Source of the DNA: a virus
Virus record (IMG/VR): IMGVR_UViG_3300044623_001268
Location: 1-54,389 of that record
DNA: 54,389 nucleotides
Direction: 5' to 3' (one strand)
Shown: positions 1-54,389 of the stretch, in pieces
Layout: each line of letters starts with the position of its first letter
Position numbering within the stretch: the first letter of the stretch is position 1
Position numbers and translations under genes: made by a program
The notes under the pieces: generated by a model
Told to the model about the DNA's origin: nothing
The model's database searches: none
The model's input: the letters and a program-made list of their open reading frames with translations, nothing else

Positions 1-1
1 A

Positions 2-205
2 GTAGAAGATGACTTAATTATTATGAATGCTATTGACAATGGAGATATAGATACTTGTGATTTATTTCACGACTTTGTTACTTATGTTTCAGAGAATGCA
101 AATGTTGATTACGATACGTTAATGAACTACCAAGAAAATTATCAAAATTTACTTTCGCATAAAGAAAATTTATGTATTTTATTAGATGAAGTTAGTCCAA
201 TATAA
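2..205 (+). CDS. Hypothetical protein, 5' end cut by window edge
   Basis: The frame is open to the window edge, and the first internal ATG is at 23. The visible residues are acidic (DNGDIDTCD near the start) with no recognised domain. It is followed at once by a strong hairpin and the next promoter, so it is the last gene of its transcript. Function unknown; it may continue upstream. Confidence 0.55.
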   Translation, partial: VEDDLIIMNAIDNGDIDTCDLFHDFVTYVSENANVDYDTLMNYQENYQNLLSHKENLCILLDEVSPI

Positions 206-208
206 ATT

Positions 209-244
209 AAAAATATCCCAATAAATGTTAGGTTTATTGGGATA
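209..244. terminator. Hairpin fused to promoter
   Basis: A 14-bp inverted repeat (AATATCCCAATAAA, 7-nt loop, TTTATTGGGATATT) directly after the stop codon. Its 3' arm lies in the spacer of the next promoter, so it may end the upstream transcript at the point where the next begins. Confidence 0.6.
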
Positions 245-259
245 TTATACTTATCTTTA
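228..259 (+). promoter_or_regulatory. Bacteroidota-type promoter for 296 gene
   Basis: TTAG, 20 nt, TATCTTTA. The 37-nt leader to ATG 296 is rich in A and lacks a Shine-Dalgarno site. Confidence 0.75.
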
Positions 260-295
260 CACAAAGGAAATATAAACCAATTAAAACTATAAATT

Positions 296-517
296 ATGGA
301 AACTTTTTTAATAATTTTTTGCGTGATATTAATTAGTATAACACTAATAATGATGAATATAGCGATATATAAAACAATAATAGACTCAGTGGATAATATT
401 CCTAAATGGTTGAATCGAGTGTTATTGATACCACCATTTTCATTCGTAGGAATATTAATTATATTGATTTTATTTTCTGTAACTGATATTGCAAATGGAT
501 TAAAAAAATATTGGTAA
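296..517 (+). CDS. Small two-helix membrane protein
   Basis: A 73-residue protein with two hydrophobic segments, roughly residues 3-24 and 43-65, separated by a short polar loop containing PKWLNR. The C-terminus NGLKKYW is basic and probably cytoplasmic. It has its own promoter and an AAATTATG start. No family recognised; small early membrane proteins of phages often act on the host envelope, but nothing here shows that. Confidence 0.65.
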   Translation: METFLIIFCVILISITLIMMNIAIYKTIIDSVDNIPKWLNRVLLIPPFSFVGILIILILFSVTDIANGLKKYW

Positions 518-520
518 AAA

Positions 521-552
521 CTTGCACAATCAAAACATTATACTTATCTTTG
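521..552 (+). promoter_or_regulatory. Early promoter for 579 gene
   Basis: TTG, 20 nt, TATCTTTG. The spacer CACAATCAAAACATTATACT recurs exactly at 6644 and with one change at 8901. Confidence 0.8.
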
Positions 553-578
553 TTATAACCAATTAATACTTAGAAATT

Positions 579-920
579 ATGTCAATTGAATTTAAAGTAG
601 TAGATTTAAACACTAACGAGGGAAATCGTAGTGCAGTTATCAAAACGTTATCCCAAAGATTTTTATTGAAAGAAATGGGTATTGGTACTTATGGTACTGA
701 AAAAGTTGTGAGATTATTTGTAATGTTACCCAATGGAGATAGAGCAGTTGTGCAACCAATTTGTTTTACTAGAATGTTGGAAATGGAAAGACCAACTCCA
801 GATTTATTCAAAGCAAGTCTTTTATATGGAGAATACGATTGTTACATTAGAGAAGTAACGTCTTTTGAAAAAGCAATAGAGTATAGTAAACAATTTATAA
901 CTATTTTATATGGAAACTAA
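579..920 (+). CDS. Hypothetical early protein
   Basis: A 113-residue soluble protein with mixed alpha/beta character and no recognised motif. It starts ATGTCAATTG after TAGAAATT, the standard start context of this arm. Its 3' end overlaps the 32-codon frame at 910 by 11 nt, so the two are probably translated from one message. Function unknown. Confidence 0.65.
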   Translation: MSIEFKVVDLNTNEGNRSAVIKTLSQRFLLKEMGIGTYGTEKVVRLFVMLPNGDRAVVQPICFTRMLEMERPTPDLFKASLLYGEYDCYIREVTSFEKAIEYSKQFITILYGN

Positions 921-1008
921 ACAATTATTTACGATTGATGGCTATCGTATATGGGCAAATTCTTATGATGATGCTTATGAGCAATATTTAAGGATAAAAG
1001 AATTTTAA
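910..1008 (+). CDS. Tiny hypothetical protein overlapping 579 gene
   Basis: A 32-codon frame beginning METKQLF and ending YLRIKEF, starting inside the last codons of the preceding gene in another frame. Amino-acid use is ordinary for this genome, and the stop lies 1 nt before a hairpin. Translational coupling is likely. It could be fortuitous because of its size. Confidence 0.4.
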   Translation: METKQLFTIDGYRIWANSYDDAYEQYLRIKEF

Positions 1009-1009
1009 A

Positions 1010-1046
1010 AATATATCCCATATTATTTTGTAGTATGGAATATATT
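1010..1046. terminator. Hairpin fused to promoter
   Basis: Inverted repeat AATATAT-c-CCATA / TATGG-a-ATATATT immediately after the stop at 1008. The 3' arm ends 3 nt before the -7 box of the next promoter. Confidence 0.6.
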
Positions 1047-1057
1047 TATTATCTTTG
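1027..1057 (+). promoter_or_regulatory. Early promoter for 1084 gene
   Basis: TTTG, 19 nt, TATCTTTG, embedded in the loop and 3' arm of the hairpin at 1010. Confidence 0.7.
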
Positions 1058-1083
1058 TTATAACCAATTAATACATAGATAAG

Positions 1084-1359
1084 ATGAGCAATTTTAAACC
1101 ACAAGTAACGTATATGACAAGTGAAAGTCTACACGATTACAGAATGGACAGATACCGAGTATCAAGTCCTAACATTACAAAATCATTCAAAAATTATGCT
1201 GAATTAAAAAAAGCATTGAAAGATTATATATTGCATAATCATATTGGTGAAGACGAAGTTTTTGTAACACGCAGTAGACGTGGAGAATGGGGAGAATGGT
1301 TTGAGAAATGGGCATTAATCAACGGAAAACCAACTATTACAAAAAAAGGTTGGCAATAA
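1084..1359 (+). CDS. Hypothetical early protein
   Basis: A 91-residue basic protein. The middle contains a predicted helix (KSFKNYAELKKALKDYIL) and the C-terminal part is Trp-rich (GEWGEWFEKWALINGKP). No domain recognised. Monocistronic: own promoter 27 nt upstream and another promoter beginning directly after its stop. Confidence 0.65.
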   Translation: MSNFKPQVTYMTSESLHDYRMDRYRVSSPNITKSFKNYAELKKALKDYILHNHIGEDEVFVTRSRRGEWGEWFEKWALINGKPTITKKGWQ

Positions 1360-1391
1360 TTTGGTAGATTGAAATATTATACTTATCTTTA
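1360..1391 (+). promoter_or_regulatory. Early promoter for 1417 gene
   Basis: TTTG, 20 nt, TATCTTTA; leader of AAAC repeats up to ATG 1417. Confidence 0.8.
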
Positions 1392-1416
1392 CATAAACAA
1401 ATAAAAACAAAAACAA

Positions 1417-2064
1417 ATGGAAAATTTAACAAGTTTACAACAAGGTTTAGTTAATAGTTTAATTAAAGAGTTTACAAAGATAAACCCTAAACCTAGCAAT
1501 GGTGCAACACGTTTTGGTTTTGAAACTATCAACGAGTGTTTGAAAGAGGAAGAAAGGTTTAAAGAAACTATTGCGAAACATAACCTTACAATGATGAAAG
1601 TCTTTGTTGGTCAAATAAAGAACGATATCAAAGAGTTTGGTAAAGAGTTTGGTAAAGTTATTGACGTTGAGTTAGGTTTTAGATATCCTAATACTAATGA
1701 AGACCACCATACATTGGATAAAATGGTGGAACGAAACAAAGAAAAACCCCTAGAGAACAATTATAGTAATGAAACCGAATTATTTTTTGTTAGCAAAAAC
1801 AAAAAATATACTGATAGTGATAGTCGCTACGATTATTTTGGTAAAAAATACCACAAAGTCTATGTTGATTTTAAACGTGAGATTGTTAAAGTAATACTTG
1901 AAAGTGGTAAAGAAGTTAGAGCATTTAAAATTGTTGGTTTGACTTATAATACCAACGAATGGTTACATAGAGATAGAGAAAGTTGTAAAACATTTATGAC
2001 ATTGGATGAATTGGTACAAAGTCATAAATACACACAACAAAGAATTGTTGAATTGGTTCACTAA
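1417..2064 (+). CDS. Hypothetical early protein, 215 aa
   Basis: One of the larger proteins of this arm. The N-terminal half is helical and charged (residues 1-75), the C-terminal half is more beta-like with several Tyr and Asp (KYTDSDSRYDYF around 135). No catalytic motif recognised. A palindromic promoter follows 18 nt after the stop. Function unknown. Confidence 0.7.
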   Translation: MENLTSLQQGLVNSLIKEFTKINPKPSNGATRFGFETINECLKEEERFKETIAKHNLTMMKVFVGQIKNDIKEFGKEFGKVIDVELGFRYPNTNEDHHTLDKMVERNKEKPLENNYSNETELFFVSKNKKYTDSDSRYDYFGKKYHKVYVDFKREIVKVILESGKEVRAFKIVGLTYNTNEWLHRDRESCKTFMTLDELVQSHKYTQQRIVELVH

Positions 2065-2081
2065 AAATAATTACAAAAAGA

Positions 2082-2113
2082 TTTGCATAATCGAAAGATT
2101 ATGCTTATCTTTG
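2082..2113 (+). promoter_or_regulatory. Palindromic early promoter
   Basis: TTTG, 20 nt, TATCTTTG. The spacer holds the perfect inverted repeat GCATAATC-gaaa-GATTATGC at 2085-2104. Confidence 0.85.
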
Positions 2114-2138
2114 TTGAAACAAACTAAAACAATATATT

Positions 2139-2267
2139 ATGAGAACTTTATTTGTATCAACAGAAACTTTTACTGAAATGTTAATGGACTTAATTATAAC
2201 GGGAATAACATTTGAGTCGGAAGAAAAAAATGGTGGAATCTTAATAACATTCACTGGTGGTTATTAA
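2139..2267 (+). CDS. Small hypothetical protein, 42 aa
   Basis: Starts MRTLFVSTETF and ends FTGGY, lying between its own promoter and the next promoter with a standard TATTATG start context. The middle (MLMDLIITGI) is hydrophobic but too short for a clear membrane helix. No relative recognised. Confidence 0.55.
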   Translation: MRTLFVSTETFTEMLMDLIITGITFESEEKNGGILITFTGGY

Positions 2268-2284
2268 AAATAATTATAAAAAGA

Positions 2285-2316
2285 TTTGGATAATTGAAAT
2301 ATTATCCTTATCTTTG
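2285..2316 (+). promoter_or_regulatory. Early promoter with covarying hairpin
   Basis: TTTG, 20 nt, TATCTTTG. Spacer repeat GGATAAT-tgaaat-ATTATCC differs in sequence from the 2085 repeat but keeps pairing. Confidence 0.85.
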
Positions 2317-2339
2317 TTTCACACTAAAAAATAGAACTT

Positions 2340-2624
2340 ATGGCATTAGAATTAATATTACAAGACATTGAATTATCTGATAACACTATCAACGATAACA
2401 CGTTTGATATATGGTATAGCAATAGATTACAAAAATTTGTTGCAAATGAGAATGTTGCAAAAGGTAGACGTTTTATATATGAATTAACAGATACCGAAGA
2501 AAACATATCTAAAACACATAGACAAGAAATACTTGAATATCGTTTAGGTAAAGTTACACCGAATGATGTAGTAACTATTGGTGATATTTTTATGCACTCA
2601 AAATTTATTGAAAAAATATTGTAA
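2340..2624 (+). CDS. Hypothetical early protein
   Basis: A 94-residue acidic protein (MALELILQDIELSDN...). No motif recognised. Monocistronic, flanked by promoters at 2285 and 2629. Some residues in the middle (VAKGRRFIYELTD) suggest a beta-strand pair, but no fold can be assigned. Confidence 0.65.
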   Translation: MALELILQDIELSDNTINDNTFDIWYSNRLQKFVANENVAKGRRFIYELTDTEENISKTHRQEILEYRLGKVTPNDVVTIGDIFMHSKFIEKIL

Positions 2625-2628
2625 ATAA

Positions 2629-2660
2629 TTTGGTGGATTGAAATAAATTACTTATCTTTG
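2629..2660 (+). promoter_or_regulatory. Early promoter for 2681 gene
   Basis: TTTG, 20 nt, TATCTTTG; begins just after the previous stop. Confidence 0.8.
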
Positions 2661-2680
2661 TTAAAACAAAAACAAATACT

Positions 2681-2908
2681 ATGAAAAGTTTAGCAGAATT
2701 AAAACAAGCAGTAGCAGAAAATAAGCAATTGGTTTGGAATGACCCCGACCCAATCAAAGGAAACGATTACACTATCAACTTTATTGAAGACATTGATGAG
2801 GAATTTGATAATGACGATTTTAGTATGTATCCAATCCTTATCCAATACAATGATTTTGGAAGTGAGGCACAAGTTTATCTACACGAAATTATTTTGAAAA
2901 AAGATTAA
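2681..2908 (+). CDS. Small acidic hypothetical protein
   Basis: A 75-residue protein, strongly acidic in its middle (IEDIDEEFDNDDF, residues 35-47). Small acidic early phage proteins sometimes mimic DNA, but no known mimic is recognised here. Own promoter; no co-transcribed partner. Confidence 0.65.
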   Translation: MKSLAELKQAVAENKQLVWNDPDPIKGNDYTINFIEDIDEEFDNDDFSMYPILIQYNDFGSEAQVYLHEIILKKD

Positions 2909-2914
2909 AATAAA

Positions 2915-2946
2915 TTTGGTAGATTGAAATAAATTACTTATCTTTG
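2915..2946 (+). promoter_or_regulatory. Early promoter for 2972 gene
   Basis: TTTG, 20 nt, TATCTTTG; nearly the same spacer as the promoter at 2629. Confidence 0.8.
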
Positions 2947-2971
2947 TTAAAACAAATAAAAACAATATATT

Positions 2972-3610
2972 ATGGGACAGTATTACAAAGCAATTTTCTT
3001 AACTGAAAAAAACAAACCATTAGCGAGTGTATCTTCATACGACTTTGGAAGTGGGGCAAAATTAATGGAACATTCGTGGATGAAAAATCCAATGGTTCGT
3101 TTTGTAGAAAGACAATTAATGGTAGCACCACAAAAAGTTGTATGGGGTGGAGATTACGCAGACCACGAAGACCCAAGCACACTTTCAAAAACTGAAATCA
3201 AGATATTGGCTGATGAAGAAAGCGAGTATTGGAATAGCAAAGTGATTGCTGAAAAAGGGGCGAACTTATATAGTTTATCCGAAACTATCGGAAAATTAAC
3301 ACACGATGAAACCACAAAGAATAAGTACGAACACGATTACAAAGGGGTTGCACCATTGAATGCAAAGTATTTGATTAACCACGATAAAAAACAATTTGTG
3401 GATAAATCAAAAACACCAAAAGATGCTGATGGTTGGCAAATTCACCCATTACCATTGCTAACTTGCGAGGGCAACGGACGAGGTGGGGGCGACTTTAGAG
3501 GTGAAAGTGATTTGATAGGATTGTGGGCGAGAAACCTAATTAGTGTTGCAAGTAAAAAAAGCGACATACCGAAAGGGTTTGAAGAATTGATATTTGATAT
3601 TAAAGAGTAG
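2972..3610 (+). CDS. Conserved MGQYYK-family phage protein
   Basis: A 212-residue protein of a type I recall from phages and some bacteria that begins MGQYYKA and contains a Gly-rich GNGRGGGDFRG segment (about 168-178) followed by LIGLWARN. These two segments are the probable functional core; no activity is known to me. It starts at the first ATG after a standard leader. A (TTTG)n tract and a strong intrinsic terminator follow the stop, closing the first block of early genes. Confidence 0.75.
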   Translation: MGQYYKAIFLTEKNKPLASVSSYDFGSGAKLMEHSWMKNPMVRFVERQLMVAPQKVVWGGDYADHEDPSTLSKTEIKILADEESEYWNSKVIAEKGANLYSLSETIGKLTHDETTKNKYEHDYKGVAPLNAKYLINHDKKQFVDKSKTPKDADGWQIHPLPLLTCEGNGRGGGDFRGESDLIGLWARNLISVASKKSDIPKGFEELIFDIKE

Positions 3611-3630
3611 TTTGTTTGTTTGTTTGTTTG
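3611..3630 (+). repeat. (TTTG)n microsatellite
   Basis: Four to five TTTG units directly after the stop of the 2972 gene; the same tract recurs at 5061. Confidence 0.8.
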
Positions 3631-3635
3631 ATTGG

Positions 3636-3666
3636 AAAGAGGGAGTTGTGTCCCTCTTTTTTTTTT
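3636..3666 (+). terminator. Intrinsic terminator
   Basis: AAAGAGGGA / TCCCTCTTT stem followed by a long T run. Confidence 0.85.
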
Positions 3667-3687
3667 GTTAAAAAATATAGTAAATAA

Positions 3688-3719
3688 TTAGGAATATTGA
3701 AATAAAATACTTATCTTTA
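3688..3719 (+). promoter_or_regulatory. Early promoter for 3746 operon
   Basis: TTAG, 20 nt, TATCTTTA; drives three overlapping or adjacent genes. Confidence 0.8.
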
Positions 3720-3745
3720 CAGAAACAAATAAATACTTAGAAATT

Positions 3746-3988
3746 ATGGAATTTACAGAATGTACCCTAACAGATTTTAATAGTTTATTAGAAACTAATT
3801 TTTCATCAACCGATACATTTGCAGAAGTGTGTGATAAAATAGATGAAGCAGAAGTAAATTATTTTTATATGTCAATGAATAAAAACGATTTAATTGAAGC
3901 AATTAATGATGAACGTATTGTTTTTGATTTATTAAAATGTAATTTAATCTTTGTTAAAGAAATTTGTTTATTTATAGCAACTTATTAA
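3746..3988 (+). CDS. Hypothetical acidic protein
   Basis: An 80-residue acidic protein with several Asn and Asp and a hydrophobic C-terminal stretch (LIFVKEICLFIATY). First gene of a small operon: the next start lies 1 nt after its stop. No domain recognised. Confidence 0.65.
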   Translation: MEFTECTLTDFNSLLETNFSSTDTFAEVCDKIDEAEVNYFYMSMNKNDLIEAINDERIVFDLLKCNLIFVKEICLFIATY

Positions 3989-3989
3989 A

Positions 3990-4220
3990 ATGGAAAATTT
4001 AGATAAAATGGTTGAAACTTTGGGTGGTTATCCAATCAAAGATTTTAGATACAATAAAAGAGATAATCTATTTATTGGTAGAGTACAAGACCCAATTTGT
4101 GGGCGACCAGAGTTACACGAGGGTTATGTGACCATTTGTTGGAGAACCAATGGAAAGGTGGAACCTAGATATGGTAAAGGTAGAGATGATTTAGAAATAA
4201 ACGTAAAACTAATAAGATGA
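3990..4220 (+). CDS. Hypothetical protein, 76 aa
   Basis: A basic, beta-rich small protein (LFIGRVQDPICGRPELHEGY in the middle, then VTICWRTNGKV). Its TGA overlaps the ATG of the next gene (ATGA), so translation is coupled. The single Cys-rich-looking stretch has too few cysteines for a zinc site. Function unknown. Confidence 0.7.
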   Translation: MENLDKMVETLGGYPIKDFRYNKRDNLFIGRVQDPICGRPELHEGYVTICWRTNGKVEPRYGKGRDDLEINVKLIR

Positions 4221-4555
4221 AAATAATACAATTTATATACAAAGATACAATCATTGCACAACAAAGTGCTGATATGTTTTTAAATCAAGTAGATGAGGTT
4301 AAATGGTTATTGGCTGATACTTACAACTGTTTGCCCGATGACATTGAAACTAGATTAACAACATTCGAACTTAATCCAAAACTATCAAATTTTGATTTAA
4401 CACCTTTGGGAATAGTTTGTTTTAATACAAGTTATCCCGAAGTAGCCAAAGGAGTATTTTGTGGTATCAATGAAGATAGCAATGAGTTTATAGATGCAAT
4501 GTTAGGAAAAAATATTGAAAGTTTTATTGAGAAATACTTGCATTTTAAATTATAA
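4217..4555 (+). CDS. Hypothetical protein, 112 aa
   Basis: Third gene of the 3746 operon, overlapping its predecessor by 4 nt. Soluble alpha/beta composition; no motif recognised. The promoter of the following gene is embedded in its last codons (4537-4568), which restricts both sequences. Confidence 0.7.
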   Translation: MKIIQFIYKDTIIAQQSADMFLNQVDEVKWLLADTYNCLPDDIETRLTTFELNPKLSNFDLTPLGIVCFNTSYPEVAKGVFCGINEDSNEFIDAMLGKNIESFIEKYLHFKL

Positions 4556-4568
4556 TTGCTTATATTTG
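4537..4568 (+). promoter_or_regulatory. Promoter giving a near-leaderless message
   Basis: TTG, 20 nt, TATATTTG, then TAGT and ATG 4573. The start codon falls where transcription is expected to begin. Confidence 0.7.
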
Positions 4569-4572
4569 TAGT

Positions 4573-4845
4573 ATGGATAGAATATTAATAAAACAAGACA
4601 CACCCGAATGGGAAAATATGTGGGGTTATTTAGATAAACACCCAATCAATGAAGGGTTAACATACCCTAGAATTGCATATAGTGATGGTGAGCAGTGGCA
4701 GTATATGGGAAGTTTAAGACAAGGTGATAGAGTCATTCACGATTTTAGACATAGAAACCATCCCAAGACACAAGAGGTATATAATTTATCATTCAATGCA
4801 ATTGGTGAGATTACAGCAGAGCAAATAGATAAGGTTGTAAAATGA
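4573..4845 (+). CDS. Hypothetical protein, probably leaderless
   Basis: A 90-residue polar protein (MDRILIKQDTPEWENMWGY...). The ATG lies 4 nt after the -7 box, so the mRNA should begin at or within a few nucleotides of the start codon; leaderless translation is inferred. No domain recognised. It is the last coding gene before the tRNA-like locus. Confidence 0.65.
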   Translation: MDRILIKQDTPEWENMWGYLDKHPINEGLTYPRIAYSDGEQWQYMGSLRQGDRVIHDFRHRNHPKTQEVYNLSFNAIGEITAEQIDKVVK

Positions 4846-4923
4846 ACACAATTGTGTACATCGGTGGTCCGAGGGGGCGTGGGGAGTGATAAAAAGAAAA
4901 GATTAAAAAAAGTTTAAGATTTA
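4846..4923. other. Short intergenic stretch
   Basis: Contains a locally GC-rich patch (GGTCCGAGGGGGCGTGGGGAG at 4866-4886) unusual for this genome. A 15-codon frame overlaps the preceding stop but is too short to support. Confidence 0.3.
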
Positions 4924-4955
4924 TTTGGAAATTTGAAATAAATTTTGTACCTTTG
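4924..4955 (+). promoter_or_regulatory. Promoter of tRNA-like gene
   Basis: TTTG, 20 nt, TACCTTTG; expected start about 4960, right at the tRNA-like 5' end. Confidence 0.75.
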
Positions 4956-4960
4956 TAATA

Positions 4961-5056
4961 AGATAGTTAGTTAGCTCAGTTGGTTAGAGTGCAGTATAGG
5001 TGTTAATTCACTGAGGGAAAACTGAGGTCATAGGTTCGAGTCCTATACTTTCTACA
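4961..5056 (+). tRNA. tRNA-like gene with irregular anticodon arm
   Basis: The D arm (GCTC/GAGT with AGTTGGTTA loop, 4974-4990) and the T arm (ATAGG-TTCGAGT-CCTAT, 5030-5046) are clear. The 3' acceptor strand ACTTTCT (5047-5053) pairs with 4965-4971 with two T-T mismatches, or with 4961-4967 with one. The anticodon stem CAGT (4992) can pair with ACTG at 5010 or 5021, giving a 14- or 25-nt loop; ACTGAGG occurs twice 11 nt apart. The anticodon cannot be assigned. It may be a degenerate tRNA, a tRNA with an insertion, or a long-variable-arm tRNA. CCA is not encoded. Confidence 0.5.
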
Positions 5057-5060
5057 AATT

Positions 5061-5086
5061 GTTTGTTTGTTTGTTTGTTTGTTTGA
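5061..5086 (+). repeat. (TTTG)n microsatellite
   Basis: Six TTTG units after the tRNA-like gene, ending TTTGATTG as at 3611. Confidence 0.8.
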
Positions 5087-5092
5087 TTGACG

Positions 5093-5128
5093 CAAAAGGC
5101 TATCCGTAATGGGTAGCCTTTTGTATTA
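5093..5128. terminator. Strong bidirectional terminator
   Basis: 13-nt arms CAAAAGGCTATCC / GGGTAGCCTTTTG with T-rich and A-rich flanks, between the + tRNA-like gene and the minus gene at 5159. Confidence 0.85.
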
Positions 5129-5158
5129 TACATAAATAAAGAACACGAAAAAAGGGGA

Positions 5159-5398
5159 CTATTTAAGTCCCACCATTTGTTTCAATTCTTTTTTGATTAC
5201 TTTTGCTTTCTCACCTCGCCACGAACCAGCATTGGACAAAAAGTATAGTATTACACTTTTACCACTATCGGAACCATAGTTATCAGTTACTTTGTCAAAA
5301 CAAAACATTGCATCCAAATAATGTTTTGCATAAGGACTAATTTTTATCCAATCTGTTTTAATTTCTCTAGCAATTGTTGATACGTTTCTTTGTGTCAT
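5159..5398 (-). CDS. Conserved small phage protein (WRG motif)
   Basis: A 79-residue protein with features I recall from widespread phage proteins of this size: an N-terminal IAREIKTDW helix, a central AKHYLDAMF segment, DNYGSDSG, then YFLSNAGSWRGEKAKVIKKEL. Mostly helical; the biochemical role is unknown. It is one of two genes on the minus strand in the early arm and has its own minus-strand promoter and a CAAACAAA leader. Confidence 0.75.
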   Translation of the reverse strand: MTQRNVSTIAREIKTDWIKISPYAKHYLDAMFCFDKVTDNYGSDSGKSVILYFLSNAGSWRGEKAKVIKKELKQMVGLK

Positions 5399-5423
5399 AT
5401 TATATAGTATTTGTTTGTGAGTA

Positions 5424-5455
5424 CAAATATAATAAACTTATTTCATTATTCCTAA
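5424..5455 (-). promoter_or_regulatory. Promoter for 5159 gene
   Basis: On the minus strand: TTAG, 20 nt, TATATTTG. Confidence 0.75.
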
Positions 5456-5509
5456 TAATATAGTAAAAAAGATTAAAATAAAAATAAATTAAAAATAATT
5501 GCAAATAAA

Positions 5510-5541
5510 TTAGGAATAACAAAATAGATTATATATCTTTG
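5510..5541 (+). promoter_or_regulatory. Promoter for 5572 gene
   Basis: TTAG, 20 nt, TATCTTTG, followed by a leader of four CAAA units. Confidence 0.8.
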
Positions 5542-5571
5542 TTTCACACAAACAAACAAACACTATATAAT

Positions 5572-6438
5572 ATGGGAACTTTAAAAACATTAGACCAATT
5601 GATTATCGAAAATCAATTATTAAGTAACAAAGAAATTGCTTTAAAATTAGGTACAAGTGCTCAAAAAATTTCGGCAAAAAGAACGTGGTTAATTCGTAAA
5701 GGTAAAATTGAAAAAGTTGGTACAAAAAAAGAACGTAAAGATAATCTTTTAAACAAACTTAATACGTTATCAACTAGTATTAAGATAAAGATAACTACAA
5801 ACACAACTACAAACACTTATACGAACCACAATGGTGAAAACAAAGAAGTTGCTCGTATTAAAATGAAAAACTATATGATTGATAGTTCAGTAATTGGTGA
5901 CGTTCCTTGTTTACCAAATGAAAATTGGACTATAGAACAAGAAGTTGCAAAAGTTTTGCCCGATATGAATTTTATAGGTGCAGAAATTAACAAAGATACT
6001 TTTGTTAAAATGAAAAAAAATCTTAAAAAAACCAATTTGAATGCAACAACACACTTTGGTAAAATTAGCGATTTAATCTATGGTAAAACTGAAAATTCAT
6101 ACGCACACTTGATTTTAGATTATTGTGGACATTTAGCGACATTTAGCAAAGAAATTGAATATGTTATCAATAATGACTTGTTAAAATTAAATGGAATAAT
6201 GGCTATTACTTTTGGTAAACCTTTACGTGGAAATGACAAACAAACACTTAAAATCAAAAATTTAGCACCTATCAATAATGAAGACACACGTTGTATAAGT
6301 GACAGAAGTATTGAAAATTACTTTGCTAAAATTACGGGGTGGAATTATGAAGTAAAAGAAATTTTTTACTATAGCGACAAAAAAGAAAACGGCAAAGGTT
6401 ATCCAATGACTTTGGTTATAATTCAAAGAGTAAAATAA
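5572..6438 (+). CDS. HTH protein with methyltransferase-like C-terminal domain
   Basis: 288 residues from the ATG after the CAAA leader; an upstream TTG at 5539 lies inside the -7 box and cannot be used. Residues about 14-40 look like a winged or simple helix-turn-helix (LSNKEIALKLGTSAQKISAKRTWLI). A polar Thr/Asn linker (65-90) follows. Residues 105-288 resemble a class I SAM-dependent methyltransferase fold: GAEIN (136-140) in the place of motif II and LILDYCG (180-186) in the place of motif IV, but the Gly-rich motif I is not evident. It may be a DNA-binding regulator or a DNA modifier. A bidirectional terminator follows. Confidence 0.6.
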   Translation: MGTLKTLDQLIIENQLLSNKEIALKLGTSAQKISAKRTWLIRKGKIEKVGTKKERKDNLLNKLNTLSTSIKIKITTNTTTNTYTNHNGENKEVARIKMKNYMIDSSVIGDVPCLPNENWTIEQEVAKVLPDMNFIGAEINKDTFVKMKKNLKKTNLNATTHFGKISDLIYGKTENSYAHLILDYCGHLATFSKEIEYVINNDLLKLNGIMAITFGKPLRGNDKQTLKIKNLAPINNEDTRCISDRSIENYFAKITGWNYEVKEIFYYSDKKENGKGYPMTLVIIQRVK

Positions 6439-6447
6439 AATAAAAAT

Positions 6448-6481
6448 AAATCGTAATTACTTTGGTAGTTACGATTTTTTT
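6448..6481. terminator. Bidirectional terminator
   Basis: AAATCGTAATTAC / GTAGTTACGATTT stem with T7; closes the 5572 gene and the opposing small RNA. Confidence 0.8.
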
Positions 6482-6510
6482 GCTATAGTGTTTTTTTTAT
6501 TTATATAGGT

Positions 6511-6566
6511 AGGTCGGAGTCTACTCTCTTACTTTTTAAGCAACCCGTATCGATATCAATCATCTA
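6511..6566 (-). ncRNA. Repeated small RNA, copy 1
   Basis: On the minus strand a promoter at 6572-6603 starts transcription near 6566. The RNA carries GGUUG ... AGAGAGUAGACUCC ... CGACC; GGUUG pairs with CGACC to close a stem, and a variable hairpin (CUU...AAG) precedes the invariant core at 6516-6529. No open frame of useful length. It should stop at the terminator at 6448. Confidence 0.65.
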
Positions 6567-6571
6567 CATAA

Positions 6572-6603
6572 CAAAGATAATAAATCTTTTTTAATCTACC
6601 AAA
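6572..6603 (-). promoter_or_regulatory. Promoter of small RNA copy 1
   Basis: On the minus strand: TTTG, 20 nt, TATCTTTG. Confidence 0.75.
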
Positions 6604-6643
6604 TTTTTTAACACTTTTTTTTATTATTTATTTTCATTAAAAA

Positions 6644-6675
6644 CTTGCACAATCAAAACATTATACTTATCTTTG
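6644..6675 (+). promoter_or_regulatory. Early promoter for 6696 gene
   Basis: CTTG, 20 nt, TATCTTTG; spacer identical to that of the promoter at 521. Confidence 0.8.
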
Positions 6676-6695
6676 TTAAAACAAAAACAAACACA

Positions 6696-6872
6696 ATGGG
6701 AAAGACTTTAAAAATTACTAGAGAACAAATTATGACTTTTGAACGTTCGGCACGTAGACGTGCGGATATTGAATGTGGAATTGATATATTCAAACATAAA
6801 GTACATAAAAGCGATAAAGATTATAATCGTAGAGAAAATAAAAAAATTGTTTGGAAAAATTTGGTAGATTGA
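6696..6872 (+). CDS. Small basic hypothetical protein
   Basis: 58 residues from ATG 6696 (upstream TTG at 6645 lies in the promoter). Strongly basic: MGKTLKITREQIMTFERSARRRADIE, then HKVHKSDKDYNRRENKK. The composition suits nucleic-acid binding, and an N-terminal helix is likely. The next promoter overlaps its last codons. Confidence 0.6.
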   Translation: MGKTLKITREQIMTFERSARRRADIECGIDIFKHKVHKSDKDYNRRENKKIVWKNLVD

Positions 6873-6891
6873 ATTATTATTCTTATCTTTG
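6860..6891 (+). promoter_or_regulatory. Early promoter for 6921 gene
   Basis: TTTG, 20 nt, TATCTTTG, with the -33 element inside the previous coding sequence. Confidence 0.8.
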
Positions 6892-6920
6892 TTAAACAAA
6901 CAAATTAAAACCTAGAAATT

Positions 6921-7094
6921 ATGTCAGTCGATTTAAAACAAATAAAAGCAAGACTTGAATATTTTAGAAGAGAAATTCAAGCAGAAGGAATTAGTTATGG
7001 TGAAATTTTAGAACTACAATTATTAGCAGAATACATTGATAAAGATGATGTGTTATTATTACAATGGGCTGGAATTGGTGAAGGACTAAATTAA
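6921..7094 (+). CDS. Small acidic helical protein, 57 aa
   Basis: MSVDLKQIKARLEYFRREIQ and onward; mostly helical and acidic, with a Leu-rich stretch (ILELQLLAEYI) around 29-39. Standard TAGAAATTATG start and own promoter. No relative recognised. Confidence 0.6.
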   Translation: MSVDLKQIKARLEYFRREIQAEGISYGEILELQLLAEYIDKDDVLLLQWAGIGEGLN

Positions 7095-7116
7095 TTTAAA
7101 AATAATTCTAAAAAGA

Positions 7117-7148
7117 TTTGCATAATCAAAAGATTATGCTTATCTTTG
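7117..7148 (+). promoter_or_regulatory. Palindromic early promoter
   Basis: TTTG, 20 nt, TATCTTTG; GCATAATC-aaaa-GATTATGC at 7120-7139. Confidence 0.85.
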
Positions 7149-7174
7149 TTTAACACAAACAAATATTAGAAATT

Positions 7175-7423
7175 ATGGCAAAGGAAATTTTTTTAAGAGA
7201 AAATGTATTGACTGATAACATTTTATTTATACCTAACAAAGGTAAAATATTCAAAGGTGGTTATGTTGCTATAATCAAAGAATATCAATTTCAAAATTCG
7301 TGGTCGGACAAAGAAATAGTAAAAAGATTTAGAAACGTAGATAGACTAAATACATATTTGGATAAACAATATCCCGAAGCAGATTGGATTGACTTTGAGG
7401 GAACTTGTTTAGAATTAATTTAA
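7175..7423 (+). CDS. Hypothetical early protein
   Basis: An 82-residue protein with a beta-rich N-terminal half (NILFIPNKGKIFKGGYVAII) and a helical C-terminal half ending TCLELI. Monocistronic. No domain recognised. Confidence 0.65.
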   Translation: MAKEIFLRENVLTDNILFIPNKGKIFKGGYVAIIKEYQFQNSWSDKEIVKRFRNVDRLNTYLDKQYPEADWIDFEGTCLELI

Positions 7424-7440
7424 AAATAATTGTAAAAAGA

Positions 7441-7472
7441 TTTGCATAATCGAAAGATTATGCTTATCTTTG
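7441..7472 (+). promoter_or_regulatory. Palindromic early promoter
   Basis: TTTG, 20 nt, TATCTTTG; perfect repeat at 7444-7463, identical to that at 2085. Confidence 0.85.
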
Positions 7473-7498
7473 TTTAAACAAATAAACACATAGAAATT

Positions 7499-7726
7499 AT
7501 GGCAAAGATTAATTTAGACAAACACATTTGGGAGGGTTGGACTGTTGGTGCATTTATCCAAGAATTAGAACCTACATTTGAAATGATTATGCGTGGGAAC
7601 TCGTGGCAGAAACCATTTGCAACAAAAGATGAATTAAAAGAGTGGTGCAAAGATAATCAACCATACTACAAAAAACATATTGCCGATGTATTTAATTATT
7701 TTTTACCAAAAGCAAAAATAAATTAA
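7499..7726 (+). CDS. Conserved small phage protein (IWEGWTVG family)
   Basis: A 75-residue protein resembling one found in many phages and some bacteria: HIWEGWTVGAFIQELEP near the start, then SWQKPF, ELKEWCKDNQPYYKKHI and a C-terminal YF. The conserved Trp/Tyr cluster suggests a compact helical fold. I know of no assigned function. Confidence 0.75.
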   Translation: MAKINLDKHIWEGWTVGAFIQELEPTFEMIMRGNSWQKPFATKDELKEWCKDNQPYYKKHIADVFNYFLPKAKIN

Positions 7727-7743
7727 AAATAATTACAAAAAGA

Positions 7744-7775
7744 TTTGCATAATCAAAAGATTATGCTTATCTTTG
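7744..7775 (+). promoter_or_regulatory. Palindromic early promoter
   Basis: TTTG, 20 nt, TATCTTTG; inverted repeat with AAAA loop at 7747-7766. Confidence 0.85.
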
Positions 7776-7801
7776 TTTCATACAAACAAACACTAGAAAT
7801 T

Positions 7802-8137
7802 ATGTCAGCAAAAAGATTAGCAGTATTAGAAAAAAGTTGTCAAAGAGAATTTGATGCAAATGAAACGATGCAATGGGTAAACCATAATATGTTATGGAGA
7901 ATGACGTGGGGTGCAAGAAACTTTACAGCATTTGACAAAAAAGCATTATTTTTTAATGTGTCTGGAAATAACCACAAAGGAATTGTTTTGATTACTTTGG
8001 GTTGGGACGATACGTATACTATTACTTTGTTATCAACACAATGGAATGTAAAACAAGTTATCGAAAATGTTTATTGTGATGATTTAGCAGAAACTATTGA
8101 TATCAAAGTTGAAAGAATTGCAGAATATAATAAATAA
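7802..8137 (+). CDS. Hypothetical early protein, 111 aa
   Basis: The start is ATG 7802 in the TAGAAATTATG context; the upstream TTG at 7745 is promoter sequence. It begins MSAKRLAVLEKSCQREFDAN and has a beta-rich middle (GIVLITLGWDDTYTITLL). No motif recognised. Confidence 0.65.
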   Translation: MSAKRLAVLEKSCQREFDANETMQWVNHNMLWRMTWGARNFTAFDKKALFFNVSGNNHKGIVLITLGWDDTYTITLLSTQWNVKQVIENVYCDDLAETIDIKVERIAEYNK

Positions 8138-8155
8138 AAAATAATTACAAAAAGA

Positions 8156-8187
8156 TTTGCATAATCAAAAGATTATGCTTATCTTTG
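8156..8187 (+). promoter_or_regulatory. Palindromic early promoter
   Basis: TTTG, 20 nt, TATCTTTG; inverted repeat at 8159-8178. Confidence 0.85.
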
Positions 8188-8226
8188 TAAGGTAAACAAA
8201 TACAAACAAACAAATACTTAGAAATT

Positions 8227-8415
8227 ATGAAAATTAGTCAGCACAATTGGGGATTTTGGTTCGTATCAACATTATTAGTAATTCTTATCGGAATGATGAT
8301 TGCAATGGTAGCCCAAACTGAAAAAGAATTAATTGTATCAAATATTATTCTTATTGTTGGAATGATATCAATGGTGCCTTGTTTATATGTTGGTACTAAA
8401 CCTACAGAAAATTAA
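8227..8415 (+). CDS. Small two-helix membrane protein
   Basis: A 62-residue protein with two membrane segments, residues about 10-29 and 36-56, separated by TEKEL. Similar in architecture to the 296 and 8957 products, but without visible sequence identity. Own promoter; unknown role, presumably in the host inner membrane. Confidence 0.65.
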   Translation: MKISQHNWGFWFVSTLLVILIGMMIAMVAQTEKELIVSNIILIVGMISMVPCLYVGTKPTEN

Positions 8416-8436
8416 TTAAAAATAATTGTAAAAAGA

Positions 8437-8468
8437 TTTGCATAATCAAAAGATTATGCTTATCTTTG
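8437..8468 (+). promoter_or_regulatory. Palindromic early promoter
   Basis: TTTG, 20 nt, TATCTTTG; inverted repeat at 8440-8459. Confidence 0.85.
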
Positions 8469-8497
8469 TAAGGTAAACAAATTAAAACAAAAAAATT

Positions 8498-8581
8498 ATG
8501 TACTCAAAAGAATTAGAATTAATAGCAATTCATTATGGAATTGATGGAGATGGAAACCCAATTATTAATCAAGAAAATTAA
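8498..8581 (+). CDS. Tiny hypothetical protein, 27 aa
   Basis: MYSKELELIAIHYGIDGDGN and a few more residues, in the AAATTATG start context behind a full promoter. The next frame starts 5 nt after its stop. Its size limits confidence, but the promoter and start context support it. Confidence 0.45.
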   Translation: MYSKELELIAIHYGIDGDGNPIINQEN

Positions 8582-8586
8582 AAGTT

Positions 8587-8703
8587 ATGAAGACTATTCA
8601 AAAATTTGAAAATATTATGGACAAAGTGTCCGAACCAATTACATACATTTGTTGTGTTTGTTTGATAGGTAGAGTTTTATTGTCTTTTATGTTTGGCATA
8701 TAA
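8587..8703 (+). CDS. Tiny membrane peptide, 38 aa
   Basis: A polar N-terminus (MKTIQKFENIMDKVSEP) followed by one hydrophobic segment (ITYICCVCLIGRVLLSFMF) with three cysteines. Start context AGTTATG. It is probably co-translated with the 27-residue frame and ends 8 nt before a terminator. Confidence 0.5.
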   Translation: MKTIQKFENIMDKVSEPITYICCVCLIGRVLLSFMFGI

Positions 8704-8711
8704 AACGAATT

Positions 8712-8738
8712 AAGTGGGAGTTGTGTCCCACTTTTTTT
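8712..8738. terminator. Bidirectional terminator
   Basis: AAGTGGGA / TCCCACTT stem followed by T7. Confidence 0.85.
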
Positions 8739-8762
8739 ATGCACCATATGGTGAAACGTATA

Positions 8763-8813
8763 GACGTGTCGGAGTCTACTCTCTCAAGATTTCTCTCGAC
8801 CCGTCCCTCTCGA
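8763..8813 (-). ncRNA. Repeated small RNA, copy 2
   Basis: Minus-strand RNA with the best closing stem of the family: GACG-g-GUCG pairs with CGAC-a-CGUC (8763-8771 with 8797-8805). The inner variable hairpin is AGA/UCU and the invariant AGAGAGUAGACUCC core is at 8771-8784. Promoter at 8819-8850. A 12-bp palindrome CACCATATGGTG follows, then the terminator at 8712. Confidence 0.7.
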
Positions 8814-8818
8814 CATAA

Positions 8819-8850
8819 CAAAGATAAGTAATTTATTTCAATCTACCAAA
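8819..8850 (-). promoter_or_regulatory. Promoter of small RNA copy 2
   Basis: On the minus strand: TTTG, 20 nt, TATCTTTG. Confidence 0.75.
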
Positions 8851-8900
8851 TAAAACAGCAATTATTTTTATTATTTATTTTCATTTATTTTCATTAAAAA

Positions 8901-8932
8901 CTTGCACAATCAAAACATTATGCTTATCTTTG
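8901..8932 (+). promoter_or_regulatory. Early promoter for 8957 gene
   Basis: CTTG, 20 nt, TATCTTTG; near-identical to the promoters at 521 and 6644. Confidence 0.8.
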
Positions 8933-8956
8933 TTAAAACAATTTAAAACAAACAAA

Positions 8957-9136
8957 ATGAAAAAATTAAACCTTATTGTAGCACTTATCGGACTTGTTGG
9001 ACAAGTATTAGGATTTGTAGGAATTTTTATTGCTGATAGTAACGACCAATTAATGTGTAGTCTATGGACATTTTTATTATTTGGTGGTATGGGTGCATTT
9101 GCATTGATAACAGATGTAAAAAAATCTACAAATTAA
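8957..9136 (+). CDS. Small two-helix membrane protein
   Basis: 59 residues from ATG 8957. Two hydrophobic segments (about 4-24 and 33-51), a short polar turn ADSNDQ, and a basic C-terminus (DVKKSTN). The upstream TTG at 8930 is within the -7 box. Unknown role. Confidence 0.65.
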   Translation: MKKLNLIVALIGLVGQVLGFVGIFIADSNDQLMCSLWTFLLFGGMGAFALITDVKKSTN

Positions 9137-9168
9137 TTTGGTAGATTGAAATATTATACTTATCTTTA
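9137..9168 (+). promoter_or_regulatory. Early promoter for 9194 gene
   Basis: TTTG, 20 nt, TATCTTTA; same spacer as the promoter at 1360. Confidence 0.8.
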
Positions 9169-9193
9169 CATAAACAAATAAACAATAGAAATT

Positions 9194-9814
9194 ATGGGAT
9201 ACACAACTGATTTTAGTGGACGTTTTGAATTGAACAAAGAATTAAGTCCAAAGATGGCTCAATACCTTAAACTATTCAACGAAACACGTAGAATGAAACG
9301 AAACACTGATGAAGTGTTTGGAGTACAAGGAGAATTTTTTGTATTTGGTGGTGGAGATTTTGGACAAGCAAACGAACCGAATATAATCGACCATAACGAA
9401 CCACCAACAACACAACCTAGTCTTTGGAATCAATGGACACCCAGTGATGACGGAATGGGGATTGAATGGGATTGTGGTGAGAAATTTTATAGTTATACTG
9501 AATGGTTAGTATATCTAATTCACAAAATACTTGCACCTAATGGTTATATCCTTAATGGAGTTGTCGAATATAGTGGTGAGGAAATGGGCGATGTTGGTGA
9601 AATAGTTGTTGTTGATAATAGAGTTTTTGTTAGAGAAAAATATCAAGATAGCGACAATGGAGAAATGACACCACAAAACGCAAGTAAATTTGGTAGAGTA
9701 AATGGGAACTTTGCAAATATCGAAGACTTTATGCGAACTGATATAGTTTTGATTTTAGATGATGAACTACAAAACAGATTTGATTTTGTGAACAAAAGAT
9801 TGTTAGAAAAATAA
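9194..9814 (+). CDS. Conserved MGYTTDFSG-family protein
   Basis: A 206-residue protein of a family I recall from many phages and bacteria. Landmarks: MGYTTDFSGRFELNKEL at the start, ETRRMKR (30-36), FGQANEPNIIDHNEPP (about 56-71), QPSLWNQWTPSDDG, GIEWDCGEKFYSYTEWLVYLI, and GYILNGVVEYSGEEMGD. Length is typical. No activity is known to me; the conserved Asp, Trp and Tyr residues suggest a ligand- or protein-binding role. Confidence 0.8.
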   Translation: MGYTTDFSGRFELNKELSPKMAQYLKLFNETRRMKRNTDEVFGVQGEFFVFGGGDFGQANEPNIIDHNEPPTTQPSLWNQWTPSDDGMGIEWDCGEKFYSYTEWLVYLIHKILAPNGYILNGVVEYSGEEMGDVGEIVVVDNRVFVREKYQDSDNGEMTPQNASKFGRVNGNFANIEDFMRTDIVLILDDELQNRFDFVNKRLLEK

Positions 9815-9819
9815 AAAAT

Positions 9820-9847
9820 GAAGTGGGAAATTACTCCCACTTTTTTT
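9820..9847. terminator. Bidirectional terminator
   Basis: AGTGGGA / TCCCACT stem followed by T7. Confidence 0.85.
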
Positions 9848-9871
9848 GTGAGTTATAAAAAAAAAATACAA

Positions 9872-9922
9872 CGTAGGTCGGAGTCTACTCTCTCGCTCTC
9901 GCAACCCGTATCCTTATTGGTA
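9872..9922 (-). ncRNA. Repeated small RNA, copy 3
   Basis: Minus-strand RNA: GGUUG pairs with CGACC (9902-9906 with 9876-9880), the inner variable hairpin is GC-GAGA-GC, and the invariant core is at 9880-9893. Promoter at 9928-9959. It faces the convergent 9194 gene and should end at the terminator at 9820. Confidence 0.7.
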
Positions 9923-9927
9923 CACTA

Positions 9928-9959
9928 CAAAGATAAGAAACTTATTTCGATATTCCTAA
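9928..9959 (-). promoter_or_regulatory. Promoter of small RNA copy 3
   Basis: On the minus strand: TTAG, 20 nt, TATCTTTG. Confidence 0.75.
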
Positions 9960-10004
9960 TTTATTTACAATTATTTTTAAAATAAAAAATGCTAACTATA
10001 GTAT

Positions 10005-10036
10005 GTTGTGGGAACAAAACTAAATGCTTATCTTTG
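10005..10036 (+). promoter_or_regulatory. Promoter for 10062 gene
   Basis: GTTG, 20 nt, TATCTTTG. Confidence 0.7.
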
Positions 10037-10061
10037 TTGTATAACTTTAAAACGATGTATT

Positions 10062-10340
10062 ATGAGCAGATTAATTGAAAGAGTATTAGAACAAATCAAA
10101 GCTGATTTATTTAATGGTGATGTTGAAGCAATAGAAGAACTATTAACCTTTGTACCAAAAGAAAACCTTATTGGGTATTTACCCGAAGAGGAATGGAAAC
10201 AATATGAGAATGATTATTGTTGTCAAAATTGTGGTGGTGGGTTTACACGTGATGAAATGGACTTTGATGTAAACGATGTTGATTTATGCAAAGATTGTAA
10301 TCATACAAGTTTTAACGATGCACCTTATGGTGATGAATAA
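10062..10340 (+). CDS. Small zinc-ribbon-like protein
   Basis: 92 residues from ATG 10062 (MSRLIERVLEQIK...); an upstream TTG is promoter sequence. The N-terminal half is helical and acidic (VEAIEELLTFVPKENLIGYLPEEEW). Residues about 53-80 carry two Cys pairs, CCQNC and LCKDC, which fit a zinc-binding knuckle. It could bind nucleic acid or protein. Monocistronic. Confidence 0.7.
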   Translation: MSRLIERVLEQIKADLFNGDVEAIEELLTFVPKENLIGYLPEEEWKQYENDYCCQNCGGGFTRDEMDFDVNDVDLCKDCNHTSFNDAPYGDE

Positions 10341-10356
10341 AATAATTGTAAATAAA

Positions 10357-10388
10357 TTTGGATATGTCAATTTAATATATTATCTTTG
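10357..10388 (+). promoter_or_regulatory. Promoter for 10419 gene
   Basis: TTTG, 20 nt, TATCTTTG. Confidence 0.75.
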
Positions 10389-10418
10389 ACTATATTAATT
10401 AATTAAAAACAATATACT

Positions 10419-10742
10419 ATGTCAAGCAAAAACTTAAACAACGATTTAGACCAATTAGAAACACAAGTTTACCACTACTTTAATGAGTTGTTGGAGAAAC
10501 AAGATGAAATAGTAATCTTTGATGAGTGTGATTTAGAACACGATACACCCGATGATTATTTAGAAATGCGTAATGATATTACGGGAAACGTGTTTGATGT
10601 CCACCCTTTGAAAGTAACCCAAAATGGAATACTTGTAATTGAAGCTGATGGTAGTTTTACAAGACACTTGATTAAGTTGCACGATTTATCAAGCACACAA
10701 GACAAAATTACCCTTGTAGGATTAATGGAAGATAATATGTAA
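10419..10742 (+). CDS. Acidic hypothetical protein, 107 aa
   Basis: A strongly acidic soluble protein (MSSKNLNNDLDQLETQVYHYF ... FDECDLEHDTPDDYLEMRND). No catalytic motif recognised. Own promoter; a hairpin-bearing promoter follows at 10758. Confidence 0.65.
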   Translation: MSSKNLNNDLDQLETQVYHYFNELLEKQDEIVIFDECDLEHDTPDDYLEMRNDITGNVFDVHPLKVTQNGILVIEADGSFTRHLIKLHDLSSTQDKITLVGLMEDNM

Positions 10743-10757
10743 ATAATTACAAAAAGA

Positions 10758-10789
10758 TTTGGAATATTGAAAAGTATTCCTTATCTTTG
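10758..10789 (+). promoter_or_regulatory. Early promoter with covarying hairpin
   Basis: TTTG, 20 nt, TATCTTTG; spacer arms GGAATA / TATTCC (10761-10780), a third stem sequence that still pairs. Confidence 0.8.
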
Positions 10790-10815
10790 TTTCACACAAA
10801 CAAACACTATATATT

Positions 10816-11037
10816 ATGGCGACTAAAATTAAAGAGGGAAGTTTAGTTTATTTTTACGATGACTCAACAAAACACCCATACCTTGTACACGAAGTATTTG
10901 GTAATAAAGTATCTTTAGGGTTAATGGAATATCCCGATACCGAACAAGATGACTATATTAATATACTTGATGTAATATTGTTTGAGAAATCTGAATTATT
11001 TGACGCAAAAAAAATAATTGAAAATTTATTAAATTAA
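10816..11037 (+). CDS. Small beta-rich hypothetical protein
   Basis: A 73-residue protein (MATKIKEGSLVYFYDDSTKHPYLVHEVFGNKVSLGL) whose first half suggests a small SH3-like beta barrel; this is only a composition-based impression. A helical C-terminus follows. Own promoter. Confidence 0.65.
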   Translation: MATKIKEGSLVYFYDDSTKHPYLVHEVFGNKVSLGLMEYPDTEQDDYINILDVILFEKSELFDAKKIIENLLN

Positions 11038-11048
11038 TTGCAAATAAA

Positions 11049-11080
11049 TTAGGAATATCAAAACATTATGCTTATCTTTG
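11049..11080 (+). promoter_or_regulatory. Early promoter for 11109 gene
   Basis: TTAG, 20 nt, TATCTTTG. Confidence 0.8.
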
Positions 11081-11108
11081 TTAAACAAACAATTAAACAC
11101 TAGAACTT

Positions 11109-11276
11109 ATGGACGCTCAAAATTTTTTCGCACAATTAATGTTGGAGGCAAAAACATTAGATATCAAAAGAGAACTAAACAAAGGTTTAGAAAAACCATT
11201 TGAAAAATTGGTAAAGATTATCGGTTTAGATGATGAAGGTTTTAAAATCTTTGCACCTAGTCTTTGTAATAATTAA
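11109..11276 (+). CDS. Small hypothetical protein, 55 aa
   Basis: MDAQNFFAQLMLEAKTLDIK and onward, helical with a basic middle. Starts in the AACTTATG context and is followed 17 nt later by a terminator. No relative recognised. Confidence 0.6.
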   Translation: MDAQNFFAQLMLEAKTLDIKRELNKGLEKPFEKLVKIIGLDDEGFKIFAPSLCNN

Positions 11277-11293
11277 CTCAAAAACACTAAATG

Positions 11294-11318
11294 AAACCTA
11301 TCGAAAGATAGGTTTTTT
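11294..11318. terminator. Bidirectional terminator
   Basis: AAACCTATC-gaaa-GATAGGTTT hairpin with T6. Confidence 0.85.
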
Positions 11319-11403
11319 GTGTGAACACTTTTGTGTACATCGACATACAAAATATATGCAGTATCAAAAATTTTGTTCAAACTAACAAATTTGAGATAAT
11401 TCT
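11319..11403. other. Intergenic, downstream part of small RNA copy 4
   Basis: No frame or clear structure; AT-rich. It would be the 3' part of the minus-strand copy 4 transcript if that runs to the terminator at 11294. Confidence 0.35.
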
Positions 11404-11474
11404 TGGTCGGAGTCTAGCAACGCAGAGGACATTGCACAACGGAGTCTACTCTCTCGCTCTCGCAACCTTTATGA
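11404..11474 (-). ncRNA. Repeated small RNA, copy 4 (expanded)
   Basis: Minus-strand RNA with the invariant core at 11441-11454 and GC-GAGA-GC inner hairpin. Unlike the others, 24 nt are inserted after the core, and a second UAGACUCCGACC (11405-11416) supplies the closing CGACC that pairs with GGUUG (11462-11466). The layout suggests a partial internal duplication. Promoter at 11480-11511. Confidence 0.65.
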
Positions 11475-11479
11475 TATAA

Positions 11480-11511
11480 CAAAGATAAGTAAAATAAAAT
11501 AAACCACCAAA
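11480..11511 (-). promoter_or_regulatory. Promoter of small RNA copy 4
   Basis: On the minus strand: TTTG, 20 nt, TATCTTTG. Confidence 0.75.
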
Positions 11512-11536
11512 TTAATGATGGTTTATTTTTTAATAT

Positions 11537-11833
11537 TTAATTGATGTCTATTAATTCTCCGTCCCATTCAGCACCATTCAAATACCAAATTCCTTTAGTT
11601 TGATTTATCCTAACATTAGGCAAGGCATTTAATCTTTCTTTGGTAGTTGCTGTTTCATAACCACAATTTGTAATTGAAAGTGTTTTTTCTGGGTCATTGT
11701 AACGATAAGCGATTGCATTACCAAATAATTTTAAGATAGTAACATTAGGTAGTACTTCTACTATTGTATTACTACTTTTGAAATTTTCAGCATTTAAAAA
11801 TTTCTCGATTGCATTTTCTGTAATTGTTCTCAT
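11537..11833 (-). CDS. Conserved phage/plasmid hypothetical (TTKERLNALP family)
   Basis: A 98-residue protein resembling small proteins common in phages and mobile elements: NTIVEVLPNVTILKLFGNAIAYRY in the first half, then ITNCGYETATTKERLNALPNV, then IWYLNGAEWDGE. The short beta-rich domain with the conserved TTKERLNALP turn has no function known to me. Minus-strand promoter at 11860 and the usual CAAACAAACACT leader. Confidence 0.75.
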   Translation of the reverse strand: MRTITENAIEKFLNAENFKSSNTIVEVLPNVTILKLFGNAIAYRYNDPEKTLSITNCGYETATTKERLNALPNVRINQTKGIWYLNGAEWDGELIDIN

Positions 11834-11859
11834 AATATATAGTGTTTGTTTGTGTTATA

Positions 11860-11891
11860 CAAAGATAGGTATTTTATTTCAATCTACCAAA
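11860..11891 (-). promoter_or_regulatory. Promoter for 11537 gene
   Basis: On the minus strand: TTTG, 20 nt, TATCTTTG. Confidence 0.8.
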
Positions 11892-11991
11892 TATTTTTAC
11901 ACTTTTTTTCATTTTCTTTATTAACAACAAATTGTTAATAACTTTCAAAACTTTTTGTAAAACAAGTCAATATTATGCTTATATTTGTATT
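11892..11991. other. Intergenic region before small RNA copy 5
   Basis: AT-rich; contains one TTGTTAATAACTTT motif (11929-11942) shared with the junction at 12.95 kb and a + promoter-like site (TTTTG at 11953, TATATTTG at 11980-11987; 22-nt spacing) for copy 5. Confidence 0.5.
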
Positions 11992-12046
11992 AGTTAATTA
12001 AACGGGTCGCTTTAAAAAGTGAGAGAGTAGACTCCAACACGTCCAT
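11992..12046 (+). ncRNA. Repeated small RNA, copy 5 (opposite strand)
   Basis: The only + strand copy. ACG-g-GUCG pairs imperfectly with CAAC-a-CGU; the inner hairpin is CUUU...AGUG and the core AGAGAGUAGACUCC is at 12022-12035. No clear terminator follows. Confidence 0.6.
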
Positions 12047-12141
12047 ACCTCAAATGAAATAATTTGCAAAGGTACGAAAAAAAACAATACAAATTATATT
12101 AAATAAAAAAAGTTATTAACATTTGAGTGTTGAAAACTAAA
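12047..12141. other. Intergenic region
   Basis: No gene. Holds a minus-strand TACCTTTG-like box (12067-12074) without a well-placed -33 element, and an AGTTATTAAC motif at 12110. Confidence 0.35.
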
Positions 12142-12173
12142 TTTGTATAATCGAATATTGTTCACTATATTTG
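12142..12173 (+). promoter_or_regulatory. Distal promoter for 12301 gene
   Basis: TTTG, 20 nt, TATATTTG; 127 nt before the start codon. Confidence 0.65.
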
Positions 12174-12231
12174 TACCAACAAAGAAACAATAATAAGAAT
12201 AAAAAATAAATTAAAAATAAATCAAAATAAA

Positions 12232-12263
12232 TTAGGAATATCAATATAAGTTTATTATCTTTG
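12232..12263 (+). promoter_or_regulatory. Proximal promoter for 12301 gene
   Basis: TTAG, 20 nt, TATCTTTG. Confidence 0.8.
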
Positions 12264-12300
12264 TACCATACAAACAAACATACACTAAAAAATAGAAATT

Positions 12301-12852
12301 ATGAAAGCAGTAAACGTAACAGAAAAAGAATTAACAGCGATTTTATTAGCAACTCCTAAATCAATCGGAAGTATAGCAAATTTAATGCAATGTACTAAAC
12401 CCGATACGCTAAAAAAAGATAGAGATACGAAAGAGCCATTTTCAAGCGAAATAAGAAAGGTTACTAGATTAAAAGTACTTTTGTCTACTGAATACGAACA
12501 AGGCGTTTTAAATGCCCTTAAAAAAGAAAACAAGGACGAAAGCGAATACATTAAAGGTCGTAATACTATGCCGATTGAATTTGAACAATCAAATAATGAA
12601 TTTTGTGGATTTTACAAAGGTCAAGCAGTTATTCAATATAGACCATTTGATAAAAGTTTTCCAAAAGTAAAATTTGTAATGAATGGTAAAATTACAGAAA
12701 AATCAAAATTACCAAATGTACTACCAACTGAAAACAAAGCAAAAAATCAAGGTAGTGAAAAAGAAATTCTTTGGAGGAAATTATATATTTCTAACATTAG
12801 AAAAATAAAAGTTAATGGAATACTTTACAAAAATATCGAATGTAAACTTTAA
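12301..12852 (+). CDS. Hypothetical early protein, 183 aa
   Basis: Begins MKAVNVTEKELTAILLATPK; the first ~80 residues look helical with a possible DNA-binding character (ELTAILLATPKSIGSIANLM resembles a helix-turn-helix start) and the rest is basic and beta-rich (AVIQYRPFDKSFPKVKFVMN). It is unusual in this arm for having two tandem promoters. It ends at a strong terminator and is the last + gene before the strand switch. No family recognised; a regulatory role is only a guess. Confidence 0.65.
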   Translation: MKAVNVTEKELTAILLATPKSIGSIANLMQCTKPDTLKKDRDTKEPFSSEIRKVTRLKVLLSTEYEQGVLNALKKENKDESEYIKGRNTMPIEFEQSNNEFCGFYKGQAVIQYRPFDKSFPKVKFVMNGKITEKSKLPNVLPTENKAKNQGSEKEILWRKLYISNIRKIKVNGILYKNIECKL

Positions 12853-12854
12853 AT

Positions 12855-12882
12855 AAAGATAGCCCGAAAGGGCTATTTTTTT
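12855..12882 (+). terminator. Intrinsic terminator
   Basis: ATAGCCC-gaaa-GGGCTAT with T7. Confidence 0.85.
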
Positions 12883-13107
12883 ATGCCTATTTTCTTATTT
12901 AGAATTAATATAAATAAACAAAAAATTAGGAATTGTAATAAAACAAATTTTGTTAATAACTTTTACATTTGTTAATAACTTTATTTGCATATATCATTTA
13001 TTTTACACTACATTAAATAAGACGTTTTAATGTACTTTCTTATTGATTGATACATTGATTCATACTGTAAAAGATAGTGCAGCAGATTAACCCCTGGCAC
13101 GTCCAGG

Positions 13108-13156
13108 ACCCCCTCCGTACCCCCTCCCCCCGTTACCCCCCCCGTATACCCCCCCC
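13108..13156. repeat. C-run block (G-quadruplex-capable on minus strand)
   Basis: Six runs of 5-8 C separated by TCCGTA, T, GTTA and GTATA in an otherwise AT-rich genome. Confidence 0.75.
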
Positions 13157-13187
13157 GTGTGTGGCTATATGTGGGGCATGATGATGT

Positions 13188-13276
13188 TCACGAAATTTTT
13201 TTTGGGAAATTTTTTTTAGTCTATTTTAGAAGGCCTATGTTCACGAAATTTTTTTCTAGGAATTTTTTTTAGTCTA
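13188..13276 (+). repeat. Two-unit tandem repeat
   Basis: TTCACGAAATTTTTTT followed by a short variable part and AATTTTTTTTAGTCTA, repeated with a period of about 52 nt. Confidence 0.75.
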
Positions 13277-13286
13277 ATATATAGAC

Positions 13287-13375
13287 ACCCCTTTTTTAAA
13301 AAAATTATTTCCCAGATTTTTTGACTTCATTTTGCAAGCACCCTCTTTTTTAAAAAAATTATTTTCCAGAATTTT
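13287..13375 (+). repeat. Two-unit tandem repeat (CACCC...CCAGA)
   Basis: CACCC(T/C)CTTTTTTAAAAAAATTATTT(T)CCAGA repeated with a period of about 52 nt; a related TTAAAAAATCATTTTCCAGGATTT lies at 13830. Confidence 0.7.
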
Positions 13376-13384
13376 GGGGCAAAA

Positions 13385-13415
13385 AAAAGAGGACCTACAT
13401 TAAGTCCTCTTATTA
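13385..13415 (-). terminator. Terminator of 13432 operon
   Basis: AAGAGGAC / GTCCTCTT stem; on the minus strand followed by T8. Confidence 0.85.
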
Positions 13416-13431
13416 ATTTTATCTTTATATT

Positions 13432-13806
13432 TTAAGTGTAGTTTATTCTATATTTAGTAACTATGTTATTACCGTATTTATTTTGCGTAATTAAGGTTGC
13501 CATTTCGTGGTCTATAACATTTTTATCATATAACCCCCATACATTATGTGATTTTTGGGTTATTTTATAACCTTTAATTAATTCGTATGGATGTAAATCT
13601 AAAATTTCATATCCACCCCTAACTTCTTTTGCTATATGTTCTATTGGTTGTTGTCTGTCCACAAGTCTATCTAGTGGGCTTTCAAGTTTAGCTAATTCAT
13701 CATTAGTCATTAAACTTTCGTTTATCATTTTTTTTGTTTCCAAATATCTTTGTTCAGCCAATAAATTAGCTTTTGCTATATTTTCTGTTTTATCAAATCT
13801 TCTCAT
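13432..13806 (-). CDS. Hypothetical protein, 124 aa
   Basis: N-terminal half helical and charged (KTENIAKANLLAEQRYLETKKMINESLMTNDELAK), C-terminal half mixed. No domain recognised. Its first residues resemble the helical leader seen in several late proteins of this phage. It follows the 13854 gene on the same strand with a 47-nt gap that contains a copy of the CCAGGATTT motif of the junction repeats. Confidence 0.65.
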   Translation of the reverse strand: MRRFDKTENIAKANLLAEQRYLETKKMINESLMTNDELAKLESPLDRLVDRQQPIEHIAKEVRGGYEILDLHPYELIKGYKITQKSHNVWGLYDKNVIDHEMATLITQNKYGNNIVTKYRINYT

Positions 13807-13853
13807 TATAGTATTTTTAATATAAATATATTAAAAAATCATTTTCCAGGATT

Positions 13854-14102
13854 TCACATATTAAAATTTAATCCATGATTAGATAGCATTTCTCTTATGA
13901 GTTCTCTATATCTTTCGGCCATAGCGTATTCAACACTACAAGCTGTTTGGTTATGATTTATATTTGACACATCATATTTTATTGTCTTTCTAAGTTCTTG
14001 GTCTAGGTCCCACATTGCAGCTTCCCATTTCCAACCGTTTATTGCTGAGTTTATTTCAGTTTGTTCTTCAACTGAATCGAATTCTAGTATTACTTTTGCC
14101 AT
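13854..14102 (-). CDS. Conserved small phage protein (AKVILEFDS family)
   Basis: 82 residues from the internal ATG at 14102 (MAKVILEFDSVEEQTEINSAINGWKWEAAMWDLDQELRKTIKY); an ATG 7 codons upstream precedes a low-complexity TATATA run and is less likely. The FDSVEE...GWKWEAAMWDLDQ.LR pattern resembles small proteins common in T4-like phages. No function known to me. Confidence 0.7.
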   Translation of the reverse strand: MAKVILEFDSVEEQTEINSAINGWKWEAAMWDLDQELRKTIKYDVSNINHNQTACSVEYAMAERYRELIREMLSNHGLNFNM

Positions 14103-14156
14103 ATATATATATATTTTTTTCAAATATACAAATAAAAATTTAAAATGTCAATAAAA

Positions 14157-14185
14157 TAAAAAGGACTCGTTATGAGTCCTTTTTA
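14157..14185 (-). terminator. Terminator of 14205 gene
   Basis: AAAAAGGACTC / GAGTCCTTTTT stem, symmetrical. Confidence 0.85.
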
Positions 14186-14204
14186 TTTGTGTTTGTTTGT
14201 TTGA

Positions 14205-15695
14205 TTAAATTAATCTTAGAACTTTTCTAATAAGTCTTTCATGAAGTTCTTGTATGTTGGCATTGTTTGTAATTTCTTGGTATTGTTTTTCCACTCCCAG
14301 AACTTTAGCAACATCAATTGCTGTTATGTGTTTTCCTTGTGGTAACACTTCATCAATTTCGGTTAATTGTTTATTATCTTTTATATTAACGTTTACATAA
14401 TCTACAACTTGGTCAACACTTTTCGCTATGGTATTAAATACTTTTTCCATATTGTTTTTATTATTACTTAAAAGTGTAGCCATATCTATTTGTGTTATTT
14501 TGAAGTCGATATTAAAGGCGTACATAAACATCCATGCAGCGATTTCAGTTTGTTGACCTTTGACAGAGTTATCTTCACCACCCACGTGTAGTTTAGAAAC
14601 CAAGTTACCTTTATCTTTTATGTATTGTCCATGTAGAATTTCGCCAAAGATATTTTTTGCCAATCCCATTGTAATTCGTGCATCATTACCAGCATTTTGT
14701 GGTACGTTGATATTTGCTACGTTTGGTGTTGGGTTGTTTACTGTTATACCTAAATCTTCAGCGTATGCAAGAAGTCCTTTGTATATTGGTTTTATTTCAT
14801 CAGATACAATATTTGATGTATCCGTATCGATATTCATTTTTGATGAAGCTGCTTGTGCTTTTTCGATGTAGTCTTCAGTTCCTTCTATTTGAGTTGTATC
14901 AGAAACATCATAGTGACCTACCAAATAGAAACCACCACCAGTTGTTGGTTGGCTGGTTAGAACATCTTTTTTAAGTCTCATTTTTTCGTTAGGGTTTAAA
15001 TCTCTAACAGATGTTTTACCAACAGAAGCTAAAAAGTCTTTTTGTGCTTGACCAGAGCCACCTCTAAAACCACCACTTCTTGGTTTCCAAACAAATATTG
15101 GTTTGGCACCTTCGTTTACTGTTCTATTATAAGCAGTTTTCCAATCTTTTGCAGAGTTAACGATTGTAGCGTTTGGTCTTTGAACTTTGATAAGCATAAC
15201 ATTGGCCAAAGAGTATGGATAACCTTGGGCTGCTTTAAAATCAATAAGTGCACCCATTTTGCTTTTAAAGTCTTCATCAGAATCTATGTTTATAAGCATT
15301 TCTTTAAAACTCTTCATTTTATCAGCAATTGCGTTAGCTTCTTCAGATGTTGCAACAACTTCAGATTCAGATTCTACTGGAGTATAGTCTTCTATTTGAT
15401 TTATCAAATCATCAATTTGAAGTGTATATTTATAGAAATTGTTTACTCTATTGATAAGTGGTTGTATTTTTGTATCGATAGTTTCTTGTGGGTTATTTTT
15501 ATCAGCGAACCAATACCACATTTTAGCTTTTCCATCCCAATAACCATTATACTTATCTCTAAGATTATCTATCTTATGTAAATCAAACGTATTTCCTTTT
15601 AAATAAAAAATAGGTGATTTAATACCTTTTTTATTGGTAAAGGTGCCTTTAAGTATTTTAAAGTCTTCTTGTGACTCTAATAATAAATTTTTCAT
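14205..15695 (-). CDS. ArdC-like protein with degenerate zincin motif
   Basis: 496 residues from ATG 15695, just after a late-type promoter; upstream in-frame codons are ignored. Residues 20-65 resemble small domains that precede polyvalent phage proteins (LRDKYNGYWDGKAKMWYWF). Residues about 150-275 resemble the ArdC N-terminal ssDNA-binding domain (YPYSLANVMLIKVQRPNAT, then W186 and GAKPIFVWKP). Residues 300-400 look like the ArdC metallopeptidase half, but the HExxH site reads GEILH (351-355), so the first zinc-binding His is missing, while QTEIAAW (E384) may be the third ligand position. ArdC proteins block restriction enzymes during DNA entry; here the role is inferred. Confidence 0.55.
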   Translation of the reverse strand: MKNLLLESQEDFKILKGTFTNKKGIKSPIFYLKGNTFDLHKIDNLRDKYNGYWDGKAKMWYWFADKNNPQETIDTKIQPLINRVNNFYKYTLQIDDLINQIEDYTPVESESEVVATSEEANAIADKMKSFKEMLINIDSDEDFKSKMGALIDFKAAQGYPYSLANVMLIKVQRPNATIVNSAKDWKTAYNRTVNEGAKPIFVWKPRSGGFRGGSGQAQKDFLASVGKTSVRDLNPNEKMRLKKDVLTSQPTTGGGFYLVGHYDVSDTTQIEGTEDYIEKAQAASSKMNIDTDTSNIVSDEIKPIYKGLLAYAEDLGITVNNPTPNVANINVPQNAGNDARITMGLAKNIFGEILHGQYIKDKGNLVSKLHVGGEDNSVKGQQTEIAAWMFMYAFNIDFKITQIDMATLLSNNKNNMEKVFNTIAKSVDQVVDYVNVNIKDNKQLTEIDEVLPQGKHITAIDVAKVLGVEKQYQEITNNANIQELHERLIRKVLRLI

Positions 15696-15710
15696 AGTTA
15701 AGTATTTAAT

Positions 15711-15719
15711 TATAAATAT
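15711..15719 (-). promoter_or_regulatory. Late-type box for 14205 gene
   Basis: ATATTTATA on the minus strand, 16 nt before the start codon. Confidence 0.55.
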
Positions 15720-15740
15720 GATATTTTGACAAAAAAACAT

Positions 15741-15750
15741 TATATTTATA
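15741..15750 (+). promoter_or_regulatory. Late-type box for 15765 gene
   Basis: TATATTTATA 15 nt before ATG 15765; divergent with the box at 15711. Confidence 0.6.
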
Positions 15751-15764
15751 AGTAAATCTAAAAT

Positions 15765-17129
15765 ATGGAACATAGATTAAAGAAAAAAATACTAGAAGTA
15801 TTGTTATCAGAAAAGGATAATAGACGTATATTAATTGATAAAGAAGGTGTTTCTGAAGACGTAGCAAATTGGGCTCATAATTTATCTGACAAGATGTCTA
15901 TTTGGATAGTTAAATCGTTGAAAGATAAATATAATAATGAAATGAATGGGGTTAGTCCAGACAATAGGGTTAGTCTTGAAGATTATTACCCTAGTTTTAC
16001 TAGTGACTATCAAGATATTTTGTCTTTGATAAAGAAACAAAATAGACCTCAAATTGATGTCAAATCATTAAGTTTGGACCAAGCGATGGATTTGGTTGGT
16101 AAGTATAATTATATAGAGGCGTGGTTGAATGACCCAGCATCACCAGTTCAAGCACAACATGGTCAAGGTTTTTTACAAAACAAATCATGGGATGAAGCGG
16201 TGGCGATGGCTGATGAGTGGCATCAATCATTGACGGCTGGTGGTAGTGTTGAGGATTTGTTGGATGAGAAAGATGAGATTATACATACATTTGCTGATGG
16301 TTTCATGTGGGTATTAAGAAAATCCAATACATGTCCTAAATCGAGAGAGAGTATGGGTCATTGTGCAACAGCTACAAATACTAGTATGTATTTACTTAGG
16401 TTGGTAAAAGATAGTTCTGAATTCATTACAGTAGATTGGGACCCTCAAGGAAAATTTTCTGTTCAAATAAAAGGGTTAAATAATAAAAAACCAATTTCAA
16501 AGTATCACCCTTATTTGGTATGGTTGATAAAAGATTGGGGTGGAATTGAGAGGTTAAAAACCAATACTGGTTATTTACCTAACACAAATTTCCAATTGGG
16601 TGAATTGGACCCAGATGTTGCTGCTGAAATCATTGGCAAGAATCCAACGATTATGAGTGTTCCTAATATATTGGAATACACACCTACACAAAACAAAGCA
16701 AAATTAATTGCAAATTTATTCAAGTATGATTCATTTGTAAATAAATTAATACCTAATGGTTTTGCTAATTTCTTCAATATGGTTGAAAACAAAAATATGG
16801 TAATTGGTGCTATATTGAAGAATCCTACATTTTTGGTTACTATGAATAAATACAAAGGTTATTTAACTGATACACTTGAGAGAATGATAAACGCAACAGA
16901 TAGAAAAGATGATTTGATTGATGCGTTGTTAAAGCGTGATGGTTTAATCGATATGTTAGATGGAGAAGGTGAAGATTTATTGGTTTATAATCATAGCAAC
17001 AAAGATTATGTCAGAGATATGTTAATGCAAGGTGAGATGATGGGTGACGATGATGAGGAAGGAATGTATGAATCAAAAAGATTAAGAGAATTTATTGTCA
17101 CACAATTACGAAAAAGACTTATAAAATAA
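15765..17129 (+). CDS. Large phage protein with MGHC (PcfJ-like) core
   Basis: 454 residues. The N-terminus is a helical ESK-type leader. The conserved core spans about 168-260: DEKDEIIHTFADGFMWVL, then SRESMGHCATATN (GHC at 198-200), LLRLV, and VQIKGLNNKKPISKYHP. The order 'HC, small beta strands, Q-I-x-G-x-N-x-P' matches the layout of PcfJ-like proteins, though similarity is weak. The C-terminal 200 residues are helical and acidic near the end (MMGDDDEEGMYESKRLREFIVTQLRKRL). Late-type promoter; probably a virion or late host-modifying protein. Confidence 0.6.
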   Translation: MEHRLKKKILEVLLSEKDNRRILIDKEGVSEDVANWAHNLSDKMSIWIVKSLKDKYNNEMNGVSPDNRVSLEDYYPSFTSDYQDILSLIKKQNRPQIDVKSLSLDQAMDLVGKYNYIEAWLNDPASPVQAQHGQGFLQNKSWDEAVAMADEWHQSLTAGGSVEDLLDEKDEIIHTFADGFMWVLRKSNTCPKSRESMGHCATATNTSMYLLRLVKDSSEFITVDWDPQGKFSVQIKGLNNKKPISKYHPYLVWLIKDWGGIERLKTNTGYLPNTNFQLGELDPDVAAEIIGKNPTIMSVPNILEYTPTQNKAKLIANLFKYDSFVNKLIPNGFANFFNMVENKNMVIGAILKNPTFLVTMNKYKGYLTDTLERMINATDRKDDLIDALLKRDGLIDMLDGEGEDLLVYNHSNKDYVRDMLMQGEMMGDDDEEGMYESKRLREFIVTQLRKRLIK

Positions 17130-17164
17130 GAATCATTAAATTTAACGCTTGCATGTATTGATAG

Positions 17165-17174
17165 ATATTTATTA
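17165..17174 (+). promoter_or_regulatory. Late-type box for 17192 gene
   Basis: ATATTTATTA 17 nt before ATG 17192. Confidence 0.5.
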
Positions 17175-17191
17175 ATATATGTAAGCGTTTT

Positions 17192-17671
17192 ATGGTAAAC
17201 AAAGATTTATACTTGCGATTAATAGTTGTCATTATGGCAATGTTGCAACCCGTAATAATTTTATGGGTATGTGGTTTTGACATACCTTCTATTTCATCTT
17301 CTTGGCAAACTATTCTTCAACCTCTTTATATAATAACAAATGCGATGACTAGTTTTTTCTTTTTTGGAATTAACAAATGGAGGATACCAGCTATTTTACT
17401 TCTTATGCTTACGGCTTTTTCTGTAGATTTCACACCTATATTTCATAACATTATTGCTGGTATTTTCTTTTTATCATGTGTTTATCCTTTATCTCATATA
17501 AGAAGATTAAAACACTATGTTCCCTTATATTTTATGTCGATATTTATTTGGTTTTGTTTTGGGTTGTTTTGGTTTGAGACATGGGGTATTTATGTTTTAT
17601 GTATATATCATTTGAATTTGATATGGTATAGAATAAAAATAGAAAAAAGTTGCAATAATAAAAATAAATAA
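17192..17671 (+). CDS. Multi-pass membrane protein
   Basis: 159 residues with about five hydrophobic segments (roughly 8-28, 41-62, 66-80, 82-100, 112-145), and basic ends (IKIEKSCNNKNK at the C-terminus). Composition of an inner-membrane protein; no family recognised. Holin function is possible for a late membrane protein but the size and topology are not diagnostic. The promoter of the next gene overlaps its end. Confidence 0.65.
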   Translation: MVNKDLYLRLIVVIMAMLQPVIILWVCGFDIPSISSSWQTILQPLYIITNAMTSFFFFGINKWRIPAILLLMLTAFSVDFTPIFHNIIAGIFFLSCVYPLSHIRRLKHYVPLYFMSIFIWFCFGLFWFETWGIYVLCIYHLNLIWYRIKIEKSCNNKNK

Positions 17672-17680
17672 GTATTTTTG
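17649..17680 (+). promoter_or_regulatory. Promoter for 17710 gene
   Basis: TTG, 20 nt, TATTTTTG. Confidence 0.6.
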
Positions 17681-17709
17681 TAACATGATTTTATTATAAA
17701 AATTTAGAT

Positions 17710-18348
17710 ATGGAACAAATAGAAATAAAAGAATACGGATTAAGATTCATTATAGACAAAGATGTTAGGCTTCGTGTTGGTTCAAGTGTTGCTTTGGTGG
17801 ATAAACCACCAATTACTGCAAACGATTTTTATTGGATAGAATCAGTAATACTTGAACCTTTTGGTTTAATGTATACTGTTTATGGTTTAGAGAAACCTTT
17901 ACATGCATGTGAATTATATCCATTATTACCAGTTCTAGTATCTGATGATGTTTTGGATTATCATGATAAGTTTTATCATGAGGGAAACATATATGAATGT
18001 TCTGAATTAAAATTGGATGATGATTTAAACATGTGGGTTGTATCAAACGAAAACCAAGAGTCTTTTATTGAGTCGAGTGTTGAAAAGGTTGTTGTAACAC
18101 CAGAAATGTTTGGGTGGTTATACAATGAGGGACCGCCTCATGACCATAATATGAATTGGGGCGATTCTCGTTATTTGGAGGGTTATATTCAGTCGTGTCT
18201 TATTCCTAGTGTAAAAAATGGTTTTAAAATGTCTGTTATGGTTACAGAAATTAGTGAGTTTAACCATATTCCTACATTACATGAGGGTAAAATTATAATT
18301 GATGCGTACAATTTATTAAGAAAATCTAGCATTGTTACAATTTTTTAA
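17710..18348 (+). CDS. Hypothetical protein, 212 aa
   Basis: Beta-rich first half (EIKEYGLRFIIDKDVRLRVGSSVALVDKPPITANDFYWIESV), acidic middle, and a C-terminal half with HDHNMNWGDSRYLEGYI. No catalytic signature recognised. It has its own host-type promoter rather than a late box. Confidence 0.65.
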   Translation: MEQIEIKEYGLRFIIDKDVRLRVGSSVALVDKPPITANDFYWIESVILEPFGLMYTVYGLEKPLHACELYPLLPVLVSDDVLDYHDKFYHEGNIYECSELKLDDDLNMWVVSNENQESFIESSVEKVVVTPEMFGWLYNEGPPHDHNMNWGDSRYLEGYIQSCLIPSVKNGFKMSVMVTEISEFNHIPTLHEGKIIIDAYNLLRKSSIVTIF

Positions 18349-18356
18349 TCAAAAAA

Positions 18357-18388
18357 TTTGGTAGATTGGAAAATTATTACTAATTTTG
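18357..18388 (+). promoter_or_regulatory. Promoter for 18410 gene
   Basis: TTTG, 20 nt, TAATTTTG. Confidence 0.7.
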
Positions 18389-18409
18389 TCTTATTAAACT
18401 AAAAATGTT

Positions 18410-19624
18410 ATGACAAAAAAGAAAACAGAAGTTAAAGAAGAATGTAAATTAACGGTGCTTAATGAAACTAAAAGTGATAGTATCGCTAAATTAAGAGAGA
18501 TTTACGAACAAGATAGACAAAAAGCCAAAGTTATTTTTGATAACAATAAAACCAACCATGTTTATATGGAAAGCAGACTATGTTTGTTTGAATATCCCAA
18601 CGGTGATTTTAGAATAGTATCATTAGCCAGAAAGTTTGGTATGTCAGTAAATGCTGTTTTTTATAGCAGAGAATCTAACAATTGGGCCATATCTTATAAA
18701 CACAAAACTAAATCTTTTTATTTTATTGATGGAATGAAAAGGGTTAAAGTTTTAACTATGAACATTTTAAATGGTTATTGTCCTAATACTAATGATGTGG
18801 TTTATGAGTTTTTGTTGAAGAAATTCGGATGGTTAAGAAACATAATTGAGAGTGCGAATGGTGGTTCGTTGTCTTTTGCCACTATAATCAGACACAAATT
18901 ATACAATGAAAGGGAGATTTTAAAACATGTTTATAAGTGTCCTTATCCAGTGGCGAAGATGTTATCAGATAATCGTGGTGATTATAGTCCATGGGATTTT
19001 GTAAAAGTTTGGAAGGAGCAGAAAAAAGTATTATTGAATATTGAGAATTTAAAACCAGAATTTTTAAAATCACCTTATTTTATTGATACAACAAAGATGG
19101 CATCTAGTTTGGGTAAAAAGGTAAATTGTTCTTGGGGTTTAAATCGATTAAAGCAAGAACATGACTTGTATTCAAAAGAGATTGTAAAAATTATCTTAGA
19201 GTTTGAGGAAATTAACTATTTGAACATAAAAAAAGTATATAAAGATTTTGCTAAATTCAGTGGGTTTGAATTATTAAAAACCAACCATGAATTGATTGCT
19301 GAAGGTAAAACGATGCATCATTGTGTTGGAACTTATTCATCATCTGTAAATAGTGGTGCGTGTGCCATTTACAGATATAAAGGTCATACATTGGATTTAA
19401 GACATACAAGAACTTATGTATTTAAATCTGAGAATGAAGATTTAAAGAAAAGATTAACAATAAATCAGTTTATGGGGTATAACAATGCATATGCATCCAA
19501 CGAATTAAGAGATGAAGTTCAGTTATTATTAGATGTATTCAATTCCAATATAATTGATTACACGACTGAAGATGATGTTGAGTGGTATGAGAATATAAAC
19601 CAAGATAACGATTTACCATTTTAA
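18410..19624 (+). CDS. PcfJ-like protein
   Basis: 404 residues. The C-terminal third has the PcfJ-like signature: HELIAEGKTMHHCVGTYSSSV (HHCVG at 303-307), a short ACAIYRYKGH strand, then LTINQFMGYNNAYAS in the position of the usual Q-x-x-G-x-N. The N-terminal two-thirds are helical with aromatic residues (NWAISYKHKTKSFYFID). PcfJ was named in conjugative plasmids and relatives occur in phages; its activity is not established. It has a host-type promoter and converges on the 19641 gene through a shared terminator. Confidence 0.75.
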   Translation: MTKKKTEVKEECKLTVLNETKSDSIAKLREIYEQDRQKAKVIFDNNKTNHVYMESRLCLFEYPNGDFRIVSLARKFGMSVNAVFYSRESNNWAISYKHKTKSFYFIDGMKRVKVLTMNILNGYCPNTNDVVYEFLLKKFGWLRNIIESANGGSLSFATIIRHKLYNEREILKHVYKCPYPVAKMLSDNRGDYSPWDFVKVWKEQKKVLLNIENLKPEFLKSPYFIDTTKMASSLGKKVNCSWGLNRLKQEHDLYSKEIVKIILEFEEINYLNIKKVYKDFAKFSGFELLKTNHELIAEGKTMHHCVGTYSSSVNSGACAIYRYKGHTLDLRHTRTYVFKSENEDLKKRLTINQFMGYNNAYASNELRDEVQLLLDVFNSNIIDYTTEDDVEWYENINQDNDLPF

Positions 19625-19627
19625 AAA

Positions 19628-19657
19628 ACAAAAGAGGGTTTTATAACCCTCTTTTTG
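19628..19657. terminator. Bidirectional terminator
   Basis: ACAAAAGAGGGTT / AACCCTCTTTTTGT stem between convergent genes; overlaps the last codons of the minus gene. Confidence 0.85.
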
Positions 19658-21263
19658 TTCGTTCTTCTTTTTTCTTTGCGGCTGCGGCAAGTCTTTGTTG
19701 TCTTAATTCTTCACCAGAAAGTTTATTTGGGTCAACAAGGTTTCTATCTTTTTCTACGTTTGCCGCCATTTCTTTTTCTTTATCTAGTTTACCAAATTTG
19801 TATTGGTTTTTATCGGCAGTTTTTTGTTGTGCTATATCGGCAGCGTTTCCATCAACGTAACCTATTTTATCTTTTAAATTATTTTCCACGAAGTCTAGTA
19901 TTAAATCACCATATATTAGGTAAGCTTTTATGTGTGCATCAGATGCTGGCGAGCCAGGTTTAGGTAACCCGAATGATATTGAAGTTGCACCGTTTTCTAG
20001 GCTAACACCTTGTGGTAACTCCATTGTAAATTCAACTTCTTCTTCAAATTCGTCTGAACCCAAACCACCTCTGGTTCTTGCTGGTTGAATATTTGGTGAT
20101 GTTGTATCTGGGTGTTCGATACCTCTACCAGCCATTATTTTAAATTCCATGTAATGTGGGTTTTCACCTCTCATACCTAAATCGTTTGCTCTAACTTGTC
20201 CAGCTGGTGCTGTGTAAGTAGAAACCTTTGAAACTCTACCATAGATATTTACAATAACCGCACCAACCCATTGACCGTCTTGAACGTTTTCAAAATAAGG
20301 GTCGTTACCATAAAGTTGTTTAGCTTTTGTAACTTTGAAAAGTGTTGTATAATAATCTCTTTTTGTTGCATATCTATCGTTGGCTTCTGGAATAAGTCTA
20401 AGAGATTCTTTTATAGTTTCTTTCACTGACATAAGTTTGTCATAAGCTTTGGCTTTGTAGCTATCTAGGATATCCATAAAAGGAGTTCTTCTAAGGGTTT
20501 TGAATACAAGATTTTCTATTGCATATTCACCACCTTTTTCCAGACCGCTTGTTCTATAGTTTTTGATTTTATCTTTAAGTTTTTGTACTTTATCGACAAC
20601 TGATTGCAATTTGTTTTCTTTATAGTCGTTTCTGATATCTTTAAGGTTATCGATAAATCTATCAGCTTTTTGTTTGATGACTTTTTTGTTCACTTTAAAT
20701 TCTTCTCTTTTTGCTTGAAGGACCCATTTGTCTTTCTTTACAGAATAAACAGCAGAAGCAACTAGCTTTGCTTTTATGTCTTGAACATAAAGTTCAACTG
20801 GATATTTGAATACTGTAATATCGTGTGCTTGATTCCAAAGTGCTTTTTGAGCATAGAAGAAATCTTCTTTGAATTTATCTTCTGCTTCTATTTGGCTAAA
20901 GTCTAGAACGATGTGTAAATCTATATCAGAATATTCTGACCAGTTAAAATTTGCAAGACTTCCAGTAAAGATAATATCTTTCATTTTAACTTCAGATGGT
21001 AGGTTAAGTTCTTTGAAGAAATCGTCAGCTATTTTAATTAGTTTTGTTCTAACGTTTGAATTTAGTTTATCGTTTTGCCAGATTTGTTTATTAAGTTCTG
21101 GTTTGACAGCAAAACTATTTAGCACGTCAGATGGTATTTTTATTTCTTTTGAAATATTGTCAGAAATACTATTTGCGATATCATCGATTTCATCTATGGG
21201 TTGTTTTGTTGATGGAACCGAATAGTTTTCTATATTAGAGTTTTCGTTTAAAAATAATTTCAT
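19641..21263 (-). CDS. Nucleotidyltransferase-domain protein
   Basis: 540 residues. Residues 96-120 hold the polymerase-beta-type nucleotidyltransferase signature: GS (101-102) then DID (113-115) in SDIDLHIVLDF; a third acid may be E157 or D162 in the strand YPVELYVQD. The first half is otherwise helical. Residues 300-420 are beta-rich with a GRGIEHPDTTSP segment, and the C-terminus is a basic coiled tail (LRQQRLAAAAKKKEERTKRGL). Such domains occur in T4-like phages; nucleotide transfer to RNA, protein or antibiotic are all possible. Late-type box upstream. Confidence 0.75.
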   Translation of the reverse strand: MKLFLNENSNIENYSVPSTKQPIDEIDDIANSISDNISKEIKIPSDVLNSFAVKPELNKQIWQNDKLNSNVRTKLIKIADDFFKELNLPSEVKMKDIIFTGSLANFNWSEYSDIDLHIVLDFSQIEAEDKFKEDFFYAQKALWNQAHDITVFKYPVELYVQDIKAKLVASAVYSVKKDKWVLQAKREEFKVNKKVIKQKADRFIDNLKDIRNDYKENKLQSVVDKVQKLKDKIKNYRTSGLEKGGEYAIENLVFKTLRRTPFMDILDSYKAKAYDKLMSVKETIKESLRLIPEANDRYATKRDYYTTLFKVTKAKQLYGNDPYFENVQDGQWVGAVIVNIYGRVSKVSTYTAPAGQVRANDLGMRGENPHYMEFKIMAGRGIEHPDTTSPNIQPARTRGGLGSDEFEEEVEFTMELPQGVSLENGATSISFGLPKPGSPASDAHIKAYLIYGDLILDFVENNLKDKIGYVDGNAADIAQQKTADKNQYKFGKLDKEKEMAANVEKDRNLVDPNKLSGEELRQQRLAAAAKKKEERTKRGL

Positions 21264-21277
21264 TGTTTAGATTTTTA

Positions 21278-21286
21278 TATAAATAT
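21278..21286 (-). promoter_or_regulatory. Late-type box for 19641 gene
   Basis: ATATTTATA on the minus strand, 15 nt before the start. Confidence 0.55.
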
Positions 21287-21305
21287 TCTTTTTTGTTGTT
21301 AAAGG

Positions 21306-21336
21306 TTTGATTTTCCTTAATTAATGTGTATATTTG
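21306..21336 (+). promoter_or_regulatory. Promoter for 21351 gene
   Basis: TTTG, 19 nt, TATATTTG. Confidence 0.65.
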
Positions 21337-21350
21337 TAAAAATAAATGTT

Positions 21351-21833
21351 ATGGACATAAACTGTATTATTAATTGGGATGCTTATCATAAAATGAAAGG
21401 TACTAAAATTATTATTAGAACTGAAGAACAATTAGAAGCTCATTTTAAATTTAGAATGCAGCAAAAGTTGATACTAGCGTTTTGTAAACCAGTTTCAGAA
21501 GAGAAATTTTATTTACACGAACATGATAAATGGCATTTTGTCAATGGTATACGTTACGATGACGAAGATATAAATTTCAAAGACAACTGGGATTTGCTTA
21601 TGTATGCTGTTGAATGTATAGAAGGAATGGGATATTTCAGTACTATTGAAAAGTTCAAAGAATCGAACACTCATAGAATGTGGTTCAATGAATGTGCAAC
21701 ATGGGCTGAGTATGGAAGTGGTGCCAGAGAAGAAACTAAAAAAGAAACAATATATGAAGCGGTGTTGGATTTCTGCAAAGTATATGTTGAAAAGAACAAA
21801 GAACAAATTATAAAAGATGGTAGAATATTATAA
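21351..21833 (+). CDS. Hypothetical protein, 160 aa
   Basis: Starts at ATG 21351 (MDINCIINWDAYHKMKGTK); an ATG 9 codons earlier overlaps the -7 box. Acidic, rich in Trp and Phe, with no recognised motif. Its 3' end overlaps the next gene by 17 nt, so the pair is co-translated. Confidence 0.65.
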   Translation: MDINCIINWDAYHKMKGTKIIIRTEEQLEAHFKFRMQQKLILAFCKPVSEEKFYLHEHDKWHFVNGIRYDDEDINFKDNWDLLMYAVECIEGMGYFSTIEKFKESNTHRMWFNECATWAEYGSGAREETKKETIYEAVLDFCKVYVEKNKEQIIKDGRIL

Positions 21834-22191
21834 GATTACAGAAGAAAATGCAAGTGGTTGTTGTCCAGAGTGTAAAATTTCATGGGACAAGGGTGATGCT
21901 ATGGAAACATTAAAAAGTAATCATCCTACTTTGTCTGAAGAAGATTTGTTGAAGCAAGCCAAACGATTATATAATTGGACACCAGAGAATCCTAGAAGAT
22001 TCAGTCATTTGCTTTTTATTGAAGCTTCTGATGGAGATTATAATTTTGATGGTGAAAGTGGTTATTACCAATGTCACAATTGTCAAATTGCTTGGTCTTC
22101 AGCTACTGGTGAAAGAACAGATATGTACAAAACGATATTGGACAAACATGATGAAATGAAGGAGTTGTTAAAAAGAGTTCTTAAAAAATAA
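21817..22191 (+). CDS. Zinc-ribbon protein
   Basis: 124 residues with two Cys pairs, CCPEC (about 15-19) and CHNC (about 86-89), fitting a zinc ribbon interrupted by a helical insert (KSNHPTLSEEDLLKQAKRLY). Overlaps the 21351 gene by 17 nt. Converges end-to-end with the HNH gene (stop to stop, 0 nt). Possibly DNA- or RNA-binding. Confidence 0.65.
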   Translation: MVEYYKITEENASGCCPECKISWDKGDAMETLKSNHPTLSEEDLLKQAKRLYNWTPENPRRFSHLLFIEASDGDYNFDGESGYYQCHNCQIAWSSATGERTDMYKTILDKHDEMKELLKRVLKK

Positions 22192-22824
22192 TTACTTTTT
22201 AGGTGGTCTTTTGGTTGTCGGTGCTTTGGGTTTCAACGCAGCAGCAAGTTTGGCTTTTGGATGAACTTTTTTAGTTTCACCAGCAATTTTTTTCTTTTTG
22301 GGTTTACGTTTATATTTTTTAACCTCAAATATCCTTTTTTTAAGCACCTTTAATTTTATGTTGTAAGGCTCTTTTTCAAGCATGGATATATCTAATTCCC
22401 ATTCGTGTTTAGAACGCTCTTTATGTAGCTCAAATGAAGCCACAATGTGTTCTAGGATTTGTTCTTGGTTCCATTTGTTTACCTTTGACATTTGCACGTG
22501 ACAAATTTTATCTTTACCCATAGCGATTGCTCGGCCAATATGTTTGGTAAGATGACATAGAGGGCATAGTGAAATTAGACCGATTAGTTTTTGGATATGT
22601 TTCTCGTCATCGTAGTGCCAGATTTCGTGGCATTCAACAGCGTGTTTGTAACCTTGGTTTTTGCCAGTATCACCACATATTTCGCATTTGTTATTAGCGG
22701 ATTCATACGATATATGTCGTATTTTATCCCATTCAGAAGGTTTAACAGTTGTTCTAACATTTGAGTAATGACATGTTTTTGGTATTAATTCAACAAGAAG
22801 TTCTTTTTTAGATTTTGCACACAT
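22192..22824 (-). CDS. HNH-type nuclease-like protein, paralogue A
   Basis: 210 residues. Residues about 46-105 carry CEICGDTGKNQG, VECHEIWHY and LISLCPLCHLTKH: two CxxC pairs and the H-E-I-W/H...H arrangement of zinc-bound HNH (beta-beta-alpha-metal) proteins. A helical region (130-170) and a very basic tail (KKKKIAGETKKVHPKAKLAAALK and onward) suggest DNA binding. It overlaps the 22808 gene by 17 nt. A shorter paralogue lies at 53800. It could be a freestanding homing-type or virion nuclease. Confidence 0.75.
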   Translation of the reverse strand: MCAKSKKELLVELIPKTCHYSNVRTTVKPSEWDKIRHISYESANNKCEICGDTGKNQGYKHAVECHEIWHYDDEKHIQKLIGLISLCPLCHLTKHIGRAIAMGKDKICHVQMSKVNKWNQEQILEHIVASFELHKERSKHEWELDISMLEKEPYNIKLKVLKKRIFEVKKYKRKPKKKKIAGETKKVHPKAKLAAALKPKAPTTKRPPKK

Positions 22825-23263
22825 AGAAATATTTTTTAAAGTCTTTCCTTTTTATTAAATATCCATGAGTTGCACTTCCGACATCACCAGCATCTTTAAA
22901 TATTGGGAAATCATTTTCTTGAATTAGTTCTTTTAGTTTATCAGATTTGATAAACCAAGCTTCATTTAGGTATTTGAAATAAGTAACGAACCAATCAGCT
23001 TGAGTAACGACTATACCAGAATCTTTACCTCTAGATTCAAATTCAATGAATATATTTCCAGTATCAAAAAGTGGTGCACATTTTACATCTGTTTTAATTT
23101 CATAAGTTAATTCAATACCATCTTTATCACACATTACGATATCGTATTTGTTGTCATCGTTTGATGATAAATATCTTAACCCTTTAGTTTCTAGGAAGCT
23201 AACAACAAACATTTCACCGTCATTTCCTAGTTTTAAGTCACTTTTAAAATCTAAATTTGCCAT
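22808..23263 (-). CDS. PD-(D/E)XK nuclease-like protein
   Basis: 151 residues. LGNDGEMFVVSFLETKG (12-28) is the first helix with a conserved Glu; KYDIVMCDKD supplies D41; LTYEIKTDV supplies E55 and K57, giving D-(13)-ExK. GNIFIEFESRGKDSGIVVTQADWF matches the fourth-strand and following-helix region of phage restriction-fold nucleases. It is first in a two-gene minus-strand unit with the HNH gene. A resolvase- or DNA-degradation role is likely from the fold. Confidence 0.75.
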   Translation of the reverse strand: MANLDFKSDLKLGNDGEMFVVSFLETKGLRYLSSNDDNKYDIVMCDKDGIELTYEIKTDVKCAPLFDTGNIFIEFESRGKDSGIVVTQADWFVTYFKYLNEAWFIKSDKLKELIQENDFPIFKDAGDVGSATHGYLIKRKDFKKYFYVCKI

Positions 23264-23357
23264 GTATAATTATAATGAAAAAATTACAAAAAATCAATGT
23301 TATTTATAATAAAATCTAATTAGTTACTTACACTTTATAAAAATTTTTAAAATTAAA

Positions 23358-23389
23358 TTTGTTTTATTAAAATAAATTCGATACCTTTG
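23358..23389 (+). promoter_or_regulatory. Promoter for 23406 gene
   Basis: TTTG, 20 nt, TACCTTTG; ends 1 nt before an ATG at 23391, so the next ATG at 23406 is favoured. Confidence 0.7.
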
Positions 23390-23405
23390 TATGAAAACAA
23401 ATTGT

Positions 23406-24023
23406 ATGAAAAATTTATTTATAAAATTATCGATAGTTGCAGCGGTTTTATTTACATTTGCATCTTGTAAAAAAGAATACCCATATCCTAGCGATGGTTA
23501 TCCAAAGAGTAAACCAGATTCATATTATTTATGGGATAGTGACACTACAAATAAAATAACGTTGTGGGGTAAATTTTTGGTTATTGATGCTGTTATGTAT
23601 GTTGACAATCATGAAACTGGTAAAAAAACAAAGTATAATCATTTTGATGCGACCAAAATAATATCTAGTTTGAGATGGGGTGGCAGTATGTTTGATATAG
23701 AAACGATAATTAAAGATTCAACAACTTACTCATTTTATAAACCCTTGAATTTCCCTGGTACTGGAAACTTTGTTTTGAATAGTGACACAACAAAACATTA
23801 TGGCGTAAGTTATATGGGTTTTAATAAAGCGATTGTTGAAGACCCCGTTTATGGAATGTCACAACAAATGTTAGGTGGTAGTTCTAGACCTTTTAGTGGT
23901 CAACTATTAAATTACGCTGATAAAACCGTTGTTATGCAAATACAAGAAATGGAAGGTAGTATTGATGGTTATAACTGTAGGTATTGGTCACAATTAACTC
24001 TTAAAAAGATTGAGACGTGGTAA
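23406..24023 (+). CDS. Phage-encoded lipoprotein
   Basis: 205 residues from ATG 23406. Basic start (MKNLFIK), hydrophobic core (LSIVAAVLFTF) and lipobox FAS-C (C21), followed by KKEYPYPSD. A charged stretch after the lipidated Cys is typical of Bacteroidota surface-exposed lipoproteins, though this one is basic first (CKKE). The remainder is beta-rich with many aromatic residues and no domain I recognise. Phage lipoproteins such as T5 Llp block the receptor after infection; a similar superinfection-exclusion role is a reasonable guess. Own host-type promoter. Confidence 0.7.
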   Translation: MKNLFIKLSIVAAVLFTFASCKKEYPYPSDGYPKSKPDSYYLWDSDTTNKITLWGKFLVIDAVMYVDNHETGKKTKYNHFDATKIISSLRWGGSMFDIETIIKDSTTYSFYKPLNFPGTGNFVLNSDTTKHYGVSYMGFNKAIVEDPVYGMSQQMLGGSSRPFSGQLLNYADKTVVMQIQEMEGSIDGYNCRYWSQLTLKKIETW

Positions 24024-24266
24024 TCAAATATTTAAAAAATTCTTTAAAACAGTTCTACTGGATTGTTCGTCACAGTAGAAAACTGTTTTAAGGATTTGAT
24101 TGAGTTGTAGTCTTAGTTGAATATGTGAATGTTCATCACTTAAAAAATAAGAAATTCCGTTGTCTAATATTATAGCTCGTTTGAAACGCATATTATCTTT
24201 GATTCTAGAAACTGGGTAATTCCTTTCTAGAAATTTCATCATCATATTTGTTTCGAACTGGTTCAT
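24024..24266 (-). CDS. Hypothetical protein, 80 aa
   Basis: MNQFETNMMMKFLERNYPVSRIK, then a helical C-terminus (IQLRLQLNQILKTVFY). The layout of an N-terminal helix ending in xxFLxRxxP is shared with the 24736 product. It abuts the lipoprotein gene tail to tail and follows a 33-codon gene by 2 nt. Confidence 0.6.
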   Translation of the reverse strand: MNQFETNMMMKFLERNYPVSRIKDNMRFKRAIILDNGISYFLSDEHSHIQLRLQLNQILKTVFYCDEQSSRTVLKNFLNI

Positions 24267-24268
24267 AA

Positions 24269-24370
24269 TTAAAACATTACAATGTCACCGACATGGTTGT
24301 CCCACTCATCTACAGTTGTTTCTATTACTAAAACTTCTGTTTCTTCGTCAATAATAATTTGTTTATTCAT
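24269..24370 (-). CDS. Tiny acidic protein, 33 aa
   Basis: MNKQIIIDEETEVLVIETTV then DEWDNHVGDIVMF. Strongly acidic beta-like peptide whose stop lies 2 nt before the next start, so coupled translation with the 24024 gene is likely. The reading frame and composition support it despite its size. Confidence 0.5.
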   Translation of the reverse strand: MNKQIIIDEETEVLVIETTVDEWDNHVGDIVMF

Positions 24371-24412
24371 GGTTTTTAACAGTATATAATATAAGTATAT
24401 TAAAGTTAATGA

Positions 24413-24739
24413 ATGTTTTATAATATGGTAAAATTTGATAATTATGTTTTCATGACAATTTGCGAAACAACTTCTGATTTATTCAAGAAGTCTCAATTTT
24501 CCACGTATATAAATTACTGCAAAACTCTTGGATTATCTTTAAAAACTGGGGTATTGGATAACTATGAAAGAGCTGATATAATAAAGATTACTGATGTTTT
24601 GGTTTTAATTTATGGGTTTGATGATGAAACTTGTGGTAAATACATTGCTAATTATTTTGCTTCGGATATTGAAAAGGTGATAAATTTTTACAAAGTAGTT
24701 TTACTTACTAGAGAACATTTTGCGTTGTCATTCAATTAG
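24413..24739 (+). CDS. Hypothetical protein, about 104-108 aa
   Basis: Two possible starts (24413 and ATG 24425, MVKFDNYVFM). Helical, with no recognised motif. Its last 4 nt overlap the end of the convergent 24736 gene. No good promoter seen upstream. Confidence 0.6.
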   Translation: MFYNMVKFDNYVFMTICETTSDLFKKSQFSTYINYCKTLGLSLKTGVLDNYERADIIKITDVLVLIYGFDDETCGKYIANYFASDIEKVINFYKVVLLTREHFALSFN

Positions 24740-25002
24740 ACATCAATAAAATCGTAAAAACTTTTGACTTTTATTTCACCTTTTTTATAGGCTATTTTTT
24801 TACCATCTAAAAATTCTTTAACTATTTCTAAAATAAAAAATTCTGATAAAGGAGGACAAAAAATTTGTTTTGTTAAATTCATGATTTTATCAATAGCTGT
24901 TTTTTCCGACCTTTTCTGACCACACACATAGATATAGATAACTGAGTGGTCATCTGGGAACTCACGAGTTAAAAATTTATTAATTAAAATTATGTCAGTC
25001 AT
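24736..25002 (-). CDS. Hypothetical protein, 88 aa
   Basis: MTDIILINKFLTREFPDDHSVIYIYVCGQKRSEKTAID. Weakly similar in arrangement to the 24024 product. No motif recognised. Convergent with 24413 and divergent from the thioredoxin gene. Confidence 0.6.
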   Translation of the reverse strand: MTDIILINKFLTREFPDDHSVIYIYVCGQKRSEKTAIDKIMNLTKQIFCPPLSEFFILEIVKEFLDGKKIAYKKGEIKVKSFYDFIDV

Positions 25003-25024
25003 TGATTTTTGAAATATGAATATT

Positions 25025-25034
25025 ATATTTATAA
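25025..25034 (+). promoter_or_regulatory. Late-type box for thioredoxin gene
   Basis: ATATTTATAA 28 nt before ATG 25062. Confidence 0.6.
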
Positions 25035-25061
25035 CTATAACAAAAATTAAAAATTAAGTAA

Positions 25062-25391
25062 ATGGCAGTAGAAGTAACAACAGAGAACTTTGAAAAAGTT
25101 TTAAAAGAAAAAAACATCACATTATTAGATTTTTGGGCTCCATGGTGTGGTCCATGTAAAATGTTAGGACCAGTTATTGATTCATTGTATGAAGACAACA
25201 AAGAAAAAAACGTTACAATTGGTAAAGTAAATGTTGACGAATATGGAACGATTGCAGCTAAATATGGTATTAGAAGCATACCAACAATAATCTTTTTAAA
25301 AGATGGTGTTGAAGTTGAAGGAGCCAAATTAGTAGGAGCCAAATCGAAAGGTGAATTTCAATCAGTGATTGATGATTTATTAAAAAATTAA
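25062..25391 (+). CDS. trxA: Thioredoxin
   Basis: 109 residues, full family length. The active site FWAPWCGPCK places the redox cysteines at 29 and 32; the cis-proline is in RSIPT (P74); the C-terminal FLKDGVEVEGAKLVGAKSKGEF strand and helix are normal. It should reduce disulfides in the host cytoplasm, for instance as electron donor to ribonucleotide reductase; T4 uses its own thioredoxin-like NrdC for this. It is transcribed alone between a late-type box and a terminator. Confidence 0.95.
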   Translation: MAVEVTTENFEKVLKEKNITLLDFWAPWCGPCKMLGPVIDSLYEDNKEKNVTIGKVNVDEYGTIAAKYGIRSIPTIIFLKDGVEVEGAKLVGAKSKGEFQSVIDDLLKN

Positions 25392-25421
25392 AAAAGAGGC
25401 CTAATTATCGGGCCTTTTTTT
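25391..25421 (+). terminator. Intrinsic terminator
   Basis: AAAAAAGAGGCC / GGGCCTTTTTTT. Confidence 0.85.
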
Positions 25422-25430
25422 ATGTACAAG

Positions 25431-25440
25431 ATATTTATAG
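25431..25440 (+). promoter_or_regulatory. Late-type box for 25443 gene
   Basis: ATATTTATAG only 3 nt before ATG 25443; a near-leaderless message is implied if it is the -10 element. Confidence 0.5.
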
Positions 25441-25442
25441 AT

Positions 25443-25775
25443 ATGAAAAAGAAACTTATTATTACTGAATCTCAATTTAACAGAATCATAGCTGAATCAA
25501 ACCAACATAGTAGTATGGTTAAGATTATGAAAGAATTTTTGGATAAGTCTTATGAACCGAATGAAAGTATTATGCGTGAGGGTGGAGAATATTTTAAAAA
25601 ACATATGGTTAAGGTTAAAGCTGATGAAGAAATTATTTCTGTGGAAAATTTGTATGAATATATGAAATATAAATTTGAAGCTGGTGATGAATTTACAAAA
25701 CAAGTAATAAGAGATTGGATGTTTAATAAAATTACTGACGATTATCAATTGTCTAAAAACGTTGCTGTGAATTAA
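25443..25775 (+). CDS. Hypothetical late protein, 110 aa
   Basis: MKKKLIITESQFNRIIAES is a short amphipathic leader of a type seen at the start of several late proteins here. The rest is helical and charged. No fold assigned. It is 5 nt upstream of the 25780 gene, so they form one unit. Confidence 0.65.
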   Translation: MKKKLIITESQFNRIIAESNQHSSMVKIMKEFLDKSYEPNESIMREGGEYFKKHMVKVKADEEIISVENLYEYMKYKFEAGDEFTKQVIRDWMFNKITDDYQLSKNVAVN

Positions 25776-25779
25776 TGAG

Positions 25780-26100
25780 ATGAATTTAAAGACTAAAATA
25801 AGATTAGTGTTAAGAGAACATTACGGTGAATTTAACACATACCTAGAGCACGAATATGAAAATAAGCTCACGGAAAATCTTATTATTGGTAACACAGAAA
25901 ACAAAATGGCTTGGGTGACCTACAATCAAGTCATGTTAGAATTTAAACACACTCTAAAAGATATGTTGAAAGTAAAGGAACTTCAATATAAATTAACCGA
26001 AAACTTAGACCCAAACGAAGTCTGTATTGAAATTATAGAAAATTTACAGATAAAAACCCCAGAATTAGAACGGTTATACGACAAAATTAGAAATTTCTAA
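25780..26100 (+). CDS. Hypothetical protein, paralogue of 26276 product
   Basis: 106 residues. AWVTYNQVMLEFKHTLKD then LQYKLTENLDPNEVCIEIIEN aligns with RWETYNLVVEVLTESTKN and IKYRLTDGEDPNKVILDIIDR in the 26276 product, so the two are a tandem duplicate. Helical; no known function. Confidence 0.7.
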   Translation: MNLKTKIRLVLREHYGEFNTYLEHEYENKLTENLIIGNTENKMAWVTYNQVMLEFKHTLKDMLKVKELQYKLTENLDPNEVCIEIIENLQIKTPELERLYDKIRNF

Positions 26101-26237
26101 CACATTAAAGTGTCTAATATTTGTTAACAAAAAGTTAACATTCATCAACACCATAATTTTAACTATAAATATTTATAAATCAATGGTTTACAGACTTAAA
26201 ATAAGTAAAATAAATTATGTTTTATTGTTAGTTTGTG
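26101..26237. other. Short intergenic region
   Basis: AT-rich; ACAC...GTGT mini-hairpin after the stop and GTTAAC motifs at 26123 and 26135. A second late-type box-like AATATTTATAA at 26168. Confidence 0.35.
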
Positions 26238-26246
26238 ATATTTATA
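26238..26246 (+). promoter_or_regulatory. Late-type box for 26276 gene
   Basis: ATATTTATA 30 nt before ATG 26276. Confidence 0.55.
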
Positions 26247-26275
26247 GATAAATAACTTTAATAAAATTTATATCT

Positions 26276-26617
26276 ATGGAAACAAAAAATATATTATTCA
26301 AATCTACTAGTGGCAACAAAACAAATTTAGATAAAGCTTACAATAAACATATTGTAAATGTTATAGAATCTTTGGATGAAGAAAAACAAGCTAGATGGGA
26401 AACGTATAATCTTGTTGTTGAAGTATTGACTGAGAGTACAAAAAATGATTACATGAGAGAAATAAAATATAGACTAACTGATGGTGAAGACCCTAACAAA
26501 GTTATTTTAGATATTATTGATAGAGAAATAGATAATGTTGATGGATTGGTTTGGTTTTTAAAAAGAAGAATTGAGGAGTATATTGATGAAGATTTTTTCA
26601 ATCGATTCTTGGTTTAA
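26276..26617 (+). CDS. Hypothetical protein, paralogue of 25780 product
   Basis: 113 residues; shares the WxTYNxV...(L/I)xY(K/R)LT...DPN(E/K)V pattern with its neighbour. The C-terminal part is acidic (REIDNVDGLVWFLKRRIEEYIDEDFF). Probably arose by tandem duplication within this phage or an ancestor. Confidence 0.7.
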   Translation: METKNILFKSTSGNKTNLDKAYNKHIVNVIESLDEEKQARWETYNLVVEVLTESTKNDYMREIKYRLTDGEDPNKVILDIIDREIDNVDGLVWFLKRRIEEYIDEDFFNRFLV

Positions 26618-26619
26618 TT

Positions 26620-26651
26620 GTTGATTATCTAAAAAAATTGGTGTATATTTA
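26620..26651 (+). promoter_or_regulatory. Promoter for 26666 gene
   Basis: TTG, 20 nt, TATATTTA. Confidence 0.6.
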
Positions 26652-26665
26652 CACTAAAAAATATT

Positions 26666-28078
26666 ATGGAGAAAATAAACGTTAAAGATAGATTAACATA
26701 TTTGGCTGAAACATTTGATGTGTTTGAATGTAATGGTGAAGATAACTCTGTTGATAAAAAAATAAAATTATTGGCGAAAGAAGGTTATACACCTAAAGTG
26801 ATATCTTCTAGAACTGGTGTTGTCTTGGCTATTTTATCTGAAAAGGTAAATGAGAAAGAACGTATTTCACAAAATATTAGTGTTTGTTCCAGTGTTTTTG
26901 CTGATATGATTGCTGCTGACCCAACTGATAACAAAATGTATCTTCAATGGATGTTGAATTTATTTGTTCGTTTATTAAAAAATAAAGAGAAAGATGATAT
27001 TGAGATGGCAACTCGTTTGGTTGTTGAGGATTTACCTCAAGCCAATAAATATTTGACCGTTTTTGAAGATAATAAAAGAAAGAAGAAGTTTAAAGAATTA
27101 TGCAAAGGTAGTTATGTTTTAATGCATGTAAGTGACCCAACTGATATCAACCAATACAAATCATTGTCACAGTTGTTTGATGCTGTTGACCCTTTTATTG
27201 AGAAGGAACCAAGTGCTTTGGAAAGAACACTACAAAAGTTTGTAGATATAGGTCAAGCTGAAATTCCAGTTAGAGATAGAAAATTTACGTTATTTGTCCC
27301 TAAAACAACTGAAGCAAATGTTGCGTTTGAAGACTTTGCTAACTGGTGTACTGCTAGAAAGGGCAACGGTATGTTTAAAAGTTATACTGATGGACATAGA
27401 AAGCCGAATGGAGATAAGTCTGATATTTATATAATAATACCTAATTTATTTTTTGAAGGTAAGACGAAAGAATTGTTTCAGATTCACTTTGAAACGAATC
27501 AGTTAAAGGATAGACAGAACGGAAGTAACGTTAGCATATTTGAGAACGTATTATCTGAAAGCGAAGGTATCACCAATTTCTTTTACAAGGAGTTGATTGA
27601 TATGGCCAAAGGATTTAAAAAAGGAATAGAGAATAACAAATATTTAGATTATTTAATAAAATTTGGTTTTGCTGAAAGTTTATTTGAATTGATAGACGTA
27701 GAAACACCAACGATAAGATTTATGACAAGAGAGATACCAAAGATGCCAGATATTAGTAAGTTTAGTAAACTAGACCAACTAATTATTTGCAATGCAAAGA
27801 TGCATGAATTGCATCCTTCAATTGGTAAATTAACCAATTTAGAAATGTTGGTGTTGACTGAAAATAAAATAAAATCGTTACCAAAAGAGATTGGGTTACT
27901 TAAAAACCTAACGTTTTTGAATTTGATTGGTAATCCGATTCAAGAGATACCTAACGATATCACCTATTTGGATAAATCAAATGGGGGTTCGTTACATAGA
28001 ATTGCAGTGAAAGAAGAGGATATAGGTCCAGAAAATTATCAAAAATTAAAGAAGTTATTACCAACTGCTTTAATATAA
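26666..28078 (+). CDS. WC-motif protein with leucine-rich repeats
   Basis: 470 residues. The N-terminal 200 are helical. Residues about 205-290 carry FEDFANWCTARKGNGMFKSY (WC at 227-228), IYIIIPNLFF and FQIHFETNQLKDRQN, a layout like the HC/WC core of PcfJ-type phage proteins. Residues about 360-450 are leucine-rich repeats (LDQLIICNAKMHELHPSIGK, LTNLEMLVLTENKIKSLPKE, LKNLTFLNLIGNPIQEIPND). LRRs bind proteins, so it may recruit a host target. Host-type promoter and own terminator. Confidence 0.7.
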   Translation: MEKINVKDRLTYLAETFDVFECNGEDNSVDKKIKLLAKEGYTPKVISSRTGVVLAILSEKVNEKERISQNISVCSSVFADMIAADPTDNKMYLQWMLNLFVRLLKNKEKDDIEMATRLVVEDLPQANKYLTVFEDNKRKKKFKELCKGSYVLMHVSDPTDINQYKSLSQLFDAVDPFIEKEPSALERTLQKFVDIGQAEIPVRDRKFTLFVPKTTEANVAFEDFANWCTARKGNGMFKSYTDGHRKPNGDKSDIYIIIPNLFFEGKTKELFQIHFETNQLKDRQNGSNVSIFENVLSESEGITNFFYKELIDMAKGFKKGIENNKYLDYLIKFGFAESLFELIDVETPTIRFMTREIPKMPDISKFSKLDQLIICNAKMHELHPSIGKLTNLEMLVLTENKIKSLPKEIGLLKNLTFLNLIGNPIQEIPNDITYLDKSNGGSLHRIAVKEEDIGPENYQKLKKLLPTALI

Positions 28079-28082
28079 AAGA

Positions 28083-28112
28083 TAAAAGGGACCCATTGAG
28101 GTCCCTTTTTTA
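28083..28112 (+). terminator. Intrinsic terminator
   Basis: AAAAGGGACC / GGTCCCTTTT with T run. Confidence 0.85.
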
Positions 28113-28141
28113 TTATAACAAGTTTTTAAAATAAAAATACG

Positions 28142-28651
28142 ATGAAATGGAAGAGAAATGACAAAGAGATTGGAAAACCAATATTGGAATATTTGGAAGA
28201 AATATTTGACAAAGAATTAGAAGAAGGTAAATTACTTAAAGTTTGTGTTGGTACTGACTCACAAAAAGTAGGTGGTGGTGAATATAAATTTGCTACAGTA
28301 ATTCTTATCACAACTACTGAAGATTTAGGTGGTGGTGTTATTGTTGGTCGTGGTGGTATGATTATATCTTCAGTATATAACCATACATTCAAACAACGTA
28401 ACAAAGAATTGGTAAACGAAAGAATGGTATTTGAGGTTGGTAAATCAATCGAAGTTTCATATGAGATTGCACCGTTGTTGGATTTGTATGAAATTAAATT
28501 AGAGGTACATGCTGATATCAATCCAGACCCTAAACACGAGTCTAACAAAGCTTTACAACAAGCTGTTGGTTACATTTTGGGTATGGGTTATGATTTTAAA
28601 GTTAAACCAGAAGCGTATGCTTCTTCACATGTTGCGGATAAGTTATGTTAA
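28142..28651 (+). CDS. DUF458-type RNase H-fold protein
   Basis: 169 residues. VCVGTDSQ (D39) starts the first strand of an RNase H-like fold; FATVILITTTEDLGGGVI follows; HADINPDPKHESNKALQQAVGYILGMGYDFKVKPEAYASSHVADK at the C-terminus matches the DUF458 / YkuK pattern, including conserved Asp and Lys residues. The fold suggests nucleic-acid hydrolysis, for example of RNA primers, but the activity of this family is not settled. Confidence 0.85.
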   Translation: MKWKRNDKEIGKPILEYLEEIFDKELEEGKLLKVCVGTDSQKVGGGEYKFATVILITTTEDLGGGVIVGRGGMIISSVYNHTFKQRNKELVNERMVFEVGKSIEVSYEIAPLLDLYEIKLEVHADINPDPKHESNKALQQAVGYILGMGYDFKVKPEAYASSHVADKLC

Positions 28652-28677
28652 AACTTTATTTTTATTCCTTGTTTATT

Positions 28678-28685
28678 ATATTTAT
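28678..28685 (+). promoter_or_regulatory. Late-type box for 28701 gene
   Basis: ATATTTAT 15 nt before ATG 28701. Confidence 0.5.
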
Positions 28686-28700
28686 TTAAAAGAACAAGAT

Positions 28701-28865
28701 ATGAAAAAATACTCATTAATAAATAAATCTGGAGACACAATAACAACAATAAATGCTGATAGTTTTGAAGAGGCAATTAATATATTTTGTTTTAGAAAAA
28801 AGTTTGATAGACATGTACTATTACACTTATTTGATGTTATCAGAGTTGAAAACCAAAAAAATTAA
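28701..28865 (+). CDS. Small hypothetical protein, 54 aa
   Basis: MKKYSLINKSGDTITTINAD then SFEEAINIFCFRKKFDRHVLL. Starts at the ATG behind the late-type box; a longer frame extending upstream is out of frame with, and overlaps, the DUF458 gene. Alpha/beta composition, function unknown. Confidence 0.6.
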   Translation: MKKYSLINKSGDTITTINADSFEEAINIFCFRKKFDRHVLLHLFDVIRVENQKN

Positions 28866-28895
28866 TAAACATATAAACTTTTTCTAGTTTATACT

Positions 28896-28904
28896 ATATT
28901 TATA
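28896..28904 (+). promoter_or_regulatory. Late-type box for 28938 gene
   Basis: ATATTTATA 34 nt before ATG 28938. Confidence 0.55.
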
Positions 28905-28937
28905 TATAAATAAGATTTTATTTAAACCTTAAAAAAT

Positions 28938-29156
28938 ATGTCAAACATGAAACAAGTTGCAAAGAAAACAGTTAAAATTAAAGAATCTGACTTAGTAGAT
29001 TTAATCGATAACATTGTAAATGAAGCTGTTGAAGTTAAAAAACAAGAGTGGATTAATGAACAAGCAAAAAATAACTCTAATAAAACTGCTGTTTTAGAAA
29101 GTAAGATTTCTGCTTTAGAAGTAAAATTTAAAACATTAACTGAAGGTAAAAAATAA
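28938..29156 (+). CDS. Small helical late protein
   Basis: 72 residues, Lys-rich, with VKIKESDLVDLIDNIVNEAVEVKKQEW, then a coiled coil (AVLESKISALEVKFKTL). The 'ESdLvdLI..Iv.Ea' leader resembles leaders of virion proteins of T4-like phages. Possibly a small head or tail component. Confidence 0.65.
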   Translation: MSNMKQVAKKTVKIKESDLVDLIDNIVNEAVEVKKQEWINEQAKNNSNKTAVLESKISALEVKFKTLTEGKK

Positions 29157-29174
29157 TTTTACCTTAAAAAGGTT

Positions 29175-29212
29175 AAAAAGTTAGGATGATTATATGTCGC
29201 CCTAACTTTTTT
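29175..29212. terminator. Bidirectional terminator
   Basis: AAAAAGTTAGG / CCTAACTTTTTT, 15-nt loop, between convergent genes. Confidence 0.8.
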
Positions 29213-29528
29213 GTGTTTTATAGTTATCAATTCTTTTAAGATAAGATTCAAAACCAGTGTCACCAGACATAAACCATTCTAATTCTTTTGCTCTAAATGC
29301 AGCATCTTTTAATATGGTTACTAGTGAATTAATTTCAGATAATATTTCTGATTTTTGTTCTGGTGTTGCATTACCAAGATAGTCTTTTTCAATCAATGGT
29401 TTTCTACCAAAACATTCTACAGACCAATCTTCAACCATGTATTTACCATCATTTTCAAATTCTCTTTCAATTTCTTCGGCTAAATCATCTATCTGATGAT
29501 ATTTATAATTGTAGTGTCCTCCGCTCAT
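29202..29528 (-). CDS. Conserved MSGGHYNY-family phage protein
   Basis: 108 residues. MSGGHYNYKYHQIDDLAEEIE resembles the start of a phage protein family of this size (MSGGHFDY...). The rest is helical (TPEQKSEILSEINSLVTILKDAAFRAKELEWFMSGD). No function known to me. Minus-strand promoter upstream. Confidence 0.75.
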   Translation of the reverse strand: MSGGHYNYKYHQIDDLAEEIEREFENDGKYMVEDWSVECFGRKPLIEKDYLGNATPEQKSEILSEINSLVTILKDAAFRAKELEWFMSGDTGFESYLKRIDNYKTQKS

Positions 29529-29544
29529 AATATTTTTATTTATA

Positions 29545-29576
29545 CAAAGGTATTAAAATTAAGGATTAAAAACAAT
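29545..29576 (-). promoter_or_regulatory. Promoter for 29202 gene
   Basis: On the minus strand: ATTG, 20 nt, TACCTTTG. Confidence 0.65.
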
Positions 29577-29581
29577 GTTTT

Positions 29582-30271
29582 ATGGAAAAAATTATAGAAA
29601 AATTACAAAGAGAAGAAACACCTCTAACATCTAGTGTTGAACGAGATGAATTTATAGAAGCAAGTGAAACTGCATTTGATTGTAGATTTGACGGTACTTC
29701 AACCTTTCACCCATGGAAATTACCCAACAAATTACCCAAAAATTTTAAGATAGGTGTAATCGTAGGTTCTAGTGGTTCTGGTAAATCAACTATGTTGAAA
29801 CAATTTGGTGCTGAAGAAGAACCCAAATGGGAACCAAACAAATCAGTTATTTCACATTTTGATAACCCAGAAGATGGAATCAACCGATTAAGTTCAGTTG
29901 GTTTTAATTCTATACCTTCATGGTACAAACCTTATCATGTTTTATCCAATGGTGAAAAATTTAGAGCTGATTTAGCTCGTAAGATGAAATCAAATGCAGT
30001 AATAGATGAATATACCTCAGTAGTTGATAGAACTGTCGCTAAAGCTGCCTCTATGGCTTTGGCTAGATACGTAAAGAATAATGACTTGCAGAACATAGTC
30101 ATATCCAGTTGCCACATGGATATTGTGGATTGGTTGGAACCAGATTGGGTTATCAATACGGACACGGGTGAACTGATGGACGGTTTTTTTTTGTCCGACC
30201 AGAAATCAATATCAAAATATATCGTACAACAAATGATAGTTGGGGAATGTTTAAAGACCATCACTATTTAG
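29582..30271 (+). CDS. ABC-type ATPase, N-terminal half of a split ABC-GNAT protein
   Basis: 229 residues as read. Walker A GSSGSGKST (62-70), signature LSNGEK (121-126), Walker B AVIDEY (139-144) and the H-loop His178 in SSCHMD are all intact. No membrane segments, so it is a soluble ABC ATPase. After ...DTGELMDG the frame runs through a T9 tract (30184-30192) into about 28 residues that look unrelated. Shifting -1 at the tract joins it to the GNAT frame, giving the ABC-ATPase/acetyltransferase fusion known as COG2401. The tail is therefore probably an artefact of a frameshift. Confidence 0.8.
   Translation: MEKIIEKLQREETPLTSSVERDEFIEASETAFDCRFDGTSTFHPWKLPNKLPKNFKIGVIVGSSGSGKSTMLKQFGAEEEPKWEPNKSVISHFDNPEDGINRLSSVGFNSIPSWYKPYHVLSNGEKFRADLARKMKSNAVIDEYTSVVDRTVAKAASMALARYVKNNDLQNIVISSCHMDIVDWLEPDWVINTDTGELMDGFFLSDQKSISKYIVQQMIVGECLKTITI
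30184..30192 (+). other. T9 tract, putative -1 frameshift site
   Basis: GGT TTT TTT TTG in the ATPase frame. A -1 slip reads TTT GTC CGA CCA and continues VRPEINIKIYRTTNDSWG into the GNAT domain without a stop. Confidence 0.6.
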
Positions 30272-30675
30272 ATGGAAACGTTAATAAAGCGTCTAGATGT
30301 TATGTGGGAGTTTGGAATGACCAAGTTGTATCTTTCTTCGCCTCGATTACACTTCCTAGTGGAACTCTTAAAAATGCATGGAGAGGTCATAGGAATGTTG
30401 TGTTACCAGATTTTCAAGGCATGGGGATTGGTGTAAGATTTTCCACTGCAATTGCTCAACATCACATAGACCAAGGATACAGATATTTTTCTAGAACAGC
30501 ACATCCTAGATTGGGAAGTTTCTGGGAGAATTCTCCGTTATGGAAACCAACTAGCAAGAACAAAAAAATAAGAAAAGATGTAACTAGTGAAAACACATAT
30601 AAGAATCACGTGTATGATAATACTAGATTATGTTTTAGTTATGAGTACATTGGTGAAATAAAAAAGGAGGTCTAA
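30247..30675 (+). CDS. GNAT acetyltransferase, C-terminal half of ABC-GNAT protein
   Basis: 142 residues from ATG 30247, but the open frame extends back to 30172 and encodes a natural domain start (RPEINIKIYRTTNDSWGMFKDHHYL). The acetyl-CoA loop is LPDFQGMGIGVRFS (about 58-71), matching Q-x-x-G-x-G. HHYL near the start and RTAHPRLGSFWENSPLW later fit COG2401-type domains. The substrate is unknown. A terminator follows directly. Confidence 0.8.
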   Translation: MFKDHHYLDGNVNKASRCYVGVWNDQVVSFFASITLPSGTLKNAWRGHRNVVLPDFQGMGIGVRFSTAIAQHHIDQGYRYFSRTAHPRLGSFWENSPLWKPTSKNKKIRKDVTSENTYKNHVYDNTRLCFSYEYIGEIKKEV

Positions 30676-30687
30676 AACCTCCTTTTA
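30661..30687. terminator. Bidirectional terminator
   Basis: AAAAGGAGGT / AACCTCCTTTT between convergent genes. Confidence 0.8.
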
Positions 30688-30692
30688 ATATT

Positions 30693-31667
30693 TTATTTTG
30701 TTTCTATATCCCCATGTTTAGATGGTCCTTCAAATGTAACTTTAGCTGTAGGATTAATTAGCCTATAATCACTACGTTTACCAACAAGTTCAGTTTCTTC
30801 TTCTGCGGCTAATCGTTGTGCAATTACTTCTAGTTCATCATTTGGTATTACATCTGTTTCTAAAAAGTACCATGAACCAGCTTGTCCTTTTGGGCTATAT
30901 TGTTCGGATGAATTATTGGTGAATAATGGGCTATTCTTAATAAAATCAAATAATTCTTTTTGCATATGTTCTGGAAGTTTGGAATTATCCTTTGGATTGT
31001 ATACCTCACCATCCATAATCCCGAATTGTTGTCCAGCTTTTAATATTAGATTGTCATCAAGCTCAGCATCTTGTGTAAGTGTATAAGTTACTAGTTTATC
31101 AATATTGCATGAGAATTTATAAACATATTGCTGATGTTTGTTACAAGCATAACCATTAGCTAACAGACCACAAACCATCAAAGGTTTTGCAACTGCTTGA
31201 GCAGCTGTTTTAAACTTATCAAACGTTTTTTTAACTACATTACCTACCCCTTCATTTTGCATTTCATCATAAATTATAACATTTACATCTTTAGGGTTAA
31301 TTCCAAGTCTTTGTAATTCTTTTTGTGCTTCTGGTGGTAAGTTAGACATTTCGCTAATATTTTCTCTTAGAAGTTTTTTAATGAAAGTTTTAGTTTCATT
31401 TTTCGCCTCTTTTTTATTCTCTTTTTTATTCCAGTGTTTTTCGGCTTCTTTTTCCATTTTGTTTAATCTATTATAATAATCTGGAAATTCAGATACGTGG
31501 TCTGTTGCAATTTCTTTTGCTTTTTCCTTATCGTCAGTATGTTCACATTCAACACATGTACCATACTCTATTTGTTTTTTAACGTCTTTTACATCAACGT
31601 CAAATTTATCAGCAATTTTTTTTGGTGTTAATTTATCAGATTTACCACCTTTTAGTTTATTTTCCAT
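30693..31667 (-). CDS. DUF5661-type protein with C-terminal extension
   Basis: 324 residues. Residues about 10-75 match the DUF5661 pattern I recall: LTPKKIADKFDVDVKDVKKQIEYGTCVECEHTDDKEKAKEIATDHVSEFPDYYNRLNKME. A Lys/Glu-rich linker (76-95) leads to a second amphipathic leader (TKTFIKKLLREN) and a C-terminal domain of about 200 residues that I do not recognise, with a hydrophobic patch MVCGLLANGYACN. The second leader looks like the start of a separate late protein, so this may be a fusion. It lies 1 nt from the metallopeptidase gene. Confidence 0.65.
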   Translation of the reverse strand: MENKLKGGKSDKLTPKKIADKFDVDVKDVKKQIEYGTCVECEHTDDKEKAKEIATDHVSEFPDYYNRLNKMEKEAEKHWNKKENKKEAKNETKTFIKKLLRENISEMSNLPPEAQKELQRLGINPKDVNVIIYDEMQNEGVGNVVKKTFDKFKTAAQAVAKPLMVCGLLANGYACNKHQQYVYKFSCNIDKLVTYTLTQDAELDDNLILKAGQQFGIMDGEVYNPKDNSKLPEHMQKELFDFIKNSPLFTNNSSEQYSPKGQAGSWYFLETDVIPNDELEVIAQRLAAEEETELVGKRSDYRLINPTAKVTFEGPSKHGDIETK

Positions 31668-31668
31668 A

Positions 31669-32073
31669 TTATTCGTAAATTTCTGGGTGTAATTTACCCC
31701 ATTTTCTTATTATAACTCCAGCAACAGCGTTGGCCTCATTTTCAATTGGACTACCATCTTCACCGTCAGTTTTTGAGTCGGTTATTCTTCCCTCTAGATT
31801 TTGTTTATGATGAACCAACTCGTGAGCAATTGACCTACATACATCAATAATTGCTCTATCTTTAGAATAAACCTTTAACATATTGTTAGCAACATCATAG
31901 TAAGCTGTTGTTACAAGGTCTGGTGTTCTTTTAAAAGCCAAAGCAACTTTGATATCATCATTGATACCTAATTTCTTTTTTGCAAAGTTTACAAAATCAG
32001 CAACATCTCTAACATCGATTTCATCTCTTGTTAAAAGTCGTTCCCTTAATAATTGTTTAATAACTGGTTTCAT
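31669..32073 (-). CDS. HExxH metallopeptidase-like protein
   Basis: 134 residues from ATG 32073 (an upstream ATG overlaps the late-type box region). The zinc motif is SIAHELVHHKQ (HELVH 84-88) and the downstream ENEANAVAG supplies a Glu as probable third ligand. The N-terminus is the helical MKPVIKQLLRERLL leader. Similar small zincins occur in many T4-like phages; targets are unknown. Same strand as the DUF5661 gene, spacing 1 nt. Confidence 0.8.
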   Translation of the reverse strand: MKPVIKQLLRERLLTRDEIDVRDVADFVNFAKKKLGINDDIKVALAFKRTPDLVTTAYYDVANNMLKVYSKDRAIIDVCRSIAHELVHHKQNLEGRITDSKTDGEDGSPIENEANAVAGVIIRKWGKLHPEIYE

Positions 32074-32076
32074 GTT

Positions 32077-32085
32077 TATAAATAT
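32077..32085 (-). promoter_or_regulatory. Late-type box for 31669 unit
   Basis: ATATTTATA on the minus strand, 4 nt before ATG 32073. Confidence 0.5.
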
Positions 32086-32112
32086 AAAAAAAGCCACAAA
32101 AAATTGTGACTT
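32086..32112 (-). terminator. Terminator of clpC-like gene
   Basis: On the minus strand AAAGTCACA / TGTGGCTTT followed by T-run, then immediately the late-type box. Confidence 0.7.
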
Positions 32113-32120
32113 TAATTATT

Positions 32121-34631
32121 TTATTTAGTTTTCTTTGGTTTGGCTGGTTTAATAACCAGTTCTTCTTTTTTAGAATCATATGAAACTTCTATTGTTTCAC
32201 CCTCTTTGATATTCTCATTTAGTATCTCATCAGCTACTGGGTCTTCAACATAATGTTGAATTGCTCTAGCTAGAGGTCTTGCACCATAAGCTTCATCATA
32301 CCCTTGTTTACCTAAAAATTCGATAGCATCTTTTGTTACAGTTAAATCATAACCCATTTCAACAACACGTTTCTTTAAACTTTCGATTTCCAAATAGATA
32401 ATTTTGTGTATATCTTCTTCTGTTAATCCTCTAAATACAATCGCTTCATCGATACGGTTAAGGAATTCTGGTTTGAATTTTTTCTTCAACGCTTTTTCAA
32501 TAATTGAACGAGCTCTATTTTCTTCATTTACAATACTTTCAGCAGTTTCGAACCCCATTGTTTGTCCAAAAGAGTTTACCTCTCTAACACCAATGTTTGA
32601 TGTCAAAATAATAAGTGCATTTTTGAAATTAACTTTACGGCCTAAACCATCTGTAAGCATACCTTCATCCAATAATTGTAACAATATGTTAAATACATCT
32701 TCATGTGCTTTTTCAATCTCATCAAATAAAATAACACAATGTGGTTTACGTCTAACTTTTTCAGTCAACTGTCCACCTTGGTCATAACCAACATATCCAG
32801 GTGGTGGACCAATAAGTCTTGATACAGAATGTTTCTCCATGTATTCAGACATATCCATTCTAACCAATGAATCAGCATCACCATATACTTGTTCAGCTAA
32901 CAATTTAGCCAAAAGTGTCTTACCAACACCAGTAGGACCTAAAAAGATAAATGAACCAACTGGTTTGTTTTTATCTTTGATACCAATACGGTTACGTTTA
33001 ATAGCTTTAACAACCTTAACAACAGCATCATCTTGACCGATAACTTTACCCATAAGTTCTTTATCCAAACTCATAAGTTTTTTTGTTTCTTGAGTAGATA
33101 TTTTCGTCAAAGGAATTCCAGTCATCATAGATACAACTTCAGAAATAATTTCAACACCAACAATAGTAACTTTTTTATCTAATTTAGTTTGCCATTCAGC
33201 CATTGCTTTTTCTAATTCTTCAGTAACTTTTTTCTCTTCGTCACGAAGTTTAGCAGCTTCTTCATATTTTTGTTTTACAACTACTTCTTTTTTCTGTTCG
33301 TTGATATCATTTCTTTTTGCTTCTAATTCTTTAATATTTTCTGGTTTTTCAATATTAACATTGGTTGTCGCACCAGCTTCGTCCAACACGTCAATTGCTT
33401 TATCTGGCATACTTCTATCCATAATGTATCTAGCAGATAATTTAACACATTCTTCAATTGCTTCATCAGTATATTTTACTTTATGGTGTTTCTCATATTT
33501 TTCTTTGATATTGGAAAGTATAGTTTTTGTTTCATCTAGTGTGGGCTCTTCAACCAACACTTGTTGGAAACGTCTAACCAAAGCTCCATCTTTTTCAATG
33601 TTTTCTCTATATTCATCTAGTGTTGTAGCACCAATTACTTGAAGTTCTCCACGTGCCAAGGCTGGTTTAAATATATTTGCAGCATCCAACGAACCAGAAG
33701 CATTTCCAGCACCAATAATAGTGTGTAACTCATCAATAAATAATACGATGTCTGGATTAGACTTACATTCCTCTAAGATTGCTTTCATTCTTTCTTCAAA
33801 TTGTCCACGATATTTTGTACCAGCAACAATGCTAGATAAATCCAAAGAATAAATACGTTTACCTATAAGTGTTCTTGGTGCGTTTCCCTCATATATTAAT
33901 TGAGCCAACCCTTCAACTATAGATGTTTTACCAACCCCAGGTTCACCAATAAGTATTGGATTATTTTTCTTTCTACGAGAAAGAATTTGAGATACACGTT
34001 TGATTTCTAATACTCTACCAACAACTGGGTCGATTTCACCTTTTTCAACAGCTTTAGATACATCTCTACAGAAGTTATCCAATACTGGTGTTTTACTTTT
34101 AGGGTCAGTAGGTTTTGGTTTCTTTTTAAATGACTCGTTTTCATCATTATTTTCATCATCCAACGCACCATTTTTAATTTCTTCTGGTTTATCACCTAAC
34201 ATAATTTTTTTGAATGAATTATAACTGATACCATGAGTATTTAAAAAATCAGATAATGGTTGTTTAGAAACTAAAATAGCTAACATAATGTGAGTTGTAT
34301 CAATCATATTGTCATTTAATTTTTCACATTCTTTATCAACACCTTTATAGATAATTGATTTTGTTTCTTCTGAAAAAGGTAGTGTGCGTTTTACTGGCGT
34401 ATAACCTCTAGGTGTTAAATCGTTTTTTCTAACGTAATCAGATAATTTATCATAAAGTTCTGATGTATCTACTTTTAATTTTTTTAACACATTTGTACAC
34501 GTATTATCATCTTCCGATAATATAGATAAAATAATATGTTCTGGTCTAAGTTTAACATCATCAAAGTTTTTAGCTTCTTTGATTGAGTTAGTCATTATTA
34601 TTTTTACTTTCGGATAAATCTCTCTATTCAT
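32121..34631 (-). CDS. clpC: ClpC-type AAA+ unfoldase
   Basis: 836 residues, full ClpA/B/C length. Two Clp N-terminal repeats (about 5-145: RPEHIILSIL and DTTHIMLAIL). First AAA+ module: Walker A GEPGVGKTS (229-237), Walker B VLFIDELH (296-303). A short UVR-like middle domain (VKQKYEEAAKLRDEEKK, 452-468) points to ClpC rather than ClpB. Second module: GPTGVGKTL (565-573), VILFDEIE (633-640). TMGFETA (691-697) sits where ClpC carries its ClpP-binding G-F loop, so it may pair with the host ClpP. A host-type promoter drives it, so expression should be early or middle. Rare among phage genes I know. Confidence 0.9.
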   Translation of the reverse strand: MNREIYPKVKIIMTNSIKEAKNFDDVKLRPEHIILSILSEDDNTCTNVLKKLKVDTSELYDKLSDYVRKNDLTPRGYTPVKRTLPFSEETKSIIYKGVDKECEKLNDNMIDTTHIMLAILVSKQPLSDFLNTHGISYNSFKKIMLGDKPEEIKNGALDDENNDENESFKKKPKPTDPKSKTPVLDNFCRDVSKAVEKGEIDPVVGRVLEIKRVSQILSRRKKNNPILIGEPGVGKTSIVEGLAQLIYEGNAPRTLIGKRIYSLDLSSIVAGTKYRGQFEERMKAILEECKSNPDIVLFIDELHTIIGAGNASGSLDAANIFKPALARGELQVIGATTLDEYRENIEKDGALVRRFQQVLVEEPTLDETKTILSNIKEKYEKHHKVKYTDEAIEECVKLSARYIMDRSMPDKAIDVLDEAGATTNVNIEKPENIKELEAKRNDINEQKKEVVVKQKYEEAAKLRDEEKKVTEELEKAMAEWQTKLDKKVTIVGVEIISEVVSMMTGIPLTKISTQETKKLMSLDKELMGKVIGQDDAVVKVVKAIKRNRIGIKDKNKPVGSFIFLGPTGVGKTLLAKLLAEQVYGDADSLVRMDMSEYMEKHSVSRLIGPPPGYVGYDQGGQLTEKVRRKPHCVILFDEIEKAHEDVFNILLQLLDEGMLTDGLGRKVNFKNALIILTSNIGVREVNSFGQTMGFETAESIVNEENRARSIIEKALKKKFKPEFLNRIDEAIVFRGLTEEDIHKIIYLEIESLKKRVVEMGYDLTVTKDAIEFLGKQGYDEAYGARPLARAIQHYVEDPVADEILNENIKEGETIEVSYDSKKEELVIKPAKPKKTK

Positions 34632-34659
34632 ATAAGTTCTTATTTTAGTTTTATTTTAG

Positions 34660-34691
34660 CAAAGATACTAAAAATTATTTATTAAATCAAC
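34660..34691 (-). promoter_or_regulatory. Promoter for clpC-like gene
   Basis: On the minus strand: GTTG, 20 nt, TATCTTTG. Confidence 0.7.
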
Positions 34692-34723
34692 ATTGACTTT
34701 TAAGATAAATATTAGTATATTTG
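34692..34723 (+). promoter_or_regulatory. Promoter for 34739 gene
   Basis: ATTG, 20 nt, TATATTTG; directly back-to-back with the clpC promoter. Confidence 0.7.
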
Positions 34724-34738
34724 TATAAAAAGTAAAGT

Positions 34739-34984
34739 ATGAAAACAAATGTTGAACCAATCTACGCAAAGGTTGAAATATTGCTTAAAAAAAGGGTTAA
34801 TAATGTACAATTACCTTCTTTAACTAAACTAGAATTTTTAGATGCTAGTTTAGTTATTACTGGTGATTATTTGGTGATAACAACTAAACGATATGGTGAA
34901 ACACTGGAACACGTTAACAAAGTTGGTGAAATATTTCATTTAAGTGAAATAAGTGCTTATAAAACATATAGTAAATTACAATAA
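34739..34984 (+). CDS. Hypothetical protein, 81 aa
   Basis: Beta-rich (VEILLKKRVNNVQLPSLTKLEFLDASLVITGDYLVITTKRY) with a helical C-terminus. It opens a + strand unit ending with thymidylate synthase. No motif recognised. Confidence 0.65.
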   Translation: MKTNVEPIYAKVEILLKKRVNNVQLPSLTKLEFLDASLVITGDYLVITTKRYGETLEHVNKVGEIFHLSEISAYKTYSKLQ

Positions 34985-35005
34985 CATAAATAAAAAAAAA
35001 GAAAA

Positions 35006-35473
35006 ATGATTTTAAAAAGAAAAGAAAAAGATGGTGTAATCAAGGCGATTTATTCTTCATCAAACATTTGTGCTTCAGTGTACAACAACATTACAAATGA
35101 ATTATCAGTTATTTTCAACCATGGTGGTCAGTACAAATATATTGATGTTTCAAAAACTGATTACATGCGTTTTGAAACTGCTGATAGTCAAGGTTCTGTA
35201 TTGAATACCAACATTAAAAAATATACTAGCAGTAAATTGGATAATGTTGATACAACTGAAATTTTAAAAGAAGTTGAAGAATTGAAAGTTGAAACTGAAT
35301 CTGATATCACACCAGATGCTGCAACAAAAGAAATGTTACAAACTATGAGTGATATCATCAGTAACTATCTTAAAAACGGAAACGTAACAGCTGGTTCATT
35401 GACTGGATTGAAAGGGAAGATTTCAACATTCGAAAAAGTAACAACTAAAAAACCAGAAATTGTAAATGAATAA
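35006..35473 (+). CDS. KTSC-domain protein
   Basis: 155 residues. Residues about 14-75 fit the KTSC pattern: SSNICASVYNNITNELSVIFNHGGQYKYIDVSKTDYMRFETADSQGSVLNTNIKKY. KTSC domains are small beta domains found in phage and lysyl-tRNA-synthetase-related proteins. The C-terminal half is a charged helical extension. Its last 8 nt overlap the thymidylate synthase start, so the two are coupled. Confidence 0.8.
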   Translation: MILKRKEKDGVIKAIYSSSNICASVYNNITNELSVIFNHGGQYKYIDVSKTDYMRFETADSQGSVLNTNIKKYTSSKLDNVDTTEILKEVEELKVETESDITPDAATKEMLQTMSDIISNYLKNGNVTAGSLTGLKGKISTFEKVTTKKPEIVNE

Positions 35474-36962
35474 TTTAGATAAAACTTATCAAGATTTATT
35501 AAAAGACATTTTAGAAAATGGTACTCGCAAAGGTGATAGAACTGGAACGGGTACCATTTCTGTCTTTGGGAGACAAATTCGTCATAAAATGAGTGATGGT
35601 TTTCCACTTCTGACCACAAAGAAGATGTATATGAAAGGTATTATAACCGAGTTAATTTGGTTTTTAAGAGGTGATACAAACATTAAATTCCTTGTTGATA
35701 ATGATTGTCATATTTGGGATGGTGATGCTTACCAATCATATTGTAAACGATATTGGGAATTAGGTGAGATAGCTAAAATAGAATATGGTAGTTCATATTA
35801 TAATCACGAAACTAATGAGTATGAGTTTGAAACATATTCAAAAGAAGAATTCGTTAACTATATCAAAACAAATGATGCGTTTGCTAAAAAGTGGGGTGAG
35901 TTAGGTCCAATTTATGGTAAGCAATGGAGAAATTGGGGTGGATGGAAAGATGTTAAACAAAGAGGTTTTTTACACAAAACTGATAATGGTTGGGCTGTTA
36001 AATGGAGCGATTTACATTCATTTGCTAATGGTACTGAGTGGTTAATAACTCCAATACAAGATTCTGACCAATCTCTTTACAGTGATGAGGATGAAGGTAA
36101 AAAAGTTTACTATAAAAATATAACACTTGGTTACAATGAAAAATCTTTTTGTCCAATTCAAGTTGCTAAAGTAATTGATGATAAGTTTGACAAATATGTT
36201 GGTGGTATAGACCAAATCCAAAACCTAATCAACGACATTAAAACAAATCCAGACTCAAGACGATTAATGGTAAATGCTTGGAATGTTGGAGAATTGGATT
36301 CAATGACACTTCCCCCTTGTCATTATGGATTTCAAGTTTATACAAGAGAGTTGAGTCAAGAAGAAAGATGGCGTATCCGTTATAATTATCATCCAAAAGA
36401 TAAACAATTTCCGTGGGATAGAATGGCATTACCATCACACGATTTTTTAGATAAATTTAATATTCCACGTAGAGCAATCTCATTAATGTGGAATCAACGA
36501 AGTGTAGACACATTCTTAGGTTTACCATTTAATATTGCTTCTTATGGTTTATTACTTGAGATTGTTGGTAAAATGGTTAATATGGTTCCAGATGAATTGA
36601 TTGGTAACTTGGGTGATGTTCACTTGTATTCAAATCACGTTGACCAAGCATTGGAACAAATTGGTAGATACTTAGAAGTTGATGAGCGAGTTTGTATGTG
36701 TTATGAGAACCCTAGTTTGGATTTAACTAAAATACAAGAAGGGATGAGTGATTCTGAATTTACAAAGGTATGTGATGAGTTTGGTATTCCAACACGAACT
36801 AGAGAACCATTTGACTTACCTAAATTAGGTTTCAATAAATCTTCTGGATTCTTTAGAGAATTAGGTGATGATTTGAGTTTATTAAATCATTTAGATATAT
36901 CTGATTTTATGGTGGAAAATTATCAATCACACTCAACTATAAAAGCACAATTATCAAATTAA
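35466..36962 (+). CDS. thyA: Thymidylate synthase with large insertions
   Basis: 498 residues against about 264 usual. ThyA landmarks: RKGDRTGTGT (21-30, dUMP phosphate Arg), TKKMYMKGIITELIWFLRGDTN, IWDGDAY, GPIYGKQWRNWG, DSRRLMVNAWN (263-273), catalytic Cys285 in LPPCHYGFQ, QRSVDTFLGLPFNIASYGLLL, and GDVHLYSNH. Extra sequence lies after the catalytic-core GKQWRNWG (about 160-245), after QVYTRELSQ (295-335), and in the long C-terminal third. It should make dTMP from dUMP with methylene-tetrahydrofolate. Confidence 0.95.
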   Translation: MNNLDKTYQDLLKDILENGTRKGDRTGTGTISVFGRQIRHKMSDGFPLLTTKKMYMKGIITELIWFLRGDTNIKFLVDNDCHIWDGDAYQSYCKRYWELGEIAKIEYGSSYYNHETNEYEFETYSKEEFVNYIKTNDAFAKKWGELGPIYGKQWRNWGGWKDVKQRGFLHKTDNGWAVKWSDLHSFANGTEWLITPIQDSDQSLYSDEDEGKKVYYKNITLGYNEKSFCPIQVAKVIDDKFDKYVGGIDQIQNLINDIKTNPDSRRLMVNAWNVGELDSMTLPPCHYGFQVYTRELSQEERWRIRYNYHPKDKQFPWDRMALPSHDFLDKFNIPRRAISLMWNQRSVDTFLGLPFNIASYGLLLEIVGKMVNMVPDELIGNLGDVHLYSNHVDQALEQIGRYLEVDERVCMCYENPSLDLTKIQEGMSDSEFTKVCDEFGIPTRTREPFDLPKLGFNKSSGFFRELGDDLSLLNHLDISDFMVENYQSHSTIKAQLSN

Positions 36963-36991
36963 AAATAACGTAAAATATAAAAAATAAGAAA

Positions 36992-37075
36992 ATGAAAGAA
37001 ATATTTGAAGAATTTGGAGCAGTAGGTGCACCATCAATATATGAAATCACTTTATTAATAAATGGTGATAAATAA
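36992..37075 (+). CDS. Tiny hypothetical protein, 27 aa
   Basis: MKEIFEEFGAVGAPSIYEIT and a few more. Short frame between thyA and a terminator; an AAGAAAATG start context. Weak support because of size. Confidence 0.35.
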   Translation: MKEIFEEFGAVGAPSIYEITLLINGDK

Positions 37076-37091
37076 TATTTAAAATCTAAAT

Positions 37092-37117
37092 AAAAGCATC
37101 TTTTGATGCTTTTTTTG
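37092..37117 (+). terminator. Intrinsic terminator
   Basis: AAAAGCATC-tttt-GATGCTTTTTTT. Confidence 0.85.
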
Positions 37118-37126
37118 TTTTTGATA

Positions 37127-37135
37127 ATATTTATA
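37127..37135 (+). promoter_or_regulatory. Late-type box opening the structural cluster
   Basis: ATATTTATA 17 nt before ATG 37152. Confidence 0.6.
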
Positions 37136-37151
37136 ATAAAAGAAATTAATT

Positions 37152-37394
37152 ATGCCAAGAATAAGTGATATACATAGTTTAATAGTACCAGCTCAAAGTC
37201 CTAATATGACAGCACACACATATACTGAAATATATGGTGGTACAGCTGGTTGCACAATCGTAATTAACGGTGTTACTGTAAGTGTAGCGGCAACATCTAA
37301 TTTAGGAATAGCAATTAGAACTGTTAGTGGTGGTACTGGATGCTATCTATTAGGTGAAAACGTAGATGTTTATCTAGGTAGCTCACAATTATAA
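37152..37394 (+). CDS. Small beta-rich virion-type protein
   Basis: 80 residues, Gly/Ser/Thr-rich, no charged patches: SDIHSLIVPAQSP ... GCTIVINGVTVSVAATSNLG ... RTVSGGTGCYLLGENVDVYLGS. Composition and the late-type promoter at the head of the structural cluster suggest a small capsid or tail component; similar small proteins occur in T4-like marine phages. Function not established. Confidence 0.65.
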   Translation: MPRISDIHSLIVPAQSPNMTAHTYTEIYGGTAGCTIVINGVTVSVAATSNLGIAIRTVSGGTGCYLLGENVDVYLGSSQL

Positions 37395-37419
37395 TAAATT
37401 AAAATACCAATAAAAAAAT

Positions 37420-38418
37420 ATGAAAAATAAACAAATAATTAGTCCAGTTGGTCTTAAAGGAAATCAAATCCTTGAACGTCAATTATCTCTTATGGGTATC
37501 AAACCTATAAATGAAAATGAAAACAAAACAAATTCAGCTGTTGAATTAACTAAGATTGGACCAGATGATAACGCATATGCTATTGTTAGAGAAAATCATG
37601 AATATTATATCAAAAGAACAGATAAAAAATCTGGTTTGGTTTTGGAAGATTTCAAATATATTGGTGGTTTACAAAATAAAAAAGATGAATCTTACCCTAC
37701 TTATGCAAGAGCAATCAAACAATTAAACTTTAAGTTTAAATCTTTGGCTGAAGCTTTTAATAAAGGTGGTGATATCAACGTATTCGAAGATGATAATTTA
37801 TTATCTGAAAACGCTAGAGCTGGTGGTTTCTCTCAAATGGAAGGAAATGGTTTTTCTGGTGAAAACAATTTTGAAGAAAACAAAGAAATTATAAACAAGT
37901 TTGAGAAACAATATGGTGATGATGGTGAAAGTGCTTACTACGCTACTGCTAACAAACAAGGCAGAAACCCAGAAACTTTTGAAAAAAATGAAGGTATGAT
38001 GGGTGATGATGTTGAAGAAGGTTTGAATGAATTTGAACAAGCTATTGAAGAAATGATGGCTAGAGAAGATGGTGCTAACAATGAAATAAGTCATGATGAA
38101 TTTGACCTTGTTGAATATCTTAAATCTAAATTAGTTGAAAGAGGTATGGAAGTAACTCCAGAGAATATTTCAATGGTATCATTGGCTTATGAAGGTGGAA
38201 CTATTACTGATTTAGGTAAAATTGCATCTATTTTAACACAAATGAATGAAGAATTAAGTGGTAAACAATACAAAATAGATGCTAATCATAATGGTGAAAT
38301 TGATGGTGGTGATTTTCCTATTTTAAATTCTATGGAAGAAAGTATCAAAAGATTAGACAAAATGATTACTTCATTATCTGAAGGTACTGTAAAAAAAAAA
38401 GTAGCAACGAAAAAATAA
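37420..38418 (+). CDS. Virion structural protein, N-terminal part
   Basis: 332 residues. Residues about 45-115 form a compact domain (DNAYAIVRENHEYYIKRTDKKSGLVLEDFKYIGGLQNKKDESYPTYARAIKQLNFKF) that I associate with structural proteins of T4-like phages. The rest is acidic and ends SEGTVKKKVATKK at a stop just after an A10 run. In the -1 frame the run continues into SSNEKINEIKYKLKIDAPAK, the start of the next frame, so the real product is probably one protein of about 940 residues. Confidence 0.7.
   Translation: MKNKQIISPVGLKGNQILERQLSLMGIKPINENENKTNSAVELTKIGPDDNAYAIVRENHEYYIKRTDKKSGLVLEDFKYIGGLQNKKDESYPTYARAIKQLNFKFKSLAEAFNKGGDINVFEDDNLLSENARAGGFSQMEGNGFSGENNFEENKEIINKFEKQYGDDGESAYYATANKQGRNPETFEKNEGMMGDDVEEGLNEFEQAIEEMMAREDGANNEISHDEFDLVEYLKSKLVERGMEVTPENISMVSLAYEGGTITDLGKIASILTQMNEELSGKQYKIDANHNGEIDGGDFPILNSMEESIKRLDKMITSLSEGTVKKKVATKK
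38391..38400 (+). other. A10 tract, putative -1 frameshift site
   Basis: GTA AAA AAA AAA G in the upstream frame. The downstream frame is open from 38382, so a -1 slip within the tract joins both frames. Confidence 0.6.
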
Positions 38419-38435
38419 ACGAAATAAAATATAAG

Positions 38436-40283
38436 TTGAAGATTGATGCACCAGCCAAAGCGGCTCCAGCACCAGCTCCAGCGGAACCTATATCCGAACC
38501 AGCCGATGACGCTGGTTTCGGTGATTTTGGGGGTGAAGAACCAGCACCAGAGAATGACAATAAACCATTTAAAGACGAACCATTTGATGCTGGTGTAGAA
38601 GCTGACGAAGAAACTGACCCTAAAAAATTCATACAACAACTTACTGGTAAATTAGGTGAGTCTCTTAGAGCATACACTGACGAACAAGGTCAACCAGATT
38701 TTGATTTGGAAAAATTTGCTATAAACTCTTTATTGTCAGCAACTCATACTGCTGAAATGGATGAAGAAGACAGAAAAGATATAATCAAAAAAGTTAATAC
38801 ATCTGGTGATGATGGTGAAGATAATGAAGATGATAGCAACAATGATTCTGGTGATTCTGACGAGTCTGGTGATGAGTTTGGTGGTGATATGGGTGACCTT
38901 GAAAATTCTGATGAAGAAGGTTTACAAGAAGGTGCTTTCATATTGGATAAAGACCAAATAAAAAGAAGTAGTTTATTTGCACCAAAAGGTAGCAAAGAAG
39001 CTGAATTCAAACATGATGAAGAAACTTTAGAAGAAAGTTTATGGGGTAATATTGCTAAAAAGAATGATGAAGGTAGACCAGCAGCACAACCAGGTGATAA
39101 AGGTTATCCAGATAAAAAACAATGGGATAAATTAACCAAAGAAGAAGGAATTGATGAATTAAATAAATCAACTTATAACAATGCTGCGGCTGCTGCTTTG
39201 GGTAAAGGTGATGGAAATTTAGCCATGGACTTTTTATCACATTCAAATGAGATGGGTATTGATAATACAGTGTCTACATTACCTAACGCTTCATCAAACA
39301 ATTATATGTTTTGGCAAAATCTTAAAACTATAGCACATGCCGCAACTGAAATTCTAAAAATGGATTATAACAATGTTGATACATTGATAGCTAATGGACA
39401 CGCATGGGCTGTTGACCATCTAGCAACTTCTGCTGATGATGTAGAAGAGGTATATCACTTCTTAGAAGCAACTATGGAATATGATGATAGTTTAGACTAT
39501 GATGGTGAAACTGAAGGTGGTTATGAAGATGAATACGGTTCTGTTGAAAACGTAAATATGAATGAAGCTGAATATCATGGTAAAGAAGTTAAATTGGGTA
39601 AACCAAGTTCTGGTGATGTTAAAAACAAGAAATTCAAAGTTTATGTTAAAAACAAAAAAGGAAACGTTGTAAAGGTTAATTTTGGTGATGCTAATATGGA
39701 AATCAAAAGAGATAATCCAAAAAATAAAAAATCTTTCAGAGCAAGACATAAATGTTCTCAAGCAAAAGATAGAACAACACCTAAATATTGGTCATGTAAA
39801 ATGTGGTCATCAAAACCAGTTTCTAAAATTGTTGGTGAAAATTTGGTTTTTAATGAAAAAAATAGTACCTTTGATAAAAACTATTTAATTATGAAAATAC
39901 AAGAAACTTTTAATCATGATACTGAACCAATGATTCAACCGCAAACTAAACCAAAAGTGGTTCCTTCTCCAGATAAAGTGCAACCTAATATAGCACCAAG
40001 TAGAAAAAATAAACCTTTTTTACCAATGCCAGCGGTTACACCAGACCCAAAAGCAATTAATGAAGGTGTTTGGAATAATATTATGAAAGGTGTTAGAGGT
40101 GGTTCTCAACATGGTCCTTGGTCAATAATTGCTATTGATAACAATAGAGTAGTTGGTCAAGATATCAGTATCGAAATTAAAGATGCAATACCAGCTCATT
40201 ACGAAGATATGAAGAGAAAATACCCTAACTCTAGATTAAGGATAGAAGATAACGAAGGTCGTATAGTTTGGGAAAGTAAATAA
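38436..40283 (+). CDS. Virion structural protein, C-terminal part (DUF5872-like)
   Basis: Shown from a TTG at 38436, a poor start; the frame is open from 38382 and probably continues the previous gene. The N-terminal part is low-complexity Ala/Pro then acidic (DDGEDNEDDSNNDSGD around 125-140). Residues about 375-460 carry GKEVKLGKPSSGD, VKVNFGDANMEIKRDNP, KSFRARHKCSQAKDRTTPKYWSCKMW, the DUF5872 pattern with paired Cys. The last 70 residues form another small domain (NEGVWNNIMKGVRGGSQHGPWSI). Late virion or prohead component. Confidence 0.7.
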   Translation: MKIDAPAKAAPAPAPAEPISEPADDAGFGDFGGEEPAPENDNKPFKDEPFDAGVEADEETDPKKFIQQLTGKLGESLRAYTDEQGQPDFDLEKFAINSLLSATHTAEMDEEDRKDIIKKVNTSGDDGEDNEDDSNNDSGDSDESGDEFGGDMGDLENSDEEGLQEGAFILDKDQIKRSSLFAPKGSKEAEFKHDEETLEESLWGNIAKKNDEGRPAAQPGDKGYPDKKQWDKLTKEEGIDELNKSTYNNAAAAALGKGDGNLAMDFLSHSNEMGIDNTVSTLPNASSNNYMFWQNLKTIAHAATEILKMDYNNVDTLIANGHAWAVDHLATSADDVEEVYHFLEATMEYDDSLDYDGETEGGYEDEYGSVENVNMNEAEYHGKEVKLGKPSSGDVKNKKFKVYVKNKKGNVVKVNFGDANMEIKRDNPKNKKSFRARHKCSQAKDRTTPKYWSCKMWSSKPVSKIVGENLVFNEKNSTFDKNYLIMKIQETFNHDTEPMIQPQTKPKVVPSPDKVQPNIAPSRKNKPFLPMPAVTPDPKAINEGVWNNIMKGVRGGSQHGPWSIIAIDNNRVVGQDISIEIKDAIPAHYEDMKRKYPNSRLRIEDNEGRIVWESK

Positions 40284-40696
40284 TGAAAGAACTTTTTTTA
40301 ATATATGTAAATAGAGTTGGTAAAGATTACAAAGGTAATTTCATTTATGAATTTATCTTTTCTGATACTACCAAAGGTATTGATGGTGATGATTGGGATA
40401 CTTTTCCAGCATCTGGAAGACCATCTGCACCACATGACCATTACATTAAAAAAGTTGGTAGATTAGAATCTGAACTAAACTTAGATGTTATTCAAGATAG
40501 TGATACGTTTGCTGTTTGGGATGCAATTGATGATGTTATAGCTTTGGCTTGGGAAAACATAAATGCTTATGATGCTTACCCAGAGAAAAGACTTTGTTTT
40601 AAATTTGGTGAGGATGCTGAATCAGTTGAATCCAAACTATACGAAAAAGACCTAATATTACAATATAAAAAACAAACACATGAAAAAGAAAAATAA
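40283..40696 (+). CDS. Hypothetical late protein, 137 aa
   Basis: Start overlaps the previous stop (TAATG), and its end overlaps the next start by 17 nt, so it is firmly inside the late operon. Acidic, with DDWDTFPASGRPSAPHDHYIKKVGRLE and DTFAVWDAIDDVIALAWENINAYD. No recognised fold. Likely virion or assembly protein by position. Confidence 0.7.
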   Translation: MKELFLIYVNRVGKDYKGNFIYEFIFSDTTKGIDGDDWDTFPASGRPSAPHDHYIKKVGRLESELNLDVIQDSDTFAVWDAIDDVIALAWENINAYDAYPEKRLCFKFGEDAESVESKLYEKDLILQYKKQTHEKEK

Positions 40697-41693
40697 TATA
40701 CAAGAAACTATGTTTAATAATAGTTCATCTTCAAATTCAAAAACAACCGTTAATGTTCAAAAAAAAGATTTAGCTTCAGTCGCTAATGATTTGAAAAAGT
40801 TAGGTAAAGATGTTAATGTTAATGTAGTTGATGAGGAATTAAACGTATTGGAACCAGAGGCAGTTATTGCACCTCAAGATAATGCAACAATAAAATATTT
40901 ATCAAACGTTATTGATAATAAAACTGGTGAGATATCACAACCTTTTACTATTGGTGCTCAAAAATATCAAATGATTAGAGGTTTAGCTAATGATAACCAA
41001 ATTGTTATGGCTGTTTTTGCACATGATGAAACTGATGATAATGGATGTAATCGTATACATACAATTGAAGAATTTGAACAAAAAATAGCTTTACCAGCAA
41101 AACAAAAAATTGAAGAGGAAGAAGCTAAAGCTATGGAGGAATCAAAAGCAATGGAAGAAGCTAAAGAAGACACATATGAAGGTCGTAAACATTTTTTAGT
41201 TAAAAGAGGTACGAATGAAGTTAGAAGTTTTGGTAGTATTAAAGAAATGTTATCTAGCGGTAAGTCAGAGGAAGAAGATTATATGGGTGTTAGTGAGTTT
41301 AAAAAACATATGAATGATAAGATGTTTGGTTCTAAGAAAAGAAAATCTGAATCATTGAATGAAATAACACCAACTGGTGAAGAATCTGATGAGGAAATGA
41401 ATGCAAAAGCCAAAAAACTTATGGATATGATTAAATCAAAACTTCCAAATGTTATCGCTACAATCAAAACTCCAGTAGCTCAGAGAGAAGTTATCGCAGC
41501 ATTTGCTGAACTTATTGGCGTACCTAGAAATGGTTTAACCGATTTGGTTTCTGGATTAAAAGATTTGGCTAAACAACCAAAATCACCAGAACAACCAATG
41601 AATGAAAGGGTTGTTTTAACAAAAGCAATGGTAGAGGCATATGGTAAAAAAAGAAATGTTATAAAAACAATTAAAATTAAAGATATAAAATAA
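40680..41693 (+). CDS. Virion-associated protein, 337 aa
   Basis: N-terminal 90 residues polar; middle contains INPFTIGAQKYQMIRG-like segment (QPFTIGAQKYQMIRGLANDNQIVMAVFAHDETDDNGCNRIHTIEEFEQ), followed by a Glu/Lys helix and GRKHFLVKRGTNEVRSF. The C-terminal part has KLMDMIKSKLPNVIATIKTPVAQREVIAAFAELIGVPR. Overlaps neighbours at both ends. Assigned as structural by position only. Confidence 0.65.
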   Translation: MKKKNNIQETMFNNSSSSNSKTTVNVQKKDLASVANDLKKLGKDVNVNVVDEELNVLEPEAVIAPQDNATIKYLSNVIDNKTGEISQPFTIGAQKYQMIRGLANDNQIVMAVFAHDETDDNGCNRIHTIEEFEQKIALPAKQKIEEEEAKAMEESKAMEEAKEDTYEGRKHFLVKRGTNEVRSFGSIKEMLSSGKSEEEDYMGVSEFKKHMNDKMFGSKKRKSESLNEITPTGEESDEEMNAKAKKLMDMIKSKLPNVIATIKTPVAQREVIAAFAELIGVPRNGLTDLVSGLKDLAKQPKSPEQPMNERVVLTKAMVEAYGKKRNVIKTIKIKDIK

Positions 41694-42994
41694 TGAGCGA
41701 TTACAGAAAAATAGCTGAAGAAGCATTAAGAAAGTCAAAATTGGGTAAACAAGTTAGCACCGCTAAACCTTTAAATGAAAGTATTTTATATCCAGAAGGT
41801 ATGTCTGAAAGAATGGCACCTCAACTTGAAGAGGATTTGAAAAACGATAGACATTCATTAAGTGGTAGTCCAGTTTTACCAGAAGGTCATGAAAATAGAT
41901 TTGAAGAAACTATTATGGGTGAAAGGTTTAATGAAGTTGCAAAACGTTATAAAAGAGCGTTTGAATGTGATTCAATAGATAATTCTGACGTTATGGGTAA
42001 AATGATGCCATTGGTTTATGAAACTATGGGTTTAGAAACAAAACACAGAAAAGAATTAATTGAATTAGCAATTAAAATGATTCGTGAAGAATATGATATG
42101 GATGAAGATGCTGTTGAAATAAACGCAGAATTAACACCACATATCAACATGGAAGGTACGAAAAAGAATCCTAAACCAATTACTGTTGAAATGGAGTTTG
42201 GTAATCATGATGAGATGGTCAACGCCAACAAAGAAGTTTATAAAAGAAGATTTCTAAATGCAATGACACAAGGTGCTGCAAAAAAATGTAACCATATGTT
42301 TCATATGGCTGACGATGAATTGACAGACATTGACCCTCGTTTAGCAAATAAATACAGTAAAATGATGGCAGCTGCTGATTATATGTATTACATTATCCCT
42401 AATATGGAAAATGGTACAAATGGTGGTGTTGTTAGTGTTGAATTCCCTACTAAATCAAACCCAAAAGCTGTTATCAATGCACAAGCAATGGTGTTGCCAG
42501 TTCTTATCCATGAATTGGTTAAAGGTGTTATGGAAATTTTATCAGCACATGGTTTACCACAAGATAAAAAAACTGGTGAATTTGTTATTGGTAAAGCTGA
42601 TTTCTTAGCTGCTGAACCATGGGATATGCGTATGGGTCCAGGTCTGTGGGGTCGATTCACAAATGCTATCGAACCAGATGACTTTCATTTGAAACATCAC
42701 GTATATAGTGAAATGGCAGCATTACCAGTTGACGATTTCAACTATAAAATGAGAGAAGTAATGGCTAACACCGCTGAAGGTAAGAAGATTATTAAAGATA
42801 TTGTTAATGAAGTTAATCGTTCTTTACAAGAAGAAGAATACAATCAAGCAATGGGTGATGTCGATAATCAAGAGAAAGAAATTTCTAATGAAGAAGGTTT
42901 TAATTTTGACGAACTTATGGGTGGAACAACATTTGGTAGTTCAGATGATAAGCCAGAAGAAGAAAGTGGTTTTGATATTGATGAATTATTTTAA
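41693..42994 (+). CDS. Virion structural protein, 433 aa
   Basis: Starts on the last base of the previous stop. Landmarks: FNEVAKRYKRAFECDS, a long helical middle, VLIHELVKGVMEILSAHGLP (about 265-284), LAAEPWDMRMGPGLWGRF, KHHVYSEMAALPVDDFNYKMREVMA. The HELVKG segment resembles a metal site only superficially. The same landmark order occurs in T4-like phage structural proteins as I recall them. The tail is acidic (SDDKPEEESGFDIDELF). Last gene before a terminator and the terminase. Confidence 0.7.
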   Translation: MSDYRKIAEEALRKSKLGKQVSTAKPLNESILYPEGMSERMAPQLEEDLKNDRHSLSGSPVLPEGHENRFEETIMGERFNEVAKRYKRAFECDSIDNSDVMGKMMPLVYETMGLETKHRKELIELAIKMIREEYDMDEDAVEINAELTPHINMEGTKKNPKPITVEMEFGNHDEMVNANKEVYKRRFLNAMTQGAAKKCNHMFHMADDELTDIDPRLANKYSKMMAAADYMYYIIPNMENGTNGGVVSVEFPTKSNPKAVINAQAMVLPVLIHELVKGVMEILSAHGLPQDKKTGEFVIGKADFLAAEPWDMRMGPGLWGRFTNAIEPDDFHLKHHVYSEMAALPVDDFNYKMREVMANTAEGKKIIKDIVNEVNRSLQEEEYNQAMGDVDNQEKEISNEEGFNFDELMGGTTFGSSDDKPEEESGFDIDELF

Positions 42995-43017
42995 AAATTA
43001 GTAACATAATTATAGAT

Positions 43018-43040
43018 AAAGGCTCCGTTTGGGGCCTTTG
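43018..43040 (+). terminator. Intrinsic terminator
   Basis: AAAGGCTCC-gttt-GGGGCCTTT with one mismatch; weak T tail. Confidence 0.65.
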
Positions 43041-43074
43041 TCATTTGTATTAAACATTTTTACTTGATTTCAGC

Positions 43075-43084
43075 ATATTTATTA
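43075..43084 (+). promoter_or_regulatory. Late-type box for terminase
   Basis: ATATTTATTA 11 nt before ATG 43096. Confidence 0.55.
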
Positions 43085-43095
43085 CTAAAAAGAAT

Positions 43096-44862
43096 ATGCT
43101 AACAACACAAGAAATATTTAAAGAATACGCAAGATGTCTTACCCAACCGACATATGCTATTGAAACATATTTGGAAACGTTTGATAAAACTCAAGAGGGT
43201 TTTGTCCCATTTAAGCTATTCCCTCGACAAAAAGAAATTATTAGTGCATACGAAAAACACCGTTTTAATATTGTAACAAAACCACGTCAAGCTGGTGTAT
43301 CAACAACAACAGCAGCATATATGTCAATCAAAGTTGGTTTTGCTGATTCTGAAAACCCAGAAAATATTCTAATTATTGCCAATAAGCAAGAGTTAGCTTT
43401 TGAGTTTTTGGCAAAGATTAAAGATTTCCTAAATCAATTACCTAGGTGGATATGGGGACATGAATATTATGGCAACCCTAAAAACGAGGGTAAATCAATT
43501 TTCCTTACAGATTCAAAGAAAGAGATTAAATTACCTAACGGTAGTCGTGTAAAAGCAGTAGCAACTTCTAAAGATGCCTTGAGGGGTTTTACACCTACAT
43601 TCCTTATTATGGATGAGGCAGCTTATATTGATAACGGAGCTGAAGTATTTGGTGCGGCACTTACTGCATTGGGTACTGGGGGTAGAGCAACACTTATTTC
43701 AACACCTAATGGTATGGATGCATTGTATTATAAAACATACGACCAAGCAAGAAACAAAAAGAATAGTTTCAACATTGTAGAGATGAAATGGTTTGAAGAT
43801 TTACGTTACAATAAAGATTTAAGTTGGATAAAAGGTGATGAAGTATCAAAAGAATATGAATTTACTTTTGTGTCTTATACTAGAATGATTGAAGATGGGT
43901 GGAAACCAACATCTACATGGTATGAAGAAATGTGTAGAGGTATGAACAACGATGCCAAAATGATTGCACAAGAGTTAGATGTGTCATTTATTGGTTCTGG
44001 GGGTAATGTAATCAATGAAGAATATATCGATTTCCATGAAAAAAACAATGTAAAACAACCAAAATACACTGCTGGTTTAGAACAAGAGATATGGATATGG
44101 GAAGAACCCCAAGAAGGTCACCAATACATAATGGGTGTCGATGTATCCAGAGGTGATGGTGAAGATGCGTCTACAATGGTTATTATAGATTTTACTACCA
44201 TGGAACAAGTAATGGAATACCAAGGTAAAATACAACCAGATTTGTTGGCTCAAATAGTTGAAGAATATGGTAATTTATACAAGTCTTATACGGTAGTCGA
44301 TGTTACTGGTGGTATGGGTGTTTCTACAGTACTTAAATTATTAGAATTCGAATACAAACGATTACATTATGATTCAACTAATGGGAAAATACTTTCAGCT
44401 AGACAAAGAGAGTTAACATCATATGATAGAAGCAATAGTAACAAGATACCTGGTTTTCATGCAACAAATGTACGTTTACCAATGATTTCTAATTTAGAAT
44501 ATATGATTAGAACAAATGGTGTTAAGATTCGTTCAAGTAGAATGATTTCAGAAATGAAAACATTTATCTATAAAAACGGTAGACCAGACCACATGGAGGG
44601 CTACCATGATGATTTACTTATGTCTTTGGGTATGGCTTTATGGGTTTTGGAACATTCGTTTAAAAATCTAGAAAAATTAGAGAAACAAACCAAAGCAATG
44701 TTATCTAGTTGGGCTTCTTCAGCTAATGTATCACCTACAGTGTCAACTATTAACCCAGAAACAAAACAAATTGAAAAGAAAATAAACCCCAATCATAGTG
44801 CATATAAAAATGTACAAGACCCTAAAGGTGAATATGCTTGGTTATTTGGAAAAATTAAATAA
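43096..44862 (+). CDS. Terminase large subunit (T4 gp17-like)
   Basis: 588 residues. ATPase domain: Q45 in FPRQKEII, Walker A KPRQAGVST (62-70), Walker B TFLIMDEAA (168-176), coupling motif LISTPNG. Nuclease domain: MGVDVSRGDGEDAS (D349), VVDVTGGMG (D402), and HDDLLMSLGMAL near 515, giving the three acids of the RNase H-like headful nuclease. It pumps DNA into the prohead through the portal and cuts the concatemer. No small terminase gene is recognisable beside it. Confidence 0.95.
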   Translation: MLTTQEIFKEYARCLTQPTYAIETYLETFDKTQEGFVPFKLFPRQKEIISAYEKHRFNIVTKPRQAGVSTTTAAYMSIKVGFADSENPENILIIANKQELAFEFLAKIKDFLNQLPRWIWGHEYYGNPKNEGKSIFLTDSKKEIKLPNGSRVKAVATSKDALRGFTPTFLIMDEAAYIDNGAEVFGAALTALGTGGRATLISTPNGMDALYYKTYDQARNKKNSFNIVEMKWFEDLRYNKDLSWIKGDEVSKEYEFTFVSYTRMIEDGWKPTSTWYEEMCRGMNNDAKMIAQELDVSFIGSGGNVINEEYIDFHEKNNVKQPKYTAGLEQEIWIWEEPQEGHQYIMGVDVSRGDGEDASTMVIIDFTTMEQVMEYQGKIQPDLLAQIVEEYGNLYKSYTVVDVTGGMGVSTVLKLLEFEYKRLHYDSTNGKILSARQRELTSYDRSNSNKIPGFHATNVRLPMISNLEYMIRTNGVKIRSSRMISEMKTFIYKNGRPDHMEGYHDDLLMSLGMALWVLEHSFKNLEKLEKQTKAMLSSWASSANVSPTVSTINPETKQIEKKINPNHSAYKNVQDPKGEYAWLFGKIK

Positions 44863-44870
44863 ATATTAAA

Positions 44871-45107
44871 ATGGCAATAGAGAAAAAAGTATTCATGCTA
44901 AAAAGTGCTGGTGGTAACGTTTTATATAAATGGTCACCAAACCCTAATGATTTATCAAAAAAACAATCTACTGGTAGACCATTCTATTGTGACGCAGTAG
45001 CTGGTTCACAAGGTCAAGATTGGATAACAACATACGTATATAATTTAGAAGTGGTAAATCATGAACAAGCACATTTTGCCTATGTAGAGTGTGGTTATCT
45101 TGAATAA
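44871..45107 (+). CDS. Small late protein between terminase and portal
   Basis: 78 residues, starting 8 nt after the terminase stop. Beta-rich with several Trp and Tyr (GGNVLYKWSPNPNDLSKKQSTG, TTYVYNLEVVNHEQAHFAYVECGY). No family recognised. Position suggests a head-completion or packaging accessory protein. Confidence 0.65.
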   Translation: MAIEKKVFMLKSAGGNVLYKWSPNPNDLSKKQSTGRPFYCDAVAGSQGQDWITTYVYNLEVVNHEQAHFAYVECGYLE

Positions 45108-45108
45108 C

Positions 45109-45116
45109 TATTTATT
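45109..45116 (+). promoter_or_regulatory. Late-type box for portal gene
   Basis: TATTTATT 38 nt before ATG 45154. Confidence 0.4.
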
Positions 45117-45153
45117 TTACCAATAAATTAATTATATTTTAATAAAAAAAATT

Positions 45154-47190
45154 ATGGCAGAAAGAAATTTAACTATATTCCAAAGATTAGGGCAAGTAAT
45201 TAGCCCAGACGGTATAAAACCAAAAAAACAACCATCAACTCAACGATACAATATTGGTAATGGTGAGTTATTGAAAACAGATAATAAAGCTGAATTTGAA
45301 TCAGCTAAATTACAAGCACAACAAAACAAATATTTAGGTTCTGTTTGGAAGAAAGTTGAAAGTGGATTATTCCAACAATCAATCAACTACGAAACAACAC
45401 GTATTGGTTCTTATGCCGATTTTGAAGCTATGGAGTTCTATCCAACAATTGCAGCGGCTTTGGACGTTATGATGGAGGAATCAACAACTCTAAATGACCA
45501 AGGTAAAATGATGAATATATACTCTGATAGTAAACGTGTAAAAACAATATTAGAAGATTTATTTTTCAATAGATTAGATTTCCATACTTCTGGACCAATG
45601 TGGACTAGAAATACATGTAAATACGGTGATAACTTTGTTTATTTGAACATTGATGCTGATAATGGTATCGTTGGTGCAAAACAAATGCCTAACTACGAAA
45701 TGGAAAGAAGAGAGTCTGGTTTATTCGATATGATTAGTGGTAGAGAATTACCAGATAACGAAGTTTCTTCTGGAGATAAAGTAAAATTCTTTTGGAGAGG
45801 TCGTGATGTTGAATTCAATTCATGGCAAATTGCTCACTTTAGATTATTGGGTGATGATAGACGTTTACCTTACGGTACATCTGTATTAGAGAAGGCTAGA
45901 CGTATTTGGAAACAGTTATTATTATCAGAGGACAGTATGCTTGTTTATCGTGTAACTAGAGCACCAGAAAGACGTGTATACAAAATCTATGTTGGTAATA
46001 TTGATGATGCTGATGTTGAACCATACGTAAACGCTATCGCTGATAGATTTAAACGTATGCCTATCGTTGACCCACAAACTGGACAAATCGATTTACGTTA
46101 CAATCAATTGGCAAATGACCAAGATTTCTTTATTCCAGTAAGGGATGAGAACGCACCAAACCCTATCGATACTTTACCAGGTGCGTCTAACTTAGACCAA
46201 ATTGCTGATATTGAATACCTAAGAAGTAATTTATTTACAGCATTGAGAGTTCCTAAACCATTTTTAGGTTTTGATGAGACAACTGGTGATGGTAAAAACT
46301 TAGCAATTCAAGATATTCGTTTTTCTAGAACGATAAATAGAATACAACAATCAATCCTACAAGAATTAAACAAAATTGCTATTATCCATTTATACCTTTT
46401 AGGTTTTGAGGATGATTTAGATAATTTTACACTTACACTTAATAATCCATCAACACAAGCTGAAATGCTTAAAGTTGAACACTTACAAAATAAAGTTACA
46501 CTTCTTAAAGATGCTGTATCTGATATTGGTAATGGATTTGGTGTTATGTCATGGACTCGTGCTCATAGAGAAATTATGGGTTGGTCTGATGATGAAATCA
46601 AACAAGATTTACTTGAACAACGTATGGAGAAAGCTGCTTCTGCTGAATTGGCTAATACTTCTGCTGTTATTAAACATACTGGTATGTTTGACAATGTTGA
46701 TAGAATCTATGGTGATTTTGAAGCTGCTTTAAACGGTGGTGGTGGTGCAGCTGAAGGTGGAGACGCTGAAGGTGGTGCTATTGGCGGTGGAGGCGGTGGA
46801 GGCTTCGGAGGCGGTGGAATGGGTGGTGAAGACCTAGATTTCGGTGATGAAGCTGGGGCTGAAGCTGGGGCTGAAGGTGAAGAAGCTGCTGCTGATACAG
46901 AAGCTGGTGGTGATGTTGGTGCTTTAGAGGCAGCTACAGAAGCTGAACCAGTTGCTGAATCAATTAAAAAAATGGAAAAATTATTGACTGAAAGAAAACA
47001 AGTTTTATCTGGAAAATTAAACCAAAGAAGCGATAAATATAAAAATAGATTTGTTGATGCATTGGTTGAAACAATCAAACCAGACCAAACTAAAAAAGTT
47101 GAAAATGTTAAAATTTATAACCAAAATTTAAAGATAAATAAAGATATTGATAATATGATTGGTGATATTGATAAAATGTTAGAAGAATAA
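45154..47190 (+). CDS. Portal protein (T4 gp20-like)
   Basis: 678 residues. Core about 60-510 shows T4-type portal features: EFYPTIAAALDVMMEESTTLND, GDNFVYLNIDADNGIVGAKQMP, RLPYGTSVLEKARRIWKQLLLSEDSMLVYRVTRAPERRVYKIYVGNI, FIPVRDENAPNPIDTLPGASNLDQIADIEYLRSNLFTALRVPKPFL. After residue 525 a Gly/Ala/Glu-rich low-complexity stretch (GGGGAAEGGDAEGG, GGGGGGFGGGG) leads to a helical C-terminus. It forms the dodecameric ring at the packaging vertex. Confidence 0.95.
   Translation: MAERNLTIFQRLGQVISPDGIKPKKQPSTQRYNIGNGELLKTDNKAEFESAKLQAQQNKYLGSVWKKVESGLFQQSINYETTRIGSYADFEAMEFYPTIAAALDVMMEESTTLNDQGKMMNIYSDSKRVKTILEDLFFNRLDFHTSGPMWTRNTCKYGDNFVYLNIDADNGIVGAKQMPNYEMERRESGLFDMISGRELPDNEVSSGDKVKFFWRGRDVEFNSWQIAHFRLLGDDRRLPYGTSVLEKARRIWKQLLLSEDSMLVYRVTRAPERRVYKIYVGNIDDADVEPYVNAIADRFKRMPIVDPQTGQIDLRYNQLANDQDFFIPVRDENAPNPIDTLPGASNLDQIADIEYLRSNLFTALRVPKPFLGFDETTGDGKNLAIQDIRFSRTINRIQQSILQELNKIAIIHLYLLGFEDDLDNFTLTLNNPSTQAEMLKVEHLQNKVTLLKDAVSDIGNGFGVMSWTRAHREIMGWSDDEIKQDLLEQRMEKAASAELANTSAVIKHTGMFDNVDRIYGDFEAALNGGGGAAEGGDAEGGAIGGGGGGGFGGGGMGGEDLDFGDEAGAEAGAEGEEAAADTEAGGDVGALEAATEAEPVAESIKKMEKLLTERKQVLSGKLNQRSDKYKNRFVDALVETIKPDQTKKVENVKIYNQNLKINKDIDNMIGDIDKMLEE
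46732..46940 (+). repeat. Gly/Ala/Glu-rich low-complexity coding tract
   Basis: GGTGGT- and GCTGAA-type triplets in the portal C-terminal part; local GC is far above the genome average. Confidence 0.75.
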
Positions 47191-47212
47191 TAGCTTTTAC
47201 AAGTAAAATAAG

Positions 47213-47222
47213 ATATTTATAA
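47213..47222 (+). promoter_or_regulatory. Late-type box for 47238 gene
   Basis: ATATTTATAA 15 nt before ATG 47238. Confidence 0.6.
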
Positions 47223-47237
47223 TAAAAAAAACAAAGT

Positions 47238-48023
47238 ATGAAAAACTTCGGTAAAATAAAAAACATATTTAACGAATTGGTTTCTGAAGGTATCGCAACA
47301 AAAGATGCTGAATCAATTAATTTATTCAAAAAATACGTTAAAACTATTAAAGAGAATGAAATATTAAAAACTCAGTTTTTAGTAATCTCTAACATAGAAA
47401 ACAAAATAGAATCAAACAGAGAAAAAGCAACTGAATTTGTAAAAGAAAATATTGCATTGTTCTCTTATTTTGATAAGAAAAGAATGGTTGAACTTAATAC
47501 GTATTTGGCTGAGTTTATTACATTATGTGATAAAGGTGATTTACTTAAAGAAGATTTAGATTACAATCATAAATCATTACATGAAAATATATCAACTCTT
47601 ATCTTCACAAAAAGAACACCAAAAACTATTGACACTATTGTAGAGGCCACTAGCAACGTGGTTGACTATATATTGGCTAATAAACCTAAAGAAATTTTTG
47701 AATCATCTGGTTTACCAAATAGTTTAATTTCGTCAATTATGGTTGATAAATACAATGAGAAATATTCTGATTTGGATGAATCAGATAAAGAAATATTAAA
47801 AGCACTTATTGATTCAGATGATGTTAAGAAAAAAGAAGTTTATTCAAAAACACTTAGAGAATGTATTGATTTAATCAATGAGAAACTTAAAGAATCTAGT
47901 TTAGACGCAAAAGACAAATTATTACAAGTAAAAGATAAATTGTTGAATGATAAACAAGAAGTTAATGAAGATTACACTAAAAATATTTCTAAATTAGTTG
48001 AACTTAGAAATAATCTTAAATAA
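47238..48023 (+). CDS. Helical late protein, possibly prohead core
   Basis: 261 residues, almost wholly helical and charged (MKNFGKIKNIFNELVSEGIATKDAESINLFKKYVKTIKENEILK ... LKDKLLQVKDKLLNDKQEVNEDY). In T4 the genes between portal and protease encode prohead core proteins gp67 and gp68; the place fits but no sequence similarity is visible. Confidence 0.65.
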   Translation: MKNFGKIKNIFNELVSEGIATKDAESINLFKKYVKTIKENEILKTQFLVISNIENKIESNREKATEFVKENIALFSYFDKKRMVELNTYLAEFITLCDKGDLLKEDLDYNHKSLHENISTLIFTKRTPKTIDTIVEATSNVVDYILANKPKEIFESSGLPNSLISSIMVDKYNEKYSDLDESDKEILKALIDSDDVKKKEVYSKTLRECIDLINEKLKESSLDAKDKLLQVKDKLLNDKQEVNEDYTKNISKLVELRNNLK

Positions 48024-48035
48024 ATAACAAAAATT

Positions 48036-48272
48036 ATGAAAACTGTTCCAAGTGATAATATTTTAAAGTTAAGGGCGTTAACCGAAAGATTATGTAGTAT
48101 TGAACACATAAGTGATGTTCAATACAAAGATGTTTTAAAAAAATTAAAAAACATGATTGATGATGGCAAAAAAACGGTTGATACAGCTGATACTGAGCAA
48201 TCAAAAATAAAATGTTATGAAACTATGTGTATAACTATTATGAAAATATTAGAAGATATTAAATTTAATTAA
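48036..48272 (+). CDS. Small helical late protein
   Basis: 78 residues, helical, 12 nt after the 47238 gene and 1 nt before the next. Contains a short coiled-coil-like C-terminus (IKCYETMCITIMKILEDIKF). Candidate core or scaffold accessory protein by place. Confidence 0.65.
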   Translation: MKTVPSDNILKLRALTERLCSIEHISDVQYKDVLKKLKNMIDDGKKTVDTADTEQSKIKCYETMCITIMKILEDIKFN

Positions 48273-48273
48273 A

Positions 48274-48603
48274 ATGGCAGAAGAAACTTGGAATGACTAT
48301 AGTAAATTAGTACTTAAAGAATTAGAGCGTCTTAACGAAAACCACGAAAAGATGAGAACAGATATGGATACTAAGTTTGGTGAATTGAATCAAAAACTTA
48401 CTGAAGTTAAAAATATTGAAAAAACCGTTAACTTAAACGCCTTATGGATTGAGAAAGTTGGTGAAATATGGTCTCCATCTCAAATGAAAGAGGCTAAAGA
48501 TGAAATATATAAACAAAAAAATCGTTGGGTTGCTGCAATTGCAATTATTTCGTTTGTACAGATTATCATTGGAATTGGGTTAGCTCTTTGGGGTAAATTT
48601 TAA
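48274..48603 (+). CDS. Membrane-anchored coiled-coil protein
   Basis: 109 residues: a long coiled coil (about 8-55, MRTDMDTKFGELNQKLTEVKNIEKTV) and one C-terminal membrane helix (WVAAIAIISFVQIIIGIGLALWG, 84-106). The layout resembles XhlA-type or prohead-anchoring proteins. In T4 the prohead assembles on the inner membrane (gp40/gp31-dependent), so an anchor in this cluster is plausible; lysis accessory is the alternative. Confidence 0.7.
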   Translation: MAEETWNDYSKLVLKELERLNENHEKMRTDMDTKFGELNQKLTEVKNIEKTVNLNALWIEKVGEIWSPSQMKEAKDEIYKQKNRWVAAIAIISFVQIIIGIGLALWGKF

Positions 48604-48607
48604 GGTA

Positions 48608-48639
48608 CTTGACTTATACCTGGTTTTTGCTTATATTTG
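48608..48639 (+). promoter_or_regulatory. Promoter for 48654 gene within an inverted repeat
   Basis: TTG, 20 nt, TATATTTG; flanked by perfect 11-nt arms ACCTGGTTTTT (48618) and AAAAACCAGGT (48643). Confidence 0.6.
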
Positions 48640-48653
48640 AATAAAAACCAGGT
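48618..48653. repeat. 11-bp inverted repeat around the -7 box
   Basis: ACCTGGTTTTT ... AAAAACCAGGT with a 14-nt centre containing TATATTTG and ending exactly at ATG 48654. Looks like an operator or a cruciform. Confidence 0.75.
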
Positions 48654-49097
48654 ATGAAAAAAGGAAAAGAAATTAAAACAACTAAATTTAAAAATTATAA
48701 TGTAGTTTTTGGTAGCGTAAACAATAAGAACCCAAAAGCCATCTATATCAACATTTCTTCATGGGCTCAACCCACAGAAGAGATTGGTGTAAATTACAAT
48801 CAAGTAATTAGGAATTTGAATAAGAAAATAAAACAATCATTATTCAAAATTTTTGATGAACAAGAGGATTGTTTTTTTGATGGCAATAGAACTATAGTTG
48901 ATTTGGATATCAGAGAATCTGGTATAAGATACGGGAAACGTAGTTTTATGAGTTGTGAGATGACATTATTCTTAAACGAAGAAATGTCGGTAACATCAGA
49001 TTACATGAAAGACAAATTAGAATCGGTAACAGAAAATTTGATAAAGACAAATTTTGAAAACAATAAAACATTTAATTTTAATAAGAAAAAAATATAA
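48654..49097 (+). CDS. Hypothetical protein, 147 aa
   Basis: Basic N-terminus, mixed alpha/beta (YNVVFGSVNNKNPKAIYINISSWAQPTEEIGVNYNQVIRNLNKKIK). No domain recognised. Unlike its structural neighbours it has a host-type promoter inside an inverted repeat, so it may be expressed at another time. Confidence 0.65.
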   Translation: MKKGKEIKTTKFKNYNVVFGSVNNKNPKAIYINISSWAQPTEEIGVNYNQVIRNLNKKIKQSLFKIFDEQEDCFFDGNRTIVDLDIRESGIRYGKRSFMSCEMTLFLNEEMSVTSDYMKDKLESVTENLIKTNFENNKTFNFNKKKI

Positions 49098-49099
49098 TA

Positions 49100-49123
49100 A
49101 GAGCCCCATTGGGGCTTTTTTTA
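49100..49123 (+). terminator. Intrinsic terminator
   Basis: AGCCCC-att-GGGGCT with T7. Confidence 0.8.
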
Positions 49124-49133
49124 TTTAACCAAC

Positions 49134-49142
49134 ATATTTATA
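49134..49142 (+). promoter_or_regulatory. Late-type box for protease gene
   Basis: ATATTTATA 21 nt before ATG 49163. Confidence 0.6.
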
Positions 49143-49162
49143 TCTATATAAGCAAACTTATC

Positions 49163-49888
49163 ATGGATATAAATTATAAAGACTTTAAAATAGTAAAACG
49201 TGGTGAAAGCGGTTGGGGTGGACTTATTGAACACGATGCTGGATACATTAGTCCAGACGAACCAAGAAATCAACCTTTCATAAACGAAATAAAAAAAATA
49301 GATACTGGTAGCAAAATGTCTATCGTTGAACCACTTATTGTATACGTAGTGTTACAAAAGTATGGTATCCTAAACCGAAATGGTAGGATATATCCAGAAT
49401 CAATCCTTAAATCACAAGACAGATTATATCAAGAAGCAATACGTGAACGTAGAGCAGTAGGTGAATTAGACCACCCAGAGTCATCAATTATTGCTGGTGA
49501 TAGAATATCACATAATATTGTTGAAACATGGTGGGAAGGTCATACTCTTATGGGTAAGATGGAAATCTTAATGACACCTGGTTTTATTAATTATGGTATC
49601 GTATCTACAAAAGGTGACGAAGTTGCTAACTTATTAAGAAATAGAATCAAGATTGGTGTTTCTTCACGTGGTGTTGGTTCTCTTAAAGAAGGAAAAGATG
49701 GTGAACAAATAGTTCAAGACGATTTTGAAATAATTTGTTGGGACGTTGTTACTGCACCATCTACACCAGACGCATGGATTGGTAGAAATAGAGAAGAAAT
49801 GACTCCATACGTTGAAAACGTTGAAAAGAAGAAACCAATCATCAAAGAAAATCTATTAAATGATTTAGATAAATTTTTAACTGATTAA
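49163..49888 (+). CDS. Prohead protease (T4 gp21-like)
   Basis: 241 residues from ATG 49163, behind the late-type box; an upstream ATG at 49109 lies in the terminator and is not used. Herpes-type serine protease fold: LQKYGILNRNGRIYPESIL, VGELDHPESS (catalytic His104), TLMGKMEILMTPG, KIGVSSRGVGS (catalytic Ser167 or Ser168), and EIICWDVVTAPSTPDAWIG. It matures the prohead by cutting scaffold, protease and capsid protein. Confidence 0.92.
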   Translation: MDINYKDFKIVKRGESGWGGLIEHDAGYISPDEPRNQPFINEIKKIDTGSKMSIVEPLIVYVVLQKYGILNRNGRIYPESILKSQDRLYQEAIRERRAVGELDHPESSIIAGDRISHNIVETWWEGHTLMGKMEILMTPGFINYGIVSTKGDEVANLLRNRIKIGVSSRGVGSLKEGKDGEQIVQDDFEIICWDVVTAPSTPDAWIGRNREEMTPYVENVEKKKPIIKENLLNDLDKFLTD

Positions 49889-49939
49889 CCAAAAAATATT
49901 TTTTTTTTAATTAAAAAATGATTTTTGATAAAATAATAC

Positions 49940-49949
49940 ATATTTATTA
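49940..49949 (+). promoter_or_regulatory. Late-type box for scaffold-capsid unit
   Basis: ATATTTATTA 58 nt before ATG 50008, an unusually long leader for this genome. Confidence 0.5.
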
Positions 49950-50007
49950 ACAAATGAGAGAAATCTTGTGCTTATCTAATAAAAGAATAAAATAAATAAA
50001 AGATAAA

Positions 50008-51231
50008 ATGGCAGAAAAAAAATCAATACTTGAAGAAGCTCTTTTGGATATTAAAAATATCCAAAACGCTCTTAATGCAAACACAAAAGAAATACTTCGT
50101 AGCGTTGCTAAAGAAGAAATTGATAGTGTTGTGAAAGAGTCACTTGAAGAAGCGACTTATGAAGAAGAAGAAGTCAATCCTTTAACACCAATAGATGGTG
50201 AAGAAGAAGAAGACGAAGATGACTTGAATGCAGATAGTGATATCGAAGATGTAGACTCAGAATTTGGTGATGAAGAATTACCAGCTATGGGTGCAATGGG
50301 AATGGACGATGATGAATCATCAGAAGAACTTGATATGACTGGAGCAAGCGATGAAGATGTAATCGCAATTTACAAAAAATTAAGCGGTGAAGACGAAATC
50401 GAAATTGTTGGTGATGAACTTCACTTAAACGTTACAGAACCTGGTGAATATATAGTTAAACTAGATTCATTAAAAGGTGGTGATGACATGGATGTTGATT
50501 CTGAAATTGAACCTATCGAATTAGGTGGTGATGATGAAGAAGACGATTCTGATGTTGAATACGACATTGAAATGGGTGATGACGAAGAAGAATCTGAAGA
50601 AGAAGAATCTGAATTCGGTGACGAAGAAGAAGAAGAATCTGAAGAAGAAGAATCTGAATTAGGTGACGAAGAAGAAGAAGAAGAGGAAATTGAAGAAAAT
50701 ATGCAACATACATTGAAAAATGGTCGCATGAATTCAGTTAAACCTAACAACTTCCCAGACGAATTAAAACGTGAAGGACTTGGAGAATCTATCAAAGCTA
50801 AACAAATTGTTTCTGAAACAGCAAAAAAATATAACAGCTTATTAACTGAAGCTAAAAAATTACAGACTGAGAATCAAGAATTCAGAACAGCTCTTAAAGA
50901 ATTTAGAAATAAGTTAGTTGAAACTGTAGTGTTTAATTCAAACTTGACTTATATTACAAGATTGTTTACAGAGCACTCTACAACTAAAGCTGAAAAACAA
51001 AGTATTCTAAAAAGATTTGATGATATTTCTAATCTTAAAGAATCTAAAAAATTACATAAAACTATTGCAGTTGAATTGGAGAACAGAAAACCAATTTCAG
51101 AATCAGTAGAAAGTAAAATCATTAAGGAAGCAACTACTAGTATTTCAAAACAATTAAATGAAAGTACTGCATACGTTGACCCTTCAACAAAGAGAATCAT
51201 GGATTTGATTAACAGAGTTGAAAAAAGATAA
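50008..51231 (+). CDS. Prohead scaffold protein (T4 gp22-like)
   Basis: 407 residues, extremely acidic: residues 50-230 are built from E/D blocks (EEEEDEDDLNADSDIED, EEESEEEESEFGDEEEEESEEEE). Helical N-terminus (ILEEALLDIKNIQNALNANTKEI) and helical, more basic C-terminus (EAKKLQTENQEFRTALKEFRNKLVE). Place between protease and capsid gene is that of gp22. Internal near-repeats of the acidic block may vary in copy number. Confidence 0.85.
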   Translation: MAEKKSILEEALLDIKNIQNALNANTKEILRSVAKEEIDSVVKESLEEATYEEEEVNPLTPIDGEEEEDEDDLNADSDIEDVDSEFGDEELPAMGAMGMDDDESSEELDMTGASDEDVIAIYKKLSGEDEIEIVGDELHLNVTEPGEYIVKLDSLKGGDDMDVDSEIEPIELGGDDEEDDSDVEYDIEMGDDEEESEEEESEFGDEEEEESEEEESELGDEEEEEEEIEENMQHTLKNGRMNSVKPNNFPDELKREGLGESIKAKQIVSETAKKYNSLLTEAKKLQTENQEFRTALKEFRNKLVETVVFNSNLTYITRLFTEHSTTKAEKQSILKRFDDISNLKESKKLHKTIAVELENRKPISESVESKIIKEATTSISKQLNESTAYVDPSTKRIMDLINRVEKR

Positions 51232-51264
51232 TAATAACAATAACAAAAATAAAAAAAAAACAAT

Positions 51265-53124
51265 ATGTCACATTTATTAACATCTGGACAAGTAGGTAAC
51301 ATCGGTTTAAACCACATGAAAGCTATTCGTTTGGAAACACAAACAAAATGGGATTCTTTAGGATTCCTTGACGGTCTTAGAGGACACGTAAAAGAAAACA
51401 TCGCTCAATTATATGAAAACCAAGCGTCTTCATTATTAACTGAAGCTACAACTGCAACTAACTCTGGTTCTTTCGAAACTGTAGTTTTCCCAATTGTACG
51501 TAGAGTTTTCTCTAAATTATTAGCTAACGATATCGTATCTGTACAAGCTATGAACATGCCAATTGGTAAATTGTTCTTCTTCGTTCCACAAACTTCTAGT
51601 CGTGTTGACGGTGCTGGAAATGCTGGTTCTGATTATGACGTAAATGGTGGTGCTTATAATACTCAATTTTCTGCACACACTGGTTTAGGTGGTCTTAACA
51701 ATGGTACTCCAGTTGGAGCTGCATTGCCTTCTTGTATTAGTGCTGGTGGTTGTGTTGTAACTCCATTCGTAGGAAAAAATCTTTATGATGCTTTCTACAA
51801 TGACGGTTTATTTGACAACTCTAAAGGTACTCTTACTATCCAAGTTGGTGGTTCTGCTGTTTACACTTTAGGAACTGACGGTTCTTATACTGTAGCTACT
51901 GCTGCTATGTCTCCAGGTGCAACTGCAACTGATGGTTCATTAAGAGGTATTATCTTAGGAATCACTGGTTTCTCTAAAAACGTTACAAACAACGGTAGAG
52001 AAGTAATGACTGGTGCTAACGGTAACAACATGGATACTGAATCTTTCTTAGCTTCATTACACGTTGTAACTAGTGCTGCTATCTTAGATAGAGACGGTAA
52101 CCAAATCATCGAGGCTGGTAAAGAAGTTCCTTTCCGTTTAGTTACTCAACAATATGGTAAAGGTATCGTAACTGGTTCTAGTTCATTAACTGATGGTACT
52201 GGTACTTGTTATGTAGAGTTAGATTTACGTCACCCAGTTGGAACAACTGCTGCTGGTACAAATATCACTCCTGGTACTGCTACTTATGATGGATATGTTG
52301 GTGCATCTGCAACAACTGTATCTGCTTTCACTTTCACTGCTGCATGGGCTGAATACGCTTCATTAGAGCTTGAAACTGAAATGGGAGAAGTATCTTTCAG
52401 ATTAGACGAAGTTGTTGTATCTGTAGAAGAAAGAAAATTAAGAGCTACATGGTCTCCAGAGTTAGCACAAGATGTTAGTGCATTCCACAACATTGATGCT
52501 GAAGCTGAATTAACTGCTATGTTATCTGAACAAGTTGCTGCTGAGATTGACCGTGAAATCCTTAGAGATATCCGTAAAGCTGCTGCATGGCAATTACGTT
52601 GGGATTATAACGGATGGAGAAAAGCTGCTACATCTGCAAACCCATATACTCAAAAAGAATGGAATCAAACTTTAATCACTAGATTAAACCAAGTTTCTGC
52701 TCAAATCCATAAATCAACACTTCGTGGTGGTGCAAACTTCATCGTGGTTTCTTCTGAAATCTCTGCAATCTTTGACGATTTAGAATACTTCCACGTATCT
52801 GATGCTAACCCAGAGCAAGACCAATACAACATGGGTATTGAAAGAATCGGTTCTTTAAGTGGACGTTACCAAGTGTACCGTGACCCTTATGCACCAGCAT
52901 TCTCAGTAATCATCGGTCACAAAGGAAAATCATTATTGGATACTGGTTATATCTACGCACCATACGTGCCTTTACAATTAACTCCAACTATGTACAATCC
53001 ATTTAACTTTGCTCCAGTTAAAGGTATTATGACACGTTACGCTAAAAAAGTGGTTAACAATAGATTCTACGGTCACGTAAGAGTTGATGGTGTACCAACA
53101 TTTAATGTTAACGAATTAAGATAA
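51265..53124 (+). CDS. Major capsid protein (T4 gp23-like)
   Basis: 619 residues. Starts MSHLLTSGQVGNIGLNHMKAI; the region FETVVFPIVRRVFSKLLANDIVSVQAMNMPIGKLFF (about 70-110) is the T4-type gp23 entry into the HK97 fold, and AELTAMLSEQVAAEIDREILRDIRKAA, GANFIVVSSEISAIFDDLEYF, YRDPYAPAFSVIIGHKGKSLLDTGYIYAPYVPLQLTPTMYNP close it. Residues 120-330 are a Gly/Thr-rich insertion compared with shorter relatives. Codon use is richer in C-ending and GGT/GCT codons, fitting high expression. It follows the scaffold gene by 33 nt without its own late box. Confidence 0.95.
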   Translation: MSHLLTSGQVGNIGLNHMKAIRLETQTKWDSLGFLDGLRGHVKENIAQLYENQASSLLTEATTATNSGSFETVVFPIVRRVFSKLLANDIVSVQAMNMPIGKLFFFVPQTSSRVDGAGNAGSDYDVNGGAYNTQFSAHTGLGGLNNGTPVGAALPSCISAGGCVVTPFVGKNLYDAFYNDGLFDNSKGTLTIQVGGSAVYTLGTDGSYTVATAAMSPGATATDGSLRGIILGITGFSKNVTNNGREVMTGANGNNMDTESFLASLHVVTSAAILDRDGNQIIEAGKEVPFRLVTQQYGKGIVTGSSSLTDGTGTCYVELDLRHPVGTTAAGTNITPGTATYDGYVGASATTVSAFTFTAAWAEYASLELETEMGEVSFRLDEVVVSVEERKLRATWSPELAQDVSAFHNIDAEAELTAMLSEQVAAEIDREILRDIRKAAAWQLRWDYNGWRKAATSANPYTQKEWNQTLITRLNQVSAQIHKSTLRGGANFIVVSSEISAIFDDLEYFHVSDANPEQDQYNMGIERIGSLSGRYQVYRDPYAPAFSVIIGHKGKSLLDTGYIYAPYVPLQLTPTMYNPFNFAPVKGIMTRYAKKVVNNRFYGHVRVDGVPTFNVNELR

Positions 53125-53143
53125 TAATAATCTTATATAAACT

Positions 53144-53175
53144 AAAAAGCTCTACAGAAATGTGGAGCTTTTTTG
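53144..53175 (+). terminator. Intrinsic terminator after capsid gene
   Basis: AAAAGCTCTACA-gaaa-TGTGGAGCTTTT with T6. Confidence 0.85.
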
Positions 53176-53184
53176 TTTTATAGG

Positions 53185-53194
53185 ATATTTATTA
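53185..53194 (+). promoter_or_regulatory. Late-type box for 53197 gene
   Basis: ATATTTATTA 2 nt before ATG 53197. Confidence 0.5.
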
Positions 53195-53196
53195 AT

Positions 53197-53799
53197 ATGA
53201 AACTAAGTGAAATTTTTAACGAACTATTAGAAGCAAGAATCACAATAAATGATACTGCTAATTTGGCTGTTATCTTTATCAAAGATGATAACATATTTTT
53301 ACTTGTCAAGCTCGTAAAAAACTTACTCTTAGATACAACAACTGCTGAACCAAAAGGTTATATTTCATTTAGTCTTACACAAGGTGATGTATATGGTATT
53401 TATGGTGCTTATTCTGACAGAGGTTATGGGGCATTGTTATACGAATTAGCAATGACATATGTTTATCCAAAAGGAATTACTATGTCAGATGATTCCTCAA
53501 CCAGTCAAGATGCCATTAATGTATGGGAAAAATTTACAACTAGAGATGATGTTGAAAAGAAACCAATAGTTAGAACACAAAGAACTGGCAAAGAAGAATG
53601 GTTCGATGATATGAGTCATGATTTTGATGACGAAGAAAATAAAAAATGGATAGCTAGAGGTAGAGAACTACACAATACACAATTCATCTATACTCTGGGT
53701 ATGGATAAACTAAACAAACTTATAGCTAAAGGTGATGAATATCTTAAACAAAACCCAAAAACAAATGTTATGAATATGGTTTATAGTTTAGAAAGATAA
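53197..53799 (+). CDS. GNAT-like late protein
   Basis: 200 residues from ATG 53197 (MKLSEIFNELLEARITIND). The middle reads YGIYGAYSDRGYGALLYELAMTYVYPKGITMSDDSSTSQDAINVWEKF, an arrangement like GNAT acetyltransferases (RGxGxxL then S..A..VW) that I recall from late genes of T4-like phages. The usual acetyl-CoA loop Q/RxxGxG/A is only partly kept (DRGYGA). It converges on the HNH paralogue with no gap. Confidence 0.7.
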   Translation: MKLSEIFNELLEARITINDTANLAVIFIKDDNIFLLVKLVKNLLLDTTTAEPKGYISFSLTQGDVYGIYGAYSDRGYGALLYELAMTYVYPKGITMSDDSSTSQDAINVWEKFTTRDDVEKKPIVRTQRTGKEEWFDDMSHDFDDEENKKWIARGRELHNTQFIYTLGMDKLNKLIAKGDEYLKQNPKTNVMNMVYSLER

Positions 53800-54291
53800 T
53801 CAAATCATTTTATCCCACCAAGGTTTTTCATTATAATCATTTAAAGTATTTTCCAAATAGGTAATATCTAATGTCCACTCATGTTCAGAACGCATATGAT
53901 ATAAATTAAAAGCTTCTGTTAAATATTCCATAGCTTTATTTCTACTTATTTCATTAACTTTCATTAATTGAGAGATAACTATTTCAGATTCACCTTTTAT
54001 TTGAGCCAAACCTGGGTGTTTTACTTTATGGCAGTGTGGACATAATGAAATCAACCCAGTTAGTGTTTGTATAAGAGTTTCATCGTTGTATTCCCAAATT
54101 TCATGACATTCTACGTTGTGGTTAAAACCTTGATTTTTACCAGTATCACCACATATTTCACATACATTACCAGCAGCTTCATAAGATTTTTTTCTTAAAT
54201 AATCCCATTCTTTCGTTGATATGTTGCTTCTTACGTTATTATACCAAGATGTACTTGGAACAATTTCAGATGTTAATTTATACGTTTTCAT
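53800..54291 (-). CDS. HNH-type nuclease-like protein, paralogue B
   Basis: 163 residues from ATG 54291 (or 54300). Residues about 45-105 repeat paralogue A closely: CEICGDTGKNQGFNHNVECHEIWEYND ... LTGLISLCPHCHKVKHPG. The N-terminal NVRSNISTKEWDYLRKKSYEAAGN also matches. It lacks the basic C-terminal tail of paralogue A. It overlaps the end of the upstream minus gene. Confidence 0.75.
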   Translation of the reverse strand: MKTYKLTSEIVPSTSWYNNVRSNISTKEWDYLRKKSYEAAGNVCEICGDTGKNQGFNHNVECHEIWEYNDETLIQTLTGLISLCPHCHKVKHPGLAQIKGESEIVISQLMKVNEISRNKAMEYLTEAFNLYHMRSEHEWTLDITYLENTLNDYNEKPWWDKMI

Positions 54292-54389
54292 AATCATCAT
54301 CTTTTTCTATTTTTTCTTTTTCTTTTGCGATATAGTTTCTAATCACCTTACCTAAATCCATATCATTAGGTGTTTCTTCAACCAATTTT
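54278..54389 (-). CDS. Hypothetical protein, 5' end beyond window
   Basis: The last 36 residues of a minus-strand frame open to the window edge: KLVEETPNDMDLGKVIRNYI then AKEKEKIEKDDDYENV. Charged and helical. It overlaps the start of the HNH paralogue by about 14-23 nt, so the two are probably one unit. Confidence 0.5.
   Translation of the reverse strand, partial: KLVEETPNDMDLGKVIRNYIAKEKEKIEKDDDYENV

Follow-up and report, generated by a model that had tools for sequence, protein, structure and literature searches.

A phage-borne, multicopy family of small structured RNAs with a near-invariant junction strand in Bacteroidota phages

Five short intergenic stretches in a fragment of one T4-like jumbo phage (IMG/VR record IMGVR_UViG_3300044623_001268, 54,389 nt, hereafter the window) carry the same motif, raising the question of what kind of element is repeated here and on what it might act. 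A first-pass annotation had read them as a phage-encoded family of small structured RNAs, undescribed and with their own promoters. The five copies are real, and the family extends further than that annotation supposed. The shared core AGAGAGTAGACTCC is exact at all five sites (Table 1), where chance would be expected to give none. With up to three mismatches allowed the core matches six times in the window, compared with an average of 1.5 and never six in shuffled sequences. The copies resemble each other only in core-centred stretches of 26–33 nt and in their promoter regions, while their helices differ and covary. Copy 4 owes its greater length to an inserted hairpin, next to which the 3' half of the core is repeated (UAGACUCC). 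Similar insertions are found at four other phage loci (L022:303, L087:2916, L094:3628 and the diverged L081:6462).

Table 1. Copies of the RNA element and the associated terminator in the window. Core coordinates refer to AGAGAGTAGACTCC; scores are those of covariance model R1.
Feature	Position	Strand	-7 box	Predicted +1	5' elements and P2	Core	3' elements	R1 score (bits)	E
Copy 1	6501..6579	-	TATCTTTG 6579-6572	~6567	ACGGG; P2 hairpin	6529-6516	P1 3' strand GACCUACC 6515-6508	47.8	6e-17
Copy 2	8756..8826	-	TATCTTTG 8826-8819	~8814	closing stem GACGGGU / ACACGUC; P2 UCGAGAGAAAUCUUGA	8784-8771		45.3	8e-16
Copy 3	9865..9935	-	TATCTTTG 9935-9928	~9923	ACGGG; P2 UUGCGAGAGCGA	9893-9880	GACCUAC and U-run	44.1	3e-15
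Copy 4	11405..11487	-	TATCTTTG 11487-11480		P2 UUGCGAGAGCGA	11454-11441	inserted hairpin GUUGUGCAAUGUCCUCUGCGUUGC 11440-11417; repeated core half UAGACUCC 11416-11409; GACC 11408-11405	19.6	2e-4
Copy 5	11980..12050	+	TATATTTG 11980-11987	~11992	ACGGG; P2 UCGCUUUAAAAAGUGA	12022-12035	AACACGUCCAUAC	44.8	1e-15
Intrinsic terminator, bidirectional, separating copy 3 from the 206-aa early gene (9194-9814)	9820..9843	both							

The element is built in a fixed order of Bacteroidota promoter, optional 5' hairpin, A-N-G-K-G, hairpin P2, one base, core and P1. The core motif reads AGAGUAGACUCC-R-A and is followed by the 3' strand of the closing stem P1. The earlier proposal of a closing stem and an inner hairpin that changes in sequence and still pairs is borne out by 87 distinct family sequences. 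The covariation score of P2 is 0.410, against 0.215 ± 0.013 for shuffled alignments (none of 500 reached it) and 0.03–0.13 for slid partners, and 86.1% of cells are paired. In 81 scored rows the closing pair of P2 is C-G 41 times and U-A 40 times, with no mismatch. A hand-anchored, model-independent alignment agrees, with 76 of 77 members paired. These pairing counts leave out the first MAFFT alignment (A1), in which the GGG anchors were shifted. Compensatory base changes in excess of the controls identify a structured RNA with conserved secondary structure.

The A two bases 5' of GKG is present in 77 of 77 members and the core is likewise fixed, with P2 sequence and loop variable. Since the helices drift and the unpaired core stays fixed, the element is an RNA and not a protein gene or the relic of a transposon. 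Protein coding was also rejected directly: no conserved frame runs through the core, and of 77 members 13 have an ATG frame across it, in one or other of two frames. The 14-nt core described at first is exact in the five copies of the window; family-wide its first four bases vary (AGAG, AGAC, AGGG, AAAG), and the near-invariant part is GUAGACUCC. A conserved GAG/CUC pairing inside the core was rejected because the variants AGAC, AAAG and AGCG break it.

A Bacteroidota -7 box precedes all five copies, as had been claimed. Its distance had been given, for the minus-strand copies, as 6–10 nt, which is too short: the conserved RNA motif starts about 11–24 nt past the box, and the predicted +1 lies 5 nt past it, usually within the optional 5' hairpin. 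Such a promoter is found at 82 of 88 covariance-model matches and at 36 of 39 matches from a scan that did not require one, over a background of 22%. The RNA would be about 55–130 nt long; among members with a U-run the median is about 70 nt. The convergent bidirectional terminator that had been assigned to each minus-strand copy is clear at copy 3 and weaker at the other copies. Family members sit between small genes, and where the downstream neighbour is known it is convergent in 44 of 70 cases, which implies that the RNA acts in trans. On the same ground a cis-acting leader, riboswitch or put-type antiterminator was rejected; at one locus (L008:5482) a separate promoter serves the next gene on the same strand. 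No protein family lies near all copies, the commonest being found at 6 loci.

With pattern scans and covariance models the element was traced to about 40 phage records; these include T4-like jumbo phages, a huge phage of 635 kb and two phages in culture. Tenacibaculum phage Larrie has four copies, and Cellulophaga phage phiST has two firm copies and one marginal. Up to 13 copies occur in one record (13 each in G005, G007 and G025; 9 in G008; 8 in G004). The carriers span 77 kb to 635 kb, and their terminases range from 89% to 28% identity to that of the window or have no clear match to it. Model R2 found no match in Flavobacterium phage immuto, Tenacibaculum phage PTm1, Elizabethkingia phage TCUEAP1, crAss-like cr112_1, phi14:2, phi19:1, LR756502 or LR756508; marginal matches in pT24 and phi40:1 are probably due to chance. 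Of the 80 loci found in a scan with AGGGTAGACTCC, the model accepted only 2. In 198 Bacteroidia genomes no host homologue was found. The core 13-mer occurs in just two of these genomes, once each, in unrelated contexts and outside arrays, and the sole structured match among genome contigs (L114) is a phage contig. At the gathering threshold, Rfam 15 recognises only tRNA in the whole window, and between 5400 and 13000, with E up to 10, no match attains its own gathering score. The literature search did not find the core in print in connection with such an RNA. The family is therefore new and previously uncatalogued, and the first description of it stands on the covariation, the promoter excess and the lack of an Rfam match.

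What, then, does the RNA do? What can be read directly from the sequence is the presence of a promoter, covariation in the helices, a fixed core, as many as 13 copies per phage record, a location between small genes and carriage by phages whose terminases are unrelated. We consider the RNA to be directed at the host and not related to the virion, because it is shared by carriers of such divergent terminases and by Larrie and phiST, and because its core is nearly absent from Bacteroidia genomes and no protein family accompanies all copies. The initial suggestion, that a host system is the target of a regulator, sponge or decoy, is plausible. Our best reading, to which we assign a probability of about 0.4, is a high-dosage RNA that acts via its exposed core, most likely as a decoy or ligand of a Bacteroidota-wide host protein. 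The five copies of the window belong to a phage-borne family of RNAs that would be independently transcribed and trans-acting, and in which the near-invariant single-stranded strand (A/G)AGAGUAGACUCC-R-A would be displayed at the junction between helices P2 and P1, whose sequences drift while their pairing persists. Expressed together early in infection, the copies would provide a high dose. The fixed core and shape could form a binding surface for a Bacteroidota-wide host protein or RNP, and a host RNA-binding regulator or defence component is a candidate partner that the RNA may titrate or redirect. The decoy step is the weakest link of this explanation. Yfr1 and Yfr2-5 of cyanobacteria are likewise small RNAs with an ultraconserved unpaired stretch between helices, and Yfr2-5 are multicopy; they differ in sequence, host phylum and genomic home, which is the bacterial chromosome. 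Type III antitoxin RNAs (ToxI) are tandem pseudoknot repeats beside a toxin gene, whereas the units of the phage family are single and not in tandem, and no toxin gene was recognised; no tandem whole units were found, nor any Pfam toxin match among the part of the neighbouring ORFs compared. With the phage mimics of ToxI, cited in PMC10651486 (its reference 18), the family shares an analogy of action, that of a phage RNA decoy neutralising a host protein.

An exposed invariant core would suit a pairing seed as well as a protein site. We consider it rather unlikely that these are trans-acting base-pairing sRNAs whose core is a seed on one or more host mRNAs and alters their translation, as FopS does in Bacteroides (PMC11697453). 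The FopS RNAs show that base pairing can be the mode of action of separately promoted multicopy sRNA families, and they share with the phage family the canonical Bacteroidota promoters, the many intergenic copies and a highly conserved, unpaired stretch. They are chromosomal paralogues with 12–15 copies per genome, one Caudovirales phage is reported to carry their sequence as well, and their structure is reported as deposited in Rfam (PMC11697453). The phage family, in contrast, is phage-restricted and has no Rfam match, and its conserved stretch lies between P2 and P1, not in a single-stranded seed at the 5' end with a terminator hairpin behind it. Membership in FopS, which is multicopy in Bacteroidaceae chromosomes, was rejected on these grounds and on the near-absence of the core 13-mer from the 198 Bacteroidia genomes. 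Carrier phages show no enrichment of complementary 7- and 8-mers, every count being below its permutation mean; this depletion could reflect avoidance of self-targeting. Across the 198 Bacteroidia genomes the 13-mer lacks a conserved perfect complement, and a single seed would need targets across a wide host range.

It is quite improbable that the RNA is a cofactor or guide scaffold of a phage-encoded RNP. An invariant core with a conserved shape is what such an RNA would have; however, no gene family adjoins all copies, known guide systems do not resemble these solitary, scattered and separately promoted copies, and there is no variable guide-like segment at a fixed position. Still less probable is an action on the ribosome, in which the core would pair with or mimic 16S helix 42 (UYGGAGUCUGCAACUC) and perturb 30S assembly or recruit a ribosomal factor. 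The core and the 16S rRNA of G030 can form 11 contiguous pairs plus GAG/CUC, both bases observed at the variable R position are able to pair, and the energy with GGAGUC-type 16S is reached by 0–1 of 100 shuffled cores. However, helix 42 is GGAGUC in only about one third of the sampled Bacteroidia 16S genes and otherwise GAGGUC, GAAGUC or GGGGUC, while the CUCC of the core is invariant. No excess is seen with GAGGUC-type 16S (11–21 of 100 shuffles) or with 23S (32–55 of 100), and phages rely on host ribosomes. The rRNA complementarity that had been suggested as a check is thus suggestive only for GGAGUC-type helix 42 and absent for 23S.

An RNA anti-CRISPR (Racr), which would mimic a host CRISPR repeat, is a highly doubtful identity. 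Racrs are phage-encoded solitary repeat units (PMC10651486), and the phage RNA is likewise solitary and directly behind a promoter; yet its conserved part is a 14-nt junction strand and not a whole repeat, there are up to 13 divergent copies per phage, and the core has no array-like or repeat-like occurrence in the 198 Bacteroidia genomes, although a weaker similarity to the arrays of the true hosts may exist. Equally doubtful are readings in which there is no RNA function and the copies are remains of a mobile unit or sites used as DNA (for operator, recombination or replication functions): the multiple copies, the nearly palindromic core centre GAGTnnACTC and the recurrent inserted hairpin would fit, but the P2 changes are compensatory across the 87 sequences, the position is just past a promoter on the transcribed strand, helix sequences differ between copies within one phage, and pairing proved to be conserved in relatives, where remnants of one transposable unit had been expected to lack it.

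To our knowledge, phage small RNAs are few and mostly single-copy. That unrelated phages of Bacteroidota retain a folded RNA, with as many as 13 copies that each have a promoter, argues for strong selection and a common host target, and its near-unchanging 14-letter stretch points to a shared, undescribed way of acting on the host cell. Tentatively, the RNA may be a counter-defence or takeover device whose junction strand, supplied in many copies by unrelated phages, captures a phylum-wide host RNA-binding or defence protein; if so, it would be an RNA counterpart of protein inhibitors, unlike any described RNA decoy. The covariance model lets other phage genomes be annotated, and the cultured carriers Larrie and phiST make the question testable now. 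If the RNA is a decoy, it would point to an unnamed phylum-wide host RNA-binding or defence factor.

All five exact core copies reported by the first-pass annotation are found in the window at the coordinates given there, copies 1–4 on the minus strand and copy 5 on the plus strand. Core matches with up to three mismatches number 6 against 1.5 expected, and no shuffled sequence attains 6. Every copy is preceded by a Bacteroidota −7 box, which reads TATCTTTG and, for the plus-strand copy 5, TATATTTG (strands read directly), and the predicted start lies 5 nt past this box. Then follow, in this order, an optional 5′ hairpin, an ACGGG motif (AAAGG in copy 4), P2 as a small inner hairpin, a single base and the core. 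After the core comes GACC... or RACACGUC, which provides the 3′ strand for the closing stem P1. The proposed 6–10 nt between promoter and RNA is too short if the conserved part is the endpoint, the actual distance being 11–24 nt; the bidirectional terminator described as facing each minus-strand copy is clear for copy 3 only and weaker at the others.

Scanning viral contigs with the 14-mer alone gave 75 loci, of which about one third have the whole layout and the remainder are coincidental. A second scan, with the −7 box joined to a 12-mer core, yielded additional loci, and both scans together provide 77 distinct members, one chance locus being excluded. More phages, including contigs of 299 and 340 kb, were found with two longer exact patterns. 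The genome_contigs scan gave one structured match, the 6.7-kb contig L114 from the bin of a Bacteroidales MAG; it has early genes in common with the window and is evidently a phage contig. A similarity search of GenBank phages added the huge phage LR745206.1 (634,780 bases) and Tenacibaculum phage Larrie (ON950054.1), which carries four copies. In Cellulophaga phage phiST two matches are firm and one is marginal. About 40 records carry the element in total. A covariance model search over phage sequences, a check suggested in advance, was run with model R1, built from 23 equal-length members (alignment A2), and returned 121 matches in 47 loci, with E-values that are only rough because calibration was shortened. 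Core conservation is partly built in, since members were collected by requiring the core; altered-core members were also recovered by the model search.

Both sides of P2 change together. In a hand-anchored alignment, with GKG and the core as anchors, P2 is closed by C-G in 40 members and by U-A in 36, with a mismatch in 1, and its second pair is C-G in 35, U-A in 25, U-G in 5 and A-U in 1. The A two bases 5′ of GKG is found in 77/77 members. A second alignment, of 89 matches, was fitted to the model and is therefore biased towards its structure; 86.1% of its cells are paired, and it has a covariation score of 0.410, compared with 0.215 for shuffled alignments (0/500) and 0.03–0.13 with slid partners. 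The hand-anchored counts are independent of that fit. The P2 loops are unconstrained in sequence (GAGA, GACAA, UAACAA, UACG). The near-invariant part of the core is GUAGACUCC; its first bases vary (AGAG, AGAC, AGGG, AAAG, GAAG), and thus a GAG/CUC hairpin within the core was rejected as a conserved feature. Copy 4 and three retrieved loci (L022, L087, L094) contain a segment inserted 3′ of the core, consisting of GUUGU or GUUAU, a hairpin and a second UAGACUCC ahead of the P1 closure. The inserted hairpins (GCAAUG...CGUUGC, GCAACUA...UAGUUGC) keep their pairing although the sequence differs among loci, and locus L081 has a diverged form. These alignments show a covarying two-helix scaffold in which a near-invariant strand is left unpaired and exposed.

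Upstream of 82/88 model matches there is a TAnnTTTR box (22% background), and the six exceptions have near-boxes; among matches from loci retrieved without a promoter requirement the count is 36/39. In 22/76 members a U-run is located no more than 22 nt 3′ of the core, and in 39/76 no more than 120 nt; the inferred transcripts have a median length of 70 nt. The downstream gene is convergent in 44 of the 70 members with a known downstream neighbour, so most copies cannot be leaders of that gene. Thirteen model matches are found in each of three phage records (G005, G007, G025), nine in G008, eight in G004 and five in the window, all lower bounds since most records are metagenomic fragments. No protein family adjoins all copies, the most frequent one being found at 6 loci. 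Relatives of the Gp96-family protein that adjoins copies 4 and 5 lie close to copies in L008, L014, L074 and L102. In phiST (L163, L166, L168) a second conserved stretch, GCACCCTC...CCTTCGG, is located 3′ of the copies; its opposite strand, GAGGGUGC..., stands behind a −7-like box in 2/3 and resembles the core, so that it is possibly a diverged convergent sister RNA. In five early-gene promoters of the window, the −33 and −7 elements flank the palindrome GCATAATC-NNNN-GATTATGC. It is missing from the promoters of the small RNAs and may be an operator dividing two expression classes.

Coordinates of the RNA copies and of neighbouring or associated features
Feature	Record	Position	Remark
RNA copies 1–4	window	6501–6579, 8756–8826, 9865–9935, 11405–11487	minus strand
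RNA copy 5	window	11980–12050	plus strand
Palindromic early-gene promoter	window	7120–7139	
Palindromic early-gene promoter	window	7444–7463	
Palindromic early-gene promoter	window	7747–7766	
Palindromic early-gene promoter	window	8159–8178	
Palindromic early-gene promoter	window	8440–8459	
Small early protein	window	11537–11833	Kyanoviridae Gp96 family (PF23790)
Phage protein, 470 aa	window	26666–28078	C-terminal leucine-rich repeats
Thymidylate synthase frame, 498 aa	window	35466–36962	domain at residues 6–402 vs 225 profile positions
Large terminase in 1500-aa open frame	L142, 99.6-kb phage	G003:C1:57000–62000	two parts separated by a long stretch
Convergent copy pair	L156, Larrie	2459–2580	14 nt apart
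Convergent copy pair	L104	7802–7948	spacing ~30 nt

The window terminase belongs to a large-subunit family common to T4-like phages, e.g. Flavobacterium phage immuto and the cyanophages. It is 89%, 83% and 69% identical to those of 206-, 233- and 362-kb phages, and 42% and 28% identical to those of 199- and 635-kb phages; from these relationships the 54-kb window is most likely a jumbo phage fragment. The thymidylate synthase domain, by its length against the profile, contains about 170 inserted residues, possibly an intein or homing insertion, and the stretch between the terminase parts of L142 is possibly an intein as well. Larrie and phiST, the only carriers with known hosts, are classified in Cbastvirus. 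The RNA family thus spans distant phage lineages which, to the extent that their hosts are known, infect the same phylum.

No match to the family is found in Rfam, in agreement with the earlier statement that no described family was known, and the members have no common reading frame. In habit the family comes closest to the Bacteroides FopS sRNAs (PMC11697453), which differ in home and architecture. The Racr RNAs (PMC10651486) share the solitary, promoter-proximal habit, but they require CRISPR-repeat similarity, which was not seen here in 198 Bacteroidia genomes. We rank first, at a probability of roughly 0.4, that the RNA is a decoy or ligand of a host protein. A base-pairing sRNA comes second and is rather unlikely. 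Carrier phages show no enrichment of complementary 7–8-mers, all counts being below their permutation means. A minor alternative is pairing of the core with 16S helix 42. Of the rRNA complementarity proposed for checking, the part that stands is helix 42 reading GGAGUC, where the match is unusual (equalled by 0–1/100 shuffles); however, this form is found in only about one third of the sampled Bacteroidia 16S genes, and neither GAGGUC-type 16S nor 23S exceeds shuffles. A host gene family was rejected, the 13-mer being found in just 2/198 Bacteroidia genomes in unrelated contexts, and remnants of a transposable unit lacking conserved pairing are contradicted by the compensating helices. To return to the protein decoy or ligand, the sequences show a scaffold RNA that distant phages carry in many copies, each with a promoter of its own, and that is absent from the sampled host genomes. 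A probable high dosage together with an exposed invariant surface favours stoichiometric binding, and through this surface the RNA would bind a host factor common to Bacteroidota.

Follow-up and report, generated by a model that had tools for sequence, protein, structure and literature searches.

At the E. coli prfB site, AGGGGGUAUCUU UGA C, an SD-like sequence is followed after 3 nt by the codon CTT, with a +1 slip (PMC8710568), and prfB accounts for every +1 CUU-stop case in RECODE (PMC10885494). Transcriptional slippage on A9 or T9 runs is described for Thermus thermophilus dnaX and for IS elements (PMC1088944), and from the same paper we took the criteria for a transcriptional slippage site: a run of about nine A/T residues, conserved in length, in coding DNA that avoids such runs. 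Other systems shift by −1 on X XXY YYZ heptamers with a stem-loop. On the protein side, GNATs coupled to ABC ATPases have been predicted to acyl-modify DNA bases, with phage pT24 as an example (Iyer et al. 2021, PMC7824862); the word 'frameshift' is absent from that paper, and no two-product output is described in it. The literature searched, which gave partial coverage, contained no report of a recoded ATPase-acetyltransferase and no paper naming COG2401, the family cited in the initial annotation of our locus, and the main text of the GeneTack survey of frameshifted genes does not mention 'acetyltransferase'.

Here, we analyzed a viral locus with the same domain pair as the system of Iyer et al., in a window of 54,389 nucleotides (the whole stretch of DNA under study, IMG/VR record IMGVR_UViG_3300044623_001268). 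Like dnaX and the IS elements, it carries a run of exactly nine that is conserved between homologues, and two products with a shared N-terminus are predicted from it. In contrast to dnaX, in which straight reading gives the long form, the short form is what straight reading gives here, and a catalytic domain would be gained by the shift. Sister lineages with A AAT TTT or G GTT TTT and strong stem-loops, as well as Enterococcus phage 9184 with A AAA AAG, resemble the −1 heptamer systems, whereas the window has T9 without a stem-loop; G GAT TTT, G GTT TTT and G GGG GAG are imperfect versions of X XXY YYZ.

Organization of the locus

Translation bore out the frames given in the initial annotation. 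The ATPase ORF starts with ATG at 29582, reads T9 as GGT TTT TTT TTG and stops with TAG at 30269-30271, while the −1 frame is open from 30172 and runs through FFFVRPEINIKIYRTTNDSWGMFKDHHYL into the GNAT domain, ending at 30675 (Table 1). A −1 shift at T9 is predicted to yield a fusion of 364 aa. An ATG-started GNAT ORF is also present at 30247. Elsewhere in the window's long ORFs, the sole other A/T run of at least nine is an A10 at 38391-38400, near the 3' end of the ORF at 37420-38418. The window also encodes, at 23391-24023, a small protein whose start (..FTFASCKKE..) resembles that of a lipoprotein; we take it to be of a Bacteroidota-associated type and a hint at the host.

Table 1. Features of the ATPase-GNAT locus, in window coordinates
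Feature	Position	Strand	Basis
Product of straight (0-frame) reading, 229 aa: ABC-type ATPase with a tail of 26 codons	29582-30271	+	ORF; N-terminal half of PHROG 11143; model
Walker A, GSSGSGKST	29765-29791	+	G62, S64, G65, G67 and K68 invariant (alignment of 13)
ABC signature-like LSNGE	29942-29956	+	L121, S122, G124 and E125 invariant (alignment of 13)
Walker B and next motif, VIDEYTSVVD	29999-30028	+	D142, E143 and S146-D149 invariant (alignment of 13)
TGA closing the GNAT (−1) frame 5' of T9	30169-30171	+	−1 frame translation
T9, proposed recoding site, containing heptamer T TTT TTT at 30184-30190	30184-30192	+	Kept in relatives
0-frame tail LSDQKSISKYIVQQMIVGECLKTITI plus stop, over the first 26 GNAT-frame codons	30191-30271	+	Synonymous constraint
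GNAT domain, −1 frame, 160 codons	30193-30675	+	Translation; C-terminal half of PHROG 11143
Stretch 3' of T9 tested for a stimulatory stem-loop: none	30194-30253	+	z +0.42, 200 shuffles

The pairing of the two domains is not a chance arrangement, as the two halves match a single profile, PHROG 11143 (357 aa), in the same order, the ATPase with an E value of 1.3e-61 (residues 19-200) and the GNAT domain with 1.1e-39. Besides this profile match, conserved Walker A, signature and Walker B motifs and a GNAT fold place the locus in the ATPase-GNAT fusion family (PHROG 11143). The ATPase and GNAT matches in Pfam and NCBIfam were all weak or generic, and a sequence search of solved structures retrieved generic ABC proteins and nothing convincing for the GNAT domain. 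The modelled fusion of a relative (L017; pLDDT 91.8, pTM 0.86) was confident across both domains and matched a Leptospira phage LE4 protein; parts of it also matched ABC domains and GNATs. In several phages, ParB-like or DNA-methylase genes lie directly upstream, and the fusion perhaps functions in acyl modification of DNA, as the literature predicts (PMC7824862). Our searches also matched pT24, the example given there. In this Tenacibaculum phage (L330), the ATPase frame continues across the junction into the GNAT domain, within which a TGA lies at 3570-3575; the gene is annotated as two ABC genes.

Conservation of the offset in relatives

A first search of IMG/VR with the ATPase as the query returned 31 relatives at 65-90% identity. 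In the comparison of tract length and frame that the initial annotation had proposed, 28 of the 31 had the exact T9 and an intact GNAT domain at −1, and the other three were T10 in-frame fusions. Later searches extended the collection to 329 sequences. Of their 213 distinct junctions, 51 had T9, one had T8 and 17 had other sequences at −1, while two T10 and 139 other junctions were in frame. Three members carry the GNAT domain at −1 without a long homopolymer (AAT TTT A in L060 and L163, GAT TTT A in L058), and together with these the T9 clade is monophyletic (SH-aLRT 99). The two T10 members fall at separate positions within the clade, and the T8 member (L142) still has the −1 offset. In a further member (L182, 1495-1818), an in-frame loss has removed about 120 internal residues of the ATPase, from the P-loop to the signature, with T9 and the intact −1 GNAT domain kept.

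Further −1 lineages were found outside the T9 clade. Bacteroidota genes from Chryseobacterium, Flavobacterium and others carry A9, with two copies in one complete genome; G GTT TTT occurs in Lactococcus phage P335 and Streptococcus phages Javan141 and MismyG, and A AAA AAG sits at the same junction in Enterococcus phage 9184. In three Firmicutes phages (L335, L360, L361), G GTT TTT is followed by a long CCCCAC...GTGGGG stem, and the two parts are annotated as separate genes. In Thomasclavelia phages TR-TP2 and TR-TP1 (L114 and L341), ATPase and GNAT form two overlapping ORFs at −1, and the slip site is possibly G GGG GAG. Oenococcus phages, too, showed no clear slip site. One Bacteroidota MAG (L345) has A8 rather than A9 and its GNAT domain in the +1 frame, reflecting decay, variation or a sequence error. 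About 120 Acinetobacter plasmids matched the Bacteroidota ATPase distantly, in an ABC domain. In the broader tree, −1 states are found at no fewer than four places among in-frame members, with some of the placements on long branches.

Polymerase or ribosome at T9

The initial annotation had placed a −1 frameshift at T9. The offset held up, while the signals around the run fit slippage by RNA polymerase better than a ribosomal shift. Downstream stem-loops were strong at heptamer sites (z of −4.6 to −5.2 for A AAT TTT, −3.7 for G GAT TTT and −4.0 to −4.5 for G GTT TTT) and lacking at the homopolymers (median −0.26 for T9, 0.12 for A9). Just two of the 45 members tested for T9 had z below −3. The T8 member L142 is one of these (z −4.7); the T9 member with a stem-loop is L026. 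Across the T9 clade, a stem-loop was present in all four non-T9 members and in one of the 44 with T9 (Fisher 2.6e-5, without correction for shared ancestry). These five sequences show covariation in the stem, with 94.5% of cells paired and four pairs changed on both sides, compared with 24-38% in slid controls. T9 junctions had no consensus downstream structure, and the SD core was found at 0 of 52 T9 and 0 of 11 A9 junctions. Both an upstream SD and a downstream structure were thereby ruled out as stimulators at T9.

In the window, the slippery heptamer T TTT TTT is in frame, with neither a downstream structure (z +0.42) nor an SD core upstream. Its run of nine Ts has a conserved length, and such runs are avoided in coding DNA: T9-clade loci contain 48 runs of nine or more inside ORFs, 42 of which are the T9 site itself, and 20 outside ORFs, in about one-fifth of the DNA. 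Given the fixed length of nine, the rarity of such runs in ORFs and the lack of SD and stem-loop, we place polymerase slippage first for T9 and A9. The shift in the window is thus rather more probably made mainly by RNA polymerase, which would add one U in a share of transcripts and so bring the fusion into frame.

The main competing mechanism, which we consider a serious though less probable candidate, is ribosomal −1 slippage on T TTT TTT with tandem Phe tRNAs, with polymerase slippage playing a minor part and the two products unchanged. It draws on the good ribosomal heptamer within U9, which stands in frame where sister lineages carry A AAT TTT or G GAT TTT followed by a stem-loop, sites that look like ribosomal −1 frameshifting; on A AAA AAG at the same junction in phage 9184; on the offset kept with T8 in L142; and on the stem-loop of L026. 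However, a run of almost always exactly nine is longer than a heptamer requires, SD is absent and most T9 members have no stem-loop, the strongest being that of the T8 member. RNA polymerase slippage accordingly stays our preferred mechanism for T9.

Dual coding of the tail

We next measured excess codon identity in the GNAT frame, that is, codon uniformity beyond what codon usage predicts, a statistic without a model of phylogeny. In the T9 clade the excess was 0.30 over codons 1-26, 0.06 over codons 27-60 and 0.04 over codons 61-140, and in A9 Bacteroidota members the same measure gave 0.30, 0.05 and 0.08, with phylogeny not modelled in either set. The high-constraint stretch of the T9 clade coincides exactly with the 26 codons that overlap the tail. 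All nine Bacteroidota members and 44 of the 45 non-redundant T9 members have a tail of 26 codons, and the 0-frame tail SDQKSISKYIVQQMIVGECLKTITI is conserved among T9 members. By these sequence measures, the tail is a dual-coded, conserved stretch, contrary to its initial description as unrelated. In the model of the short form (pLDDT 85.6), the ATPase is well folded and the tail (residues 205-229) is disordered; our guess is that the short form tunes the number of acyltransferase domains per ATPase assembly.

Together, these observations make it very probable that one gene programs two proteins. Straight reading would give the ABC-type ATPase with its 26-residue dual-coded tail, and a net −1 shift at T9 would join the same ATPase to the GNAT acyltransferase. 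From sequence, we infer that both proteins are made, and likewise their ratio.

Three readings would dispense with programmed recoding. In the first, which is improbable, ATPase and GNAT are two separate genes, the latter expressed from the internal ATG at 30247 or by coupling, and no fusion is formed. The ATG-started ORF and the annotation of some Firmicutes phages as two ORFs are in line with it, but homology in the GNAT frame begins at VRP, 18 codons 5' of that ATG, and constraint is present on the junction side of it; moreover, most homologues are single in-frame fusions and the relative's fusion folds as a single confident model. Still less probable is phase variation, with replication slippage at T9 toggling the fusion, or gene decay. 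T10 appears twice in the clade, A8 occurs in one Bacteroidota MAG and L182 has lost most of its ATPase, yet run length hardly varies even between deeply diverged members, both domains remain intact, the non-homopolymer stem-loop sites retain the offset and both frames are constrained. A sequencing or assembly error hiding a T10 run, and with it an ordinary in-frame fusion, is the least credible of all: homopolymers are error-prone and two T10 in-frame lineages exist, but the identical T9 recurs in dozens of independent contigs, L058, L060 and L163 hold the −1 offset without it, and errors would not leave a dual-coding signature over the tail. The T9/−1 arrangement is therefore genuine and not a sequencing artefact, and of the two options in the initial annotation, programmed frameshifting or read error, constraint and conservation favour the former.

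A prfB-like +1 signal in in-frame members

In most family members, phage and bacterial, ATPase and GNAT share one frame, the cultured Leptospira phage LE3 and Gordonia phage Jace among them. Their junctions, for example GGGAGGTAT CTT CGA C, TGGAGGTCT CTT CAA C and AGGGGGTCT CTT AGG C, have the layout of prfB, with an SD-like AGGGGG or AGGAGG, 3 nt, CTT and +1. They differ from prfB in that CTT is followed by a sense codon (CGG, CGA, CAA or AGG) instead of a stop, that the proposed shift leads to the short form and that GTT, CAT and GAA also appear as slip codons. The SD core was found in 120 of 139 in-frame junctions versus 82 of 3270 background windows from the same ATPase genes, and again in 34 of 41 junctions fetched later. 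A CTT codon lay close to the junction in 95 of 141 cases, the other apparent slip codons being GTT, CAT and GAA. In GC-rich bacteria, CTT made up 25 of 28 junction Leu codons versus 10% elsewhere in the same genes. At the HHYL motif of these bacteria, the first His was CAT in 32 of 33 and the Tyr was TAT in 33 of 34, codons by which Ile residues at the tail end are retained. Several in-frame members, mostly near or in Bacteroidota, have no SD at the site.

In-frame members, too, showed excess constraint over these junction codons, which suggests +1 reading there. Were the +1 tail translated, constraint would be expected to extend just as far as the tail, a prediction that could have failed. 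Members with tails of about 26 codons showed a small excess of 0.16 over codons 14-26 and then 0.05; those with tails of 38-52 codons showed 0.20 over codons 27-45 and then 0.05; and those with tails of 55-75 codons showed 0.20 over codons 46-60, 0.15 over codons 61-75 and then 0.09 (phylogeny not modelled in any of the three groups). The prediction thus held. The position of the stop codon was discarded as evidence for the tail, since a +1 stop at HHYL is common in in-frame members as well and says little alone.

In-frame relatives thus combine an SD 3 nt before the slip codon with a +1 frame under coding constraint. For them, the fusion would be the default product, and the prfB-like site (SD, 3 nt, CTT or a similar codon) would give rise to the short form. 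The window carries no such site, its GNAT domain being at −1 and an SD being absent. The unit that the initial annotation saw as joined at T9 stands as a probable source of two products; the phenomenon is not specific to T9, the proposed output being family-wide and most often associated with a prfB-like +1 site.

Proposed replacement of signals and SD use of the host

Across the large phage and bacterial family, the two-product output would be under selection. Two products from opposite default frames and different signals point to convergence on the same output. We consider it likely that the family, across phages and several bacterial phyla, is held to two products, with the default frame and recoding signal swapped at least four times. 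On the same likely reading, the signals exchanged are an SD-driven +1 frameshift, a −1 heptamer with a stem-loop, which would produce the fusion in some lineages, and slippage on a nine-base homopolymer.

SD use differs between these groups. The SD core was present at 2% of ORF starts in T9-clade loci and 6% in A9 Bacteroidota loci, whereas among in-frame loci the share was 43% for viral and 32% for cellular ones; the Firmicutes −1 phages, with SD at 63%, are an exception to the pattern of SD loss. Bacteroidia seldom use SD, and Weeksellaceae, including Chryseobacterium, have an altered anti-SD and no prfB frameshift (PMC8710568), while other Bacteroidia retain the prfB site. Where SD use is low, an SD-dependent signal might work poorly, and the signal swap may in part be driven by hosts that no longer use SD.

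Implications

If this reading is correct, the few known cases of programmed recoding in bacteria and phages would be joined by a widespread gene family, and a +1 signal of the prfB type would occur beyond prfB itself. It would also reveal a gap in annotation: members of −1 lineages are called as split or broken genes, and in in-frame lineages the short product is overlooked. With a constant product pair and a changing signal, the family would offer a natural experiment on how one recoding mechanism replaces another, for example when ribosomes stop SD pairing. Finally, it leads to a testable claim about a predicted DNA-modification enzyme, namely a requirement for ATPase and acyltransferase in a set ratio.
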